Shown one piece after another: positions 1 through 64,000 of a DNA stretch of 64,000 nt (its first letter is position 1; each line of letters starts with the position of its first letter). The stretch comes from Phycomyces blakesleeanus NRRL 1555(-) (lineage: Eukaryota > Mucoromycota > Mucoromycetes > Mucorales > Phycomycetaceae), in NCBI RefSeq assembly GCF_001638985.1, contig NW_017265139.1, forward strand, positions 310,001-374,000, in the 5' to 3' direction. Both the position numbers and the translations under genes were made by a program. Below the pieces are notes generated by a model, which made no database searches, was not told the DNA's origin, and saw only the letters and a program-made list of their open reading frames with translations.

Positions 1-1253
1 TTTGAGCCTCTATCAAAATTGGGCCAAAGTGTGTAATTCCAATAACGATAAGGAAATCAATGATAAGCTTCAGGATATACGTATGCGAGGTGTTGATGAT
101 CCCGAGGTCCGCAAACTTTGGCAAACCGTAACATCTACAGTATACTGCGGTAATGGACATGTAAAGACAGTTACTACAACGATCACAACCTCAGCAAAAC
201 CTTCGGCCACCGCTGTACCAAGCGGAAATGGATCCTTTACTTGTGACGATACATGCTGGAGTGATTATTTATGGCGTACGTATTTTTTTAAGTATATTAT
301 TATATTATGCTAACTATGTAAACGTTTTTAGATACCTATGGATATGGTGTCAGCGCTGCCCAAGGCTTTACTGGAACTGTATTGATGTTGCTTGGTATAT
401 ATTTCTTACTTTTTGGCTATCGCTTCTTCCGCTCCACACTAGGATTAGTTGGCTTTGTTTTCTTTGGTAAGTAAGATACATAGAATATTATAAGTTAAAC
501 ACATAATAATAACTTTTCTATATATATAATACATAGCCGCCATGACTTGGATCGGCCTGGTTAATAATGAGCCTCCTTTTGGCTATACGCATAACGAAAT
601 TGTATACGTCTGTGTCCCAGTAGGCCTTGGTATCGTTGGTGCTATTCTGTTTATCTTTGTCTACCCAATAGCAATCTACTTTGTCGGTGGTAAGTCATAA
701 ACGCCTTTTATATACACAGCCTAATGCCATATTTTCTTGTCGATAGGGCTTGGAGGGTATTTCCTTGCAGTATTCATCCTTAGCTGGAAATCATCTCTCG
801 TTATTCAAATTGTAAGTAATTTTTATACTCACTGAAAATTTTCTACTATTATTCCTAATACTCCAATTTTATGCTATATAGGAAGTAGCACGCATTTGCT
901 TTATTGTTGGCCTTGGTGTGGTCATGGCTATTCTGGTATTCATGATAGAGAGTTACACCATCATTTTCTGTACAGCGTTTATAGGTGGTTACCTTTTAAT
1001 GCTTGGTCTCGACCTCTTTATACACACTGGATTTGTCAACTCCTGGCTGCTCATATTCGACGGAAATTCCCACCACAACAATGCCTATATCATGAAGGTT
1101 CCTCTATATGTTATGTTATCCTTTATCATCGTGTTTACGTTGATCTCCATTGGCTGGCAGTATTACTGGAATATCATGAAACTACAGCGGTACTTTGGTA
1201 TCAATGTTGTCCCGGCAAAAGAAAAAGTGGTTATAGTTGAAGAAAAAAGCTAA
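1..1253 (+). CDS. TM7S3/TM198-like (DUF4203) multipass membrane protein, 5' end outside window
   Basis: This is the 3' part of a gene that starts before the window. The exons I infer are ..275, 332-466, 537-689, 747-811 and 882-1253, all with GT-AG introns and phase kept. The protein begins with a Thr/Ser-rich, cysteine-containing, probably extracytoplasmic segment (repeated TV/TT, CDDTCWSDY). It then has about seven hydrophobic helices with many Gly residues (GFTGTVLMLLGIYFLLFG, CVPVGLGIVGAILFIFVYP, GLGGYFLAVFIL, GLGVVMAILVFMIE and others) and ends in a short charged tail (KEKVVIVEEKS). This layout fits the TM7S3/TM198-like DUF4203 family of fungal membrane proteins, whose biochemical role is not established. 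The call rests on topology and the glycine-rich helix pattern. The N-terminal start and any signal peptide cannot be seen. Confidence 0.72.
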
Positions 1254-1726
1254 ATGTAAAACCATACCCTTTTTCTTCCCATCACTTGAAATTAATTTTA
1301 TTTTATTTTATTTTATTATTTGACATTATATTACACTACTTTATTTTGCACATTATTTAATTAAACCTTTGTTTTTTTTTCAGTTTGAAACAACCAGTAG
1401 AGTAATATTAACAAACAAAAAGAAGTACAATTTCAAAATACTCTAATAATAACTTATATCTAACAATAAGTATATTGTTCCAATAAATTAGAGTCTTTTA
1501 TAAATGCCAATTTTTGTTAATATATATATATATTAGAAGATAAAAGTTGTTACTGCTATATCAATCGATATGAAAAAAGAAAGCAAAACTCACAACATTC
1601 TTAAACTATATTATATATATATATGTTTATGTATTTATTTATGCGTTTAAAGAAAACTAAAAACAGAAACATAAGGTACATCTTAGTATTGACGTTAAAA
1701 AGATAAAGAATCGCCCTATCCAAAAA
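1254..1726. other. Convergent 3' intergenic region
   Basis: AT-rich spacer between the ends of two convergent genes. It contains TTTTATTTTATTTTATT runs and AATAAA-like strings (for example near 1482) that could serve as polyadenylation signals for the upstream + gene. I see no coding potential. Confidence 0.5.
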
Positions 1727-2783
1727 TCAAGATAGTCTTGCTATACAATCGCCAGTAATAAATGCAGCTTCATTAAACGGAAATATCCTGCTCCCTACTA
1801 AAAAAATGTGTGTATGCAATAACTAAAAAAAATGACTATTATGAGTATCACATTTGATATGACAATTGCTGATCACTTACTTGTGCCATATACCAGCACG
1901 CCTCCAATAATACTCATAATCATAGCAGGTACAGTAATCTACACATATGTGGCTTATTGATGAGTATAATTTCTTCTATACAAATTAAAGTACAATAAGC
2001 CTTACCACTTCGGCGTGAGCCAGAACGAACGGAAGACCTAAAAAGAAAGAAAAAACAAAATTAGAAATTTGACATGGTCAATGCTTTAAGAATATGAGCT
2101 TTCTAATATTTACAAAATCCAGTAACAATCAGTATTCCGGTAATGAAGCGGCCAGCGTCTGTAAAGCTAGAGCTGTTATCACTATTATCAAAGTTAATTA
2201 ATAACTGAAGTAGATACTCCAAGGATATATATATAGCATACTCGTCATTCCACAGTTCTGAACCATGCTCTTCTGAGCACCTTCCAAATATCTCGTTGGG
2301 AAGTGGTGCAAGTACATAAGTAGCCACTATTCATGATGGTCAGTACAAAGCAATACACATAACACTATAAATTAAGACTTACCAACAAGCAAAGGCCACC
2401 AATTACTAAAAAAAAAAGTTAAATTTCAGTAATTTTACTAACATTTTAACCAGTTTATCGAGAAGCTTACTTATAAAGTGCACATGACAGAATAACAAAA
2501 AGGAATCCTATAGCAAGAACAAAAGCAAGACCGATAATGCTGAAGGAGAAAAAAAAATAGTATTCATGTGTTTACTCAATCAGTTTAATGCTCTTAACAA
2601 ATGCATTTAATGATGTGTTTTATTCGCTACTTACGCTAGAGAACAAATGAAAGCAAACGTCAGCCTTCATAAAGTATACTTTTACAATAAAATTCCATTC
2701 TTCTCTCATCCTCTCATAATTATACAGTCTTTCTCCAATGCTTGCTGTCCATCACTATCATTCTTACTTTTTAAGCCCGCCAT
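1727..2783 (-). CDS. VPS55: Vps55/LEPROT family endosomal membrane protein
   Basis: The assembled protein is 140 aa, the length usual for Vps55. It reads MAGLK-T-IIGLAFVLAIGF, SCALYNNWWPLLV, VATYVLAPLPNEIFGRC, DAGRFITGILIVTGFCLPF, VLAHAEV and ITVPAMIMSIIGGVLVYG, that is, four hydrophobic segments with the family's conserved order. Vps55 acts with Vps68 on late endosomes in cargo transport to the vacuole; metazoan relatives are LEPROT/LEPROTL1. Exons on the minus strand: 2783-2768, 2635 (a single base), 2539-2471, 2405-2383, 2326-2242, 2181-2114, 2037-2006, 1938-1881, 1797-1727. The sum is 423 nt and phase is kept at every junction only if the one-base exon at 2635 is used. The extreme C-terminus (after VLVYGT) is the least like the family, so the last exon is less certain. 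Confidence 0.88.
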
Positions 2784-3292
2784 CGTTATAATGTATCAGT
2801 CAAAACGCAACTAAAAACGAAAGAAAGAGCTTATCGGAGATTTGTCTTTATTCTCGTAACCCCCTCAAAACAAATGTTGTAATTTTCTCTTTTGCCCTAC
2901 TCATTCAGAGAACTTTAATAAATCTGAGCCTGTCACAGCTCCATACAAACAAAAAATTATTCTCGTAACCAAAACCGCGACGTCATTTCAGACTGTTCGC
3001 TTTACTTCATCAGAAAAAGAAGTATACCTTCAATCCTTATTTTCATATTGCTAGTCATAACCTTTCACAATTCACCATCTATTTCACCATTTCTTTTTAT
3101 TTTCATATCTTCTAAACCCGCTCTCTATTATAAGTAAGGTAGAAATAATGGCAGTTTTCAATATTTTATTTGGTGAATTTAGGAATATCCTTATTCTTGA
3201 AAACAAAGTCTATAAGACTTATTAGATGCTTGTGTATGGGTTCATTAATTTTTGAAAAAGAGCCTATTAGCTCAAAAATTTGCTTAAACAGC
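2784..3292. other. Upstream region of VPS55 with a dispersed repeat
   Basis: No gene is seen. The stretch holds the repeated phrase TTCTCGTAACC (about 2851 and 2960). A segment at 2918-2957 recurs at 63870-63911 (see repeat entries). A polypyrimidine-rich block runs 3060-3130. Confidence 0.4.
2918..2957 (+). repeat. Dispersed repeat, copy 1
   Basis: An 11-bp block (ATAAATCTGAG), a variable spacer of 9-10 bp, then a block of about 21 bp beginning GCTCCATACAAACAAAAA are shared with 63870-63911 in the same orientation. Both copies lie within a few hundred bp of a T(n)A(n) palindrome. This is probably a fragment of an interspersed repeat. Confidence 0.5.
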
Positions 3293-3949
3293 TTAATACA
3301 TAAGAGATTTTTTTTTAAAAAAAAAAACTCTGAAGGCTATAAATCTAGACAACAAATTAGTCCCAGGATATTGAAAAAAGCGACCCAAGGTTTTGCAACT
3401 TGGAATATGTCCTTTTGGTATAATTTCTTTTCGAACTTGATCGGATACCAGTTGCACCTTTTCTTTGATGAGCGTTCGATATTGGGGCTTTAAGATTGTT
3501 TCCAACTTTATCTTTCTTGTTATGGTGGTATGATTTCCCAGCAGTGCTTGCACTTTCTCCTGCTTTCTTGGGTTATGACTGAAACACTCTTTTGATCGTG
3601 AGGTTTTATAACCATTCTGGTAGCAACTGGAGCATACAACTCTACTCTCTGATTGTCGACCCTCGATACCCTTTCGTTTTGCATCAAGATTTTGCTTCTT
3701 TTGTCTCCTTCTTTTCATATTCTGTAGGTCTCTTATGCTTTGTATCAACTATAGTATGTACATGAATATTAAATATAGGGAAACCTTATGGACAGCCTGG
3801 ACAGTCTGAACGTATGCAACGTCACTCATTATTAGTATTTTATGGTTACACGTATTTTTTTTGGGTTGTGGGTCAGACTTTGTAACAATCTTACGAGAAC
3901 GACGTTTCCTGGTGGGGGGACGACATTTATATATAACCGAATTAATCAA
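3293..3949 (-). pseudogene. Relic of a multicopy Mucoromycota protein family with a zinc-knuckle-like motif
   Basis: Two adjoining open stretches on the minus strand (3949-3749 and 3748-3293) are rich in Lys/Arg. The second has a CxxC...C pattern (VCSSCYQNGYKTSRSKECFS HNPRK) followed by a segment with TRKIKLET and KPQYRTLIKEKV. This resembles, from memory, the N-terminal part of a large uncharacterised family found in many copies in mucoralean genomes. The coding stretch runs through a T(9)A(11) palindrome (3308-3327) into low-complexity residues, which suggests truncation there. I cannot name a function. It could instead be a live gene with an intron near 3750. Confidence 0.35.
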
Positions 3950-4679
3950 TCGTGGCTACATGTCCGGGGTCCGGTGTCTTTCTCTAATCCTTCAGGGCAA
4001 AATGGTGTGTCCTGAAAAACCACAATATATTCATTGTATGCATTGGCTTTACTACTTCGTGTTTATATATATCTCCAGGAACCTAACACTCATTATTTTA
4101 AGATCCACAGTCTGTGTTTGGGCAACTTAATTATAAAATACTGTCTCATACGAAAAACAAATCCTGTATATTCAATTAATAGCAGTTTGCGTCCTAAATT
4201 TAGACTTGACAATAAAGAAATAACAATTAGTCCCAATTACACTATATCAATAGCCAGTTATGCAGAAGATAATAAAGAGTTGTTGTCATTATACACTTTG
4301 TACTGCAATTTTGTTGGATATATTACTATCTATTATCCTTCTTACGCGTATCATGTTTTTCTCTTTCACCAAATTATATTCCCAGAGTCTGACAGTACAG
4401 ACTGGTAAGTAATCCTCATCCACTTTTTTTTGCAAAGCACAAAAGAAAATCTTTATGAGTATTTTATACCCTGGCTGGTGTTAATTATTATAATAAGAAT
4501 GGATCCTTAGGGACCAGATAGAGTTATTCCATGCTGGCAAAAAGGTCAAGATTTGTGGTCCGGTAGAATCAAAATGTCCCCCCCCCCCACCAAGAAATGT
4601 CGTCTCCCTAAAATTAATGATTACAAATAGCTAGGAAACTTTAAAAGCGGAGACTTCTGCTGTTCAATTTGAGTCAATA

Positions 4680-5536
4680 ATGAAAACAACAAAAATTGAT
4701 CTAAATCCAATGTCCATTCAAGCAAATACTCTTATTAAAGAACTCAATGATACACCTCTGTTCTTACAGGCATTAAGAAAAGCACTTTATCATCACAGAT
4801 TTCATGACAACTTTGATTTAATCACAAAACATGATATTTGTTTTTTTTAGTAGTTACAGTCAAACACTTGTAAGTAACACAAAAAGAAACCTTTAATTGG
4901 CTTATTATTTATATTGACATATTGCCAATCCACACATTTATAGCCTGGATTTTATGAACTCACCGAATAGTCCTTTGAATAAAATTATGCTGGAGAGAGC
5001 AGCAGCAGCCTACCTAATCATATTTATTGTAAACATGTTGTTCATCTCGGACAACGATGTAATAGAACTTGGCTGGTTAGAGAGAGAATTTTTTTCTACC
5101 GACAGAACCAAATTCGACGGAATCATTTTCAAAGTTGGTGACAAATCGATTGCTCCGGGACTAGTGGAATTCTCTGGAGTCATTAATGATAAGACCTCTT
5201 CTCAAATTAACGCAAAAGATATCGAGAAGTTGTACACTAATATGGTGAAAGTTATGGAAGATATTAAAACTGATAAAATGTTTTGTATTAGGTGTTTTGG
5301 TAAGAACATTTCTTATTTAATGATACCTAAAACTAAATCTCCTTTTTTACAATACAATAGGACATAACCTTTACTTTGAGAAGCTTGTTCATTATGATGG
5401 TGTAATGTATAGGACAGTTGATGTAGTTGTAGAAATCCCAACTAAGCTGAGAAAAATAATCGCCTATATAAATGAAATACCAAATATACTTTCATGGAAG
5501 GAAGCCCTGATTAATCATGCCCTTAATTTAAATTAA
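4680..5536 (+). CDS. PD-(D/E)XK-like protein of a multicopy Mucoromycota family
   Basis: The clearest part is two exons, 4954-5299 and 5361-5536, joined in phase by a canonical intron and ending in TAA (about 173 aa). An upstream exon starting near 4680 (MKTTKIDLNPMSIQANTL...) is possible but its junction is unresolved. The segment TKFDGIIFKVGD followed by PGLVEFSG gives a D...ExS pattern like the core of PD-(D/E)XK nuclease folds. The C-terminal part (DVVVEIPTKLRKIIAYINEI) matches the style of a lineage-expanded family I recall from Mucorales and relatives. The third catalytic lysine is Ser in ExS, so nuclease activity is doubtful. The neighbourhood is repeat-rich, which fits a duplicated gene or mobile-element passenger. 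Function unknown. Confidence 0.45.
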
Positions 5537-6023
5537 ATCATAATCTACAAAGCCCTTTCCCTCATCATTAGTAATAGTTAAATATGGACTTATCATCGCT
5601 CCAATGTCTTCTTGAAATAAATATAAAGTCCATATATAAGCTTTATATGTAGAGTCATATTGAATCTAACTTAGCTAGAATCATTTTGACAAGAAACTGA
5701 TCAAATTACTGGATAATTTATTTCCAAGCAACTGGGCTAATTAGCTTCAAACATGTGACCAAGTCAGTCTCCTTTTTCTGGAAAACTTACCCTGACACAA
5801 CTATCCAAAATCATACAAAAGAAGTGGGAAGAATCTTCAAACATATGGTAAATTGATAGTGGAAGTACAGTATCTTTAGAATATATATATATATATATAT
5901 AATTGAAACAACAATAGACCTCCAATATTTAAAGATTTTTTTCTTGTGTTTCCTGCCCCATATATTTACTTAAATATTATAATCGCCACTAGTAAACACA
6001 TCTTGAAAAGTCTATTCATAGAA
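5537..6023. other. AT-rich intergenic region
   Basis: No gene is seen. It contains a (TA)n run at about 5881-5900. It separates the repeat-derived region from the 3' end of the minus-strand four-TM gene. Confidence 0.4.
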
Positions 6024-7942
6024 CTACCCATTCTTCAGGTAAGCACCAATTCTCTGGTCTACAATAACCTTGTTGTTCAAGGGATGAAGGTAAGGATGTT
6101 CTGATGATGGTGAATGGATATCCTCATTGGTTGATCTGGTTGTATTTGTACTGGTCTTGCTTCCATTAAATGTGCTTTCTACTGAAGCCTCCTCATGGGC
6201 TGTCAGCTCTAAGCTATCACTGCGTCTTCTCTGATGTCCAGAAATCATCCCTGAATTAATTAGGCCGCTACTATTGCTTATTGCTGGCGATTCTGCAAGA
6301 CCAGAACTGTAGACAGACCGGCCTGGTGTATAGTATGCTGAGGAATTAGAAGAGTCCTTGCTGTCTTGTCGACGAGATTTGTTTTTTAGACCCGAAGTAA
6401 TAAACGATGAATCAGAGATGGTACGTTGAGCTTGGTGCAGGGTATCTTCGGATGTAAAAAATGAAGAATTACGTGAGGTCCGCAAGGGATCATTAGCGCC
6501 AAAGGTATTATTTGACGCACGACTCGGTGGTCTTGGTTCTTTCCGGGTCTGCCGCGAACGCGCAAAGGGACGGTCGGGTGGGACGAGGTCTTCGTCATCC
6601 TCGAGTGTGTGGGATGTATCGTAACGTGTCGATGACAGGTTCTGGGCCCGCTGTTTTGGTGCGAGATCGGGAGAGTATTTGTTTGCCGATGTGGGTCTCC
6701 GGTTAGCAGTTGCACTGGAACTACCTGCTGCGTACTGGTTGCGTTGAAAAGACTCGTTTGAACGGGCGCTTTGGTGTTTATAAGAGGGATCGCCGCTTGG
6801 CGTGTATTGGGCAACTGGGGGCGGAGGCCGTAACGTTGGGTTATTTGGGTATTCATAATGAAGTTCTGGCTGGTCATGCTCATAATATGCTCTGGCATCT
6901 CTTGTATAATCACGTCTAGGCGACTCTAATTTTTCTAGTCTTGTAACATCTCTCCACACATCCAATACGTCATGATCTGGACGGTGCACCGTCTGGCGAG
7001 GTTTACTAGTCGATGGTGAATTAGCAGCTGCCCGCTTGTGTACCGTTGGTTTGTGATACACAGGATTATCTTGTGTTAATTTCTCGGACAAAGAATCCAT
7101 ATGATCCTTCTTTGCATTGGCTCTAATTGCAGATAGAGCCCAGAATAAAGAAGATAGGAACCCTAATGCGATTGCGACAGCAAATAAAATAACTTCAAAT
7201 TTAATTGAATAACTATTGCATCTAAGGTCAGTGTCTTCTGACTCATAGAGAATAGTGCAGCCCTGGATGATCTTCTTGGTCCAGCCAGTGTATGTAGTCC
7301 CAAACGGTATGGCCACTAGAATTACACTCACAAAGGCTAGACCTGCAATAATAAACGGAATTAGGCGACTGGTGGAACGTCGGTAGGACCACACTCCAAG
7401 AGTGAAAGAGGCAATGATGATAATGGCTCCCATAATGAGTGGAACGACCCGGACATAGGACGTAGATGGGTGGGTATCTTGACGGTCGATAGCCAATAAA
7501 TCGACTGCATAGGTATTATTTTGATTCGCCAGCGAAATCATCTTTAGAGCATCTGTGAAGTTAGGATATTTAGCGAACCATTCAATAATATATAACAAAG
7601 TCTATAAAAATAATAATGATTAATTGATATCTATTGATATTTACCAAGCTCATAGTTCAGTCGAACAGGAGTACATGTACAGTTGCGGGCGTAAATAAGG
7701 CATTGTCTCCACAGGCCAAGACTAATCTTGTCTGGAGTGGCATCAAGTAAAGATATATTTCGTGATAAAGCCACCTCGAAAAAGGCCATGTTTGTGTGGA
7801 GAGAACAATTATCTGTTGAGGATGTCTCTGCCCAACTTCCCAGTATTAAGGCTACTGCTGTTAGCAGCACAATAACTATACGAGCAGTAGGGAATACGGT
7901 TTTGTAAAAGAAGGCGCCATAAGAGTTTTGATATGTAGTCAT
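6024..7942 (-). CDS. Claudin/SUR7-like four-TM membrane protein with long disordered cytoplasmic tail
   Basis: Two exons (7942-7645 and 7552-6024) are joined in phase by a 92-nt intron with a CTAAC-like branch site and CACAG acceptor, giving 608 aa. An apparent nearer acceptor at 7603 would shift the frame. TM1 lies near residues 18-38, followed by a loop of about 95 residues with several cysteines. TM2 to TM4 lie near 133-155, 162-184 and 215-242. The remaining 365 residues are Ser/Arg/Pro/Asn-rich with no recognisable domain. The topology (N-terminal TM, large loop, three clustered TMs) is that of claudin-like SUR7/PalI fungal plasma-membrane proteins. I do not see a signature sharp enough to choose a subfamily. 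The tail is likely a phosphorylation-regulated cytoplasmic region (inference). Confidence 0.6.
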
Positions 7943-8306
7943 TAGATTAAGAGGTAAAAGAAACGATTTAAACCAGAGTAAGATTTCATTAATATTTATT
8001 TACACAAATTTACCCAACAACAAAAACAGCGCACATTTGCTAGTAATAATACTATTATTTTTGCTCCATTTTAAAAAATAAAAAACTAATGTATTTTATC
8101 AGGTACACAAGGGCCATGTTATAGTGATCTACGCCGTCCCTTCATTATATACACGCTACGGGTATGATCATTTTACCGTTCAATAATTCTTGACTAGGAA
8201 GCACTTCACGTTTAATATTACCGATTCAAAAAAAGAAATCTATTTTATAGTAATACCAGTGCAAAGTAAATAATTATAATGATATTAAAAAAAAAGAATC
8301 TCGTTC
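7943..8306. other. Intergenic region
   Basis: Spacer between two minus-strand genes. It holds the promoter of the four-TM gene and the 3' end of the calmodulin-like gene. I see no coding potential. Confidence 0.4.
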
Positions 8307-8906
8307 TTATTGTGCTTCATCCTTGGGCATCATATTCTTGAACTCCTCAAAGTCAATAAACCCATCCTTGTTTATGTCTGCGTCGTCCATCATGTTCTTG
8401 ATATCAGAAGCCGATAATTTCTCTCCAAGCTTTGTCATAACTTCCTCCAATTCGTCATAGCTGATCATACCATCCTGGTTTTTATCGAATGCCTTGAATA
8501 CCTCTTTCAATTCGTCTTCTTCGTGGAAGCTGGGCTCACGCATAGTAGAGGACCGGCTATTAGCGATAGACCTGCTTAATGGACCACCCTTGACTTCTTC
8601 AGGAGGCATATGACGTGTCATGGCAACCACAAATTCATCAAAATCAATCAAACCATCTTTATTACTATCAACAGCCAAGATAATGGATTGAATTTGGTCC
8701 TTTTGACTCGCAATACCGAGACTCTTCAAGATCTCGGCAAACTCTTCGCTAGCAATGGCACCGTCATTGTTACGGTCGTAAAGGCTGAAGGCTAATGAAG
8801 TCAAATCAGTTCAATGTTCAGCAAGTACATGAGTGAAGTACATACCTTGCTTGAGAGCAGAGAGCTCTTCAGAATTGAGGGGGGTTGGTGTTTTATTGGG
8901 AGACAT
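8307..8906 (-). CDS. Calmodulin-like EF-hand protein with enlarged central linker
   Basis: Two exons (8906-8846 and 8791-8307, 54-nt intron) give 181 aa. Four EF-hand loops are intact: DRNNDGAIASEE, DSNKDGLIDFDE, DKNQDGMISYDE and DINKDGFIDFEE, each with acidic residues at positions 1, 3, 5 and 12 (or Asn at 3/5) and Gly at 6. The start MSPNKTPTPLNSEELSALKQAF matches the calmodulin N-terminal helix with a short extension. Between EF2 and EF3 lies a linker about 30 residues longer than in calmodulin (PPEEVKGGPLSRSIANSRSS), Ser/Arg-rich and probably flexible. The protein should bind Ca2+ and relay it to unknown targets. It is not the canonical 149-aa calmodulin; a centrin is less likely because the loops are calmodulin-like. 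Confidence 0.85.
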
Positions 8907-9261
8907 GGTTATAGAAAAAGAGTACAAGTAAGAGTGAGTGAGGGTTATAAGAATAAGAAATGAAAATTTCAAAGTGACGTACAGTTAAAGCTGTTGAACG
9001 TATCAGATAGGAAATCTATTCAAAGGCCGTTGACTTGTCTTTTTTTATATATATATATTTTTATATATATTTTAAGCAAATCGCTAGCATAGGTTTTGGC
9101 AATGACAGCATGTACGATGGATGTTTAAAACGTACGTTATTTACTTTGATACAACATCACTTTCAATGAAACATACTAATTACAATGTGGAGAAATACGA
9201 TTTATTGTGCTTTTTATTTAAAACAAAATATAAAAGAATTTGAAAGTCGCAAAGTTCCCAT

Positions 9262-10153
9262 TTACTTTCTCTGCTTCTGGGACAAGAAATCAGTGAACTC
9301 CTGGTAAGGAACCTTGGAGAACTCGGTTTCTTCCCAAAGGTCGGGAGTCAAGAAACCGTAGGTGTTACCAATAGCAGCAAAGGTAGCCTTGACAAAGTTA
9401 CCGAGAGTACGGGTAGAGCCACGAGAAGTAGTATAGCAATCGGTGATACCAGCCAACTGGAGAACCTTCTTGGGGGTAGGAGCAGCAACGATACCAGTAC
9501 CACGAGGGGCAGGGACAAGGCGGCACAAGGCGGAACCACACTTACCGGTAACCTTGCAGGGAACGGTGTGAGGTTCACCGAGGGCAGAACCCCAGTAACC
9601 ACGACGGACAGGGATGATGGAGAGCTTGGCAAGGATGATGGCACCACGGATAGAGGTGGCAACTTCCTTGGAGCACTTGACACCAAGACCAACATGGCCA
9701 TCGTGATCACCAATGACAACAAAAGCCTTGAAGCGGGTACGCTGACCAGCGCGGGTCTGCTTCTGAACAGGCATGATCTTCATGACCTCATCCTTCAAGT
9801 TGCTAAGGAAGAAATCAACAATTTGGTACTCCTTGATGGGGAGGGAGAAAAGGTAGATCTCCTCGATGGACTTGATCTTGCCAGCTTTGACAAGACGACC
9901 AAGCTTGGTAACGGGGACCCTAAATTAAAGTCAGTACCCTTATATGACTTTTCTTTTTTTTTGTAGGTACATACCACTCGGTCTTCTCATCGCCACGACG
10001 ACCACCACGTCCACGGGCACCGCCGCGACCACCACGTCCACGAGCGCCACCACGTCCAAATCCTCCGCGTCCTGTTCAATGGACATGGTGTGAGGGCCAT
10101 GTATGGGATGGACTTGAAGATTACTTACTATCGGCCGGTGCAGTGTCAGCCAT
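9262..10153 (-). CDS. RPS2: 40S ribosomal protein uS5 (S2)
   Basis: Three exons (10153-10129, 10071-9975, 9919-9262) give 259 aa. The N-terminus is a short acidic start followed by an RGG-rich tract ([17 protein letters not shown]) typical of eukaryotic S2, a usual site of arginine methylation. Next come [35 protein letters not shown] and the S5 double-stranded RNA-binding domain ([37 protein letters not shown]). The C-terminal S5 fold follows ([37 protein letters not shown]). uS5 sits near the 40S mRNA entry site and helps decoding fidelity. A first exon of only 25 nt is typical of fungal ribosomal protein genes. Codon use is strongly biased to C-ending codons, as expected for high expression. 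Confidence 0.96.
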
Positions 10154-10480
10154 TTGCTAAAAATGCAGGTAGTAGGGTTTAATGATCTGCTTTTTGAATT
10201 CGAATCCATCCATCTGTGTCTTTTATCTATGCATCCGTCTTTGGTCGATGACAAAATAGCATGACAAGGCATGCGGGATTCTGAATCATATCTTTCTTTT
10301 TACTCACATAAAACTTTAGGTTTGAATAAAAAGAAAATTCAAAGAGAGGGAAGCCTACGGTCGCGGGCCTTGCAAGCGCATATACCTCTCCCGACGCGGG
10401 GCTTATTCCGGCATGACTGTCACATCACCGGTCCGCACTCTATTTTCTAGTAGATTGTGATATCTATTATTCTTCATTTA
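10154..10480 (-). promoter_or_regulatory. RPS2 upstream region with a GC-rich block
   Basis: The region upstream of the RPS2 start includes an unusual GC-rich block at about 10345-10435 (GGTCGCGGGCC, CCCGACGCGGGGC) in otherwise AT-rich DNA. It may hold factor-binding sites for ribosomal-protein expression. No specific known motif is assigned. Confidence 0.3.
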
Positions 10481-10748
10481 GGTAATGAATTTACATACAA
10501 CGTGAGTAGGTGCAAAGGAGGTCTTAAAGAGGGGTTGGAGGATGAGGAGGAGGGGAATGTAGGAGAATGTAGGAGAAGGTGCTGAGAGAGACAGAAGTAA
10601 ATATAATTATGTCAATAAATATTCTCGCTTTGTTCTAGAAATTGGTCGCACACAAAAAGTAGCTTTTTATAAAACCAAAGGTAGCATTTTATAAAGGGAA
10701 GATTGTAGAATATTAAATGCTGGATATGCTTTTATCAAAATACACCCT

Positions 10749-11888
10749 TTGCCGAAATTATGTCGCCAAAAAAAATTAAGTGTCGCAACTCTTAAAATAA
10801 CGGGGAGCATTATTTGCTCTTCGACAAACCGGCAAGCCTATCGAGAAACTTTGGAAGATAGAAACTCCCGTGTCTGCTTAGTCTTCGTAGCTTGGGGTCT
10901 TTTCAGACTCGACAGTAGCTCTTCAGTTAATCTTGAGGTATTCGGGATTGATTTTGGGTTAGTGTCTCAATAATGGGAAAAGTAGATACTGTTCCTTGAT
11001 AATTTATTATGGAGATCCCTATAATTATTTTTCCGAATAAATCCCCACAACTATACATGTAATTCATCCTTGTTTACGAATATACCTTACCACACCGTAT
11101 CTGCAGCCAGAGATCCGGAAACCCCGCAACATAACGTGTGGAGTTTTGTGGTCTGATTCAGAAACTATCCAGATCTAGTATCCGAGAGGATGTAAAAGAA
11201 GCTGAACTTTGCACCCGATTCATTGGACCGTTCTTGTCTGGTCTCTTTACCGATCATGGCTAGGGTTAATATTTGCGCTAAACGGATACAAGAACTCTTG
11301 AAGCTAAGAAATGATCCGCCGATACAGCCGTGAAGCGCCCGGACCTCTGTATAACCAAGTTTCTTGGCTGTAGATGGTATTAAGCCAGTGGATTCGGTAA
11401 GGAAAAGTCGGCCAGGATAGAGGAAAAGATGTAACTCGTTAACAAGAATGTATGGCGTATCACTATCCTCTGAAAGAATAGTTTAGATAGCAAAGACATG
11501 CAGGGCATCATGGAAATACAAATAGTATGCCGGTTGATCACATTCTATGTCTTGGTTCTACCCACAACTAGGCTACACGCAATACTTGAATTGACCAAAT
11601 TCAAGATTCCGAATTGTTTGGAGGAATTACCAAATCTTGTCTTGGATACTTCCAAAATATTTAAAGTCCTTGATGTATTTCATCGTGTATGTGTCCCAAT
11701 TACCTACTCGGCTCTCAACAATCAATGCACAAACACCATTCCAAACCTACCAATTTCTCAATTATTTACAACCTTACAGGATCAGAATCATAACTCATCC
11801 TGGAAAATTCGACGCAAATAGCCAATTATTTGTGTATGATCACCTTCATCTGTCTATAAAAAATTGGTTGTTTCGTTATTTCTATTAA
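10749..11888 (+). pseudogene. Degenerate copy of a multicopy Mucoromycota family
   Basis: Conceptual translation around 11170-11275 gives EDVKEAELCTRFIGPFLSGL F followed by a stop. After several frame breaks, 11528-11700 gives LITFYVLVLPTT, LELTKFKIPNCLEELPNLVL and FKVLDVFHRVCVP. These blocks, in this order, match a large unnamed family that I recall from Mucorales proteomes. In intact members they lie in one protein of several hundred residues. Here stops and frame breaks separate them, so this is a decayed copy. The open stretch 10749-10973 just upstream may be part of it or an unrelated piece. No function is known. Confidence 0.5.
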
Positions 11889-12134
11889 TTGACCCAGACC
11901 AGGATTTTATTTTCGCAGACTGTGCTTTTTTTTTGGTGAGGTTTCATAAAAGTACGTCCAACATTGAATTTTTTACGATTTTCGTTTTATAAAAAGTGGT
12001 CTTTATTTTTTTTAATGCCACCAAAATGTAATTTTGAACGAACAAATTTTTAAAGAAAAGCAACCTTTTTTTTGGTATGGGACAATTCTCTAGAAATAAG
12101 CGAAAGTATTCATCAGCTCCACTATACGCAGGGT

Positions 12135-13728
<1,594 letters not shown>

Positions 13729-14609
13729 GCTAATGTGTTGTGTTGTGCTGTGTTGGAATTCTCTCTTTCTCTCACTCTCGCTCTCTAAGGCGACATTAAA
13801 TGAGAGAAGGGGAGCAGTCCAGCCTAGACAAAAAATAATCAAATGGTACGTGCAGAAGGATAGGAGAAACAATGGGATATTTAGAGTCAGACAAAGAGTT
13901 TAGTGTCCAGAAAAAAAGCTTTTAGATAATAATAAACATCTATAAATGTATTGCAAGTATAAATAGCTTCTAAGAGAAATGGCTATATTTTGATCTTTAG
14001 ACTGTTCTATGTGTTGTATGTAACGTATCAAAGCAGTAAGAGCAATGTTATACGTGGCATTGTTACCATGGGGCTGATTGTTAACTGTCAATTGAATACC
14101 CTCACAATTATTATGTCTATAAATGTTGATAAAGAGAAATGGATTGATTGAAGAGTTTGAATATCCAAATTATTCTCCACGAGCAATCGAAAATGCGCGT
14201 GCTAGGACAAAGGAAGATTATTTTTCCGCCTATTGTTTCCGAACAAAGGAATTGTTATTTTTTTAGGCAATTGGATATGTTATAATTAGTTTAACATGAC
14301 ACAGACATGAAGGTTGTTTATTTTGCAGAATAATAATGAGAATGAAGCTAAATTTGTATGTAGAAAGGTAGACAAATGAAATAAAAGAAGAGCGAGATAA
14401 AGAAGCGAAAAAGAAGGATTAAAACATCTATGAAATAGTTAATCTACCGAGGGGAAAGAGGGTTTGAGAGGAAACAATAAAGACAATTCAATGAGAATTC
14501 GTTCATGTCGAGAGTATGTTACAGGCGTAAGTAGGTTGATATATATGGATAAGGAGGGAGATAAAGGAATAGATAGAGAGTGATAAATATAGGAGGGGGT
14601 TATTTATGA
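13729..14609. other. Intergenic region between CDK and zinc-knuckle gene
   Basis: It holds the CDK upstream region (CT/GA-rich near 13750-13790) and AT-rich spacer. No convincing gene is seen; the small open stretch at 13900-14091 on the minus strand has no recognisable feature. Confidence 0.4.
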
Positions 14610-15110
14610 TTAACAGGGGCAAAAGTCAGTGGAGTGAGGGCCAGCACAGTTGGTACACTTTTTTGCTCGAAAAGTATCTTCAGAGGGAGGTGAGTTTTGG
14701 AGTCCAAAGAGAGAGAAATGGAGAGTTGGCATCAGGTTTGGCCGAGGGAAGTTGCTGAGGATTGCACTCTCGGTCACTACTTCGGGTTTTCCAGACTCTG
14801 GATTGACCTTTGGTTGAGATAAAGGTCTGGCAGGAGAGCTGTATGGCTGCTGTCGTTTGAGGACTGATGAAATAGGGCCAATGCTCTTTCGGATGCGATC
14901 AGGCTTGGTGGTAGAGAATAGAGAGCCAAAGAATGGCATTGCACAGATTATTGGCATTATTGGAAAGAGAGGCGAGTAAGTGAGAGAAAGGGCTTGGATC
15001 ATAAAGTTGACCTTAAAAGAAAATTCTTGTAATTTATTTGAATTCACAAAAAATGCAGATAATTCAGGACCCAAATTTTCGTCGATTCCGTCTCTACCCG
15101 GATGAATCAT
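14610..15110 (-). CDS. Small zinc-knuckle-like protein, hypothetical
   Basis: A single open stretch of up to 166 aa ends in CTNCAGPHSTDFCPC, a CxxC...C.C arrangement like a compact zinc knuckle. The middle is basic and Pro/Ser-rich (KPDRIRKSIGPISSVLKRQQ). The start is uncertain: in-frame ATGs lie at 15110, 15002 and 14939. The sequence before MPFFGSLFSTT (14939) looks less protein-like, so the true protein may be about 109 aa. I recognise no named family. A role in nucleic-acid binding is only suggested by the cysteine motif and basic character. Confidence 0.5.
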   Translation of the reverse strand: MIHPGRDGIDENLGPELSAFFVNSNKLQEFSFKVNFMIQALSLTYSPLFPIMPIICAMPFFGSLFSTTKPDRIRKSIGPISSVLKRQQPYSSPARPLSQPKVNPESGKPEVVTESAILSNFPRPNLMPTLHFSLFGLQNSPPSEDTFRAKKCTNCAGPHSTDFCPC

Positions 15111-15378
15111 CCTGGTGCTTAGTCACTTAAACTCAAAATAGCACTCCTTCCAAAATTTGGCTCAGGACGCCTTTCAATCATTAAAAATTCAAAAGTGGGT
15201 TATGCAGAATAGAGAGTGTCTTTATATACTTTTTTTCAAAGTGAAAATATTCCCCAAAAATAGAATCGCATCATAAAATGTCAAAAAAAAAGTTGCGTGG
15301 TTATCAATTGAAGTTTCGGAACGGATCAACCTCGTCACCGTTTCCCCATACTGGGTTTTGGTGAGCCGCGGTGGCTTA

Positions 15379-18300
15379 TTAGGTATAGAGTGCCTGAGTG
15401 GCCTCAGTGATAAATGGAATCGATTCTCCCTGGAGATCAACTTCTTCAAGGAAGTGGTAAGGGAACTCAACCAAGTGACCGTTAATCTTGCTGAGCTGAC
15501 CACGAACTTCGTCTACGGACATATCAGGGTCATAAACGTGGCCAATATCAATCTTGGTTGGGTCGGGGTAGAATGCCTTGTATTCCTCCCATGTCTTGAC
15601 TATAAAACATTTTTTATTAATACATATATATACACCCACAAACACACACACACACACACACACACTTTCTTAATCAAGTAATATATTCTTACCATTATCA
15701 TCAGGAACACAGTGGAAGACCTCACGGAAGGCCTCTGTGTTAATCTTTGCAGTGCTGTTCCAGAGAGAAAGAGTAGCATCATCAAGGGGATCCATCACCT
15801 GGAGATCCTCCTCAGACTCAGTGACATCTTCCTGGGGAACTGGAAGGGGCAACATGGAAGGCACAACTTCATCTGTGGGACGGTCGGGCAAGAGACCCAA
15901 ATGCTCCTTCCACAACTGACGACGGAGTGTGGCAGCAAATCGACTGGCCTTGTAATCTTCGCCGTTCATCTTTGAGGGAATCATATCCTGGTCCTCGACC
16001 ATCAAGGCAATCTCAGAATCACGCTCACCACACTGGGAACGGTCATTGAGATTAGAAGAGCCCATGACAACAGTGATGTCATCGACGATGAGAAGCTTGG
16101 CATGGATATAAAGCTCTTCAGAAACATAGTCAGAAACTTCCTGCTTCTCGGCAGCCTCGTCTCTGGGAGCAGACCCTTCGGTGTCATTAACCCAGGGTTC
16201 GTCTTCGATATCATCACCACCTTTCATGGCGTCCTGAGCAATAGAGTCATCCGCAACATACTCGCCCTCCTCTTCCAAGCGTGCACGAACGGCATCAATA
16301 TCCTCCTGGTACTTGTTACGCAATGATTCGGCCTCTTCCTCTCCAGGAACACGTGCATAGTCAACCTCAGCCTCAATATCTGTGGCACCTTCAGTACCCT
16401 CTGCGAAGTCAGGGTTACCAGCGTGCTTAATAAACTGCACTTTCTGGGGTTCATCTCCTTCAGCAGCATTGGCCAACTGCTTTTCTTCGGAAGTCACACC
16501 AGCCGCAGCAGCCAAAAGCTCCTCCAATTTATTGCGGTTGATGCGATCATAGCTTCTCAAACTGTAGAAGCGAATATAGTCATCAGGCTCAATACCAGCT
16601 GCCTTGAGTCTCTCGACGATACTCTTGTTACCACGGCAAATTGAAATATACTGATAGTGCATGACCAATCTATAAAAGTAAAAAAATCGTATAAGAACAC
16701 AAAATATATGTAATTTCTTTTCTTTTTTCTTTTTTCTTTTTTTTTTTTAAAAAAAAATCTCGTACCTGGCAGTGGCGGCTTCCTTTGTAGCCAGATCGGC
16801 TGGGAAGGCAGGCATCAAAGGCATCAAAACCATGACCTTAAACTTCTCGCGCTCTTCGTGGGCACGAATGATACGGCTAACAATGGCAGTACCAATCTGG
16901 TTCTTGAGGACATAATCCTTATCATCGTCGGTGGCAGTAATAAAGAACTGGTTCTCAATGTAGACAAAATGCTTGGCTTCCTTGATCAAGTTGATGTAGG
17001 CATTCTGGATGGAATGCTGTGTGATAAAAAAAAAGGTAGGAGGGAGAATAAAACAAAGTCAATATTAAATATGACCTTATTACTTTACCAACTCCCAATC
17101 TGATTCTTACCTCTGTCTCGATATCCAAACTCCATTCACCTGCACTACGCAAGACCTGGGAACGGCAGGTACCAGTTACATTACGAGTGTGATGCTTGTA
17201 TTTGCGACGCTTCTGCTTAGCAGTCAACTCGTCGTCATTGTTAATAGAGAAACGCTGGTTTTTACCAAAACCACCAACAGGGGGCTGGAGGAATGGTACG
17301 TGTTCCTTGTCCATAGCTTTTTCATGTTTGATAAAGTTCCAGCGTTCACAAAAGTGGCGCACAACGTCCAGAACTGGACCACCCATCTAAAAAAAGCAGA
17401 AAAATTCTGTGTGAGGTGGGACAGATACAACATATGAGCAAGCGTGGGTGAAGACTTACGACGCACAAAGACATATCGTGCCACGGCATTCTCGGAACCA
17501 CAGTCTTATCGATCAGTCGCATGTCCCACTCTTTGACTAGAAATGAACGTAAAAGCATGTGGTAAGTTACAACGGTAGCTATATTATTACATCTGTCTGA
17601 TCTTACCATTCTCAAAGTCGCGAACTCTAGCATCACTGTAATCCTGGCCTACAAGGAAAATCTAGTTTAGCTTAAGATCATATTGTGAAGAATAGGCATA
17701 TTTTACCCGGGAACAATTCGAGGTCGTTATCCTCGGCATGGAAATCAGCCAGGCGATGAGTGTGAGTATCCCAACGACTATGATTTTACAACGCATGTGT
17801 CAATACAAGACACGCGTACACATCTATGTATACATATTTACCCGAAGCAAAGATCAATGCCACCCAAGAAAGCAATTCTGTTATCAACTACCACAAACTT
17901 TTCGTGATGGGACCAGAAGAAGGTGCCACCAATAGCATGATCAGGATGTCTAAGTACTATATGAAGGTAATTTTGATATATATATATATATACTCAGAAT
18001 CATGTACATCACGAGATTAAAAGGCATTTTTTTTAACTTACCAACAATGTTCTCATGGAGGGCTTGGAGAGTCTTTTTGGTGTGTTCACTGTCAAGAGTG
18101 AGAGCCAATTCGACTTCCTGTAATATCTTGAGTTTAGATCACTGCCATATTTTTTCTTCGCATCTATATATATATATATATATATGTGCATGTGTGGGCA
18201 TATATTTATGTATGTACCTTGTAAATAACGATATAAATCTTTACACCCTCTTCAGCCTTGCGCTTCAAGAGAGCGTCGACACGGTATTCGGGGTATTTTG

Positions 18301-18846
18301 AAGGAGGTCTGCGGAGATACTAATAAAAGCAGACAACGGAATCAGAAAAGAAAATAAATAAATAAAAATGTCGATGGTCGAGACAAAATATATACACCCT
18401 TACCAGTTCTGGTGTCTACTCGTAAGAGATCATATTTAGAGTACAAGTAAGAAAGAATAATTAGATATTGTCGCTGTTAAAGACTTTCTAAAATTGACTT
18501 ACGAGCCACCAATCTTCAATGAAAATTGCTTCCTTAGCCTTTGAGATGGCCTCGGAAACAGCCCTAAACATATATAATTTAATAAACTGTGGTATATGCT
18601 GTATCAAAGCTCCAGTAGTTTTTACCAGCAGTAATCTTGGCCATCAACATAGTACTTGACACTAGTATCATGGCGGACTGGAGCAAATGATTCGTTACGG
18701 TGGTGAGCACTGGCATATCCAGCCTCGCGCTTTTCTTCTTCTTCGGCGATAGCATCGATGGCGGTGGTTTCATCACAGTTGCTATTGCCAAAGATACTCT
18801 TGAAGCTGTCTGAGACAGTAGAAGAAATGGTTTGGAAGAAAGCCAT
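15379..18846 (-). CDS. Phospholipase D (two HKD motifs)
   Basis: Thirteen exons with phase kept give 833 aa: 18846-18626, 18563-18503, 18415-18404 (12 nt), 18319-18218, 18117-18042, 17956-17842, 17777-17707, 17648-17607, 17536-17460, 17386-17111, 17016-16766, 16669-15693, 15599-15379. Motifs in order: [24 protein letters not shown] (first HKD, HxKxxxxD), [49 protein letters not shown], then HAKLLIVDD (second HKD) and [10 protein letters not shown]. It hydrolyses phosphatidylcholine to phosphatidic acid and choline on membranes. The protein starts close to the catalytic core, without the PX and PH domains of Spo14-type enzymes. An acidic insertion (about 120 residues, DxE-rich) lies between [12 protein letters not shown] and the second HKD. 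Confidence 0.93.
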
Positions 18847-21800
18847 AGTGATATATGACTTTTGAATACAGAATCAAGAGAGAAAAATCTAGTGGAATAC
18901 TCAAAAGATTGAATGTATTTATACTAAACGTATCAATTTTTTCTTTATTTCTAGCTAATAATTCGTGTAACTATGCTACAGGCTATTTGTCAACGGCATC
19001 TCTTCCTCCGTTGTCGGTAAGCCTGCTGTGTTACTTTTCGAGATGTTATGCCGAGATATTTGAGCGTACAAGTGGCGGCACCAACAAGGGACATTTTTCT
19101 TTAGTTTTAGTTTTAGTTTTAGTTTTGTATTCCTTTGTTGAAATAAATATTGTTACAAGAAAGAACATTTTTTACAGAAACTTACATACTCGAGACTTTT
19201 GGTATTACTGAAAAATCCATACCTAAAAGCCTTCCAGCTCTGGTTCTTTTTTTTTTCTCTAATTATTTTCTCTTTTCAACAAGCGGTTGTACATGATAGC
19301 TTTGGCACTACAATATAATATTGTCTATAAATATGCGTGTGCGTGTGTGTATGATGCCAGATTCAAAACTACTTGTTTTGTCAACCAGTCCATTGGACCA
19401 AACCTTACGGATAAAAGGGAAACATGAAAAGAATAAAATAAAACGATTTTTTTTGACACACTACTTGCTGGCCAAAAAAAAAACAGTTAAAAAGTGAATT
19501 TATTTTTACTCGTTTTTTTTTATTCTTTCAACTCTTTTACAGATATATGCATATGTATATATGTATATGCTTTACTAGAAGACAGACTATGATATGAAGA
19601 TTTATAGTAAGGTTAGTTACGTGTCAAGTTGAAAGAGTATTTCTGATTTATACTCATACTCACGGTTACTATAGGACACAGAGTAAAGAGGAGTTAGTAT
19701 CGGCTGTAAAAGGGTTTTTGGTACTACAGGCATGTTACTTTTGAGATCAAATGGCTAAAGGACTATTAGTGTAGTACATGAGCAACCTAGCAACATGAAA
19801 AATGATATGAATATTTATGATTAAGAACCAAAGTCAACAACAGTCTTTGGGTATGGATGTAGCTGCTTTTTCCAACTATTTTTTTTGAATCATGTCATTC
19901 CAAAGATATCAAAGATAAACAAGTGTGATTACACTATAATCTAGGATATATCTGGATAGACCCTGAGTATATTGGCGTATTACATGAAAATTAGGCGAGT
20001 ATCATAGTGGTTGCAACAGTTTAACTTGAAATCGAGAAAAGGTTAGAATATTTCTATACTAAAATTAAATTTAAATTTAATTTTTTGGTAAATGAATAAA
20101 CAAACTAAAAATAAAAGTCGAATAGAAGCAAAGGGTTATTGATTTTCTTTATTTTAGATACCTTACCTGTATTAATATAATGACTAGAGATATAATGAAA
20201 AAGAAAGGCTTAGTTTAGGCAACCACACTATGGTGGGTTATATTTTGGCGTTCCAGCAAAACGCTAATAGTGACGAAATATAAAGTATATAATATTTGAC
20301 TTAATTTTTGTTCAAGATTTTATATAGGTGCTATATTCTCCTTTAGAGATTTCTTTCTTTCAGAAATAAAAGGTTTTTTTATTATTATTAAAGACATACT
20401 TAGACGTTGTTACTCCATAAAACATGTACAGACTCATGATACCACAGTATATACAGCAGAAGGACCAGACTAGCACTTCTACCACGCATCCCATTCGACT
20501 GAATATAGCCTACAGATTATATCTCAATAGGTATGTTTGATATAATCATTGTGCATTACTTATAGTGTATAGATACAATGAGCTATAATGACTTGCAGTC
20601 AAAAGAGTACCCGAAGAATTATCTTAATCGTGCATTCTATTGAATATATATATTTTGTAATTCTTATTGAGCTCATCGATATCAAAGCCATAATATTAAT
20701 AGTAGTAGTAATAATAAAATTGCTATGAAGAGAAAGGTGTGTAATAAAGGTACCGAATTGGTAATAAAAATATATCAATAAACCCAACATTTGTGTCAAA
20801 GAATATGTACTCAAATAGTAATTTTCTGTGAATTTTTTTAGAGAAGAATCACATGTTAAAAAGAAGATATAAAATAAATTAAAAAGAGGTGTACGAAGAG
20901 AGGTAGCCCATTTTATATACTGTTTTATAATAGAAACAGGCAAAGAAAGGAAGAGAAAAACTCAGCAGTAACATCGTATTATAGATGGTGGTAAATGTCT
21001 GCCGGCTTTTCTTCCTGACTTGAAACAAGCCTGATATTCGAATAGAGATTTGTATAACAATATAGTTCAATTTCTGCCAAATAAATACAATTAACATAGC
21101 AATTCAGATAAAATAAGAATGTAATGGGATCAATGTTCAACTTATTATTAAGAAAACCCCGTAGTATTTTAGTTTTGGTATTATTTGTTTCACTAAAATA
21201 CAAGAGCTTCTTCTTTATAGCTTATCAAATAAAACAAAGTTTTAAAGATACTTGCATTAAATAGATAGTTCACCAGGCCCAGATAATTGACAATTCCGTC
21301 TTTGATCAATAACAGTCGATTGTCAACCCTTGGGTAGACCTGTTTTCATTAAAATTTTCATATCTCTTGGTTTCTTCCTTCACCTTTCTCCGAAATAAAC
21401 TTGTGGCGTATGAGAAACAAAAGAAGCATGGTACAAAGTGTAAGAAAAAAAAACGATGGTTTTAAGTTCCGGTGAATATGTATATATCAAATGAATTTCT
21501 ACATTTATCTTATTCTTCATATACCCAACAAATAATCTCAGCAAAAAAAAAACCAAAGATAATCTATAAAGTCTATGCTATTTACTTTTTGTGCTTAAAA
21601 TATGCGCGATTTATGTATTTAATTTAATATTAAATATGGTCACATATATTTCCTTTAACCGTAACTACTATACATAACATAATGGCAGCAGTCCATACAC
21701 ACTTTTGGACTTAACACTAACCACCCCTCTTTCATAACCTTATTCAGCTGCTTTAGCCTTATAGGCTAATAAAAGCTTTGGTGTACACGATTGTCTAATA

Positions 21801-23234
21801 ATCTTCAAGATAGTTCTCAGTCAGGCTCAAGTCGAAGTTCTTCTTTGCCTATATCGAATAAAGTTGCTTTATAGACCATATAGTTATTTTAGAATTTGTA
21901 ATGTCGAATGGTTTGAGTTAATCTTAGGGTTAGAAACTTTGACTTAGTTAACGCCGCGAGAAGAAAAATATATTTTTATGGAGGTTTTTTTCTTTCCTTC
22001 TACGAAGATTTCTTTTTTTTTTCTGGCAGCTTTACGGCGCATTTTTTTTTACCAAACCTCCATTTTTTCCCACCATTTAGTTTAAATGATATTTATGTAT
22101 ATATATGTATATTTCAATCTTAGATATATTATTCTATTTTACTCCAACTAGTTAAACCTCTAGTATTTGTATTTTTGAAATCCTTATAGGATATTATCAG
22201 CTCTTAAAATGAACGCCTGGACTCCATACTATTGAGTAAATACAAAGTTATTTTCTTTGAAGAATAATGAAAGCTTGTGGTACACTATTTGCTTTCAAAG
22301 AGTTCCGCTCATGGCTAGGATGATACCCGGAATATAGACATATAAGAGACCAAGTAACCGTGAATAAATTGTATAGAGGTATGAAGCAATTTATTTCTTA
22401 TATCCGCTTACTTATTGTTAGTCTATTATTTGAAAAATAATATTATATTTCCATAGTCTATGCAGTGATTACATTCTACTTTACATGCGACTGAATATAG
22501 CTGACATTTCAGCCACACTTTTTTAATACTGTTTGAAATATAACCGCTGAAAATGCTCTTCTAACTTTTCAATAATTATCAAAAATAAAATATATAAAAA
22601 TTGTATATCTAAAAATGGCTATAAGATAAGGTGCCGACCCTTAGAATATTAGATATCGTAAAGCAAACACAAATTAATAGGTTAAAAGAAGAGGTAATTC
22701 CAAACTATTGTCAGAATTTTGTAAAAGTTTATCAAACCCACCATCTGATAGATGACTATTTCTCACAAGATGAGCATATAAAGTAAAATAAAGTTCTATA
22801 AAAAGGTATTTAAATGTTGTTTTCATAATTTAACTCTCTTTCTTGAGGGTACTCAATAGAGTTGTGTGATACCGGACCATGAGTCACCTTTCATGAGTCC
22901 AGTAAATAGTCAAAACAAATGAGGCTATATATATACATGAAACGGTGTATTCTACAGAAATATCGTGTCAGAAAAATGAAGGCTTTGTGTTCAAATAATT
23001 GCTGGTCTTGAAAGGTATCAAGATGGAAGAAAAAGAAAAAGAAATAAAAATCCGAACATACAAACTAAAACCAAGAGTTCACAAAAATTTTGAACCCTAA
23101 AAATACATGCAATGTTAACATTTTGTCTTTACATCCCTCGTATACTTTGTGTATAAGGCCAGAAGTTACAGAATAAAAATATAACAAAGCGTAGACTATG
23201 TACTTTCATTGATAAAAAAAAGGTTTATTTAATA
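18847..23234. other. Gene-poor AT-rich region
   Basis: About 4.4 kb without a supportable gene. It contains a TTTTAG hexamer run (about 19101-19126), many homopolymer tracts, and a 14-mer CGACTGAATATAGC occurring at about 20500 and 22489. Short open stretches (for example 20599-20943 minus) have no recognisable feature and low-complexity composition. The right part runs into a transposase relic. Confidence 0.5.
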
Positions 23235-24240
23235 TGGTATGTCACCACCTTTGTACTTCTTTATAGCAACTAGTTTGTGATGCATATTGGTACAAAACTT
23301 TAAACAAGTATCAACACCAATCTCTCGTCATTCCTATTTCGATACTATTTCCTATTCACCAATTACTGTAAGTTGGTCAACCCTTGTGCGCACCAGGTTG
23401 ACCAAATATTTCCATATGCTCTCAATGAGGTTCAGATATGTACTTCTTGTGGGTCACTAAAGAACGTCAAGACCAAGATTCTTTTTGCATTTTCAGCCAG
23501 TACTGCTTTATGCACCATTGTATTATCTTCTTGGAATCTGTAAGATATACTGTTCTTGCATGGTAACATACCCTAGTATGTTTTGAAATCTTTTTACAAG
23601 TCTTCTGAATACATCTTTGCATTCATATTTTCCTGGAGAGCAACAAGGGGTCCCTCACCCCCACCCAAATACACCATCATACCATTACTGATCCTCCATC
23701 TCCTGTCACTCTTGGCTGAAGACAATTAGCACAATACTTCTCATAGGGTTCTCTCTACACATAAGTTCAGCCATTTGCTTTTAAGAAAACAGAGACTCAT
23801 CACTCCGAGTAACTGTTTTCCACTCGTCTGTCCAACCCATTCTTGCGCGAGCCTATTTTCAGTATGCAGGCATATTGGCCTACGTTAGGAGAGACTTTGC
23901 TACTGTAACACAAGAGTAGAAATCCATGCTATGCAAGTTTTTGCTTATTTTATTTTTTGAGATTGTTATCTTGATAACTTTTCCATGTTTCTTTTCAGGT
24001 CATCTAATATTTGAAGTCGATTTCTTTGGAAAATCCTTTTCAGAAAATGTTTATCTCTGGAAGTGAGAAGCGTGGGCCTCCCTGAACGAGTTAGACTTCC
24101 AAAAGTGCCGGCTTTATAGTATTTCTTTTATACCGCCAGGAGTTCCTTAAGCTATATTCTCACTTTGAGAGATCCCGGCGAGCGGTAATATAGCTTTATG
24201 TATTCCATTCATAGTTAATATCTCATTGTTTTTTTTTAAC
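23235..24240 (-). mobile_element. Decayed Tc1/mariner-type transposase
   Basis: Reading the minus strand in shifting frames gives the transposase blocks in order. SGRPTLLTSRDKHFLKRIFQ (about 24090-24030) is the paired/HTH DNA-binding region. EWKTVTRSDESLF (about 23830-23790) is the first catalytic Asp. DGGSVMVWW (about 23690) and an NTMVHKAVLAENAKR block (about 23520) follow. LNLIESIWKYLVNL (about 23430-23400) carries the last acidic catalytic residue, and MHHKLVAIKKYKGG (about 23280) is the usual C-terminal end. Stops and frame breaks are frequent, so it is inactive. I could not find terminal inverted repeats. Confidence 0.75.
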
Positions 24241-26250
24241 ATCTTTTACGAGGATTTTTGTCTTTGTTATTTGGATTTGAAGGGATTATGCTTATAAGAA
24301 ATTGAAGAAATAAGGGAAAACATAAGGATGGTGCGTCGAGAGCATTGATGAAATTTAAAATACTCAGAGACTTCTGGTCTCTAAGTCTATACATACACAT
24401 TGGACTTTTTTTTTAAGAAAATTGTCTACTCATATATAACTCTTGAAAACCTTTTTGTCCAACTATTTTAAACATTGCTTATACGATAGCATCAGCTACA
24501 GAGATGAGTAAGCCTCAAGATAGAAAGCTACTAAATTTCTCATCTTTATCTAAGAGCAGGACCTTTTCAACACAAATGGTTTCTTTCTGCTAGTGTGCTT
24601 TGGGTTTAATTAACATTTGAAATTACATACAGAACATAGCTATGGGATGTTATTCTTGTATGTGACTTTTTACTTTATATTCTATAGTCTCATTTAATAT
24701 ACAGTTTTTCTTGACTTTAGCCATAAGATTTTTATAAAAAAAAAAAGAAGAGTATGAATACTAACCTTTATTCATCAAAGGCTTAAGTTTTCATTTCTTT
24801 TCTTTCTGAATTTTATTTTTCGTTTCAGCTAAAAAGGTAAGCTAGACATATGAAAAGTAGTAATTTTGATTCGCTCAAAAAAAAAAGTTAACATCGCCCG
24901 AATCTAAAGTAGAAAAATAAACTGTATTTTTCTGATTGCGTCAGATAAACCAAAGGCCACAGAAAATGGTAAAAAGCTTGGTGCGATGGTACTTTATTTC
25001 GTGTGTGAATTTATGTTAGTTTCACAAATTTGGATTCGTTTGCCAGAATCTTCTTCAAGAATTTAAAGGCCATTTGCTAATAGAAATATAACCTTTCTAT
25101 CTTTCTCCCTATCCCAATTTCTCCCTACCTATTAATAGCATGATGTTATACAATTGCTATCTTACTCTTTCAGCCGCAAAAATATCAAGTACGCTCTATT
25201 TCAAAAGTTCACCAGTTGTTTTGATTCGAAAAGGAAATATCGCATAGTTTGAACTTTTTTTATAATATAAATGGTACATAAAGGCTGTTAAAAACATCTT
25301 TTAACTAAATAATTACTACATCTATGCTTTAAGAAGAGAAAAGAAGAGTCGAAAGCCAAGTGAATATTAAGCAATTAAGATTGACGGAGAAACTCAGTGT
25401 AACAGTAAATAAGCTTCAATTTATACGGTCGGGTTTAATCGATGGAAAGAATCAATATGTTTCTAAGCAAAAATAAAATAAAAGCCCACTATCAGATAAA
25501 TAAGTGTCTATTATTTATCGTAAAAAGTCAGATATTGGTATATTAAAGGTGTTTTAAAAGACTTGTTTTGGCTATGGTATCATAGTTTATAAAGAAGCCA
25601 AGTAGCATGTAGAAATTGGTTTTTGATATTAAGAAATGCCCAATTGAGGAAGGTATGTATACATGCATTATCCCCCAATGTATATATGTATTTATAGCTG
25701 AATGGCTACTTTGGCTATTAGAGTATTTATTATCTTGATAAATGAAATAAAAATGTAAAGACTTTATACCACGTTTTATATTTAGAGTGCGGCTTAGTTT
25801 CAAGCCCTTTAAATAGATGTGGATAATGGCCACGTTCCATCCTGGTGGAATCGCAACCCAAAGAATCTGGTATGCTATTGGCAGCGATAGGCTAAACGCA
25901 AATTCACAATGCTTTTGAAAATGGATTCTTCGGCTTGAAGAGGAGTTCATGCCCTGTTACACATGGCTGATTTCCGAGTAAGGGAAATAATGAGCTGGGT
26001 AACAGTGTGCCAGTACTCAAGCACTTGTTCTTCCAAAAGGTAGATATCACGTGATGAATATATCTTCACCGCAGGGTTTCTTAATTATTTTGCGGTGTAC
26101 ACGGTCGCATATAAGGATGTACGTGCCACTCTGAAGTAGGCTAATGACATTGCCATTTTATCGCCCTGATATGCCACGCCGTATTCCTTATTTGTACTCC
26201 CTCACTTTACCAGCCTTTTACACCTACAGCTGCCATTGGCCACTATAGGC
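24241..26250. other. Gene-poor region upstream of the C2-domain gene
   Basis: No supportable gene. An open stretch on the minus strand (25543-25950, 135 codons) has mixed composition but no motif I recognise. The palindrome ATCACGTGAT (26046-26055) contains a CACGTG E-box core about 280 bp before the C2-gene ATG. Confidence 0.4.
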
Positions 26251-26260
26251 TATAAATATA
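26234..26260 (+). promoter_or_regulatory. CCAAT-box and TATA-box of the C2-domain gene
   Basis: An inverted CCAAT (ATTGG, about 26235) is followed by TATAAATATA (26251-26260), about 70-80 bp before the ATG at 26331. This is a well-formed core promoter in a genome where such boxes are mostly hard to see. Confidence 0.5.
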
Positions 26261-26330
26261 GACCTTTCACTGCGGTTCGCCGCAAGACACGTATTCCTCC
26301 TTTTCTTCCGTTCCTCAACATCTATATACA

Positions 26331-27983
26331 ATGCCTTCCGGAAAGCTTCAAGTTACTGCAGGTAAAACTATCTTCTGTCATTAATGTTTAATTTATTAGC
26401 CAACTTAACTCACCCTTATTTTGTTTAATTAGTGACCATGCGCGGTCTCGCCGAAAATGGCCTTTCAGGTATTGTACAGATTTAAAATTGTTAACTAGAT
26501 TTCAGTATTAACATTCAAAATTTTCATCAGAGTCTCGCCCTTTTGTTGGATGCTTTGTCGACGCATCTGAGAAGCAACGCACTCAATCTGCTGCTGGTCC
26601 TGAGCCCCAGTGGAATCAGACTCTCACCTTGTAAATAGCAGTTCTGGGCATAAACTAGCTGGCAATAATAGTCTTATTTATTAACTCGGGATTTATTTAT
26701 TAGCAATGTTTCCGAAGGTAAATCTACACTCAATGTCGAAGTTGTCAACGAAGACCAGAACCGTCCTGGTGTTCTCGGTGGTGGATCCGTCGACTTGAAC
26801 CAAGTCTTCCAGCAAGGCCGTGCTGAGCAATGGGTCAACATTGCCTCGCACAACGGTGAACAGTTGGGCCATCTTTACATTAACCTTGTCTTCACTGTAA
26901 GTATAAGTACAAATATTTATTTTATAGAAGAAAAATCAAAACAAAGTTTAACCGAGTAATTAAATTTAGGGTGAAGGAGGTGCATCAGAGCGTTCAGCCC
27001 AATCAGAATATGGATATGCCGGTACGCAGAACCACCCACCCTCGTATGAGGGACAGTCTAGCTACCCTCAAGAAAAGCAGCAGCCATATGGCGCCGAAAG
27101 ACAGCAGTCCCAATCATCCATGAACTATGGCCAATCCCCACAGTACGGCCAGCCTCCTTCATACGGTCAGCAACCCGAATATGGACAGCAGCCCGCCTAC
27201 GGTCAGCAGCCAGCCTACGGTCAGCAGCCCGCCTACGGTCAACAGAGCCCTTACGGTCAACCTCCTGCTCAGGGAGCCTACGGTCAGCCTGCTGTTGCCG
27301 GTGCTACAAATCCTGACGGAACCCCCGTCGCAGCTACAACGGCAAAGAAAGCTATTCCTGATTGGATGGTAAGCGAATAAAACAATATTGGGAAAGAAAG
27401 ACGATTTCTAAAAAGGTACATTTATATATAGAAATATGGTGGTGCTGCTTTGGCTGGTGCTGCTGCCGTTGGTCTCGGTACATGGGCTGCCGGTGAGATC
27501 AAGGAGAACTACGACGAGGCTGTCGATGAAGAAGTTGAAGAGCGTCTCCGTGAAAAGGAAGCTGAGCGTGCTCAATATCAACACGATGGCTCCCAGAATG
27601 AGTACTCTCAGCGTGAATACTCTGATGCCCCTCATCAATCCTATGAATCTAGAGATGATTCCTACAATGAAGAGCAGATCAGACGTATGGAGGACGCAGC
27701 AAAACGTGCAGAAGAGGCAGCAGATCGTGCAGAAGATGCTGCTGAGGACGCAGAGGAAGCTGCTGAGGACGCAGAGGAAGCTGCTGAGGACGCAGAGGAA
27801 GCTGCTGAAGACGCAGAGGAAGCTGCTGAAGATGCAGAAGACGCTGCTTCAGAGGCTTCTTCAGCAGCCTCTGACGCTGAGGAAGCTGCTGAAGACGCAG
27901 AAGAGTACGCAGAAGAAGCAGAAGAAGCAGCCGAAGAAGCAGAGGAGGCAGCAGAAGATGCTGATGACTCTGGCTGGTTTTAA
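26331..27983 (+). CDS. C2-domain protein with YGQ-rich and Ala/acidic heptad repeats
   Basis: Six exons (26331-26361, 26433-26468, 26531-26630, 26704-26896, 26970-27368, 27432-27983) keep phase and give 436 aa. Residues 1-120 form a C2-like beta-sandwich (KLQVTAVTMRGLAENGLS, RPFVGCFVDASEKQRT, PQWNQTLTLNV, LNVEVVNEDQNRPGVLGGGS). The central part is a Tyr/Gly/Gln/Pro-rich tract with repeated YGQQP units. A short glycine/alanine hydrophobic stretch follows (GGAALAGAAAVGLGTWAAGE). The C-terminal 100 residues consist of near-perfect AAEDAEE heptads plus degenerate AEEAEEAA units, ending GWF. Known C2 domains bind membranes, often with Ca2+. The rest suggests a membrane-associated scaffold or condensate-forming protein (inference). 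The well-formed promoter and C-rich codons hint at strong expression. Confidence 0.85.
27700..27965 (+). repeat. 21-bp tandem repeats coding AAEDAEE heptads
   Basis: Inside the last exon of the C2-domain gene, a 21-bp unit coding Ala-Ala-Glu-Asp-Ala-Glu-Glu is repeated several times almost without change between about 27729 and 27835. It is followed by diverged copies. Copy number is likely polymorphic. Confidence 0.85.
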
Positions 27984-28212
27984 AGCAAATAGTACGCGAT
28001 TTGCATGTACAATAATAAACATATTCATTTTTCATCACCTCTAAATGTATCAAATTAACTCGTTCATTAGTTCATTCTTTTGATGGACTACAACAATAAA
28101 ATGTATTGAAAAAAAAAGAGAGAGAGGGATGTATTGGATGGGGGTTTGCTAAGGAAAATACAACATCAATGAGTGTACATTAGGCTAATGGGAAATGTCG
28201 CTTTGCGAGATT

Positions 28213-28428
28213 CTAGAAATAGTTGTAACATAGACATATTCCTTCCTTTCCACACTCGCCCACTTTGTAACCACGATCGTCGCAATGGTCCTGGCAGACC
28301 GCTTGAGCCCGGGGTTCGGTGCTTGCATGACAGGCCACCTTTTCCTTTTTCTCACGAGCATGGACCACGGTAGCAGACAAGAGGAGAGCAATTGATACAA
28401 ATACAAGAGATCTGATTTGGATTTTCAT
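28213..28428 (-). CDS. Secreted cysteine-rich defensin-like peptide (CS-alpha-beta pattern)
   Basis: A single-exon 71-aa precursor. Residues 1-24 form a clear signal peptide (basic start, then VFVSIALLLSATVVHA). A short basic segment REKKEKV follows, then six cysteines spaced C-x11-C-x3-C-x9-C-x5-C-x-C. The order C...CxxxC...C...CxC is the signature of CS-alpha-beta defensins (three disulphides: helix CxxxC tied to CxC on the last strand). The segment GYKVGECGKEGICLCY has the Gly-Tyr-Lys...CxC layout of fungal/invertebrate-type defensins. Likely role: secreted antimicrobial or signalling peptide (inference from fold). There is no dibasic processing site beyond the KK at the mature start. It could also be a non-antimicrobial cysteine-stabilised peptide. 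Confidence 0.82.
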   Translation of the reverse strand: MKIQIRSLVFVSIALLLSATVVHAREKKEKVACHASTEPRAQAVCQDHCDDRGYKVGECGKEGICLCYNYF

Positions 28429-30228
28429 GGTCGACTGAGGTGTTAAGAGAAAAGATGTAAAAAGAAAGAGTAAATAAATCGAGTGTTATAGTCTTCAAGG
28501 AGTCTTTTCTCATAGCACTTTTGTATGCGTCATCGGTCTACATTATTCAGGAGAATGGTTCATTTTGTGTTAGCATATATCCCCTAGAAGCAATGAAAAC
28601 CAAAGGGATTATGGCAGAAGTTCATATTCTTTACATAGAAAATAATAAAATATTTCAGGGATGCTACACAACAACTCTATTATGTTCATTAAGCAAAAAT
28701 AGATTCGATCTTCTTGTTTATTTTCATAGTTCTGTGATCGTGCGGCACGTACTAATGTCTTTTATGCCTAAAATATCAGTATGGTTCTATTCAAATAAGC
28801 ACACCAAATAGCGATTCATGATGTTCATTATACATGTATATATATATAAATCCTGCTCAATTTATTATCTTTTACTAAAACAATCATTCTAAAATAAGGC
28901 CGCTTATATATATATGTATATAAAAGAAGGCAAAATTCTTTTGATTTACCTACAATAGTTCGAGAAGCAACCTTTTCCAAAAAGCATATTTTAGTTATAG
29001 TAGCCGATTCGTTTATTGTTCTAAAAGTAAAAAATAAAAGAGGGGGAACAATATTATTACCATTGTAGCTTTGTAGACTTGTACAATTTAGAACCAGTGA
29101 ATTGTTTAATGTCATTTCTAATGTAACGTATGTTCAACTATTAAAGTTAACTGGTATAAATCCTTCTCTTGATGGTTTATTCAAGGGTGCTTATGTTTTT
29201 GTCAATTTCTTGGCAATCACAATTGAATCTCATTTACTACATTATTATGAGCAAGAGGTTGATTGATGGCCTTTTCCTGCCGAGTGTACCTATACTAACT
29301 TTACCGAAAAAAAATGCGTATTTAGGGGTTTTATTTTTTTAATGTGCTCCAGGATGTGCGTAGAGGTGTATTTCGTGCAAAAAGATCGACGCTTATTACT
29401 TGCAGAAATATGAAATTTTCAAAAGATATAACCACTGGCATTCTCATTTTAGAGAACAGTGTCTAGAGAGTCGCATATCTTAAACCTGAACAGCTAGGTC
29501 CGGTTGACTATAGATCTACTAAAACTAATAACAGAAACGATATAATCTATTAACAAATCTTATATTAGTCTTTTTTTTTAAAAAAAAAAATGTGTGAAAT
29601 AATGTGTGGAAAAAGCCATATAATACGTACCACTTTGGCCACCAATAAAAAAAGCGAAAAGATATTGAGAATTTGAAATGGTGTGGGGGTCTATCTGTGC
29701 TGGATGCGTTATACCCCCCTGTCTTACTAGAGGATAACATGAATGCAAAGAAGTATGCTGAAGTCTTGCATAAGCACTCTGTCTTTGTGTATTCTGCCTT
29801 GCCATAAAATTATTTTCTAAGATGCTATGCTTAAACTTACAAAACTATACCATACACGAAATAGCTGTAACTACAATAACTTTTGATAATCTAGAAAAAT
29901 CCGGATCACAGCCTAATTGAAAACATCTGGAATCCTTCAAGTCAGTATAGGCTCAAAGTCTCATTAGTATGCAATATCAAAAAAAATAGAAGTGGCAAAC
30001 TATAAGTGTATATTGGTGTTAAAAGCTCTTCTTTAAGCATTATAATATCGACAAATATCAAAGGAAATCAGAGTGGGAATATTTGATATTGAATAAATGA
30101 CTTAAACTTCATAATGAACTTGTTGTAAGCGAATTTTATTATATACAACTAATATGATAATTGTAAAAACCAGAAGTTTTATTTTAATTTATTTACGTAA
30201 GATTGAATTTATGTGTTGAGATTACAAA
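28429..30228. other. AT-rich intergenic region
   Basis: It begins with the promoter of the defensin-like gene. No gene is seen in the rest. A T(9)A(11) palindrome lies at 29571-29590. Small open stretches near 28521-28811 and 29525-29805 show no features. Confidence 0.45.
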
Positions 30229-33200
30229 TTAGTTTTGGCAAGATCTTCTATTTTTTGTATGTTTCTTGGTCTCCATTTTCTTTTCCAGTTCGTGCTTCTT
30301 AGATGTTAGAGGATTGTCTACATGGTTATCCCAAATACCAGTTCCAGCACCAACATACGATCCTACACGCTCAGTTCTGTGTGTGTCCGAGGGAACAGAA
30401 GAGGTACTTGCAGATCGAATATGTTTTTTACAAGTCAAGGGATTCTTGGTCTGATTAACCCATACACCTTGGCCTGGTCCAGAACACGCCCCAGGAGACT
30501 TGGATCCAGAATAATAAGTCGACTTTCTCCAAGATGCACTGCGTTTGCGCTCGTTTTTGCCAGTGCTAGTATCTGTAGGGTTTCTGGCGTCCATTTCATT
30601 CTTGTTGGTGGCAATTGTTTGGCTCTTAAGATGTCCTTTATCTAATGCTGCATTAACAGTCTTTGCAGTACCAGCACCAGCAACGACAGCACCAAGAGTC
30701 TTTCCAATAGAGCTGGCTATTTTGGTTTGGTCGGTCGAGTTATCTACTCTCTTGGACATAGAAGCACGTTTATGTTTCTCTCTCATGGCTTTCAGATCAA
30801 GGGGCTCGGTTACGATAGGTTTTCTTTGTTGAGAACCAATCTTCTCTTCATTTTTGTGATCATTAGGCTTTGGAGAAGTGCAATCGAAATAAGCAGATTC
30901 TGCATCTTTGGCAGGCGGTGTAGGAGGAACATCTGCTCTAGCGGAATGGAAAGAGTGTTCCGGGTTATGCTCAGACGAGTTGGATTTACCATTAGAATTC
31001 ATCTTGGACTCGTTGTCAGAGGTCGAAATACCAGGCAATTTTTTCTCAGTGTTCTGAACGGTCTGTTTGATCTTGTCTGTAGCTTTGTTACCAGCATCTT
31101 TAACATTGGAACGCAATGAAGCGGCTCTAGCACCAATAGCAGCACCAACAGTAGCACTAGCACCAGCTGCCTTACGAGAAATCTTATCAGTCTTGGAATC
31201 TTTCACATCAGGCAACTCTTTATTAACATTCATGCCATCATTGTGGTTTTCCATAGGACCCTTCCCTTTAGGATCAGTAATAAGTCTTTCTTTGCGGTCA
31301 GTGAGAAGACCTTCTTCCTTGCGGTCAGTGATAAGTCCCTCCTTCTTGCGATCAGTGAGAAGACCTTCTTCTTTGTGGTCAGTGATAAGTCCTTCCTTCT
31401 TGTGGTCAGTGAGAAGACCTTCCTTACGATCGGTAATACGGGCTTCCTTTTGGTTATTGTTCTTGTTCTTTCTCATATCAATATTTGGGGCAGTCGAGGA
31501 TGTACCATGGGTTGACATTCCTCTCATGTTACTATGAGTGATACCAGTAACCGGATCGTAAGTTTCCAAGGGTGTACCATCTTGGTTGGCCAAGTTGAAC
31601 TTTCCGTCATCTCTCTTTTTGAGCAACTCGCTTGTATCATCTTTTTGGTTGGATTCATAAGCAGTGTTTGTATGTTGAGAGAGCTTAGGAGGTGTATTAG
31701 AAGAGTTTGACTCAGACTTATTACAAGGCTCGCCATAGGCATCAATATCTTTAGCCTTCTCTTCTTGAGGGCCTCTACCAAGCGCAGATCGAATCGCTGC
31801 TCCGATAGTTGCACCTACGGATGTAAGTGTAGATTCAGTAGCACCAAGTGTAGAGCGTCTTGAGTTAACAGGAGGTTCAAGACCATTTGTATCATTTTCT
31901 TTAGATTGCATATCGGTAGATTTTTCCTTGATTCCTTTAGCGAGATCAGAGTCTTCCATCTTTTCATCAAAGAGATTATTATAGACAGAATCTTTCTTAC
32001 AGCCACCAAGGACACCTCTATCTTCCTTTAAGGATTCGGAGGCACCCAACCATCCAGTGGCATCATGTCTTTCTGGGACTGGACCGTGGAAGTTAGCAAC
32101 TGTTCTCCAATCAAGGTTATGCTGTGCTTCTGTGGCCTTGAGGGTCTTTTCAGTGTCTTGTTTCCAACCATCGATCTCTTGAATAGAATGTCTGTTGCGA
32201 GACATGTTCTCCAATTCATTAGCAGAAGTCAAATCGCTACCTTCAAGGAGTCTGGAAGGTAAACCGGCATCATAACTGGTACTACGGCCCCTGGTAGCCG
32301 CCTTGTAAGATGGAGGAAGCTCGCCTGAATTCGTTTCATCTAACGGGCGCTTAGAATCATGGCTAAGCTCGCCTTCCTTTTCGCGAATGTTATTAGACGT
32401 GTGCTTCTGGGGCTGCTGTGTTTCACCAGGCATGTTTTGATCGGTTGACTTTCTGAAGAATGAGCGGAAGACTGCTCCGAATGAGTTTGAGGATACATCC
32501 TCGTTAGACTCATTGTTTCCAGGATCATATGGTCTCACATCATCGTTGTTAGCTGGATTCTTAATGATTTTCTCTTTGATAGCCTCTACATTGTGTACAT
32601 TGTGATGGACCGAGCTGGATGGCAACTGTGGGTAGTGATCATTAGACTCCCCTGATTTTGCTGGTACGATTGCTTCAGACTTTTGGAGAATATTTCCGTC
32701 TCTAACACCATTTTTGGTAGTGAATCCTTGAGGCCAGCCTGTATTGGGTGTAGTCTTATTATGGGATGGCACGGTCTGCCGTGTTTCGTATAAGTTACGC
32801 TTGACACCAGGTTTGAGAGTAGCTGAAAAACCTGCACCTGCAACACCAGCTGCGATATACTCCATATTACGCTTGTTATCAGAAACTTGAGGAGTTGTCT
32901 GAGATGAATTGAATGAACTTGAAGACTTTCCAGCATATCCTGAATTACGACGCACAGCCTCTCCCACACGCTCGTTTAGAGGTGTTCGATTGTTATAGCT
33001 ATCTTCCATAACGAACTGATCACGGTGACTTTGACGAGGAGACCATGTTCGTTTACGGGCACCATAATATGGCATATAGTCGTTACTCTCGTCATTATCG
33101 GCATCGTAGAAAGAGCCTTCTTCAGCTTCATAATCTTCTGAAGAGGTTTCATACTCGTACTGACCCAGACGGTTTACTCTGAAATCAGCGCCAATATCAT

Positions 33201-36200
33201 CTTCTACAATGGCTCCTTCAGACTGATTCGAGTTTACCAATATATCATGATCATAAGGTGACGTATGACGGGAAGATGGAGGAAGTGTGTTGTTGCTGTC
33301 TCCGCTCTCGGTGGGCTCAGAAAGAATATCGTCGTTATAATTACGATACATGCCTGTACGGCTTTCCTGACCAGAAATATCAGATATATCCATAACTTCA
33401 TCAAAACCTGGCTCCTCATTTTCATAAAAGTCAGAGGTTGACAGTCCACGTGTATCATCCTTGGGGATTCCATAATTTCCTCGAGACTTTCGATGGCTAT
33501 TAAAAGCACCAGTGCTAGAAGAGAAAGCCGGATTGTAACCTTCGTAACCAGATGTTGGAGGAGCAGAAGGACGTGCATTTGTTGCTGAAGCTCCGATACC
33601 GGTATCAGTCATAGCACCGCCGGCAGCCAATTTGGCTAAATGGCTAGAGTTACTCCGGTGAGAAAGAGAATTCGATTGCGAATTACCAAGCGTTGTACCA
33701 TCCTTGTACGAATTATTATTTGCGTACGAGGAATTCTTTGATGTGTCAGCGAAACCGGACAAAGGGTGAGAGAGTCCTGTATTTCTTCCACCCTGAGCGT
33801 TAGGCTCGACATGAGAATGTCTTACAGAAGAAGCACCAGTATATGTAGAGCCAGCAATAGGAGAGCCGTTTCCTTCAGGAGAAGCTGGAACATAGCTATC
33901 TGTATCTTCCGAGTACACAAGTCTGACCGTTTTCTTAGGTGGACCTTTGTTTTGGGGCTCAGAACCTCTCACATCAACTTGCTCATGATAATGTTTACGT
34001 TCAGATTCTGTAGGAGCGAGTTGGTCAGCATTGGGGAAGTTGGGCCCTTTTGTTCTCGAGTTCACTTTACTAGTCAGTGGCAAAAATGTGTTGTCTTCAG
34101 GAAGAGTATTGTGTGTACGACCATATGTGCTCACATCCCTAGGATTGTGAAAGGAAGTAGTAAGCTCTTGAGGTCCCGGATTTTGATGACCGGACTTCGT
34201 TCCATAATGGTAAGCGTTGGATTGGTCATCCATGCTTGTCGCTTCTCGTGTTCCATCATGGGTTTCTTGAGTTGTGGTGTCTTTTATCAACGACTTGACA
34301 GCAGACTCGGTTGCCTGGATACCAGAGTCAATTGCGGCAGTTGCACTGGTGGCTAGCTTAGTCAGATAATTTGCGGCCTCAGATATGGTGCCTTCTGAAG
34401 CGTGTCTATCGTCCGTAGCAGAAGACATTCCTGTAGCCTGGGAAACCTTAGTATTGCTGTACGACCCTTGGCGCCCGTCTTGGGGTTGGCTTACAGAAGA
34501 CGAAGAGATGGGTTTATTATTCATCCCTGGCATTTCATTTTTAGGCTTGTGGCTCATATCAGAATGGACACCAGAAGAAAGCATATCTGATCTTCTGGGC
34601 TGCTTTTGTTGCGTAATGTTTGAGTACATATTGTGGCTAGTATCAAACTTGGCTTGAGCATTTCTATCAGACATATTATTGTTTCCTAAGCCATGGTTTG
34701 CGGCTGACTGAGGGATAATACCGGGGGCACTTTGCTCTCTATTAACACGGTCATTGTACGGCATAGAAGTATGCTCTAATCCAGATTTACTCGAGACAGG
34801 ATGAGAGCTCATATCTCTGTATTTATATGATTGTTGATTATGGTCGGTTTCAAAGGCATTACGATTAGAAGAGGCCGATAGATTGTTTCTTCCATGAGAG
34901 TAAGTTTGGTTACTAAGACCATCACCTGCATAACCTACTGCAGGGCGTCCCATTTTAAGTGGAGGAATATCTGGGGTAGCAACGTGTCGCTCGTGCTCAA
35001 GAGAAGGCTTCAAGTGCGATGTAGGCTTGTAAGGATCAGCACCGGTCTCAGAACTAGTGTGGTTATCTTCCCAATCGTCCGCGGAAGTCGACAGCTTATC
35101 ATAATAGGCATCGTTAGCTGTAACGCCATATTCATCTTCTACAAAGCTGCTTGAGGGGCTTTCCATTGGCTTCTCAGACATGTCAGATTTTCCTGCATTC
35201 TTGCGCGAGACATCTGGAACATGTGCCACGGGAGGGTGGCTTGAATTCTTCTCCTTGATGCGTTCTTTGTTGACCCGAACAAGATTGGCTCCTCGGTCAA
35301 GACCCATAGAAGATTTGATGGATGGACTGACTACTGAAGAAATACCACGAGTTTCCTGGGAAAATGTTTTTTGAGGATCACTGGAATCTGGCCAAGTACT
35401 GGGCATTTCTTCATTTTGAGTGGAAGAATCCAAGTCAGGAGATTTGGCACCAAAGCTGGCCCTGTTAATACCACCTCTAGATCCTTGATTGTGGTCATAG
35501 CTATCAACCGATTGGTGTTGGCCAGTGAATGCCTCACGGTTCCGAGCTATCTTCACATCCGGAGTCTCTTCTATGGTCTGTGGATGAGAGTTGTGAGGAT
35601 GGGAGCTGTGAAAGACCGAACCAATCGCAGCACCAATCGCAGCACCTGCTCCAGAAAGTCTTTTCCCGACATCAAATCCGACACCTTTCATGGCTTGATC
35701 TGACGTATAATCATGAGCTATAATTGCATGAATTGTAAGTAACCTTTGTCATAATATACATAACTAATGTATTCACATACCATGCGAGGACTTAATAACA
35801 TCAACAATATGTCCCAAATCCAAGAAACTGCTCCTGACGGCCATGGAAAATGCTTCATTTATGGCTGGGGTACGTACAAAGTGATCTGTAGTCACAGCAT
35901 TTTGTTTAATGGCGGACTTTGATTGGATGGTTGGCGAATGGGACCCATGGAGAGTGTCTTTCAGTCCATCTCCGACAATGTCTCTAGCAGGGTCTTCAGT
36001 TGCCTTTGCATAGGCATAAGTTCCTAGACTAGCATAATCGTGTTCTGCATGTTGGTGAGGGGACCATGTAGAATGACTCAAGACATCTTTATTGTTATCC
36101 TGAGGTACGATGTTATACTGGCCAGACACAGGCGTTTTTTGACGGACGCGGGAGCCGATATCTTCAGATCCGTATGTAAAACCAGAAGTTTGAGCATGTT

Positions 36201-36554
36201 CTTGGACACCTTCGCCTAATCCGATTTCGTGGGTGTTCCCTACAACAGATCGCTGCATCTCTGCATTAGATGGAGTTTTCCAGTTGTTCTCGTGGGAAGA
36301 CTGTTGGTTTCCATAATCATGTTGAATCACATGGGCCTTTCTAACATCTGAACCTTGAGGGCTGTATAAGTAGACAAAAAAAAAAGTTAATACTCAAATA
36401 TATATTTAAATAAGTTGATTTTTATATAAAAATGTGTGCTTCTGTGGTCAACTTGCCTGTAAACTTCATCATCAGCTCTCAAATCAGCTTCATTAAGTTG
36501 TCTTCCAGGTGATCCTCGACTATTACTCCTCTTTTTATAATTATCAAGAGGCAT
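30229..36554 (-). CDS. Giant low-complexity protein with Gly/Ala segments and C-terminal duplicated motif
   Basis: Three exons (36554-36457, 36361-35781, 35717-30229) give 2055 aa with phase kept. The first intron has a GC donor (AG|GCAAGT). The protein is Ser/Asn/Asp/Lys/Gly-rich, mostly disordered, with no known catalytic domain. Short alanine/glycine segments recur: GAGAAIGAAIGSVF, SVGATIGAAIRSALG, ASATVGAAIGARAASL, SSIGKTLGAVVAGAGTA. They look like amphipathic or membrane-touching helices of one repeated type. A block of tandem 9-10-residue units LxTD(R/H)KxEG lies at about 31265-31440. Near the C-terminus the motif GxGxGxW-x-N-x3-NPLT-x-KKH occurs twice. I recognise no named family. The make-up suggests a cytoplasmic structural or septal-plug-like scaffold, but that is only a guess. 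Confidence 0.8.
31265..31440 (-). repeat. Tandem approx. 30-bp repeats coding L(L/I)TD(R/H)K(K/E)EG units
   Basis: Six to seven imperfect copies of a 27-30-bp unit (GATCAGTGAGAAGACCTTC-like on the + strand) within the giant-protein gene. They code alternating GLLTDRKKEG and GLITDHKEEG units with high charge. Confidence 0.85.
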
Positions 36555-37199
36555 AGGTAAATAATAAATGGGGTTTTGGTTGAATAGTTTAGTTTGTAAA
36601 AGTATATGTACAGATAAAAGACGAGAGTTAAAGAGAGAGGAAATAAAAGCTCGTCTTTTGTAAAAGATGTGAAGAATCTTTCGTTAATGCTATGAGCATA
36701 ATTGCCTTATGCTATGTGATAATAATGAGATAATACTATGAGCTCCTTGAGAGCTGACAGGTCCAATATATGCGAATACATTTATGCAGACATTTTATTT
36801 GGATCAAACTGAATCATATGCTTGCTGACAAAATCTGTCTCTAAATAAGTCACTTTGGCTTAAAAAGCCTACCAATCTAAGTTGCATTATTAATTATTAT
36901 TATTATTATTATTATTGTTATTATTGTTAAAAAAAATGACTTTGGAAAGTGCTGACAGGTCATAAATAAATAGTAGACTAATTAGACCAGTGTCAGATTT
37001 AACTCTATTCATGATTTCAAGATTTCAAAAGGTGTAGAAACGGGACTTCAAATAGAGAACGCTGACTAAAAGAGATGAATTTCTTTTTAGAGTGGAGTGA
37101 GTGGGAAAAAGAAGCCAAAAATAAGCCAAACGATTGTTATTTCTCTCGACCCCTCCCCCTTTATTTTGCTTTACATTATTATTTTAAATTAAAAATACT
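36555..37199. other. Divergent promoter region between the giant gene and PEX5
   Basis: 645 bp between two divergent starts. It contains an ATT trinucleotide run (about 36890-36920) and a CT-rich block just before the PEX5 start. No coding potential. Confidence 0.4.
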
Positions 37200-39277
37200 A
37201 TGTCGTTCTCAAATATGGCCGGTGGTGCTGATTGTTCGGCTGGATCTAATCCCATGGCACAGATGCTTAAGCAATTCAATCAGGATCGGTCATTACAGAG
37301 AGTAAGCTTCCCCGCAACATTGGCCCTTGACTGACTTGTAAACATAGGATCGTTTTGGTGTACCAGCCCAAGGAGGTTCCGGGTCGTCTTCGGTAAGTAT
37401 ATCTGAAACAATATGATTGCAATTAACCAATGTTAAAGATGCGCACAATGAGACAAGCTCCAATGACAGCATCAGGGGATGGCATGGTCGACGAGTTCTT
37501 TGGTCAGGAACAGCAGCAACACAGACCGGCTGGACCGAATGTGGCTGGGCAAATAGGAAACAACTTTCAGTTTTCTGAACTCTCTAGAGAACTTGAAAGT
37601 ATTCGCCAACAAGATCAAGGAGGATGGGCAAACGAATTTGGTATGCACAGTAACGGACCTAAAATCTGGGAGGTCACTGCAGACCAGGAGGCTGCAATGG
37701 AGAAAGCATTTGAAGAGAGTATGGCCCGTGCAGGACCTAGTCAAGATATCTCAGGTAAGGACCCACAAACACATACATCCACGCACAGATAATATGAGTA
37801 TATAAGCTGTCATTTCTCTCATTTAACATGTGCCCGATGTTCCAGTCTGGAGAAACGAGTTTATGAATCACCCTGAAGTGAGCCAAATGAACCCTCAACA
37901 GCTCTCTGAATTTGAGCATGCTTTTCAAAAACACTTTGATTGGGCTGGTGAATTTGACATGCATTCTTCCAAGGGAAAGGGGCGGATTGTTGAGCTGGAT
38001 AACAATGCCAGTTGGGAGGACCAGTTTGCAGCATTTGACAAAGCCGAGACTGAGGAGGAGATGGCAAGAAAGATTGAAGAGGCTGCTGCGGCACAGGACC
38101 CGGCCATGTTTGATCAGTTTGAGTCTGTCTGGCAGGACATTAGAGACCAGATGACTGGCAAGGGAGAGTTTGGTGATGATAATAGTTGGGAAGATGAGTT
38201 TGGACAGTTCAACAGCAATGGTCCAGTGTACAAACCTGATCTGGGTGATTATGTATTCGAGATCGACAATCCCTTCCTTACACACCCTGATCCTCTCTCG
38301 GAAGCAATTCGCCTGCATGATCAAGGACAGAGCCTGAGTGAGACTGCACTGGCCTTTGAAGCAGCTGTTCAACGAGATCCATCCAATTCAGATGCCTGGA
38401 TGAGACTCGGTATGATCCAAGCTCAGAATGAAAAGGAAGAGCCTGCGATTCGCGCTCTTGAGAAGGCAGTTGAAGTAGATCCTGGAAATCTATCTGCACT
38501 CATGTCTCTGGCTGTAAGCTACACTAACGAATCTTACGACCATGCATCCTATCAGACCCTTGAGCGCTGGATCACAGAGAGATACCCAGAGATTGGTGGT
38601 GCATCTCTACCAGCGCCCGCTAGTCCTTTTGAACTCCACGCGAGAGTTACTGATATGTTCCTTTCAGCTGCAAGACAAGCTCCTGATGGCCAACAGATGG
38701 ATCCAGATGTCCAGGTTGGTCTGGGAGTCTTGTTTTATGGCAGTGGGGATTTGGAAAAGGCAGTAGACTGTTTTGTGGCTGCTCTCAAAGGAAGACCTAA
38801 TGTAAGTGGCAAGACAATAATAACAACAAAAATAATAGACAATTATTGACCAATAAATACAGGATTATTTGTTGTGGAATCGCTTGGGTGCTACTCTTGC
38901 CAACAATGGCCGCTCAGAAGAAGCTATTGATGCATATCATAGAGCGCTTGAACTACGCCCTTCATTTGTTCGCGCACGTTATAATCTTGGCGTGAGCTGT
39001 ATTAATATCGGTTGCTACAAGGAAGCTGCCGAACATCTGTTGACTGGTCTGTCGATGCACAAACGTGGACCACACGATGCAGAGGAAGGTGTAAATGTTT
39101 CTAGTAATTTATGGGAAATGTTGCGCAAAACATTTGTGATGATGGTAATATTTTGATATGTTACAAAAAAATAGTCCGCTAAAACTCAACCTTTTTGTCT
39201 AGGATCGCAAAGACCTCGCAGACAAAGCAGTGGCCGGTTCAAATATCCAGCAGTTTAGAAATGAATTTGAGTTTTAA
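37200..39277 (+). CDS. PEX5: Peroxisomal targeting signal 1 receptor Pex5
   Basis: Six exons (37200-37301, 37348-37392, 37439-37754, 37846-38801, 38863-39144, 39203-39277) keep phase and give 591 aa. The N-terminus has the conserved cysteine (GGADCSAGSNP), the known mono-ubiquitination site for receptor recycling. Pentapeptide WxxxF motifs follow (WANEF, WRNEF, WAGEF, WEDQF, WEDEF), which bind Pex14/Pex13. From about residue 300 come the TPR repeats (GQSLSETALAFEAAVQRDP, DAWMRLGMIQAQNEKE, AIRALEKAVEVDPGN, LWNRLGATLANNGRSEEAID, AYHRALELRPSFVRARYNLG), which bind C-terminal PTS1 tripeptides. It shuttles between cytosol and peroxisome membrane. The start is chosen because it puts the cysteine at residue 12, close to the family position. 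Confidence 0.95.
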
Positions 39278-39342
39278 TAAGATTTTTTTTTGTTATGATA
39301 TTTATGTATATGTTTAATGGCTTTTGTGCTGGTTTAAGTCTA

Positions 39343-40217
39343 CTAGATTAAGTCTGCTTGACCGAATGCTTTAGCAATTATAGTTATGATCGTGTTAAGT
39401 CTAACCAGATTGTCGTCTTGCTCTGTTTTGGTGTTACGGATCTCTATTGATTTACGAGAGAGTTCTCTGAGTAGGGATGTGCTATCGGCACACATGACGG
39501 GATCCAGGTAGACAAGGAGCGTAAAGATCCATATAGACTTTGGATATATTCAACAAAAAAGTATTCAAATTACCGTGCTTACCTCTTTTTCGGTCATGTC
39601 GGTAAGCCATTCTTTAAAGTAGGACAATAACCTAAGAATAAGGCGCTGTGACATATGCTCTACGCAACTCAACTGGACAATAGATGGTACACCCGTATAG
39701 CAAAATGTGTACCACTCGTTCTTGTTAGACATTGGTATAGGCGGTGCCTTTTGTGGTGGTTTGCAGCTTTGTTTTGACTAAAGAAAAAAAAAGCAAAACA
39801 AATCAAAAGAAAAATTATTTTCTATTGTTATCGCTATCACTACTTATATTTGAAAGCCTTGCCTGCTGAAAAGACTTGAAGGATCGTCCAAAGCTGTCTT
39901 GCCATTCTTTGGACGGCAAGAGGTGGCTAGGGGTAGTTACTGTATCAAAAGAAAAGCTGTATTTCGATGGGAGACTAATATTCTGAGGGTGTTTTGGATG
40001 AGGCGCAACTACTGTCTGGGCACACCGACTAGCTTGTTGCCTGTTGAACAGTATAAGAATCTTGCGTGATTAAACATGTTACACACCTCACATGGAGTAG
40101 GTAATCTTCTCCATTTGCCGGGATTCCATTCACAAGAGTTGCTCTCGACTTTGTGATCGGCATTGCCTGACGTGTGTTGTCATTAAGTTCATCCTGTGGT
40201 TGGAAGCTTTGTCTCAT
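39343..40217 (-). CDS. GEMIN2: SMN-complex protein Gemin2 (SIP1)
   Basis: Four exons (40217-40087, 40040-39863, 39777-39583, 39537-39343) give 232 aa. The N-terminal part reads QAMPITKSRATLVNGIPANG EDYLLHVRRQ, matching the Gemin2 region that carries the E-[DE]-Y-L-x-x-V-R motif. The C-terminal part (SIWIFTLLVYLDPVMCADST, SLLRELSRKS, IEIRNTK, LVRLNTIITIIAKAFGQADL) matches the Gemin2 helical C-terminus that wraps Sm proteins. Gemin2 helps assemble the Sm ring on spliceosomal snRNAs in the cytoplasm. Intron 2 has a GC donor (CAG|GCAAGG); no GT donor nearby keeps the frame. The 65-bp gap to the PEX5 stop means the two genes converge almost tail to tail. Shorter than the animal protein (about 280 aa). 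Confidence 0.82.
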
Positions 40218-40425
40218 TGTAGACGCGACTATTCGGCGTGCATTCTACCGTTTCCTTTTTTGCTTCTTATTATTATTTTTTACTGGCCGACACGTGATGG
40301 TGCACCAAATTATGTGGGTGTGTGACCCAAGGGGAAGTCCTGTATTTTCTGTTTATATTGTTCGTGGTTTGAGTTGGCGCTTCTGATGCCTCTTCCTCTC
40401 TCTTCTTTCTGAATAAAGAGCAGTT
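40218..40425. promoter_or_regulatory. Bidirectional promoter between GEMIN2 and CWH43
   Basis: Only 208 bp separate two divergent ATGs. It contains CT-rich tracts on both sides and a CACGTG core (about 40292). Both transcripts must start within this interval. Confidence 0.55.
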
Positions 40426-43400
40426 ATGGCTGAATTTTCGGCTAGTACTAGTCCACCCCCAACTACTACGGTCAAAGTAATTCTAACACATATCCTATTC
40501 ATACACAGCAATTAACTCGCGTTTAATGCACAGTTGGCTGCCAAATATGTCTCTTACGCACACACCCTTTTTGCCTACAGTAAGCAAAATAACAGCAATC
40601 ATAACCCTAGTGAAAGACAAAATAACAATAGCGATTTTTCTAATTTATATAATATCTAACTTATTTGTGTGTGTAAATAGGCGCCTTCTTTATAGCTTTG
40701 GCTGTAGGTTGCTATACACATTACTACAAGATTGTTCAAAACGAACACTTTGGTTATCCTCAGGTAAATGAAAATAAGAAACTGTAAAAATAGTATATAT
40801 ATATATAAACCCTTGACTGGCTGCGCTTCCAGGGTAATCATTTCAGGCCTTCTTTTATGTCCTGACTTTGTATATTACATATTTGGCAGGAATGGTTTCC
40901 TAGTGTGAGTGCGACAACGGGTGATCGTTATCCGGCCCGTGCGATCTTTCAAATATTCATTGCTTTGACTTCCGGTCCTCGGTTTGCCCTGGTCTTCCTG
41001 TGGTACATTTTTACTACCCGCTCAGTAAGAACAAGCACAGAAGGCTTTGGCAAGTTCTTGTTGGCAGTCGGTATCATTAGAACCGTGGCCTGTGGCGGTT
41101 GGGTTTATATTACTTCTACCGACGATCACCTCACACACGACGTCACTATGATCCTCTACCTACTTCTCACTCTTCCATGGCAACTTGGTGTGCTCAAGAC
41201 AAGTACTCGTAACCCTACTGCCCTCAAATGGCGTCGTTGGTTGACATTTGCATTCTTTGCGACCATACCCCCAATGATCTATTTCTTCCTCCAGCACAAG
41301 GTTCACAAGATTCCCGGAGGTAAGTGCAAACAAAAAACTACGATGTATTTATACTTACTTGAATACCACAGCATATACAACATACGCCTTTTTTGAGTGG
41401 TCTCTTATTATCTATGATGTCGCCTTTGATGCCGTGTCAGCAATTGATTTCCAGAACTTTGAGCTATCCATTGTAGATCTCACAGGAAAGGCAGCCCCTG
41501 TACGCAAGGAAGGGTATGCATTTAGAGAACATGTCTAGCGTGTCTAGTTTCACTATAATTGTTTAATATATATATTTCTTACATATGGTGCCATATATTC
41601 CAGAGTGTCTTCCAAGTTTGCAAAAAAAGAAAGGTGTGTAGAGTACATAGTGACAATAGCCAGAAGTTGAAACTCATCTGGGCTTTGTGTGTGTGTGTGT
41701 ATGTGTGTGTGCGTGTGTGTGATTTTGAACTATTCGACGTAATTGCTTCCTTAGTATTCCTCAAATTCTCCCTAATATCCGTACTTTGAGTAATCTCAAG
41801 AGTATTATCTCAGAAGTATACCTTGGTAAATATAATATAACGTCTTGATAATATAAAAACACAAGTATGTCCTAATCCCTTGTGTGTGTGTGTGTGTGTA
41901 CGCGCGCGGGATTATAGCATTTGTGTTCTGGTCCATGTTGACCTCTCTTGCTCTCCTGATTTGGTATTTCCCCCTCTGGCATATGGGAATCTCAGGTTAC
42001 GAAGCCTTTTTATTCATCACCCTCACACCTGTTGTTCTTGGAATCCGCCCCCTTCGTGAACTGGTGTTTAACTACCGTGGTGTATTCCATGCATTATCTC
42101 TTATCGGTGTTGCTTCATTCTGGGCTGTTGATCCCGCTTTGCGTTTGATTTTGACTGCCTCAGGATTGGGCATCAGTCTGACTACCTGGTCCGCTACCTG
42201 GATTGAGCTGCGTAACCAGAATGGAACTTTGGAAAGATCAGTGCTCTTGTGGGGTGTTGGATTACTGGTACACAATGTAGTAAAAATGGCCTGGTGGACA
42301 GAGAACCCTATTTGGCCCATCATGAATGAAGCAAATGGCGGTTATAATGTTACCGGTATCGTCCTTGGTCTTATCGCTGCATTTTTTACCACAAATTCTG
42401 TAAATGAAACCCGTGGAATTAGCGCCCCACCAGCTGTTATTAAGGGGTGGTACTTTGCCTCGGCTGGATTTGGAGCTGTTCTTTTCGCCCTCCACTCAAT
42501 GTATACAGATTCTTCTGCCATTATGCGTTGGTCTGTTGGTGGTTACCCTAGTTACGGTCCGGAACCAGTACCCTGGGGTGTTGTCACAATTGCTTCCCTT
42601 GCACTCGGTCTTTGGTTATCTACTTCCAATCGCTATATGACTAGTATGTGGTGGTATATAATTGGCTGTGTCGGTTGCGCTACATTCTATGCTTTCCAGG
42701 GCTGGCCAGCATATTATGGTGGTCTTCTCCAAGGTCTTTATTTAATGAGTGTTATGCCATCTCTTGTACGCGGAATCACTGTCCATCCTCCTTTCAAGAC
42801 CTTGTTTACTTCTTTCTTTATTTATAACCTGCTATGCCTTGCACATGTGTGGGTGGTTGCCTACGCATTTGTTCCAGGGGGTGTTTATCTTCGCGAACGT
42901 TCTGACTTGGTTTTGGCCGCTACTATGATCCTTGTTGGTCTTGGTGTATTCCATTCCAACCAGCATAACGCACTTGATCCCACTTACAGAAAGTCTACAC
43001 AGTTCCACTTCCTCAAGCATACCCGTTCTCTTCTTCGTCTCTCTCTCGTTAGTGTTGTACTTGTGTCGATATTGGTTGCCACCAACCGCTTTATTCGCGC
43101 TGCCGTTCCTGCACCTTTCACAACTTCCCAAAAATCTTTTACTGCCGGTATTTGGACTATTCATTTTGCTTTGGACAATGATATGTGGGCCAGTGAGATG
43201 AGAATGAGAGATGCTATTCGTGATTTGGAGCTGGATGTCGTTGGTCTTTTGGAGTCAGATACTATGCGTATTATTATGGGTAACCGTGATTGGGCCCAGT
43301 ACATTGCAGAAGACCTTGGTTACTATATTGACTACGTAAGTATTTTGGCTGTGTTTGGATGGAGGATAGGTTAGTTGGTATATTCTTTGGACATAGTTTC

Positions 43401-44045
43401 TCATATACGTATGATATGTGCTTGTGTGTGTAGGGACCGTCCACCATGGAGCACACCTGGGGTTGTCTGATGCTTTCCAAGTTCCCAATCCTCCGCTCTT
43501 CCCATCATCTTTTGCCTTCTCCAGTGGGTGAATTGGCTTGTGCTATTCATGCTACGCTGGATGTGTATGGTCAACCCGTTGATTTCATTGTCAGTCACAA
43601 TGGACAAGAAGAAGACCCCGAGGACAGACGTTTGCAAACCACAGAACTCGCACGGATCATGCGCACCAGTCCTAACCCATTCGTGTTCCTTGGTTATGTC
43701 GTCACTAAACCCCAGCAGCCACTCTATCACCTCTTGTTTGATGGTGGTGACATGAATGACATTGATCCCACAGATTGGGACCGCTGGTGCCAATACATTG
43801 GTTATCGCGGTCTTCGTCGTGTAGGTTATGCGCGCATCAGTCACGGACACATCACCGACACAGAGATCCAGTCTGGTAAATTCCAGATTGTAGATAATCC
43901 AAAGGATTACTGGAAGGCTTCTTATGAACGTCTGGACGAGTCTACTATTGTACCAGAATTGCGCTACCCAAGTATTTTCCGTGGCAATGGCATTCGTGGA
44001 CATCGATTCCACGTGTTTGATGAGCCTCGTTACTTTGTTCACTAG
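40426..44045 (+). CDS. CWH43: Cwh43: GPI-anchor lipid remodelling protein (PGAP2-like + PGAP2IP-like)
   Basis: Nine exons (40426-40476, 40534-40579, 40681-40763, 40890-41319, 41372-41513, 41604-41633, 41755-41825, 41918-43335, 43434-44045) keep phase and give 960 aa, very close to the yeast protein. Residues 1-270 form the Frag1/DRAM/PGAP2-like multipass part (GDRYPARAIFQIFIALTSGP R, LVFLWYIFTTRS). A multipass middle follows (VFWSMLTSLALLIWYFPLWH M, GISGYEAFLFITLTP). The C-terminus is an endonuclease/exonuclease/phosphatase-fold domain (LLESDTMRIIMGNRDWAQYI, FIVSHNGQEEDPEDRRLQ). Cwh43 replaces diacylglycerol of GPI anchors with ceramide in the ER and so supports cell-wall integrity. Two very short exons (30 and 71 nt) were placed by phase; they restore the conserved SEVYL-AFVFWSMLTS join. 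Introns near 41690 and 41890 carry (TG)n runs. Confidence 0.93.
41881..41900 (+). repeat. TG dinucleotide run in a CWH43 intron
   Basis: Uninterrupted TG repeats lie just before the acceptor of the long CWH43 exon. A second TG-rich run lies at about 41690-41720 in the preceding intron. Confidence 0.9.
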
Positions 44046-44184
44046 AATCCATATTTCACATCCACTTTAGATGCTTTCGTTCGTTCGTTCGTTCTTTCTT
44101 TCCTTCTTTCTTTAATCTTCTTATTCTATTATATTCTTTATTTCTATTTTTATTTTCCTCGTCTCCTTTTACGTTTTCTATACT

Positions 44185-45751
44185 ATGGTAGAACCACCAG
44201 TAACTCATTATACATTTGCTTTGCACCCACGCAATCGGGCAATTGTGAATATTCTTAATAAAAATACGGGGAAACTCTGTTTTATAAAAGTCAGACATCG
44301 TATTGAGGATTTATATGCAATAAGTCTTATTTGTGCAGGTCTCTTACTCTCTTTCTCTTGCTATTTATTTTCATTTTATATCTTAAAAACATCGAGCGTT
44401 TATTGTTAATTGTTTTATATAGATACCTTTAAGATCAAGTCCGAAACACAACTGCAGAATCCATCTGTCCGTAAAAGACCATTGACTATTCATGGAAATA
44501 TTGATAAAGAAGTAGTTGTCAGGGATTCATCTCGTCTAGGGTTCGAATGGCAGTTTGAATGGGAAAATACCAAGTTTTGCTGGTATATGGCAGATACCGT
44601 AAACACTGTTGCAACAAACACCTCAATAACACTTAATTTTTCTTAATAGGGTGCGTGAAAATAGAATGAGCAAATCATTGGAGTGTCGAGTAGTACATCA
44701 GACAGGTGAAGCAAACAGCTAAATAAGCATTAGTACTATAAATTGCTGAGCAAGAGATAACAGAGAAAAAAAAAGTTATCTTTAACTCAAACTGGGCTTT
44801 GTTATTTTTATTCTAGGCTCGATTCTTGTGGCACACTATCTTCCGCGTGAGCTTAAGAATGAGTATTTTGGGCTACTTTCTATTCTTAACCAAAATATAC
44901 GACACTGTGGACTATGGGATTATCCTGAACTTGAACACGTTCTTGTCATGTCTCTTTTAACCATCCTGGATAAATCAAATGACAGTAGATGGAAGAAAGA
45001 CCCTATTGGAAAAGCGGACGATTGGATGATGGATCATAACGGGCAAACTAGTCTGAACAAGCCAATAAGTGAAAAGGATAAGCGCAAAAAGATGAAGGTA
45101 GCAAAGGAGAACGAAGGTCTCTTGAAAGCAATGTTAAAAAAGGATCTCATTCGATCCAACTCTCAGTTTGAAAAAAATGCCGCAAAGTACCCCACAGACG
45201 CTTTTGGAAATTTGACCGATCGAGCAAGAGCTGCTACCAGCACTTCTATGCAGCTTGCTCCATTATCTCCTCGAAGTCGAGCAAGCTCGCTGTCATATAC
45301 CAATCGTATCACAGCAGAGTCGGAAGTTACTAGGGCACGGATAGGAAATGCCTTGGGGAACTTAAAGACAACAGATGCCACTGCCACACTTCCAACATTC
45401 CAGACCCCATACGAGTCTCACTCTCCAAATCTTCAAGCTCTCTTTCAGCCGCCACCATCACCAAGTGATTACTTTTCACAACGCCTTTCGTCTCGAGTAA
45501 ACATGCCTCTAAATGGAAATTTGTTACATCAACACCATGAGCGCTTACTACATACACCAGAACGCAGTCAGTCAACCAAATCTCATAACACATCGTCATC
45601 CCTGACCCATCGGCGGACGGCCTCTACAGACCACCATAGTCACCGAGTAGCACCAGGATATGTGGACGAAGCATCCCTGTCTCGTTTTGTACTGAATTCT
45701 ACAACGCAAAAAATTGATTCTGAAGCACTGTACAGAAACTCTCTGAAATAG
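44185..45751 (+). CDS. Tubby/LURP-like domain protein, hypothetical
   Basis: Four exons (44185-44338, 44423-44582, 44650-44705, 44817-45751) keep phase and give 434 aa. Residues 1-165 alternate beta-like segments with a pattern of fungal tubby-like/LURP barrels: RAIVNILNKNTGKLCFIKVR, then DSSRLGFEWQFEWENTKFCW V, SKSLECRVVHQTGSILVAHY LP and a predicted helix LEHVLVMSLLTILDKSND at the end of the barrel. The rest is basic then Ser/Thr/His-rich and probably disordered (ATSTSM, SRASSLSYT, HHERLLHTPERSQSTKS). Tubby/LURP folds often bind membrane phosphoinositides, but no residue here proves it. The family assignment is by pattern only; a lineage-specific protein is the alternative. Confidence 0.6.
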
Positions 45752-46703
45752 TACAATAACGAATTAAATGTAACAAAGAGAATAAATTTACTTTGTATTA
45801 TTATGTATTATGTATTATGTATTATGTATTATCTACTATCTACAAAATAAATGCTTGTTTAGAGGTGTATTTTATCAAATTATCAAATGGTCAAATGATT
45901 AAATGATCAAATTATAATGATAGGGTAATTAAAGTCACAGGACATTGAGCTGATGCCAGGGCCACTTCATACTACTACTTATCCTAAGGAAACGACATTT
46001 TCAGATGGGAGACACCGGTTTGATTTCACCAGACCACATATCGTTGCTTCTGCCTGGCATCAAATATTTGATTTTAAGTACGAAATAGTTATTTCAATAA
46101 AACTCAACCTGGAATTCAAAATTACACCTCCTATTGTATTGTGATAAGATCCAGATAATGTACATGTATACTTTTTGTGTTCTTTTCTACTGTGTATTTA
46201 TTGCTTTGATATCGTTTTGAAATAAACACGAGTTATTTACTAATGGTTATTTGGTCTTTTGCGTGTTTACGTTTGCAAGCAAAAGAAAGAACTTTCTCTT
46301 GTACCCTTGAGCAAAAAATGCACAAACCAGCTTAGAGTAACCTACAAATAGCCGTTATAGAAGCTTGTATTCCACCTTTAGATTTATTGGTACACCGATC
46401 AAAACCAAACCTTTCATTACTTCTTTACTTCTTTAATTATTTACTTCTTTGTTTTACTTTGCAAAGTAGTTTTGCACGGTCCTTTGATTTAATATTATTA
46501 GCTTCTACTCCTGATGTATAACAGTTACACAAGCACAGCAAAAAGAATATACAGCCATGTCACGTTTTCTCTGAGGTGAGTATGTAAGACTGACAAAAAG
46601 CGCAGTCCTAAACTTTAATCGCAGACGAAAAATTTTCTGTTACATATAGACCTCCTCCAACGCGCGTCATTTGTTTTCTCCTTGAGCAACAACAGTCCCG
46701 GTT
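45752..46703. other. Intergenic region
   Basis: It starts with AATAAA-containing 3' sequence of the tubby-like gene and an ATTATGT tandem run (about 45797-45830). An open stretch at 45953-46144 (63 codons) has no recognised feature. The rest is AT-rich. Confidence 0.4.
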
Positions 46704-47181
46704 TCATAGTGAGGCGTCTCTTGCGACCGTTGCAGGGAGATTCTTCCATGCTACAAGCATCGGAAAGTGAAAGTTGTTACTCGCCAGCTCAGTTAATTCT
46801 GAGAAGTCGTGGGGCATGGTCTCTTTTCATTTTTGGAAGGACTACTGTGTACATCGCATCGCCAATGTGGAATCATGATGCTGGGGGGAGGGAGGTCTAA
46901 CCTGTGGTGAGATATGCTGGCTCTTCACTGCTAACCTGACTGAACTCTTTAACGGCTGACGGTGAAGCTACTGGTAGTCGAATGAGCTGGACCTTATCAC
47001 CTAGTGGTAAGTTCTCTGGCGAGTTCGCACCCACATTACTCGGTGACGAGATGTGGGGCTGGATGAACGGGTGCTTTCCGTTGGTTTGCCACCATTCCAG
47101 CACCTCCTTCGCTACCAAGTCAGGTTTACGTCCTGAAGGAGATTGAGCCGCGTAATGCGGGGACAAAGAACTTGGTGTCAT
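46704..47181 (-). CDS. Small hypothetical protein, model uncertain
   Basis: The first exon (47181-46902) codes 93 residues rich in Pro/Ser with a helix-like patch PDLVAKEVLEWWQTNGKHPF and then GDKVQLIRLPVASPSAVKEF. A possible second exon (46798-46704) adds ELTELASNNFHFPMLV and ends in TGA, giving about 124 aa. The donor is a weak GTTAGA. Without splicing the frame simply stops at 46897. I recognise no family. Confidence 0.35.
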
Positions 47182-48318
47182 GCTTTTTATTCTTTTACTC
47201 ATGTAAAAGAACATTAAGTGAAATTCAATCAAATAGAATAGTTTTTTTTTTGTGTATATCTTTAAATAAATAAATAAATAAAGTCTGCTTTAAATATTAT
47301 CGCTCCCAATAAAAAAAAACACGCTTTTAGACTTTTTTTTTACTTGATTGATGTCAATGTTGTAATTAGGAAAGCTCATTTATAAGAAAAAACTAATTGG
47401 TCAAATAAATATAAAAACATATAAAATAAAGCATATAATATATCAATATGTAAGTTCTTATTGTTGTGTTGATCACCGCGTTCAATTGTATAGTCTGTTT
47501 TTGTCTATGAGGAAGATTCAGAATGATTCTTGAGAATGCTGATGGTGTGAAATGCATATTACTGAATTTTTCTAATTAGGATGGACATTGTGAATAACAT
47601 GCATTGGAATGAGAGAAAGAAGAGAGAAGAAAATAAAAATAAAATAAAGAGAAATCCGAAATGAGAAATGACAGATTAGAGGGAATAAAATGTGTGTTTG
47701 AAAGAGCAACAGTAAATGCGTGGCGAGTTAAACAAAGTAATGTCCTCATTGCATTTTATAGACTGTGCATAAAAAAAAGGCAAGATGGATGTATTTAGGA
47801 AACAAATTAAGTACAAGCCTTTTTGTACTTTGGATATCAATTAATGCTTGGTACCCTCCATTCGTCATTACGTCCACATAAACCGGATTATATTCATAGT
47901 GGAAAATATGACTTGAAATTAAATAAGAAGAGTGAACAAGTATTCATGATTTACAAAATACATACTTCAATATCCTGTATAGAAATAACTTGCTAAATAT
48001 GTACAGAGATTTCTTATATTACAGGTCTTAATGATAAGTTGATCGAAATAAGGTATATCGAGTCAGCAAGGCATGGATATCATAAATAAGCACATTGTTA
48101 TATTAAATTAAATGTCCACTACATGCTTCTAATCCTATCCTTTTCATCCTCATCATGATAAATATACTCATGAGTTTAAAGCAACGCATAAATTGTTTTC
48201 CAAAAGAGTGTATTTTAAACAAACAAGAGAAAAGGTAAGAAAAAAAAGGAGTGTGTCTATCATTCTATAATATTTTTTTTCTAGTACTTCATTAAAATTG
48301 ATTAAGAAATGCAGACCT
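47182..48318. other. AT-rich intergenic region
   Basis: About 1.1 kb with no supportable gene on either strand. It holds the promoter of the small minus-strand gene and the 3' region of the BCS1-like gene. Confidence 0.45.
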
Positions 48319-50279
48319 TTAACAAACTAAAGGAGTGCTATATTTTCGGACAAGTTCTTTGAGCTGAAGGGGAATAAGCTCTACTTGGTGTCTAAAAAGT
48401 ACCATAACCTGCATGATCTCACTTGGTGGGATGCAGAATTCTGGAATATTCTCTAGATCTGGACATATGTCATCTAGTTGACTTGTATCATCATCTTCCA
48501 TTACCATTCGATATATTTTTCTCATCTGATGATGTGTTGCATACGACAATTCAAGGTGTATGTCCATACGACCTGCGCGTACAATTGCAGGATCTAGTAC
48601 ATCTTTATGATTTGTCGTCATCATAAATATTATACCTTGCTCCAAGGTGTGGCCATCTAAGACCGACAGAAATGTACTCAGATTGAAACTTGATTCTTTT
48701 GAGTCATCATCTGTGGTTTGCCTTTGAATTCTGTCTTGGCGTCTATGTAAAACCTTTATTTTATTTTAGAAATAAAGAGAGAGAGAGAGAAAATACCTCA
48801 CATAGATTAGGAGCAATATCGATAGTTAAAAGAGAAATATGTCTTAAAAACTTACGGGTGACATGGTGTCAATATCTTCAAACACTACAATAGAATTTGC
48901 GGGTACATTTGCAAATGCTTGATGTAAATCTGAATCAGATTTAACGTAACTTAGGTTTATAAAGTACATATGTCTTTTCAACTCTGATCTGTTTAAATTA
49001 TAATAATAACAATCAAGGGTTTAGAATCTATGTAGATATACAAGTATATGTACATGTGTATATTGTATATCAGCCAATTTACTTACGCAACTGCAAACAC
49101 AAGGCTAGTTTTTCCAGTGCCTGGCTGTCCATACAAGAGGTAACCACGTCGATATGGGAACCCGATACGTTGGTAGAATGCCTGGTTGCTAGCAAACGAG
49201 CTAATGTCTTGTTTCACAAGTTTTTCATTCGATGGACAAAGCGCAACGGTTGCTAGTCCCTGCACTTCATGTAAAGAACATATACGGACCCATTTGCCGG
49301 TTGCTGAATAATCATAACGGGTCCGGGTGAGTTTTCTTAGAGACTCGAGGTGGACCAGATAGTCTTTAGCTGCCTTGTCTACAAAAGCCCCAAGGATACC
49401 AACATTGACTGGTTTCGAAAAATTAGGCGCGATAGAGACTCGAATCGATCCGTCGTTGGGTCCTTCTTTTTGTTTGTCTACGGTCATCATCATATCTGAA
49501 ACACCGGTGTTCGAGACTGGAGACTTTTGTGGCTCAAATTGGAGACAAATTGGATAGCCCTGGTGAACAAGATGATGGACTGGCTAGAATCAGTCTTTTT
49601 TCTTTCTTTTATATTTTTTTTGGCCTTATTCCAAGATTATTTATTTATTTATCTATTTATTTTTGCTATAAAAATGAATTCCTATTGTTTTGGAATGGTT
49701 ACCTTGTTCTGGCTGTGGTACCATGTGAAATGCAGGTGGATCCAGTGGATCATGATCGACATGAAGCATGGGCCGAAGAGTATAGCCACCTTTTGTGTTT
49801 GTCTGAGTGTGTTTTGAGATGAGATGAGAGAGGGCCTGGTGGAAAACATTGGGGACTGCAGTGGTGTCGTGTGAGTGAATGGGATGAGCAGTGATGAGAC
49901 TCAATAATCTGGCCTTTGTGTTGTGGGACCATGTGGACAATGTGGACTTACTGGTGTGGTAAGCATCATAAGCTGTTGGTTCTACAGTAACTGTAATCTC
50001 TCCATTGCGTGATCTTCGATAGGATTGCGTGTGAAGAAGAAGAAGATTAGAGATCACCCCGATGAGATGGATAAACAGTTTGGCTCCAATTAGAACGAGC
50101 GTTACTATTGCTGTGACAAGAAAAGTATCGACAGCATATATGCCAGTCTTTTGAATATAAAACTCGAGTTGAGTTGGGAGGTAGGCATAGAGAATAGCCT
50201 CTAGTTGAGAGAAAGTGAATGTTTGAAAAAAAGGAGCAAGAATAGTTGAAAGCTCATTATTATCAGGAAATCCTGTCAT
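48319..50279 (-). CDS. BCS1-like AAA ATPase
   Basis: Four exons (50279-49703, 49495-49087, 48988-48856, 48753-48319) keep phase and give 517 aa. An N-terminal transmembrane helix (TFLVTAIVTLVLIGAKLFIH L, about residues 52-72) is followed by a BCS1-N-type region. The AAA module has Walker A GQPGTGKTS in RRGYLLYGQPGTGKTSLVFA, Walker B VVFEDID, sensor 1 FMMTTNH and the arginine finger region DPAIVRAGRMDIHLEL. Mitochondrial Bcs1 inserts the Rieske protein into complex III. This sequence has lower similarity in the N-terminal part and a long spacer, so it may be a paralogue of unknown substrate rather than the true Bcs1. Mucoralean fungi carry several such genes (from memory). Confidence 0.85.
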
Positions 50280-50405
50280 AATTTTTTTTTCTTCTTCTTT
50301 CTTCTTCTTCTTTTTTAATTACTTAATTAACAAAAGCAAATAATAAAATAAAATAAAAGAGAGTGAAAGAGAAAGAAAGAGAGAAATGGAGAAAAAGGTG
50401 TATAC

Positions 50406-51992
50406 TCATAGCTTTGGTTGCTCCAGAGGTATGCCATTGGCTGCGGTGTCTTTCTGACTGCCAAAGAATAAGTGAACAGCGTCAACCAGGGCATCAACCT
50501 GCTCAAGAGTATTGTGTCCGTGAAGACATATGCGAACTCGTTCGTGTCCTTTGGGGACAGTTGGAGAGCAAATTGGCTTTACAGTGAAACCTTTTTTGTT
50601 TAAATAGGTAGCAAGGGCACGAACAGGTGCATTTCCGTTCAATACGATTCCTTGAATAGGGCTAGGAGATGGTAAGAGAGTTCCTATGGGCAATCGAATT
50701 GTCTGACGGAATCTTTTGGTCAAGAGATGAACGTGCTTTTGCATCTACAAGCCAAAATAATCGAGCATAATTAAGTATACACATATACATATATAGATAT
50801 ATATATATCTGTATATCTGTATAAATCTCACTTGTATAGTTGACCCGCTTTCCAATAAAGAATAAGCACATTTGATACTGGCAAGACTACTGTGGGTCAT
50901 AAACGTTGAGTAAATCAAAGGCCTTGCATAGTTTATCAAGTAGTTACGAAGTATTGGAGACCCAAGAATGGCAGCTAAAGCAATATAGTGTGAATAAATG
51001 AACAAATAATATACATAATAACTAATAGAAGTAGTAGCATTTTTCCAAAAAAAAAAAGTTCATTACCACCATTGCTTGCTAATGCTTTGCTGAATGTATG
51101 TAGGCGAGCAAATACTTCATCTTCTAAACCATACATTGCGACTACACCTCGACCATTCTTTCCAAAAACACCAGTACTGTGGGCCTAATAGATATTTATG
51201 TGTATGCATGTATGTATATGCATATGTATATACATAGATAAAAAACAAGGAAAAAAAAGAAGGCAGGAGTTGGTTTGTATCAACCTGTGGGGTACAAAAC
51301 TCCAGATTTTGATTCATCGTGTTCTCTTCTTCTTCTTCTTTCCTTTCTTTCTTTTTGATTTTTGTTTTTACCTCGTCAACAATTAAAAAGCCATTATCTT
51401 TTGCGGGCCAGCATTCTCGAATAGCAGCAACAATTTCTCTCAGAGGTGCAATATCACCATCCATAGAATACACAGTTTCTACTGCAACAAATACATTCTT
51501 ATCTGGATGGCTTTGTTGGACATTTTTGAGGATGCGAATAAGATCATCCACGTCAGAATGTCTAAAAGATACACGGAGACCAGCTCTCGAGATACGCATG
51601 CCTTCGTGGACGCTGGCGTGAACCAGAGCATCATATACAATCACATCGCCTTTTTGGGGTACGGTGCTAAAGAGACCTGCATTGGCATCGAATCCCGAAT
51701 TAAATAAGAGGGCAGACTCGGCCCGGTGAAAACGAGCCAGGGTACGTTCGAGATCTTCAGCATAAAGTGAATTTCCATCGAGAAGACGAGATCCTGTTGA
51801 TCCGAGAATATTGTCGAGCGAATGAAGCTCATTGAGGAAAGCGTCTCGGAATGCACCACTGTATGCAAGACCGAGAAAGTCATTCGAAGAAAAGTCAATG
51901 GCGTCTTGGGGATTGATGACAAGTCTTCGGAGCTTTGCAATCTCACGTCTCTTTTCGAGTGTGTTACTGAGTTGATCTAACAGACGGGACAT
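50406..51992 (-). CDS. 8-amino-7-oxononanoate (KAPA) synthase, peroxisomal
   Basis: Four exons (51992-51372, 51184-51067, 50974-50832, 50744-50406) give 406 aa, the usual length of alpha-oxoamine synthases. Motifs: FSSNDFLGLAYS, LGSTGSRLLDGNS, ALLFNSGFDANAGLF, DALVHASVHEG, ETVYSMDGDIAPL, VDEAHSTGVFGKNGRG, and HTFSKALASNGG with the PLP-binding lysine in SKAL. It condenses pimeloyl-CoA (or pimeloyl-ACP) with alanine in the first committed step of biotin synthesis. The C-terminal PKL fits a type-1 peroxisomal signal, as reported for fungal and plant KAPA synthases. ALA synthase and serine palmitoyltransferase are excluded by length and by lack of a presequence or TM. An upstream in-frame ATG (52031) would add 13 residues. 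Confidence 0.87.
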
Positions 51993-53049
51993 TGCTGTGG
52001 TGTGGGTGATCAACAGAGCAAGACAAGGCAAGTCAAAGAAACGGGTGGGTTAAAGAGAGAAAGACAAAAAGGAAAAGGGAAAAAGGAAAGGGTAAAGTTT
52101 ATATTTTGCTCGACTATTCATAGATTGAAGTCGATTAATCGCCCTGAGTCATCCCGATAGATTTGAGGACATTCTAGACAGTCTCAAGCCTGACTCCGAT
52201 CAGTTTGTTTTTAACAAGGCACCTTGAACTAATTGGCTTTTATTATTAATGCTAATTAATATTAAAGAAGTTGGTAGGTGACTAGAAGAAGTGTAAAAGA
52301 AATAGGAGTTTGACTTTCGAGTAATTAAAATACAAAAAAAAAAGACTCTCGAGCAAATAAACTAAAATTATTCGATAAAGCAGAGTACAAAATATAATAT
52401 ATATAAAATAAAATAAAAGATGAAATTACCATTCACAAACATTAAAGATAAAATGGTACAAGTTTTATTTTTTTAGTGTAATTTTTTTATTGGTTCAAAA
52501 GAGTACAATAATGTGAGTTTTTTTTTCTGGGGAGTATCATTATTCGTAACACACATATATGAATATATTATATATTTGTAGCTTTTTTTTAGGTTAGGAA
52601 AGTAACAGGTGGCTAAGACAAAAAAACTAAAAAAAAAAAAAAAAAAAAAAAAAGAGAGAGAAAGATGGAGATATAGAGATAAGGACTGATTGCGGGAATA
52701 TTCAAGAGAACCAGAAAAGAAACGAAAAATTAAAAGGGCTCATAGGGTTCAGTAAGGGCTACACGAATAAATTTTTTTTTGGGTGAAATAGATATGAGCA
52801 AAATATTAAGTGGCTACCACAGCAGCAGAAGCAGCAACGGAAGCAGTAGAAATAGCAGAAACAGCAACAGAAACAGCAGCAATAAAATAAAATAATAGAA
52901 TAGAATAATAGAATAAAACACGGGGGTACCAGTTTCATGACGAATAGAGGGGAATATGTCCATAAAAAGGCATTTTTATCGATTTTTTATTTTATATGTT
53001 AAAATTTTCATTTCTACGTGTAACTTAATCTTTGTTCTTCTTTTCTTCA
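51993..53049. other. Intergenic region with poly-A tract and CAG/ACA-rich stretch
   Basis: Divergent promoters of the KAPA synthase and the cyclin gene. It contains an uninterrupted A run of more than 20 bases (about 52630-52653). An imperfect AGCAGCAACA-rich stretch (about 52817-52882) could code SSRSSNGSSRNS, but it has no ATG or splice context, so I treat it as untranslated leader or spacer. Confidence 0.4.
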
Positions 53050-53826
53050 ATGACAACTCTTGGTCCATCCCTCGTATTCCAAAATGCCTACCAGCTATCC
53101 AGCATACTAGACAAACACCCTTCTCTGTCTCTGTCTCTGAAGTTGCGTGGAAGTACCGACCGACTGATTTCGTACACAGTCTGTACTATCAGACAGCTTA
53201 TCCAATGCTCAAATCAAAAAGCATCATATCAACACATGCTTCTTCCTGACCTTCACACCTTTATCCGGCATGTCTATCGTCAATGTCGTCTGACGCCAAC
53301 TGTACTAGTGATTGCTCTCATCTATCTCTTGCGATTAAAGAAGAATCTACATAGTAATGCGCGAGGAGGTAAAAAGAAAGAGCAAATAGAGAATAACAAT
53401 TGATCAATTATTCACAATTATTTACAATTGTAGAGTACGATACTCCTTACAAGTTTTTTCTTGCGTCTGTAATGGTGTCTTCAAAATACATTGAGGATTG
53501 TGTGACTCATGCACCATCAATTTATCGCATTGTATCACCACTCTATATTCCTCAGGAACTCAATGCTATGGAGCGCAGCTTTTTGGGTGTACTAAAGGTA
53601 AAATAGATCAATAGATAATAATATATCTAAAAAAGACTCGATAATTCTACCCAGTTGGTTGTGTATACAACACCAATAGCAATACCAAAAATAATACAAA
53701 GAGAACATCTTTTTCTAAATCGAGGGATGCTTTTGTTAGTTTGATCTTTATGTCGACATTGTAGACCTCTACAACTTTGTAGACAAGCGCCAGGAGGTCC
53801 TTGGTTTGGAACTGGGCCTAAAATGA
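53050..53826 (+). CDS. PHO80/PCL-type cyclin
   Basis: Three exons (53050-53368, 53434-53597, 53740-53826) keep phase and give 189 aa. The cyclin box is complete and short: HMLLPDLHTFIRHVYRQCRL, TPTVLVIALIYLLRLKKN, then DTPYKFFLASVMVSSKYIED, ELNAMERSFLGVLKFDLYV, and a last helix DLYNFVDKRQEV. The KFFLASVMVSSKYIED segment with the Lys/Glu pair for CDK contact is typical of Pho80/Pcl cyclins (Pfam cyclin). These partner Pho85-type kinases in nutrient and cell-cycle signalling. The last exon was chosen because it alone restores FDLYV at the end of the cyclin fold. An earlier acceptor at 53652 would end the protein without it. Confidence 0.83.
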
Positions 53827-56800
53827 AATGTACAAGCGGTTTATTGATCGACACACGAGAGACCTTTCCATACACACATACATACAATACACAATACACA
53901 TTATACTCCACTCAGTGCGCCCAGTGCACAATCTATTATATATATATATATATATTAACTATCATCACCAAGCATTTTATCCTGTAATATCCTCATTTTC
54001 TTTTATTAAATTCTTACAATCAATACATATTATTCATATTCATATTCTTGTTCATATTCTTGTTCATATTCTTGTTCTTCTTCATGACATTGTTCGGCTT
54101 TATTTTCTTTTATTCATGATGTACACGTGTATGTATATGTATTTGTATATTTCTCAATATCTAAAAGGCTTTTTCTGTCTGTGTCTGTGTTTGTCTATAA
54201 TTAGAGAATGGTAATATTGACCGTTTCTCTTGTTTAAAAGATACACGAAAAGAAATAAAGAAACCAGAAAATAAATTAGAGTGTAAAAATAATAAAGAAT
54301 AATATATAGTTTAAAAGGGGTATAGATACCTGACTATCTAACTATTTGACTAGGGTCAAAGCAGATTCCAATGAGACTAATGTCAAGAATAACACTATTG
54401 TATTTCGTATTTCGTATTAAAAAGAAAACAGCATTGTATTGTATTAAATTAGATTGTATAATTGGCAGATAATACTATTGTTAGATTATTTATTTATTAC
54501 TTTTTCTTTGCCTTTCTTTGCTTTGCCTCTATTGCTATATATATATCTCCTTGAGGGGGAGAAGAGAGAGAGAGAGGGGATTGAATATGTTACATGGCCA
54601 AAAATATTGTCTATTTTAGATTTCACACTAAAATATCTTTTACCCTTTGCTACTCTTTCTTTTTCAATTTTAATTAGTATTTTTTATTCTGCTTTTTATT
54701 CACCTATAATAATTTGGCTTGATTGTTCTATAAAAAAATCGTTAGGCAATAATAAATTGCGTCTTTTATTATTATTATGATTGTTGCTATAATATACTTC
54801 AAATATTCCTTTTACCCGTAAACAAGGAACCCGATTTCAGCGTGGGAAGATTAAGGTTTTCATTGATATTTCTCATACTTTTCACCCTATCAGGAAATAT
54901 TCTTCCGAATGGTACATATATATATATAAATATATACATATATGTATATATTTATAAATAATTATACAAGTATTTATAAATCTGGTTATGAGTTTAAGCG
55001 GTCTTATCAGATTTATATTGGATTTTTATTATTATTTTTATTATTTTTATTAATAAAACTCATTACATTGTCTTTTTACAAAATAAAATAAAAGGGGAGC
55101 AAAAGACAGACAACCAGACAGGCAAACGATTAATAAACAAGGCACAAAAACAACTCGTTTGCTTTAAAGAAAAGAAAAGAAGAAGAAGAAAAAATGGAAA
55201 TTTGTGATCAATCTTATACATTACACACAAACACAAACACAAACACAAACACAAACCTACATAGATACAGACCTAAGATCATATGTATTTGTATGCATAT
55301 ATATATATACATCTTGGTAGATTTCTGACGCCAATAAAACCAGAAAACAAAGAAGAAAGATAGATATAATAGAGGCGTATTTATGTAATAAAGGTACATG
55401 AGTTCTACTAATAATTACACAATTAACAAACTACCTGTGCGCTCCAATAAACAAACATCTTTTATAGAAAAAAAAAGGTAGACTATACAGACAAATTTAT
55501 TGATTTATTGATTTATTGATGATTTTAATCCGGTTGCTGAATAAAGACAGTAATTTCTTATTTGTGTGTGTACATTTATATAATAACGCGGAGATAAACC
55601 TTTTGTCTTTAGACCTTGACTACACATACAATATTTTCTGGTTGAATTTCAGATAAATTATAACTCTTCTTTGAATAAGTAATAAAGTAACAAACCCTAA
55701 ATAACATACATGAATATATTGGTGGATGTTATGGCAATTTAAATAAAGAAGTAAATATTATCATCTCTTCTTTTTTTTTCTCTTGGTTATATTTTTGTAG
55801 AAAATAATAGGAAAATCTGCAGATGCTGTCAAATATACCTTGTCTTATACATGGTTTATTACAGCTTGGAAAACAGCAAGATTGTTCAATTCAATTCAAT
55901 TCAATTCAATTCAAATCAAAAACCTATTTGTTCTGGTTGTATACTATATAAAAGTGCTAATTACCCTGCAAGTTTAAATGAAAGAATATTATTATTACTT
56001 TTTAAAAAAGCACAAGAAAGATAATTAGTTGTCTGAAATTCCAGATAGATTAGTTATACATTCATACATGCACATATGTATGTATGTGTCATATGCAGGT
56101 GCAAGCAATTCAGATTTGTGTAGAAATAAAAGTTATAACCTTGCCCTTATTATATTTGTATGCATGGTTGTGTCATTTATTGACCTTGGTTTGAACACCA
56201 AGCATTAGCACTTCTTGCTTCAATTACAACATTTGGCGGGTTAGAGTTTGTCAACACTTGACAAAAACAATCAAATGAAACTAGTTGAATTCAAGGGCTT
56301 ACAAAGAGAAATATAATTGTATTATGATTATGCCTACCAATAATACTTCTTGATGTTTCTGCTGCTCTTGTTGTCTAAAGTCGTTAATCTGGTATAAGTG
56401 ACTATACTATACTATAGTTGCACGCCTAAATTGTATGTGAATAAAGAGGAAGGAGGCGAGGGATAGGGAAGAGATGCTGCATTGGGATAAATAACAAAGC
56501 ATATTTTATCATATAATCAAATTTATCCCCTCGTAGGAGCAAACACCTGTGGCAATCTTTCTTTCTTTATTACTTTTTTTTGGCTTTGAATTTAATTATT
56601 TCTTTATACAAAAATGAAAATTGGAAAAAAAAAATCGTTCAATTTCAAGGGTCCTTATCTTTTGCTTATGTATTCTTATTATTTTTGAACAATTCAAGTC
56701 AAGCCTAGATAAAAGAAAATCATACAATATGTGATGCGCAGTGGCTGTCATCCCAAGAAACTGGAATGGGAAAGCCAGGAAAATCAGGAAAACCAGGAAA

Positions 56801-57157
56801 ATCAGGAATAACTGGGAAAATATCGTTACATCTTTTCCCTCTTTTTCTTTGATTAAATACAGATACAGATAGAAATGCATATATATTAGTAAGGTTATTA
56901 TAAAAGATAATAAGAAGAAAATGACTACAGGGTGACATTTTATTGTATCCCAATACAAACACTATTACAGCCTTGGAAAATCACATCTCTTAATTACCAT
57001 TATCATTATTATCATTTCCTCAAACAGAAATATAAAATTACAGCAAATTACAAATTACAAATTACAAATTACAACAAATTACAATGAAAAAAATAAAATA
57101 AAATAAAATAAAATAAAATAAAATAGGTACAAAGAAACGTCAATGGTAATTATTACT
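53827..57157. other. Long AT-rich intergenic region with microsatellites
   Basis: About 3.3 kb with no supportable gene. It holds CATATTCTTGTT-type repeats (about 54040-54078), ACACAA repeats (55226-55256), a CAATT pentamer run (55887-55913), ATTACAA repeats (57043-57080) and AAAAT pentamers (57089-57125). Short open stretches are low-complexity. Confidence 0.5.
55887..55913 (+). repeat. CAATT pentamer microsatellite
   Basis: Five tandem CAATT units. Confidence 0.9.
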
Positions 57158-58740
57158 TTAAAGTATCAAATAAAGCAGCAGTAAAGCCATCAGAGTTACT
57201 ACTAACATGATCTCTATTGGAAAAAAAATAGGAGGTTTTTTTTATAGGGAGAAAAAAATTTTACTCAATATTTTGTAGCAAAATAAGAATGCATGCTATC
57301 TATTGTCTATGAGTCTATATCTATTTTATATATCTATCTTTTTATGCTTGACTAAAAATGTATACATATATATATACATATATACATATGTATGTATATA
57401 TATATATAGTCTTATTGACTTACCTGTTGGAAATAGCCAGTGTTTGAACCATGCCCATGAAATATCTCTTCTTTGAGCAGCCTTAATCTTCGTTTGTAGT
57501 TCGTCAAGTTGTTTAGTAGAATCAACGCCTCTATTATACTTTTCAATCGAAGCAATAATCGACCTATGTTTAGCTCTTGCATTCTTTAAATTAACACCCT
57601 GTATGTTTGCCTCCATCAATATGTGTTCCATAGTATTCTCTCGGTTCAATCGATTTTGAGTAATAGCATTATCTAGTAGCTAAAAAAATAATAATAATTA
57701 ATCAGATTTTGATTTTTGATTTTTATGATTGAAACCAAGTACTTACTTCAACATCATCATCAAGTTGTTTAAGCTTCTCCACATAGTCTATAATCTCTTT
57801 TTTGTTGAATTCAATCTTTTGCTCTTCAAGTTTCAAGAGGTATTGGAGCTGCTCAATATTATCTTTCAATGTCGCGACCAGCACGTTTCCTGTTCTATTA
57901 TTTACATTTCCATAAAAGAAAAATTGAGTTGAGTTGAGTTGAGTTGAATTGAATTATGTATCTTATGTAATAGTATTTTACATGGGTTCAACATCAGTCA
58001 GTCCTTGGACACTTGCTGTTCGTTTCTCTCGGCGTGGTTGCCAAACATGAGATACATTATAAGCTGGTTGTGATTGATTTGTATCTTTCTTGATAATACT
58101 GGGTCGTCTCTTTGGTAGTTCAGTCCCAGACTCGTCTGCAGTCAGGAACATATCTGCTTCGACGTCAATCTCATTTCCTGAGACGCTGTGAGACCTTTCT
58201 TTTCGTGATGATTTCTTTAATCTTGACAAGAACTTTTTGCTTTTTGGGGGTCTTTCAGGAAGAACTACAATAATAAATTGAATTGAATTGAATTGAATTA
58301 TAATTACATAATATAATATATTGTTTATGTTATTTTAAAGTGACCAAAAGTAAATTAGTTTCATTATTATTCTTATTACCCTGTAGAGCTGTTTGATATC
58401 TTTGCAAAACGGCATCGTCGTCATCCTCACTAGTATGGGATTCAGCATAAAATGTAGGGGTTGGTGCTGAAGCAAGCTTCCAGTAATCCTTGGCAATCTT
58501 TGATGCATTCGAACGTTTAAAATGTCGAACATTGCTAACGAATCTAGACATCCCAGCTTTGGACGGGCGTTTTTGTTGAACTGGTGCAGGAGTGTCGATA
58601 GGTTTGGATTGGTAAGTTTGGTCATTGAGAGATTCAACAAGATGGACGTTATTCAAGCGTTGCTGGAAAGATACTGTAGAGAGAGAGGCATCTCTGCTAA
58701 CACCAGTCTTGAGGTATTCATTAACCTCATCAAACTCCAT
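57158..58740 (-). CDS. Tail-anchored coiled-coil protein, hypothetical
   Basis: Five exons (58740-58380, 58264-57982, 57894-57747, 57679-57424, 57213-57158) keep phase and give 367 aa. The N-terminal half is polar, basic and Ser-rich (KSKKFLSRLKKSSRKERS). The C-terminal half is helical with heptad-like spacing (LVATLKDNIEQLQYLLKLEE and KKEIIDYVEKLKQLDDDVE, then a second coil with NARAKHRSIIASIEKYNR). The last exon codes a hydrophobic stretch IMLVVTLMALLLLYLIL that ends at the stop codon. This gives a tail anchor with the bulk in the cytosol, as in SNARE-associated, ER-contact or mitochondrial outer-membrane adaptors. I recognise no named family. The last exon is supported by phase and by the TM character only. 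Confidence 0.62.
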
Positions 58741-59818
58741 GATTGTCTTGTGAAGAGGATGATTACAAATACAAACAAAATCATCTCACTCCACTTTATG
58801 CCGCCGCCAACTTTTTTTTTACCCCCACACTTTCTATCTCCATCCCTCTCGCCCCATTTGTGTAAGACAGCTGAGAAGTCACGGGATCGATTAGATAAGC
58901 TCAAGACAATAGAGTGTATATATATATTTATGTAGTATAGTGTGTAACTATTGCCCTTTTGTTTTGTCTTTATTTTATTTTATTATGTCTTTTTGCAACT
59001 TCTAATATATATATACTTCTTCTACAAAAAGTTTTTTAGCATACACAATACATTAATCGTACAATAATTCAAGTCTTCCAACATATGCATATAAAACAAA
59101 TAAATCTTAATGTAAAAGTCAGAGAGATAGATAGAAAAATGAATTTTATATGTATAATCAATAACCTCTTATGATTTAAATTCGATTAATGCCTTTCTTT
59201 CTTGATCTTGATCTTGATCTTATTACTGCCTTTTATTACATATATATATATATATGTGTGTATGTGTGTGTGTGTGTTTATGCATAGGATTTTAAGCTTG
59301 TAACTAGAAAACAAAACTCTATTTCTATTTTCTATCCCATTTCAAGTATGCACAGATACAAACTCTGCATTGTTAAATACAAAGACAAGGCTATTCACAT
59401 ATTTTATTTTTTTATTTTTTTATATATTCACATATAGCTTACTAGAGTTTATTAAAATAAAATCTTTAACTGCAAATACAGTTATTACTATCAATTAGCC
59501 TTTCATTTAATGACACGCCACTGAGCTACTACTACTACTATTACTACTACTATTATTATTTCTATTATTCTGCAAGCAAGTGATTGTTAGCTTATGAGAG
59601 AAAATAAAAAATAGACAAATAATATGGTGTAGTTTAGGGGAGAGGAGAGTGTTGGAGAAAGTAGAAGGAAAAAAAAGTTAGAAACCAAAAGCCAAAGATC
59701 AAAAGGTTAAAGGCTAAAGGCCAAGCCACGCCACATACAAAAAAAGAAAACCCCGCTCATTTCTGTAAATAAATAGCGGTTACCCGTTCAAAAAGACAAA
59801 GTGACCCTATTCATTACA
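58741..59818. other. Intergenic divergent promoter region
   Basis: About 1.1 kb between two divergent genes, with (TA)n/(TG)n at about 59240-59280 and CTA/ATT trinucleotide runs at about 59526-59570. No coding potential. Confidence 0.4.
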
Positions 59819-60006
59819 ATGTCTGCAATTCTGCGCCTCCCTGAAAGCACAGCAAAGGACGTTTCCTTGGTCTATCAGTTTGTCAAGGCCCAAAACGTTG
59901 CTAAAGTTGAGTCTGCAACTGAACTGTCCTTGGAGGTAATGCAGTAATGCAGTATTTCATTATATATATACACACGTATACACATTTACCTATATATCTA
60001 CCTACA

Positions 60007-60051
<45 letters not shown>

Positions 60052-62325
60052 TGTGTGCGCAAATTTATATTATACTATGAACCACACGAAACAAATATAT
60101 TTTTCTCTTTTGCTTCTCTTTTAAAGGAAGAAAGAAATAATAAAATAAAATAATATTAAAGCTCTAAACTTTGTTTGTATTTATATATGTATATGTATTG
60201 CTTATGGACGCGTAGGTTTCTGGTGATGTCGTCGAAGGTGCTGTCACCATTGCCAAGTACTTTGCTGCCAAGAACCAGCCCGAACTCCTCGGCTCTTCCA
60301 AGACTGAGCAAGTCGAGGTAAAAATAAAATAAATATTAAAAATATGGGCTATTGGCTTCCTTGGCAAAAGAAGGAAAAGAGGTTTTTTTTTAATAAAAAA
60401 AAGAGAAATAAAGAAGGATTTAAAGAAGTAGTCAGTAGTATCAGTAGCTTGGCTTACGTCACATATATTGATTGATTTCTAACATATATTTTGAATACCC
60501 CTTCTACCCTATTATTATTATTCTAAAAAAAATAAAGGTTGAAGAATGGCTCTCGTGGGTCATTGCCCTCAAAGCTCTTGAAAAAAAGCAAGTTGTTGCT
60601 ACCTTGAAGGTAAACACTATTAGTGTGCACATACATAAATACATGAATACTGCACATGTGTGTGTGTGCGCTGGTAATTTTTTGAATCTATATTCATCAA
60701 TTTTCATTACTTAGAAATTGGACGCACATCTCAGCACCCGCACCTTTGTGGCCTTGAACCGTCTTACCATTGCCGATCTCTTGATCTTTGCCAACGTGCA
60801 CAAGTTCTCTGTAAGTCGCAATTGAATAACATACATTACGAAACAAGCAAAAAGCAAAAAAAAGGAAAAAGAAACAAGAAGAAAAAGAGGAATTTAATGC
60901 GTATATATCGTTGGAATTCATTCTTATTCTTGTGTATGTGAATAGAAAGAGATCAAGGTCACCACCATGCCCAACGTCTTGAGATGGTTCGATCTTATCC
61001 AGAATGTTGCTGTTAAGAACAACAACATCAAGGACTTTGACCTCATTGAGATCAACTTGAAGGATGTTCCTGAACCTGTCTTTGCTGCACCTGTTGCCGT
61101 AAGTATTTCAAAGGATTAGAGAGAGAGAGTGAGATTACTAAACATACACAATATGAGATTAGAAGAAGGACAAGAAGGCTGCTGCTGCTGGTGACAAGGC
61201 TGCCAAGTCTGATGAAAAGGCACCTAAGGCCGATGCCAAGGCTGCCAAGGCTGACGAGAAGGCACCTAAGGCTGAGGAAAAGGGTGACAAGAAGGATAAG
61301 AAAGATAAGAAGGAAAAGAAGGAAAAGAAGGAAAAGAAGCCCGGTAAGTTATATATATAAACAAACATAGAATTATAGCTAAAGAAAAACAATCGATGAA
61401 TATTTTTGTATTTCTTTTTATCTGACATGACATGTAAAACATATAGCTGCTGCCCCCGTTGAGTCTGACCAGGCTCCTGTCTCCAGATTGGACATCCGTG
61501 TTGGTTTCATCCACTCTTGCAAGAAGCATCCTGATGCTGATTCTCTTTATGTCGAGGAGATTGACCTTGGTGATGGTGCCGGTGTTCACCGCACCGTTGT
61601 TTCTGGCTTGGTCCGCTGGGTCCCTATTGAGGAGATGCAGGTACGCTTATAAACACACACACACATATATATATATACATATTTAAAAGCGAGTGAATAT
61701 ATTTGAATATATCTACCTACCTACCTACCTACCTACCCACCACCTACCTTACCAGAATGATTTTCTTGCTAATATAAAAATGTAACGTGTATTTTTTTTA
61801 AAAAAAAATTGCATTTGTTTATTGTATTAGAACCGTTGGGTTATCTGCTTGGCCAACTTGAAGCCTGCTAGCATGCGTGGTATTAAGTCTGAGGCCATGG
61901 TACTGTGCGCCACTGCCAACGATGGTAGCAAGGTTGAATTGCTTGCTCCTGTCGATACTAGCAAGGTCCAACCCGGTGACAGAGTATTCTTTGAGGGAAT
62001 GGAAGGTAATAAGACTATACATATAGATACAAGAGTAAAATATTTTTTATTGGTTGCGTGGTTGCGTGGTTACTTGGCAAAGAGATTACTTAGTTACCTG
62101 TTTTTTTTATCTCACTCTAATATGCTTTTTTATTTATTTACTTTAGGTGAACCCGAGAAGATTCTTCCTCCCAAGAAGAAGTACTGGGAAGCTGTTCAGC
62201 CTGACTTCAAAACTGAGGATGATACCTTGGCTTACTTCCAAGGAAAGCCTTTCTTGATCAAGACTGCCTCTGGTGAGACTGTCAAGTGCAAGGTTGCTAC
62301 TGTTCAGGGTGGTGGAATCAAATAA
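59819..62325 (+). CDS. ARC1: Aminoacyl-tRNA synthetase cofactor Arc1 (AIMP1/EMAPII-like)
   Basis: Nine exons (59819-59935, 60216-60317, 60538-60609, 60715-60810, 60946-61098, 61163-61343, 61447-61640, 61831-62005, 62147-62325) keep phase and give 422 aa. The N-terminal 180 residues are GST-like ([41 protein letters not shown]), the part that docks MetRS and GluRS. A Lys/Ala-rich linker ([15 protein letters not shown]) follows and binds tRNA non-specifically. The C-terminal domain is the OB-fold tRNA-binding domain ([76 protein letters not shown]) plus the EMAPII-like extension. Arc1 delivers tRNAs to the two synthetases in the cytosol. Introns are long and microsatellite-rich. Confidence 0.95.
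60012..60037 (+). repeat. CA dinucleotide run in the first ARC1 intron
   Basis: About 13 CA units followed by a TA run. Confidence 0.9.
61709..61741 (+). repeat. CTAC tetranucleotide run in an ARC1 intron
   Basis: Tandem CTAC units ending CCCACC. Confidence 0.9.
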
Positions 62326-62822
62326 ATTGATTTACTTTACAAATAATGACAACAACAACAACAACAATAATAATAATAATAATAATAATAATACTAATAC
62401 TAATAATTGCACATATGGAATAACTACACATACACCCATCAATTCACACATGTATTCTTTTATTGAATTCATGCATGCGGTGTTCCAAGCGGTTGGGCAA
62501 AAAACAATAATGATGCAGACAAAATGTCTAATGAAGCATAATTCTCTTTCTTCTTCCTTTTCATTTATTTATTTATTTATTGCTGCTCATAAAATTAAGC
62601 GAGTGTGACGCGATTACAAAGAAAAATATATAGTTGTAGATATAAAAAGAAGTATATTTTTTGATCTGTCACACAGTCACATATTGTTGAGATGAAAAAT
62701 TGTGTGTATTTCTTTTTTGATACCACTATATGTCTTTACATAGTAGAGTATTTGAATAATTTAATATACAATTATTGTTATTAATAGTGCTGCTATTACT
62801 TAAATAAATATATGTGTGTACA
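62326..62822. other. 3' region of ARC1 with AAT microsatellite
   Basis: It begins with ACA and AAT trinucleotide runs (about 62347-62394). The rest is AT-rich, with several AATAAA-like strings and no coding potential. Confidence 0.4.
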
Positions 62823-63084
62823 TGCTATTCACCAGCGTACGAGGGAATTGTCGAAGGAATTGACAAAATTTCTAAAATAAGGACTCTAGTTACAAAAGAA
62901 AAATATATATACTAAACGACCATACTTTATAAAGCTCATTTGCTATAGCCAAGATGAAACAGATCATTGACAAAAAATAAAAAAAGGACAGGGTATTTTA
63001 GTAAATGATTAAAAAACATATGCTTAATAACAAGCGGAATCTTATATGGCGTGGCTCAATTCCCTCGTACGCTGGTGAATAGCA
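62823..63084. mobile_element. MITE-like element with 28-bp perfect terminal inverted repeats
   Basis: The 28 bases at 62823-62850 (start TGCTATTCACCAGCGTACG) are exactly the reverse complement of 63057-63084. The 206 bp between them are AT-rich and non-coding. I see no clear target-site duplication. Size, perfect TIRs and lack of coding sequence fit a miniature inverted-repeat transposable element. Confidence 0.75.
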
Positions 63085-64000
63085 AAACCCTATTTTTAAG
63101 AAAGTGCCATATTCAATAAGCCTGACTGTATAGCAATTTAAAGAACATTTGAGTTGTAATATAGAAGCATTTCAAACTTTACTAAACCTCTTGTGTACTA
63201 GATGCTGTGTATAGCGTGTTGTATATAGGCGTGTATTAAATAGTTTGTCCTTGGAAGGTGTAGAAGTGCGTTTTTCTTCTCTTCTTCCATTTGCTTGAGA
63301 AAATTCCGTTTATGACGACAAAAGCGAATGTACGAAACACAAGCCGCTCTTTTGTTTTTTTTTGGGGGAGAGGCATATGGCTCTGTAATAAGGTTTATTT
63401 TCAACGTGGGTATTGTCCTAAAAAGGCAATCTCGCTGTTTAGTTGATATATACGAAACTAAAAAATAGAGGTGTCTTCAAGCCTGAATTGCAAACGTTTT
63501 CAAGTTTGTATTTTACTCGGCGAATAAAATTCCAATGTCTGTTTGCCGAATTTCATGGTGGCTATTTAGTGAGCATTTGAGCTTATTTTTCTCCCTTCAA
63601 AACAAAACATAAGATAGCCAGGAGTCTCTTCTTTACATTTAATTAATAGAGTAGGCCTCGGAAAGCCAATCTTATTAAGGTCTATTTTCCTTATATTTTT
63701 TTCAGTGTTAATATTTTCAACTTATAAATCCTCACAGCTGTGTCTGAGTTTTATTTTTATTTTTGATTGGGTTTTACAAATAATTATTTTTTAGCTGTCT
63801 TGAAATTATCACAACTCGACACCCTCTATAATTAAATAAAATATCGCATTTTTTTTTTTAAAAAAAAAGATAAATCTGAGCATATCATTCGCTCCATACA
63901 AACAAAAAAATTTTAAAAAAAAGTGTTGTAAGTTTTGAAAAAATAGCGTCAAAATCCTTTAATTACTACAAACTAACAGCAGTCACAGTCCATCTGAACT
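63085..64000. other. AT-rich end of the window
   Basis: No supportable gene. It holds a T(11)A(9) palindrome (63849-63868) directly followed by copy 2 of the dispersed repeat. The open stretch at 63198-63404 on the minus strand shows no features. Confidence 0.4.
63870..63911 (+). repeat. Dispersed repeat, copy 2
   Basis: Matches 2918-2957 in two blocks (ATAAATCTGAG and GCTCCATACAAACAAAAA) with a differing 9-10-bp spacer. It begins directly after a T(11)A(9) palindrome. Confidence 0.5.

Follow-up and report, generated by a model that had tools for sequence, protein, structure and literature searches.

The closest described counterpart of the exon treated here lies in the VPS55 gene of land plants, where a one-base exon has RNA-seq and RT-PCR support and a conserved donor, GTRAGT, in the available part of the source (PMC8831610). 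According to the same text, the Arabidopsis protein that lacks the one-base exon loses 13 N-terminal residues. In the alga Zygnema, RNA-seq evidence for the VPS55 one-base exon appears in the accessible part of a second report, which gives none of 45 plant microexon types for the Chlorophyta (PMC11096116). In the fungus Fusarium, the nuclear gene CYP621A has borders of phase 1 and phase 2 that do not allow a join, and one base restores a conserved codon that deposited models render wrongly. The available part of that report counts the Fusarium case as the second known, with the plant VPS55 exon unmentioned in that part (PMC12940212). In Arabidopsis APC11, a frame-essential base between AG and GT forms an exon for which sequential intron removal is proposed in the accessible text (PMC4674806). 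The placozoan gene cox1 also contains an exon of one base (PMC5436844, available part); this exon is mitochondrial and therefore not a spliceosomal case.

In a window of 64,000 nucleotides of the Phycomyces blakesleeanus NRRL 1555(-) genome, the VPS55 gene very probably has an exon made up of the C at 2635 alone, with a GT-AG intron of 132 nt before it and one of 95 nt after it, as judged from DNA and deposited protein sequences. This exon joins a known, very rare kind of exon. It shares with the plant exon the gene family, the single base near the N-terminus and the frequent lack of annotation, as far as the plant case is described in the available text, and the plant donor GTRAGT is like the GTAAGT of Phycomyces (PMC8831610). 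The published VPS55 one-base exons in the sources at hand come from plants and Zygnema, whereas Phycomyces is a fungus. The plants described there have a second isoform or copy without the base, whereas one VPS55 locus was found in Phycomyces.

The Fusarium exon shares with that of Phycomyces a fungal nuclear setting, unjoinable phase-1 and phase-2 borders, restoration of a conserved codon and wrong deposited models. It differs in being a G (AG-G-GT) in an ascomycete P450 gene and in being confirmed by RNA reads and aligned in at least 20 orthologues (PMC12940212, available part). The APC11 exon resembles that of Phycomyces in its position between AG and GT, need for frame and proposed mode of removal, but is an A in a plant gene and was proven with GFP constructs (PMC4674806, available part). 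Fungal stwintrons, as described in the texts available, resemble the Phycomyces pair in that adjacent introns are removed in succession, but there one intron splits the splice site of the other, with no exon base between. In literature searches, with most subscription journals outside their reach, no one-base exon was found for a fungal VPS55 or for any Mucoromycota gene.

Gene layout and reading frame

VPS55 is coded on the minus strand at 2783-1773 of the window (Table 1) and is the only locus matched in the genome search for this gene. The whole protein matches the Vps55/PF04133 profile with 163.5 bits over profile positions 1-119 of 120 (cut-off 24.6). Exon 1 has the MAGL[KR] start common to relatives, and its donor reads A/GTAAGA (a slash marks the exon border). 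Exon 3 starts C/ATT ATC after TCTCCTTCAG (CAG) and therefore needs phase 2.

The direct join of exon 1 to exon 3 is out of frame and reads MAGLKTLSVLLLFLL before a stop after 15 codons, in agreement with the original prediction. No GT-AG intron joins exon 1 and the conserved exon at 2539-2471 in frame. Once the C at 2635 is included, phase is kept across the nine exons, which yield an intact Vps55 followed by a stop, and the rebuilt translation contains the MAGLK-T start that the prediction had given. The protein is 133 aa long, not 140 aa as had been claimed. The introns on either side of the C, 1a and 1b, fall at phase 1 and phase 2 of one codon. The Pfam score was rejected as an argument for the one-base model, since the scores are 163.5 vs 163.2 bits and the profile begins at residue 7.

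Table 1. Features of the VPS55 locus of P. blakesleeanus, numbered by position in the window
Feature	Position	Strand	Description
Exon 1	2768..2783	-	16 nt, phase 1; ATG GCG GGC TTA AAA A = MAGLK + 1 base
Intron 1a	2636..2767	-	132 nt, GTAAGA ... TTGTTCTCTAG
Rival GC donor CA/GCAAGC	2744..2745	-	judged not used; 0.8 bits
Possible branch site CTGAC	2659..2663	-	some 25 nt upstream of the 3' end of intron 1a; weak
Putative single-nucleotide exon C	2635..2635	-	middle base of codon 6, ACC = T
Intron 1b	2540..2634	-	95 nt, GTAAGT ... TCTCCTTCAG
Exon 3	2471..2539	-	C ATT ATC GGT ..., IIGLAFVLAIGFLFVILSCALY; Vps55 profile match
Exons 4-9 and introns	1773..2405	-	rest of Vps55 and stop; translation, profile match
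Exon 4	2405-2383	-
Exon 5	2326-2242	-
Exon 6	2181-2114	-
Exon 7	2037-2006	-
Exon 8	1938-1881	-
Exon 9	1822-1773	-

Elsewhere in the window, an imperfect inverted repeat at 3887-3919 and 4583-4615 (33-nt arms, 79% complementary, 663 nt apart) lies in a gene-poor stretch and is possibly a small mobile element. An open frame of 240 aa at 9244-9966 (+) runs antisense over a ribosomal protein S5 family exon at 9262-9924 (-) and is probably a by-product of codon bias.

Splice sites around base 2635

The 228-nt interval between exons 1 and 3 (2767-2540) contains 20 AG, 11 GT and one AG-N-GT. This sole occurrence reads AG/C/GTAAGTAG and sits at 2635, where the lone acceptor-C-donor had been predicted. 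The base is flanked by one usable AG and one usable GT, as in a single-nucleotide spliceosomal exon.

Splice matrices were built from 29 introns of the Phycomyces genome, of which 20 are from TCP1-family genes, 6 are uncontested VPS55 introns and 3 are from a neighbouring gene. The TCP1-family genes gave 24 introns, with 4 dropped at a total score below 8, and 6 more exon gaps without a solution. Three of the four introns of the neighbouring gene were taken; the fourth had mis-set borders. The reference set leans to the consensus because its sites were chosen with a generic fungal matrix. Within it, GTAAGT is the commonest donor (10/29), TAG is the commonest acceptor (23/29) and G is the most frequent base before the donor (18/29). 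A splice-site model self-trained on the open reading frames of the window drifted to nonsense and was dropped.

Both splice sites of the one-base exon are of ordinary strength for the Phycomyces genome. Against the 29 reference introns, intron 1a has its donor at rank 16 and a middling acceptor at rank 15, and intron 1b has its donor at rank 17 and its acceptor at rank 26. A branch motif CTRAC is present within the last 60 nt of only 6 of 26 reference introns, so the CTGAC of intron 1a counts for little.

When micro-exons are limited to 60 nt, with a GT donor and at least 40 nt of intron on each side, five in the interval have 3n+1 bases and no stop. The best of them is the one-base exon, at 13.9 bits, and the runner-up has -0.1. 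In 20,000 dinucleotide shuffles, a one-base exon as good appears 18 times and any such micro-exon 136 times. Removal of GT-AG introns in one or two steps was also tried, with minimum values of 2 bits for donors, 0 bits for acceptors and 40 nt for introns and with junction-rebuilt sites included; the product with the one-base exon is the sole one in frame. The original prediction had found no other acceptor, among those it tried, that keeps the frame without a stop. This stands for the GT-AG removals tried, in which base 2635 is needed for the frame, but one poor GC-AG single-intron solution exists, with its donor at 2745.

Other accounts of the interval were considered. The length of 228 nt was rejected as an argument against an intron there, as 3 of the 29 reference introns measure 219-246 nt. 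Nested solutions of the stwintron kind were sought in the interval and none keeps the frame. A zero-length (ratchet) recursive splice site does not describe the locus, where one base separates AG from GT.

Across both strands of the 53.5-Mb genome, YYYNYAGNGTAAGT occurs at 93 places, which corresponds to an expectation of about 2e-4 for each strand of an interval like this one. A reversed-pattern control occurs 139 times, so YYYNYAGNGTAAGT is not enriched in the genome. All 93 places were scored for further one-base exons with codon and splice-site models, and no candidate is claimed; this screen is powerless, since 79 places gave a one-base solution and VPS55 itself came 36th among them.

Protein models and rival explanations

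The deposited protein P0001 (PHYBLDRAFT_158151, P. blakesleeanus NRRL 1555(-)) is from a contig of 2,433,215 bases, taken as the DNA of the window. It reads MAGLKS, and its sole difference from the window model is S for T at residue 6. The window DNA yields P0001 only with a non-canonical TA-AG or GT-CA intron. P0002, from a P. blakesleeanus contig of 1,838,063 bases, reads MAGLKT. All 160 of its residues are reproduced from the window DNA with the C as an exon and not without it. Two further choices in P0002 are doubtful: intron 5 (2241-2182) is retained in frame, and the last acceptor is a later one, which gives a different C-terminus. The C of P0002 may have been chosen by a gene predictor and not on RNA evidence. 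P0003 is 5'-partial, with IIGL as its first residues, and belongs to a P. blakesleeanus contig of 521,791 bases. The P. blakesleeanus strains UBC21 and L51 have PacBio assemblies under the accessions JBDFSA000000000 and JBCLYO000000000, as given in the available part of their description (PMC11258239), and we infer that P0002 and P0003 derive from them.

The homologue set consists of 205 different proteins (the best 120 of 368, all 71 and the best 120 of 1627), each representing a 90% cluster. A fixed pattern defined a join as clean when the MAGxK start and the IIxLAF core are separated by one residue. Among the matches listed, 149 of the 205 proteins have clean joins, with T in 137 (including P0002), S in 9 (including P0001) and R in 3. 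The other 56 of these matches comprise 33 with the core after another start and 23 without the core in the first 75 residues; the pattern missed some plain T joins (e.g. P0043, P0137 and P0169). Mucoromycota by entry name account for 53 of the matches listed; clean joins number 18 among them (T 6, S 9, R 3), and the other 35 lack one. The remaining 152 have T in 131 and are not clean in 21, so that, among the matches listed, clean joins are far rarer in Mucoromycota than among the remaining entries. MAGLK-T had been proposed as the expected N-terminus. By these counts T suits the family at large, not specially Mucoromycota, and the S of P0001 is not odd by itself.

DNA of relatives' VPS55 genes was absent from the viral contigs searched, and the genome contigs contained one fungal contaminant, L005. 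This intron-bearing fungal VPS55 (2835-3560 of NYXK01000211.1) lies on a contig filed under the Deltaproteobacteria isolate CPC1, which is therefore fungal contamination. The ascomycete-like L005 sequence has no intron at the place in question and reads AAA ACC ATC ATC, with the codon that Phycomyces makes from A + C + C. NCBIfam returned no family for four of the relatives' models.

The best surviving alternative is that one base is missing from the assembly or the strain where exon 1 ends. The real sequence would then be AAAAAG/GTAAG with a plain phase-2 intron and a MAGLKS protein, and AG-C-GT would be coincidental. The S of P0001 agrees with this, as do the rank of S as the commonest residue in clean joins of named Mucoromycota (9/18 among the matches listed) and the frequency of G before the donor (18/29). 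The same alternative predicts S in P0002, yet this protein, from another contig, reads T and agrees with the window when the C is included. P0003 comes from a third contig and likewise lacks a join to exon 1, and the coincidence would arise in about 18 of 20,000 shuffles. A base error near 2768, which the original prediction had named as a possible refutation, is made unlikely by P0002 and P0003; P0002, known as a protein only, is the strongest evidence against such an error in NRRL1555. The missing-base explanation has little chance of being correct. It would not expect AAAAAGTAAG at this place in other P. blakesleeanus assemblies.

A GC-AG intron from 2745 to 2540, giving MAGLKSKNDSDGH-IIGL and a protein of 140 aa, is the sole in-frame single-intron GT/GC-AG solution. 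Its donor, GCAAGC, scores 0.8 bits, below all 29 reference donors. It inserts seven residues found in none of the 149 clean models among the matches listed, and the three deposited P. blakesleeanus models listed all do without it. Use of this intron is very improbable. TA-AG or GT-CA borders are exceptional, and the use of such an intron, with the deposited MAGLKS correct, is scarcely credible: it reproduces P0001 exactly, but a fully canonical solution is present in the same interval and P0002 reads T. The missing-base and non-canonical explanations both predict the transcript AAAAAGCATTATC. With the one-base exon, the predicted mRNA junctions are AAAAACCATTATC when the C is included and AAAAACATTATC when the exon is skipped.

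Hints in relatives, proposed mechanism and possible age

Gene models commonly miss a first exon of 16 nt, and long-read assemblies carry indels. In Cunninghamella P0089, MAGLR is followed by exon 3 read in the frame that the direct join gives in Phycomyces. A one-base shift recovers 23 of 24 core positions, the other shift recovers 16, and 40 shuffled controls per shift give at most 14. P0121 and Mortierella P0128 join exon 1 to an exon starting TG GCN (MAGLR-M-ATY and MAADLK-M-ATY), which would fit an exon 1 ending in phase 1. P0121 is labelled Rhizopus arrhizus, but its identity is 96% with Mucor plumbeus P0010 and 82% with Rhizopus delemar P0011, and it is possibly a misnamed isolate. P0010 itself runs on as MAGLR-SK, which would fit A/GTAAR. 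The Cunninghamella, Mucor-like and Mortierella models hint at the same one-base deficit.

Ten models among the matches listed enter exon 3 from upstream with S just before the core (P0008, P0011, P0018, P0020, P0021, P0053, P0059, P0126, P0159 and P0164). The residues preceding this S are N, Y, F, T, N, T, Y, V, Y and H. The S would be compatible with YAG/Y at phase 2; P0164 is from Basidiobolus, outside the Mucoromycota. Lichtheimia P0122 and Rhizophagus P0028 have T-Y-V after MAGLR or MAGVK, which would fit AC/GTATGT, where exon 1 keeps the C and a single phase-2 intron follows. A single phase-1 intron would fit Calcarisporiella P0129, with S-E-H ... L-A. No simple fit was found for P0016, P0019, P0024, P0048, P0116, P0142, P0162 or P0188. 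The Q before the core of P0016, a Rhizopus microsporus Vps55, suggests a phase-0 intron and a third phase at this place. In its source, P0016 is wrongly named as a histone H3 methyltransferase. As signs of age these patterns are indirect, being readings of errors in the gene models of others.

Intron definition would remove introns 1a and 1b one after another, since an exon of a single base can scarcely have its acceptor and its donor in use simultaneously. Sequential intron removal is argued for APC11 in the accessible text (PMC4674806). Either order would work, as the second step would keep a complete site, AAAAAC/GTAAGT or TTCTCTAG/CCATT. Skipping of the base leads to the out-of-frame join and its early stop, so faithful inclusion is required for Vps55. 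The one-base exon may have originated when a phase-1 intron was gained one base ahead of an existing phase-2 intron, from a Lichtheimia-like state. It may also have arisen when a lost border base was rescued by a cryptic AG-N-GT, as the available text proposes for CYP621A (PMC12940212), or the pair may be an old one that was inherited.

A VPS55 one-base exon that predates the plant-fungus split, was kept in plants, algae and several Mucoromycota and was lost elsewhere is considered rather unlikely. It would have been kept in Phycomyces, with hints in Cunninghamella, Mucor-like fungi and Mortierella, and each loss would be the loss of one or both flanking introns. Lineages that seem to have the phase-1 intron only (Calcarisporiella) or the phase-2 intron only (Lichtheimia, Rhizophagus) would then show apparent intron sliding by one base, and the one-base exon would be a standing intermediate of such sliding. 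Counted for common descent are the shared gene, protein end and donor and the short first exon before the base. The plant exon may lie a few codons closer to the N-terminus than the Phycomyces exon, which falls in codon 6. Counted against common descent are this possible codon difference, the lack of an intron in L005 at this place, and the absence from Chlorophyta that the available part of the Zygnema report gives for its tool.

Deposited VPS55 models are wrong or forced in many Mucoromycota. Confirmation of the Phycomyces exon would mean that VPS55, a small trafficking gene, carries an exon of one base in two kingdoms. In that case the exon would have been kept for an immensely long time, or VPS55 would repeatedly form exons of this kind. 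The spliceosome of an early-diverging fungus would then be able to handle an exon that leaves no room for exon definition.
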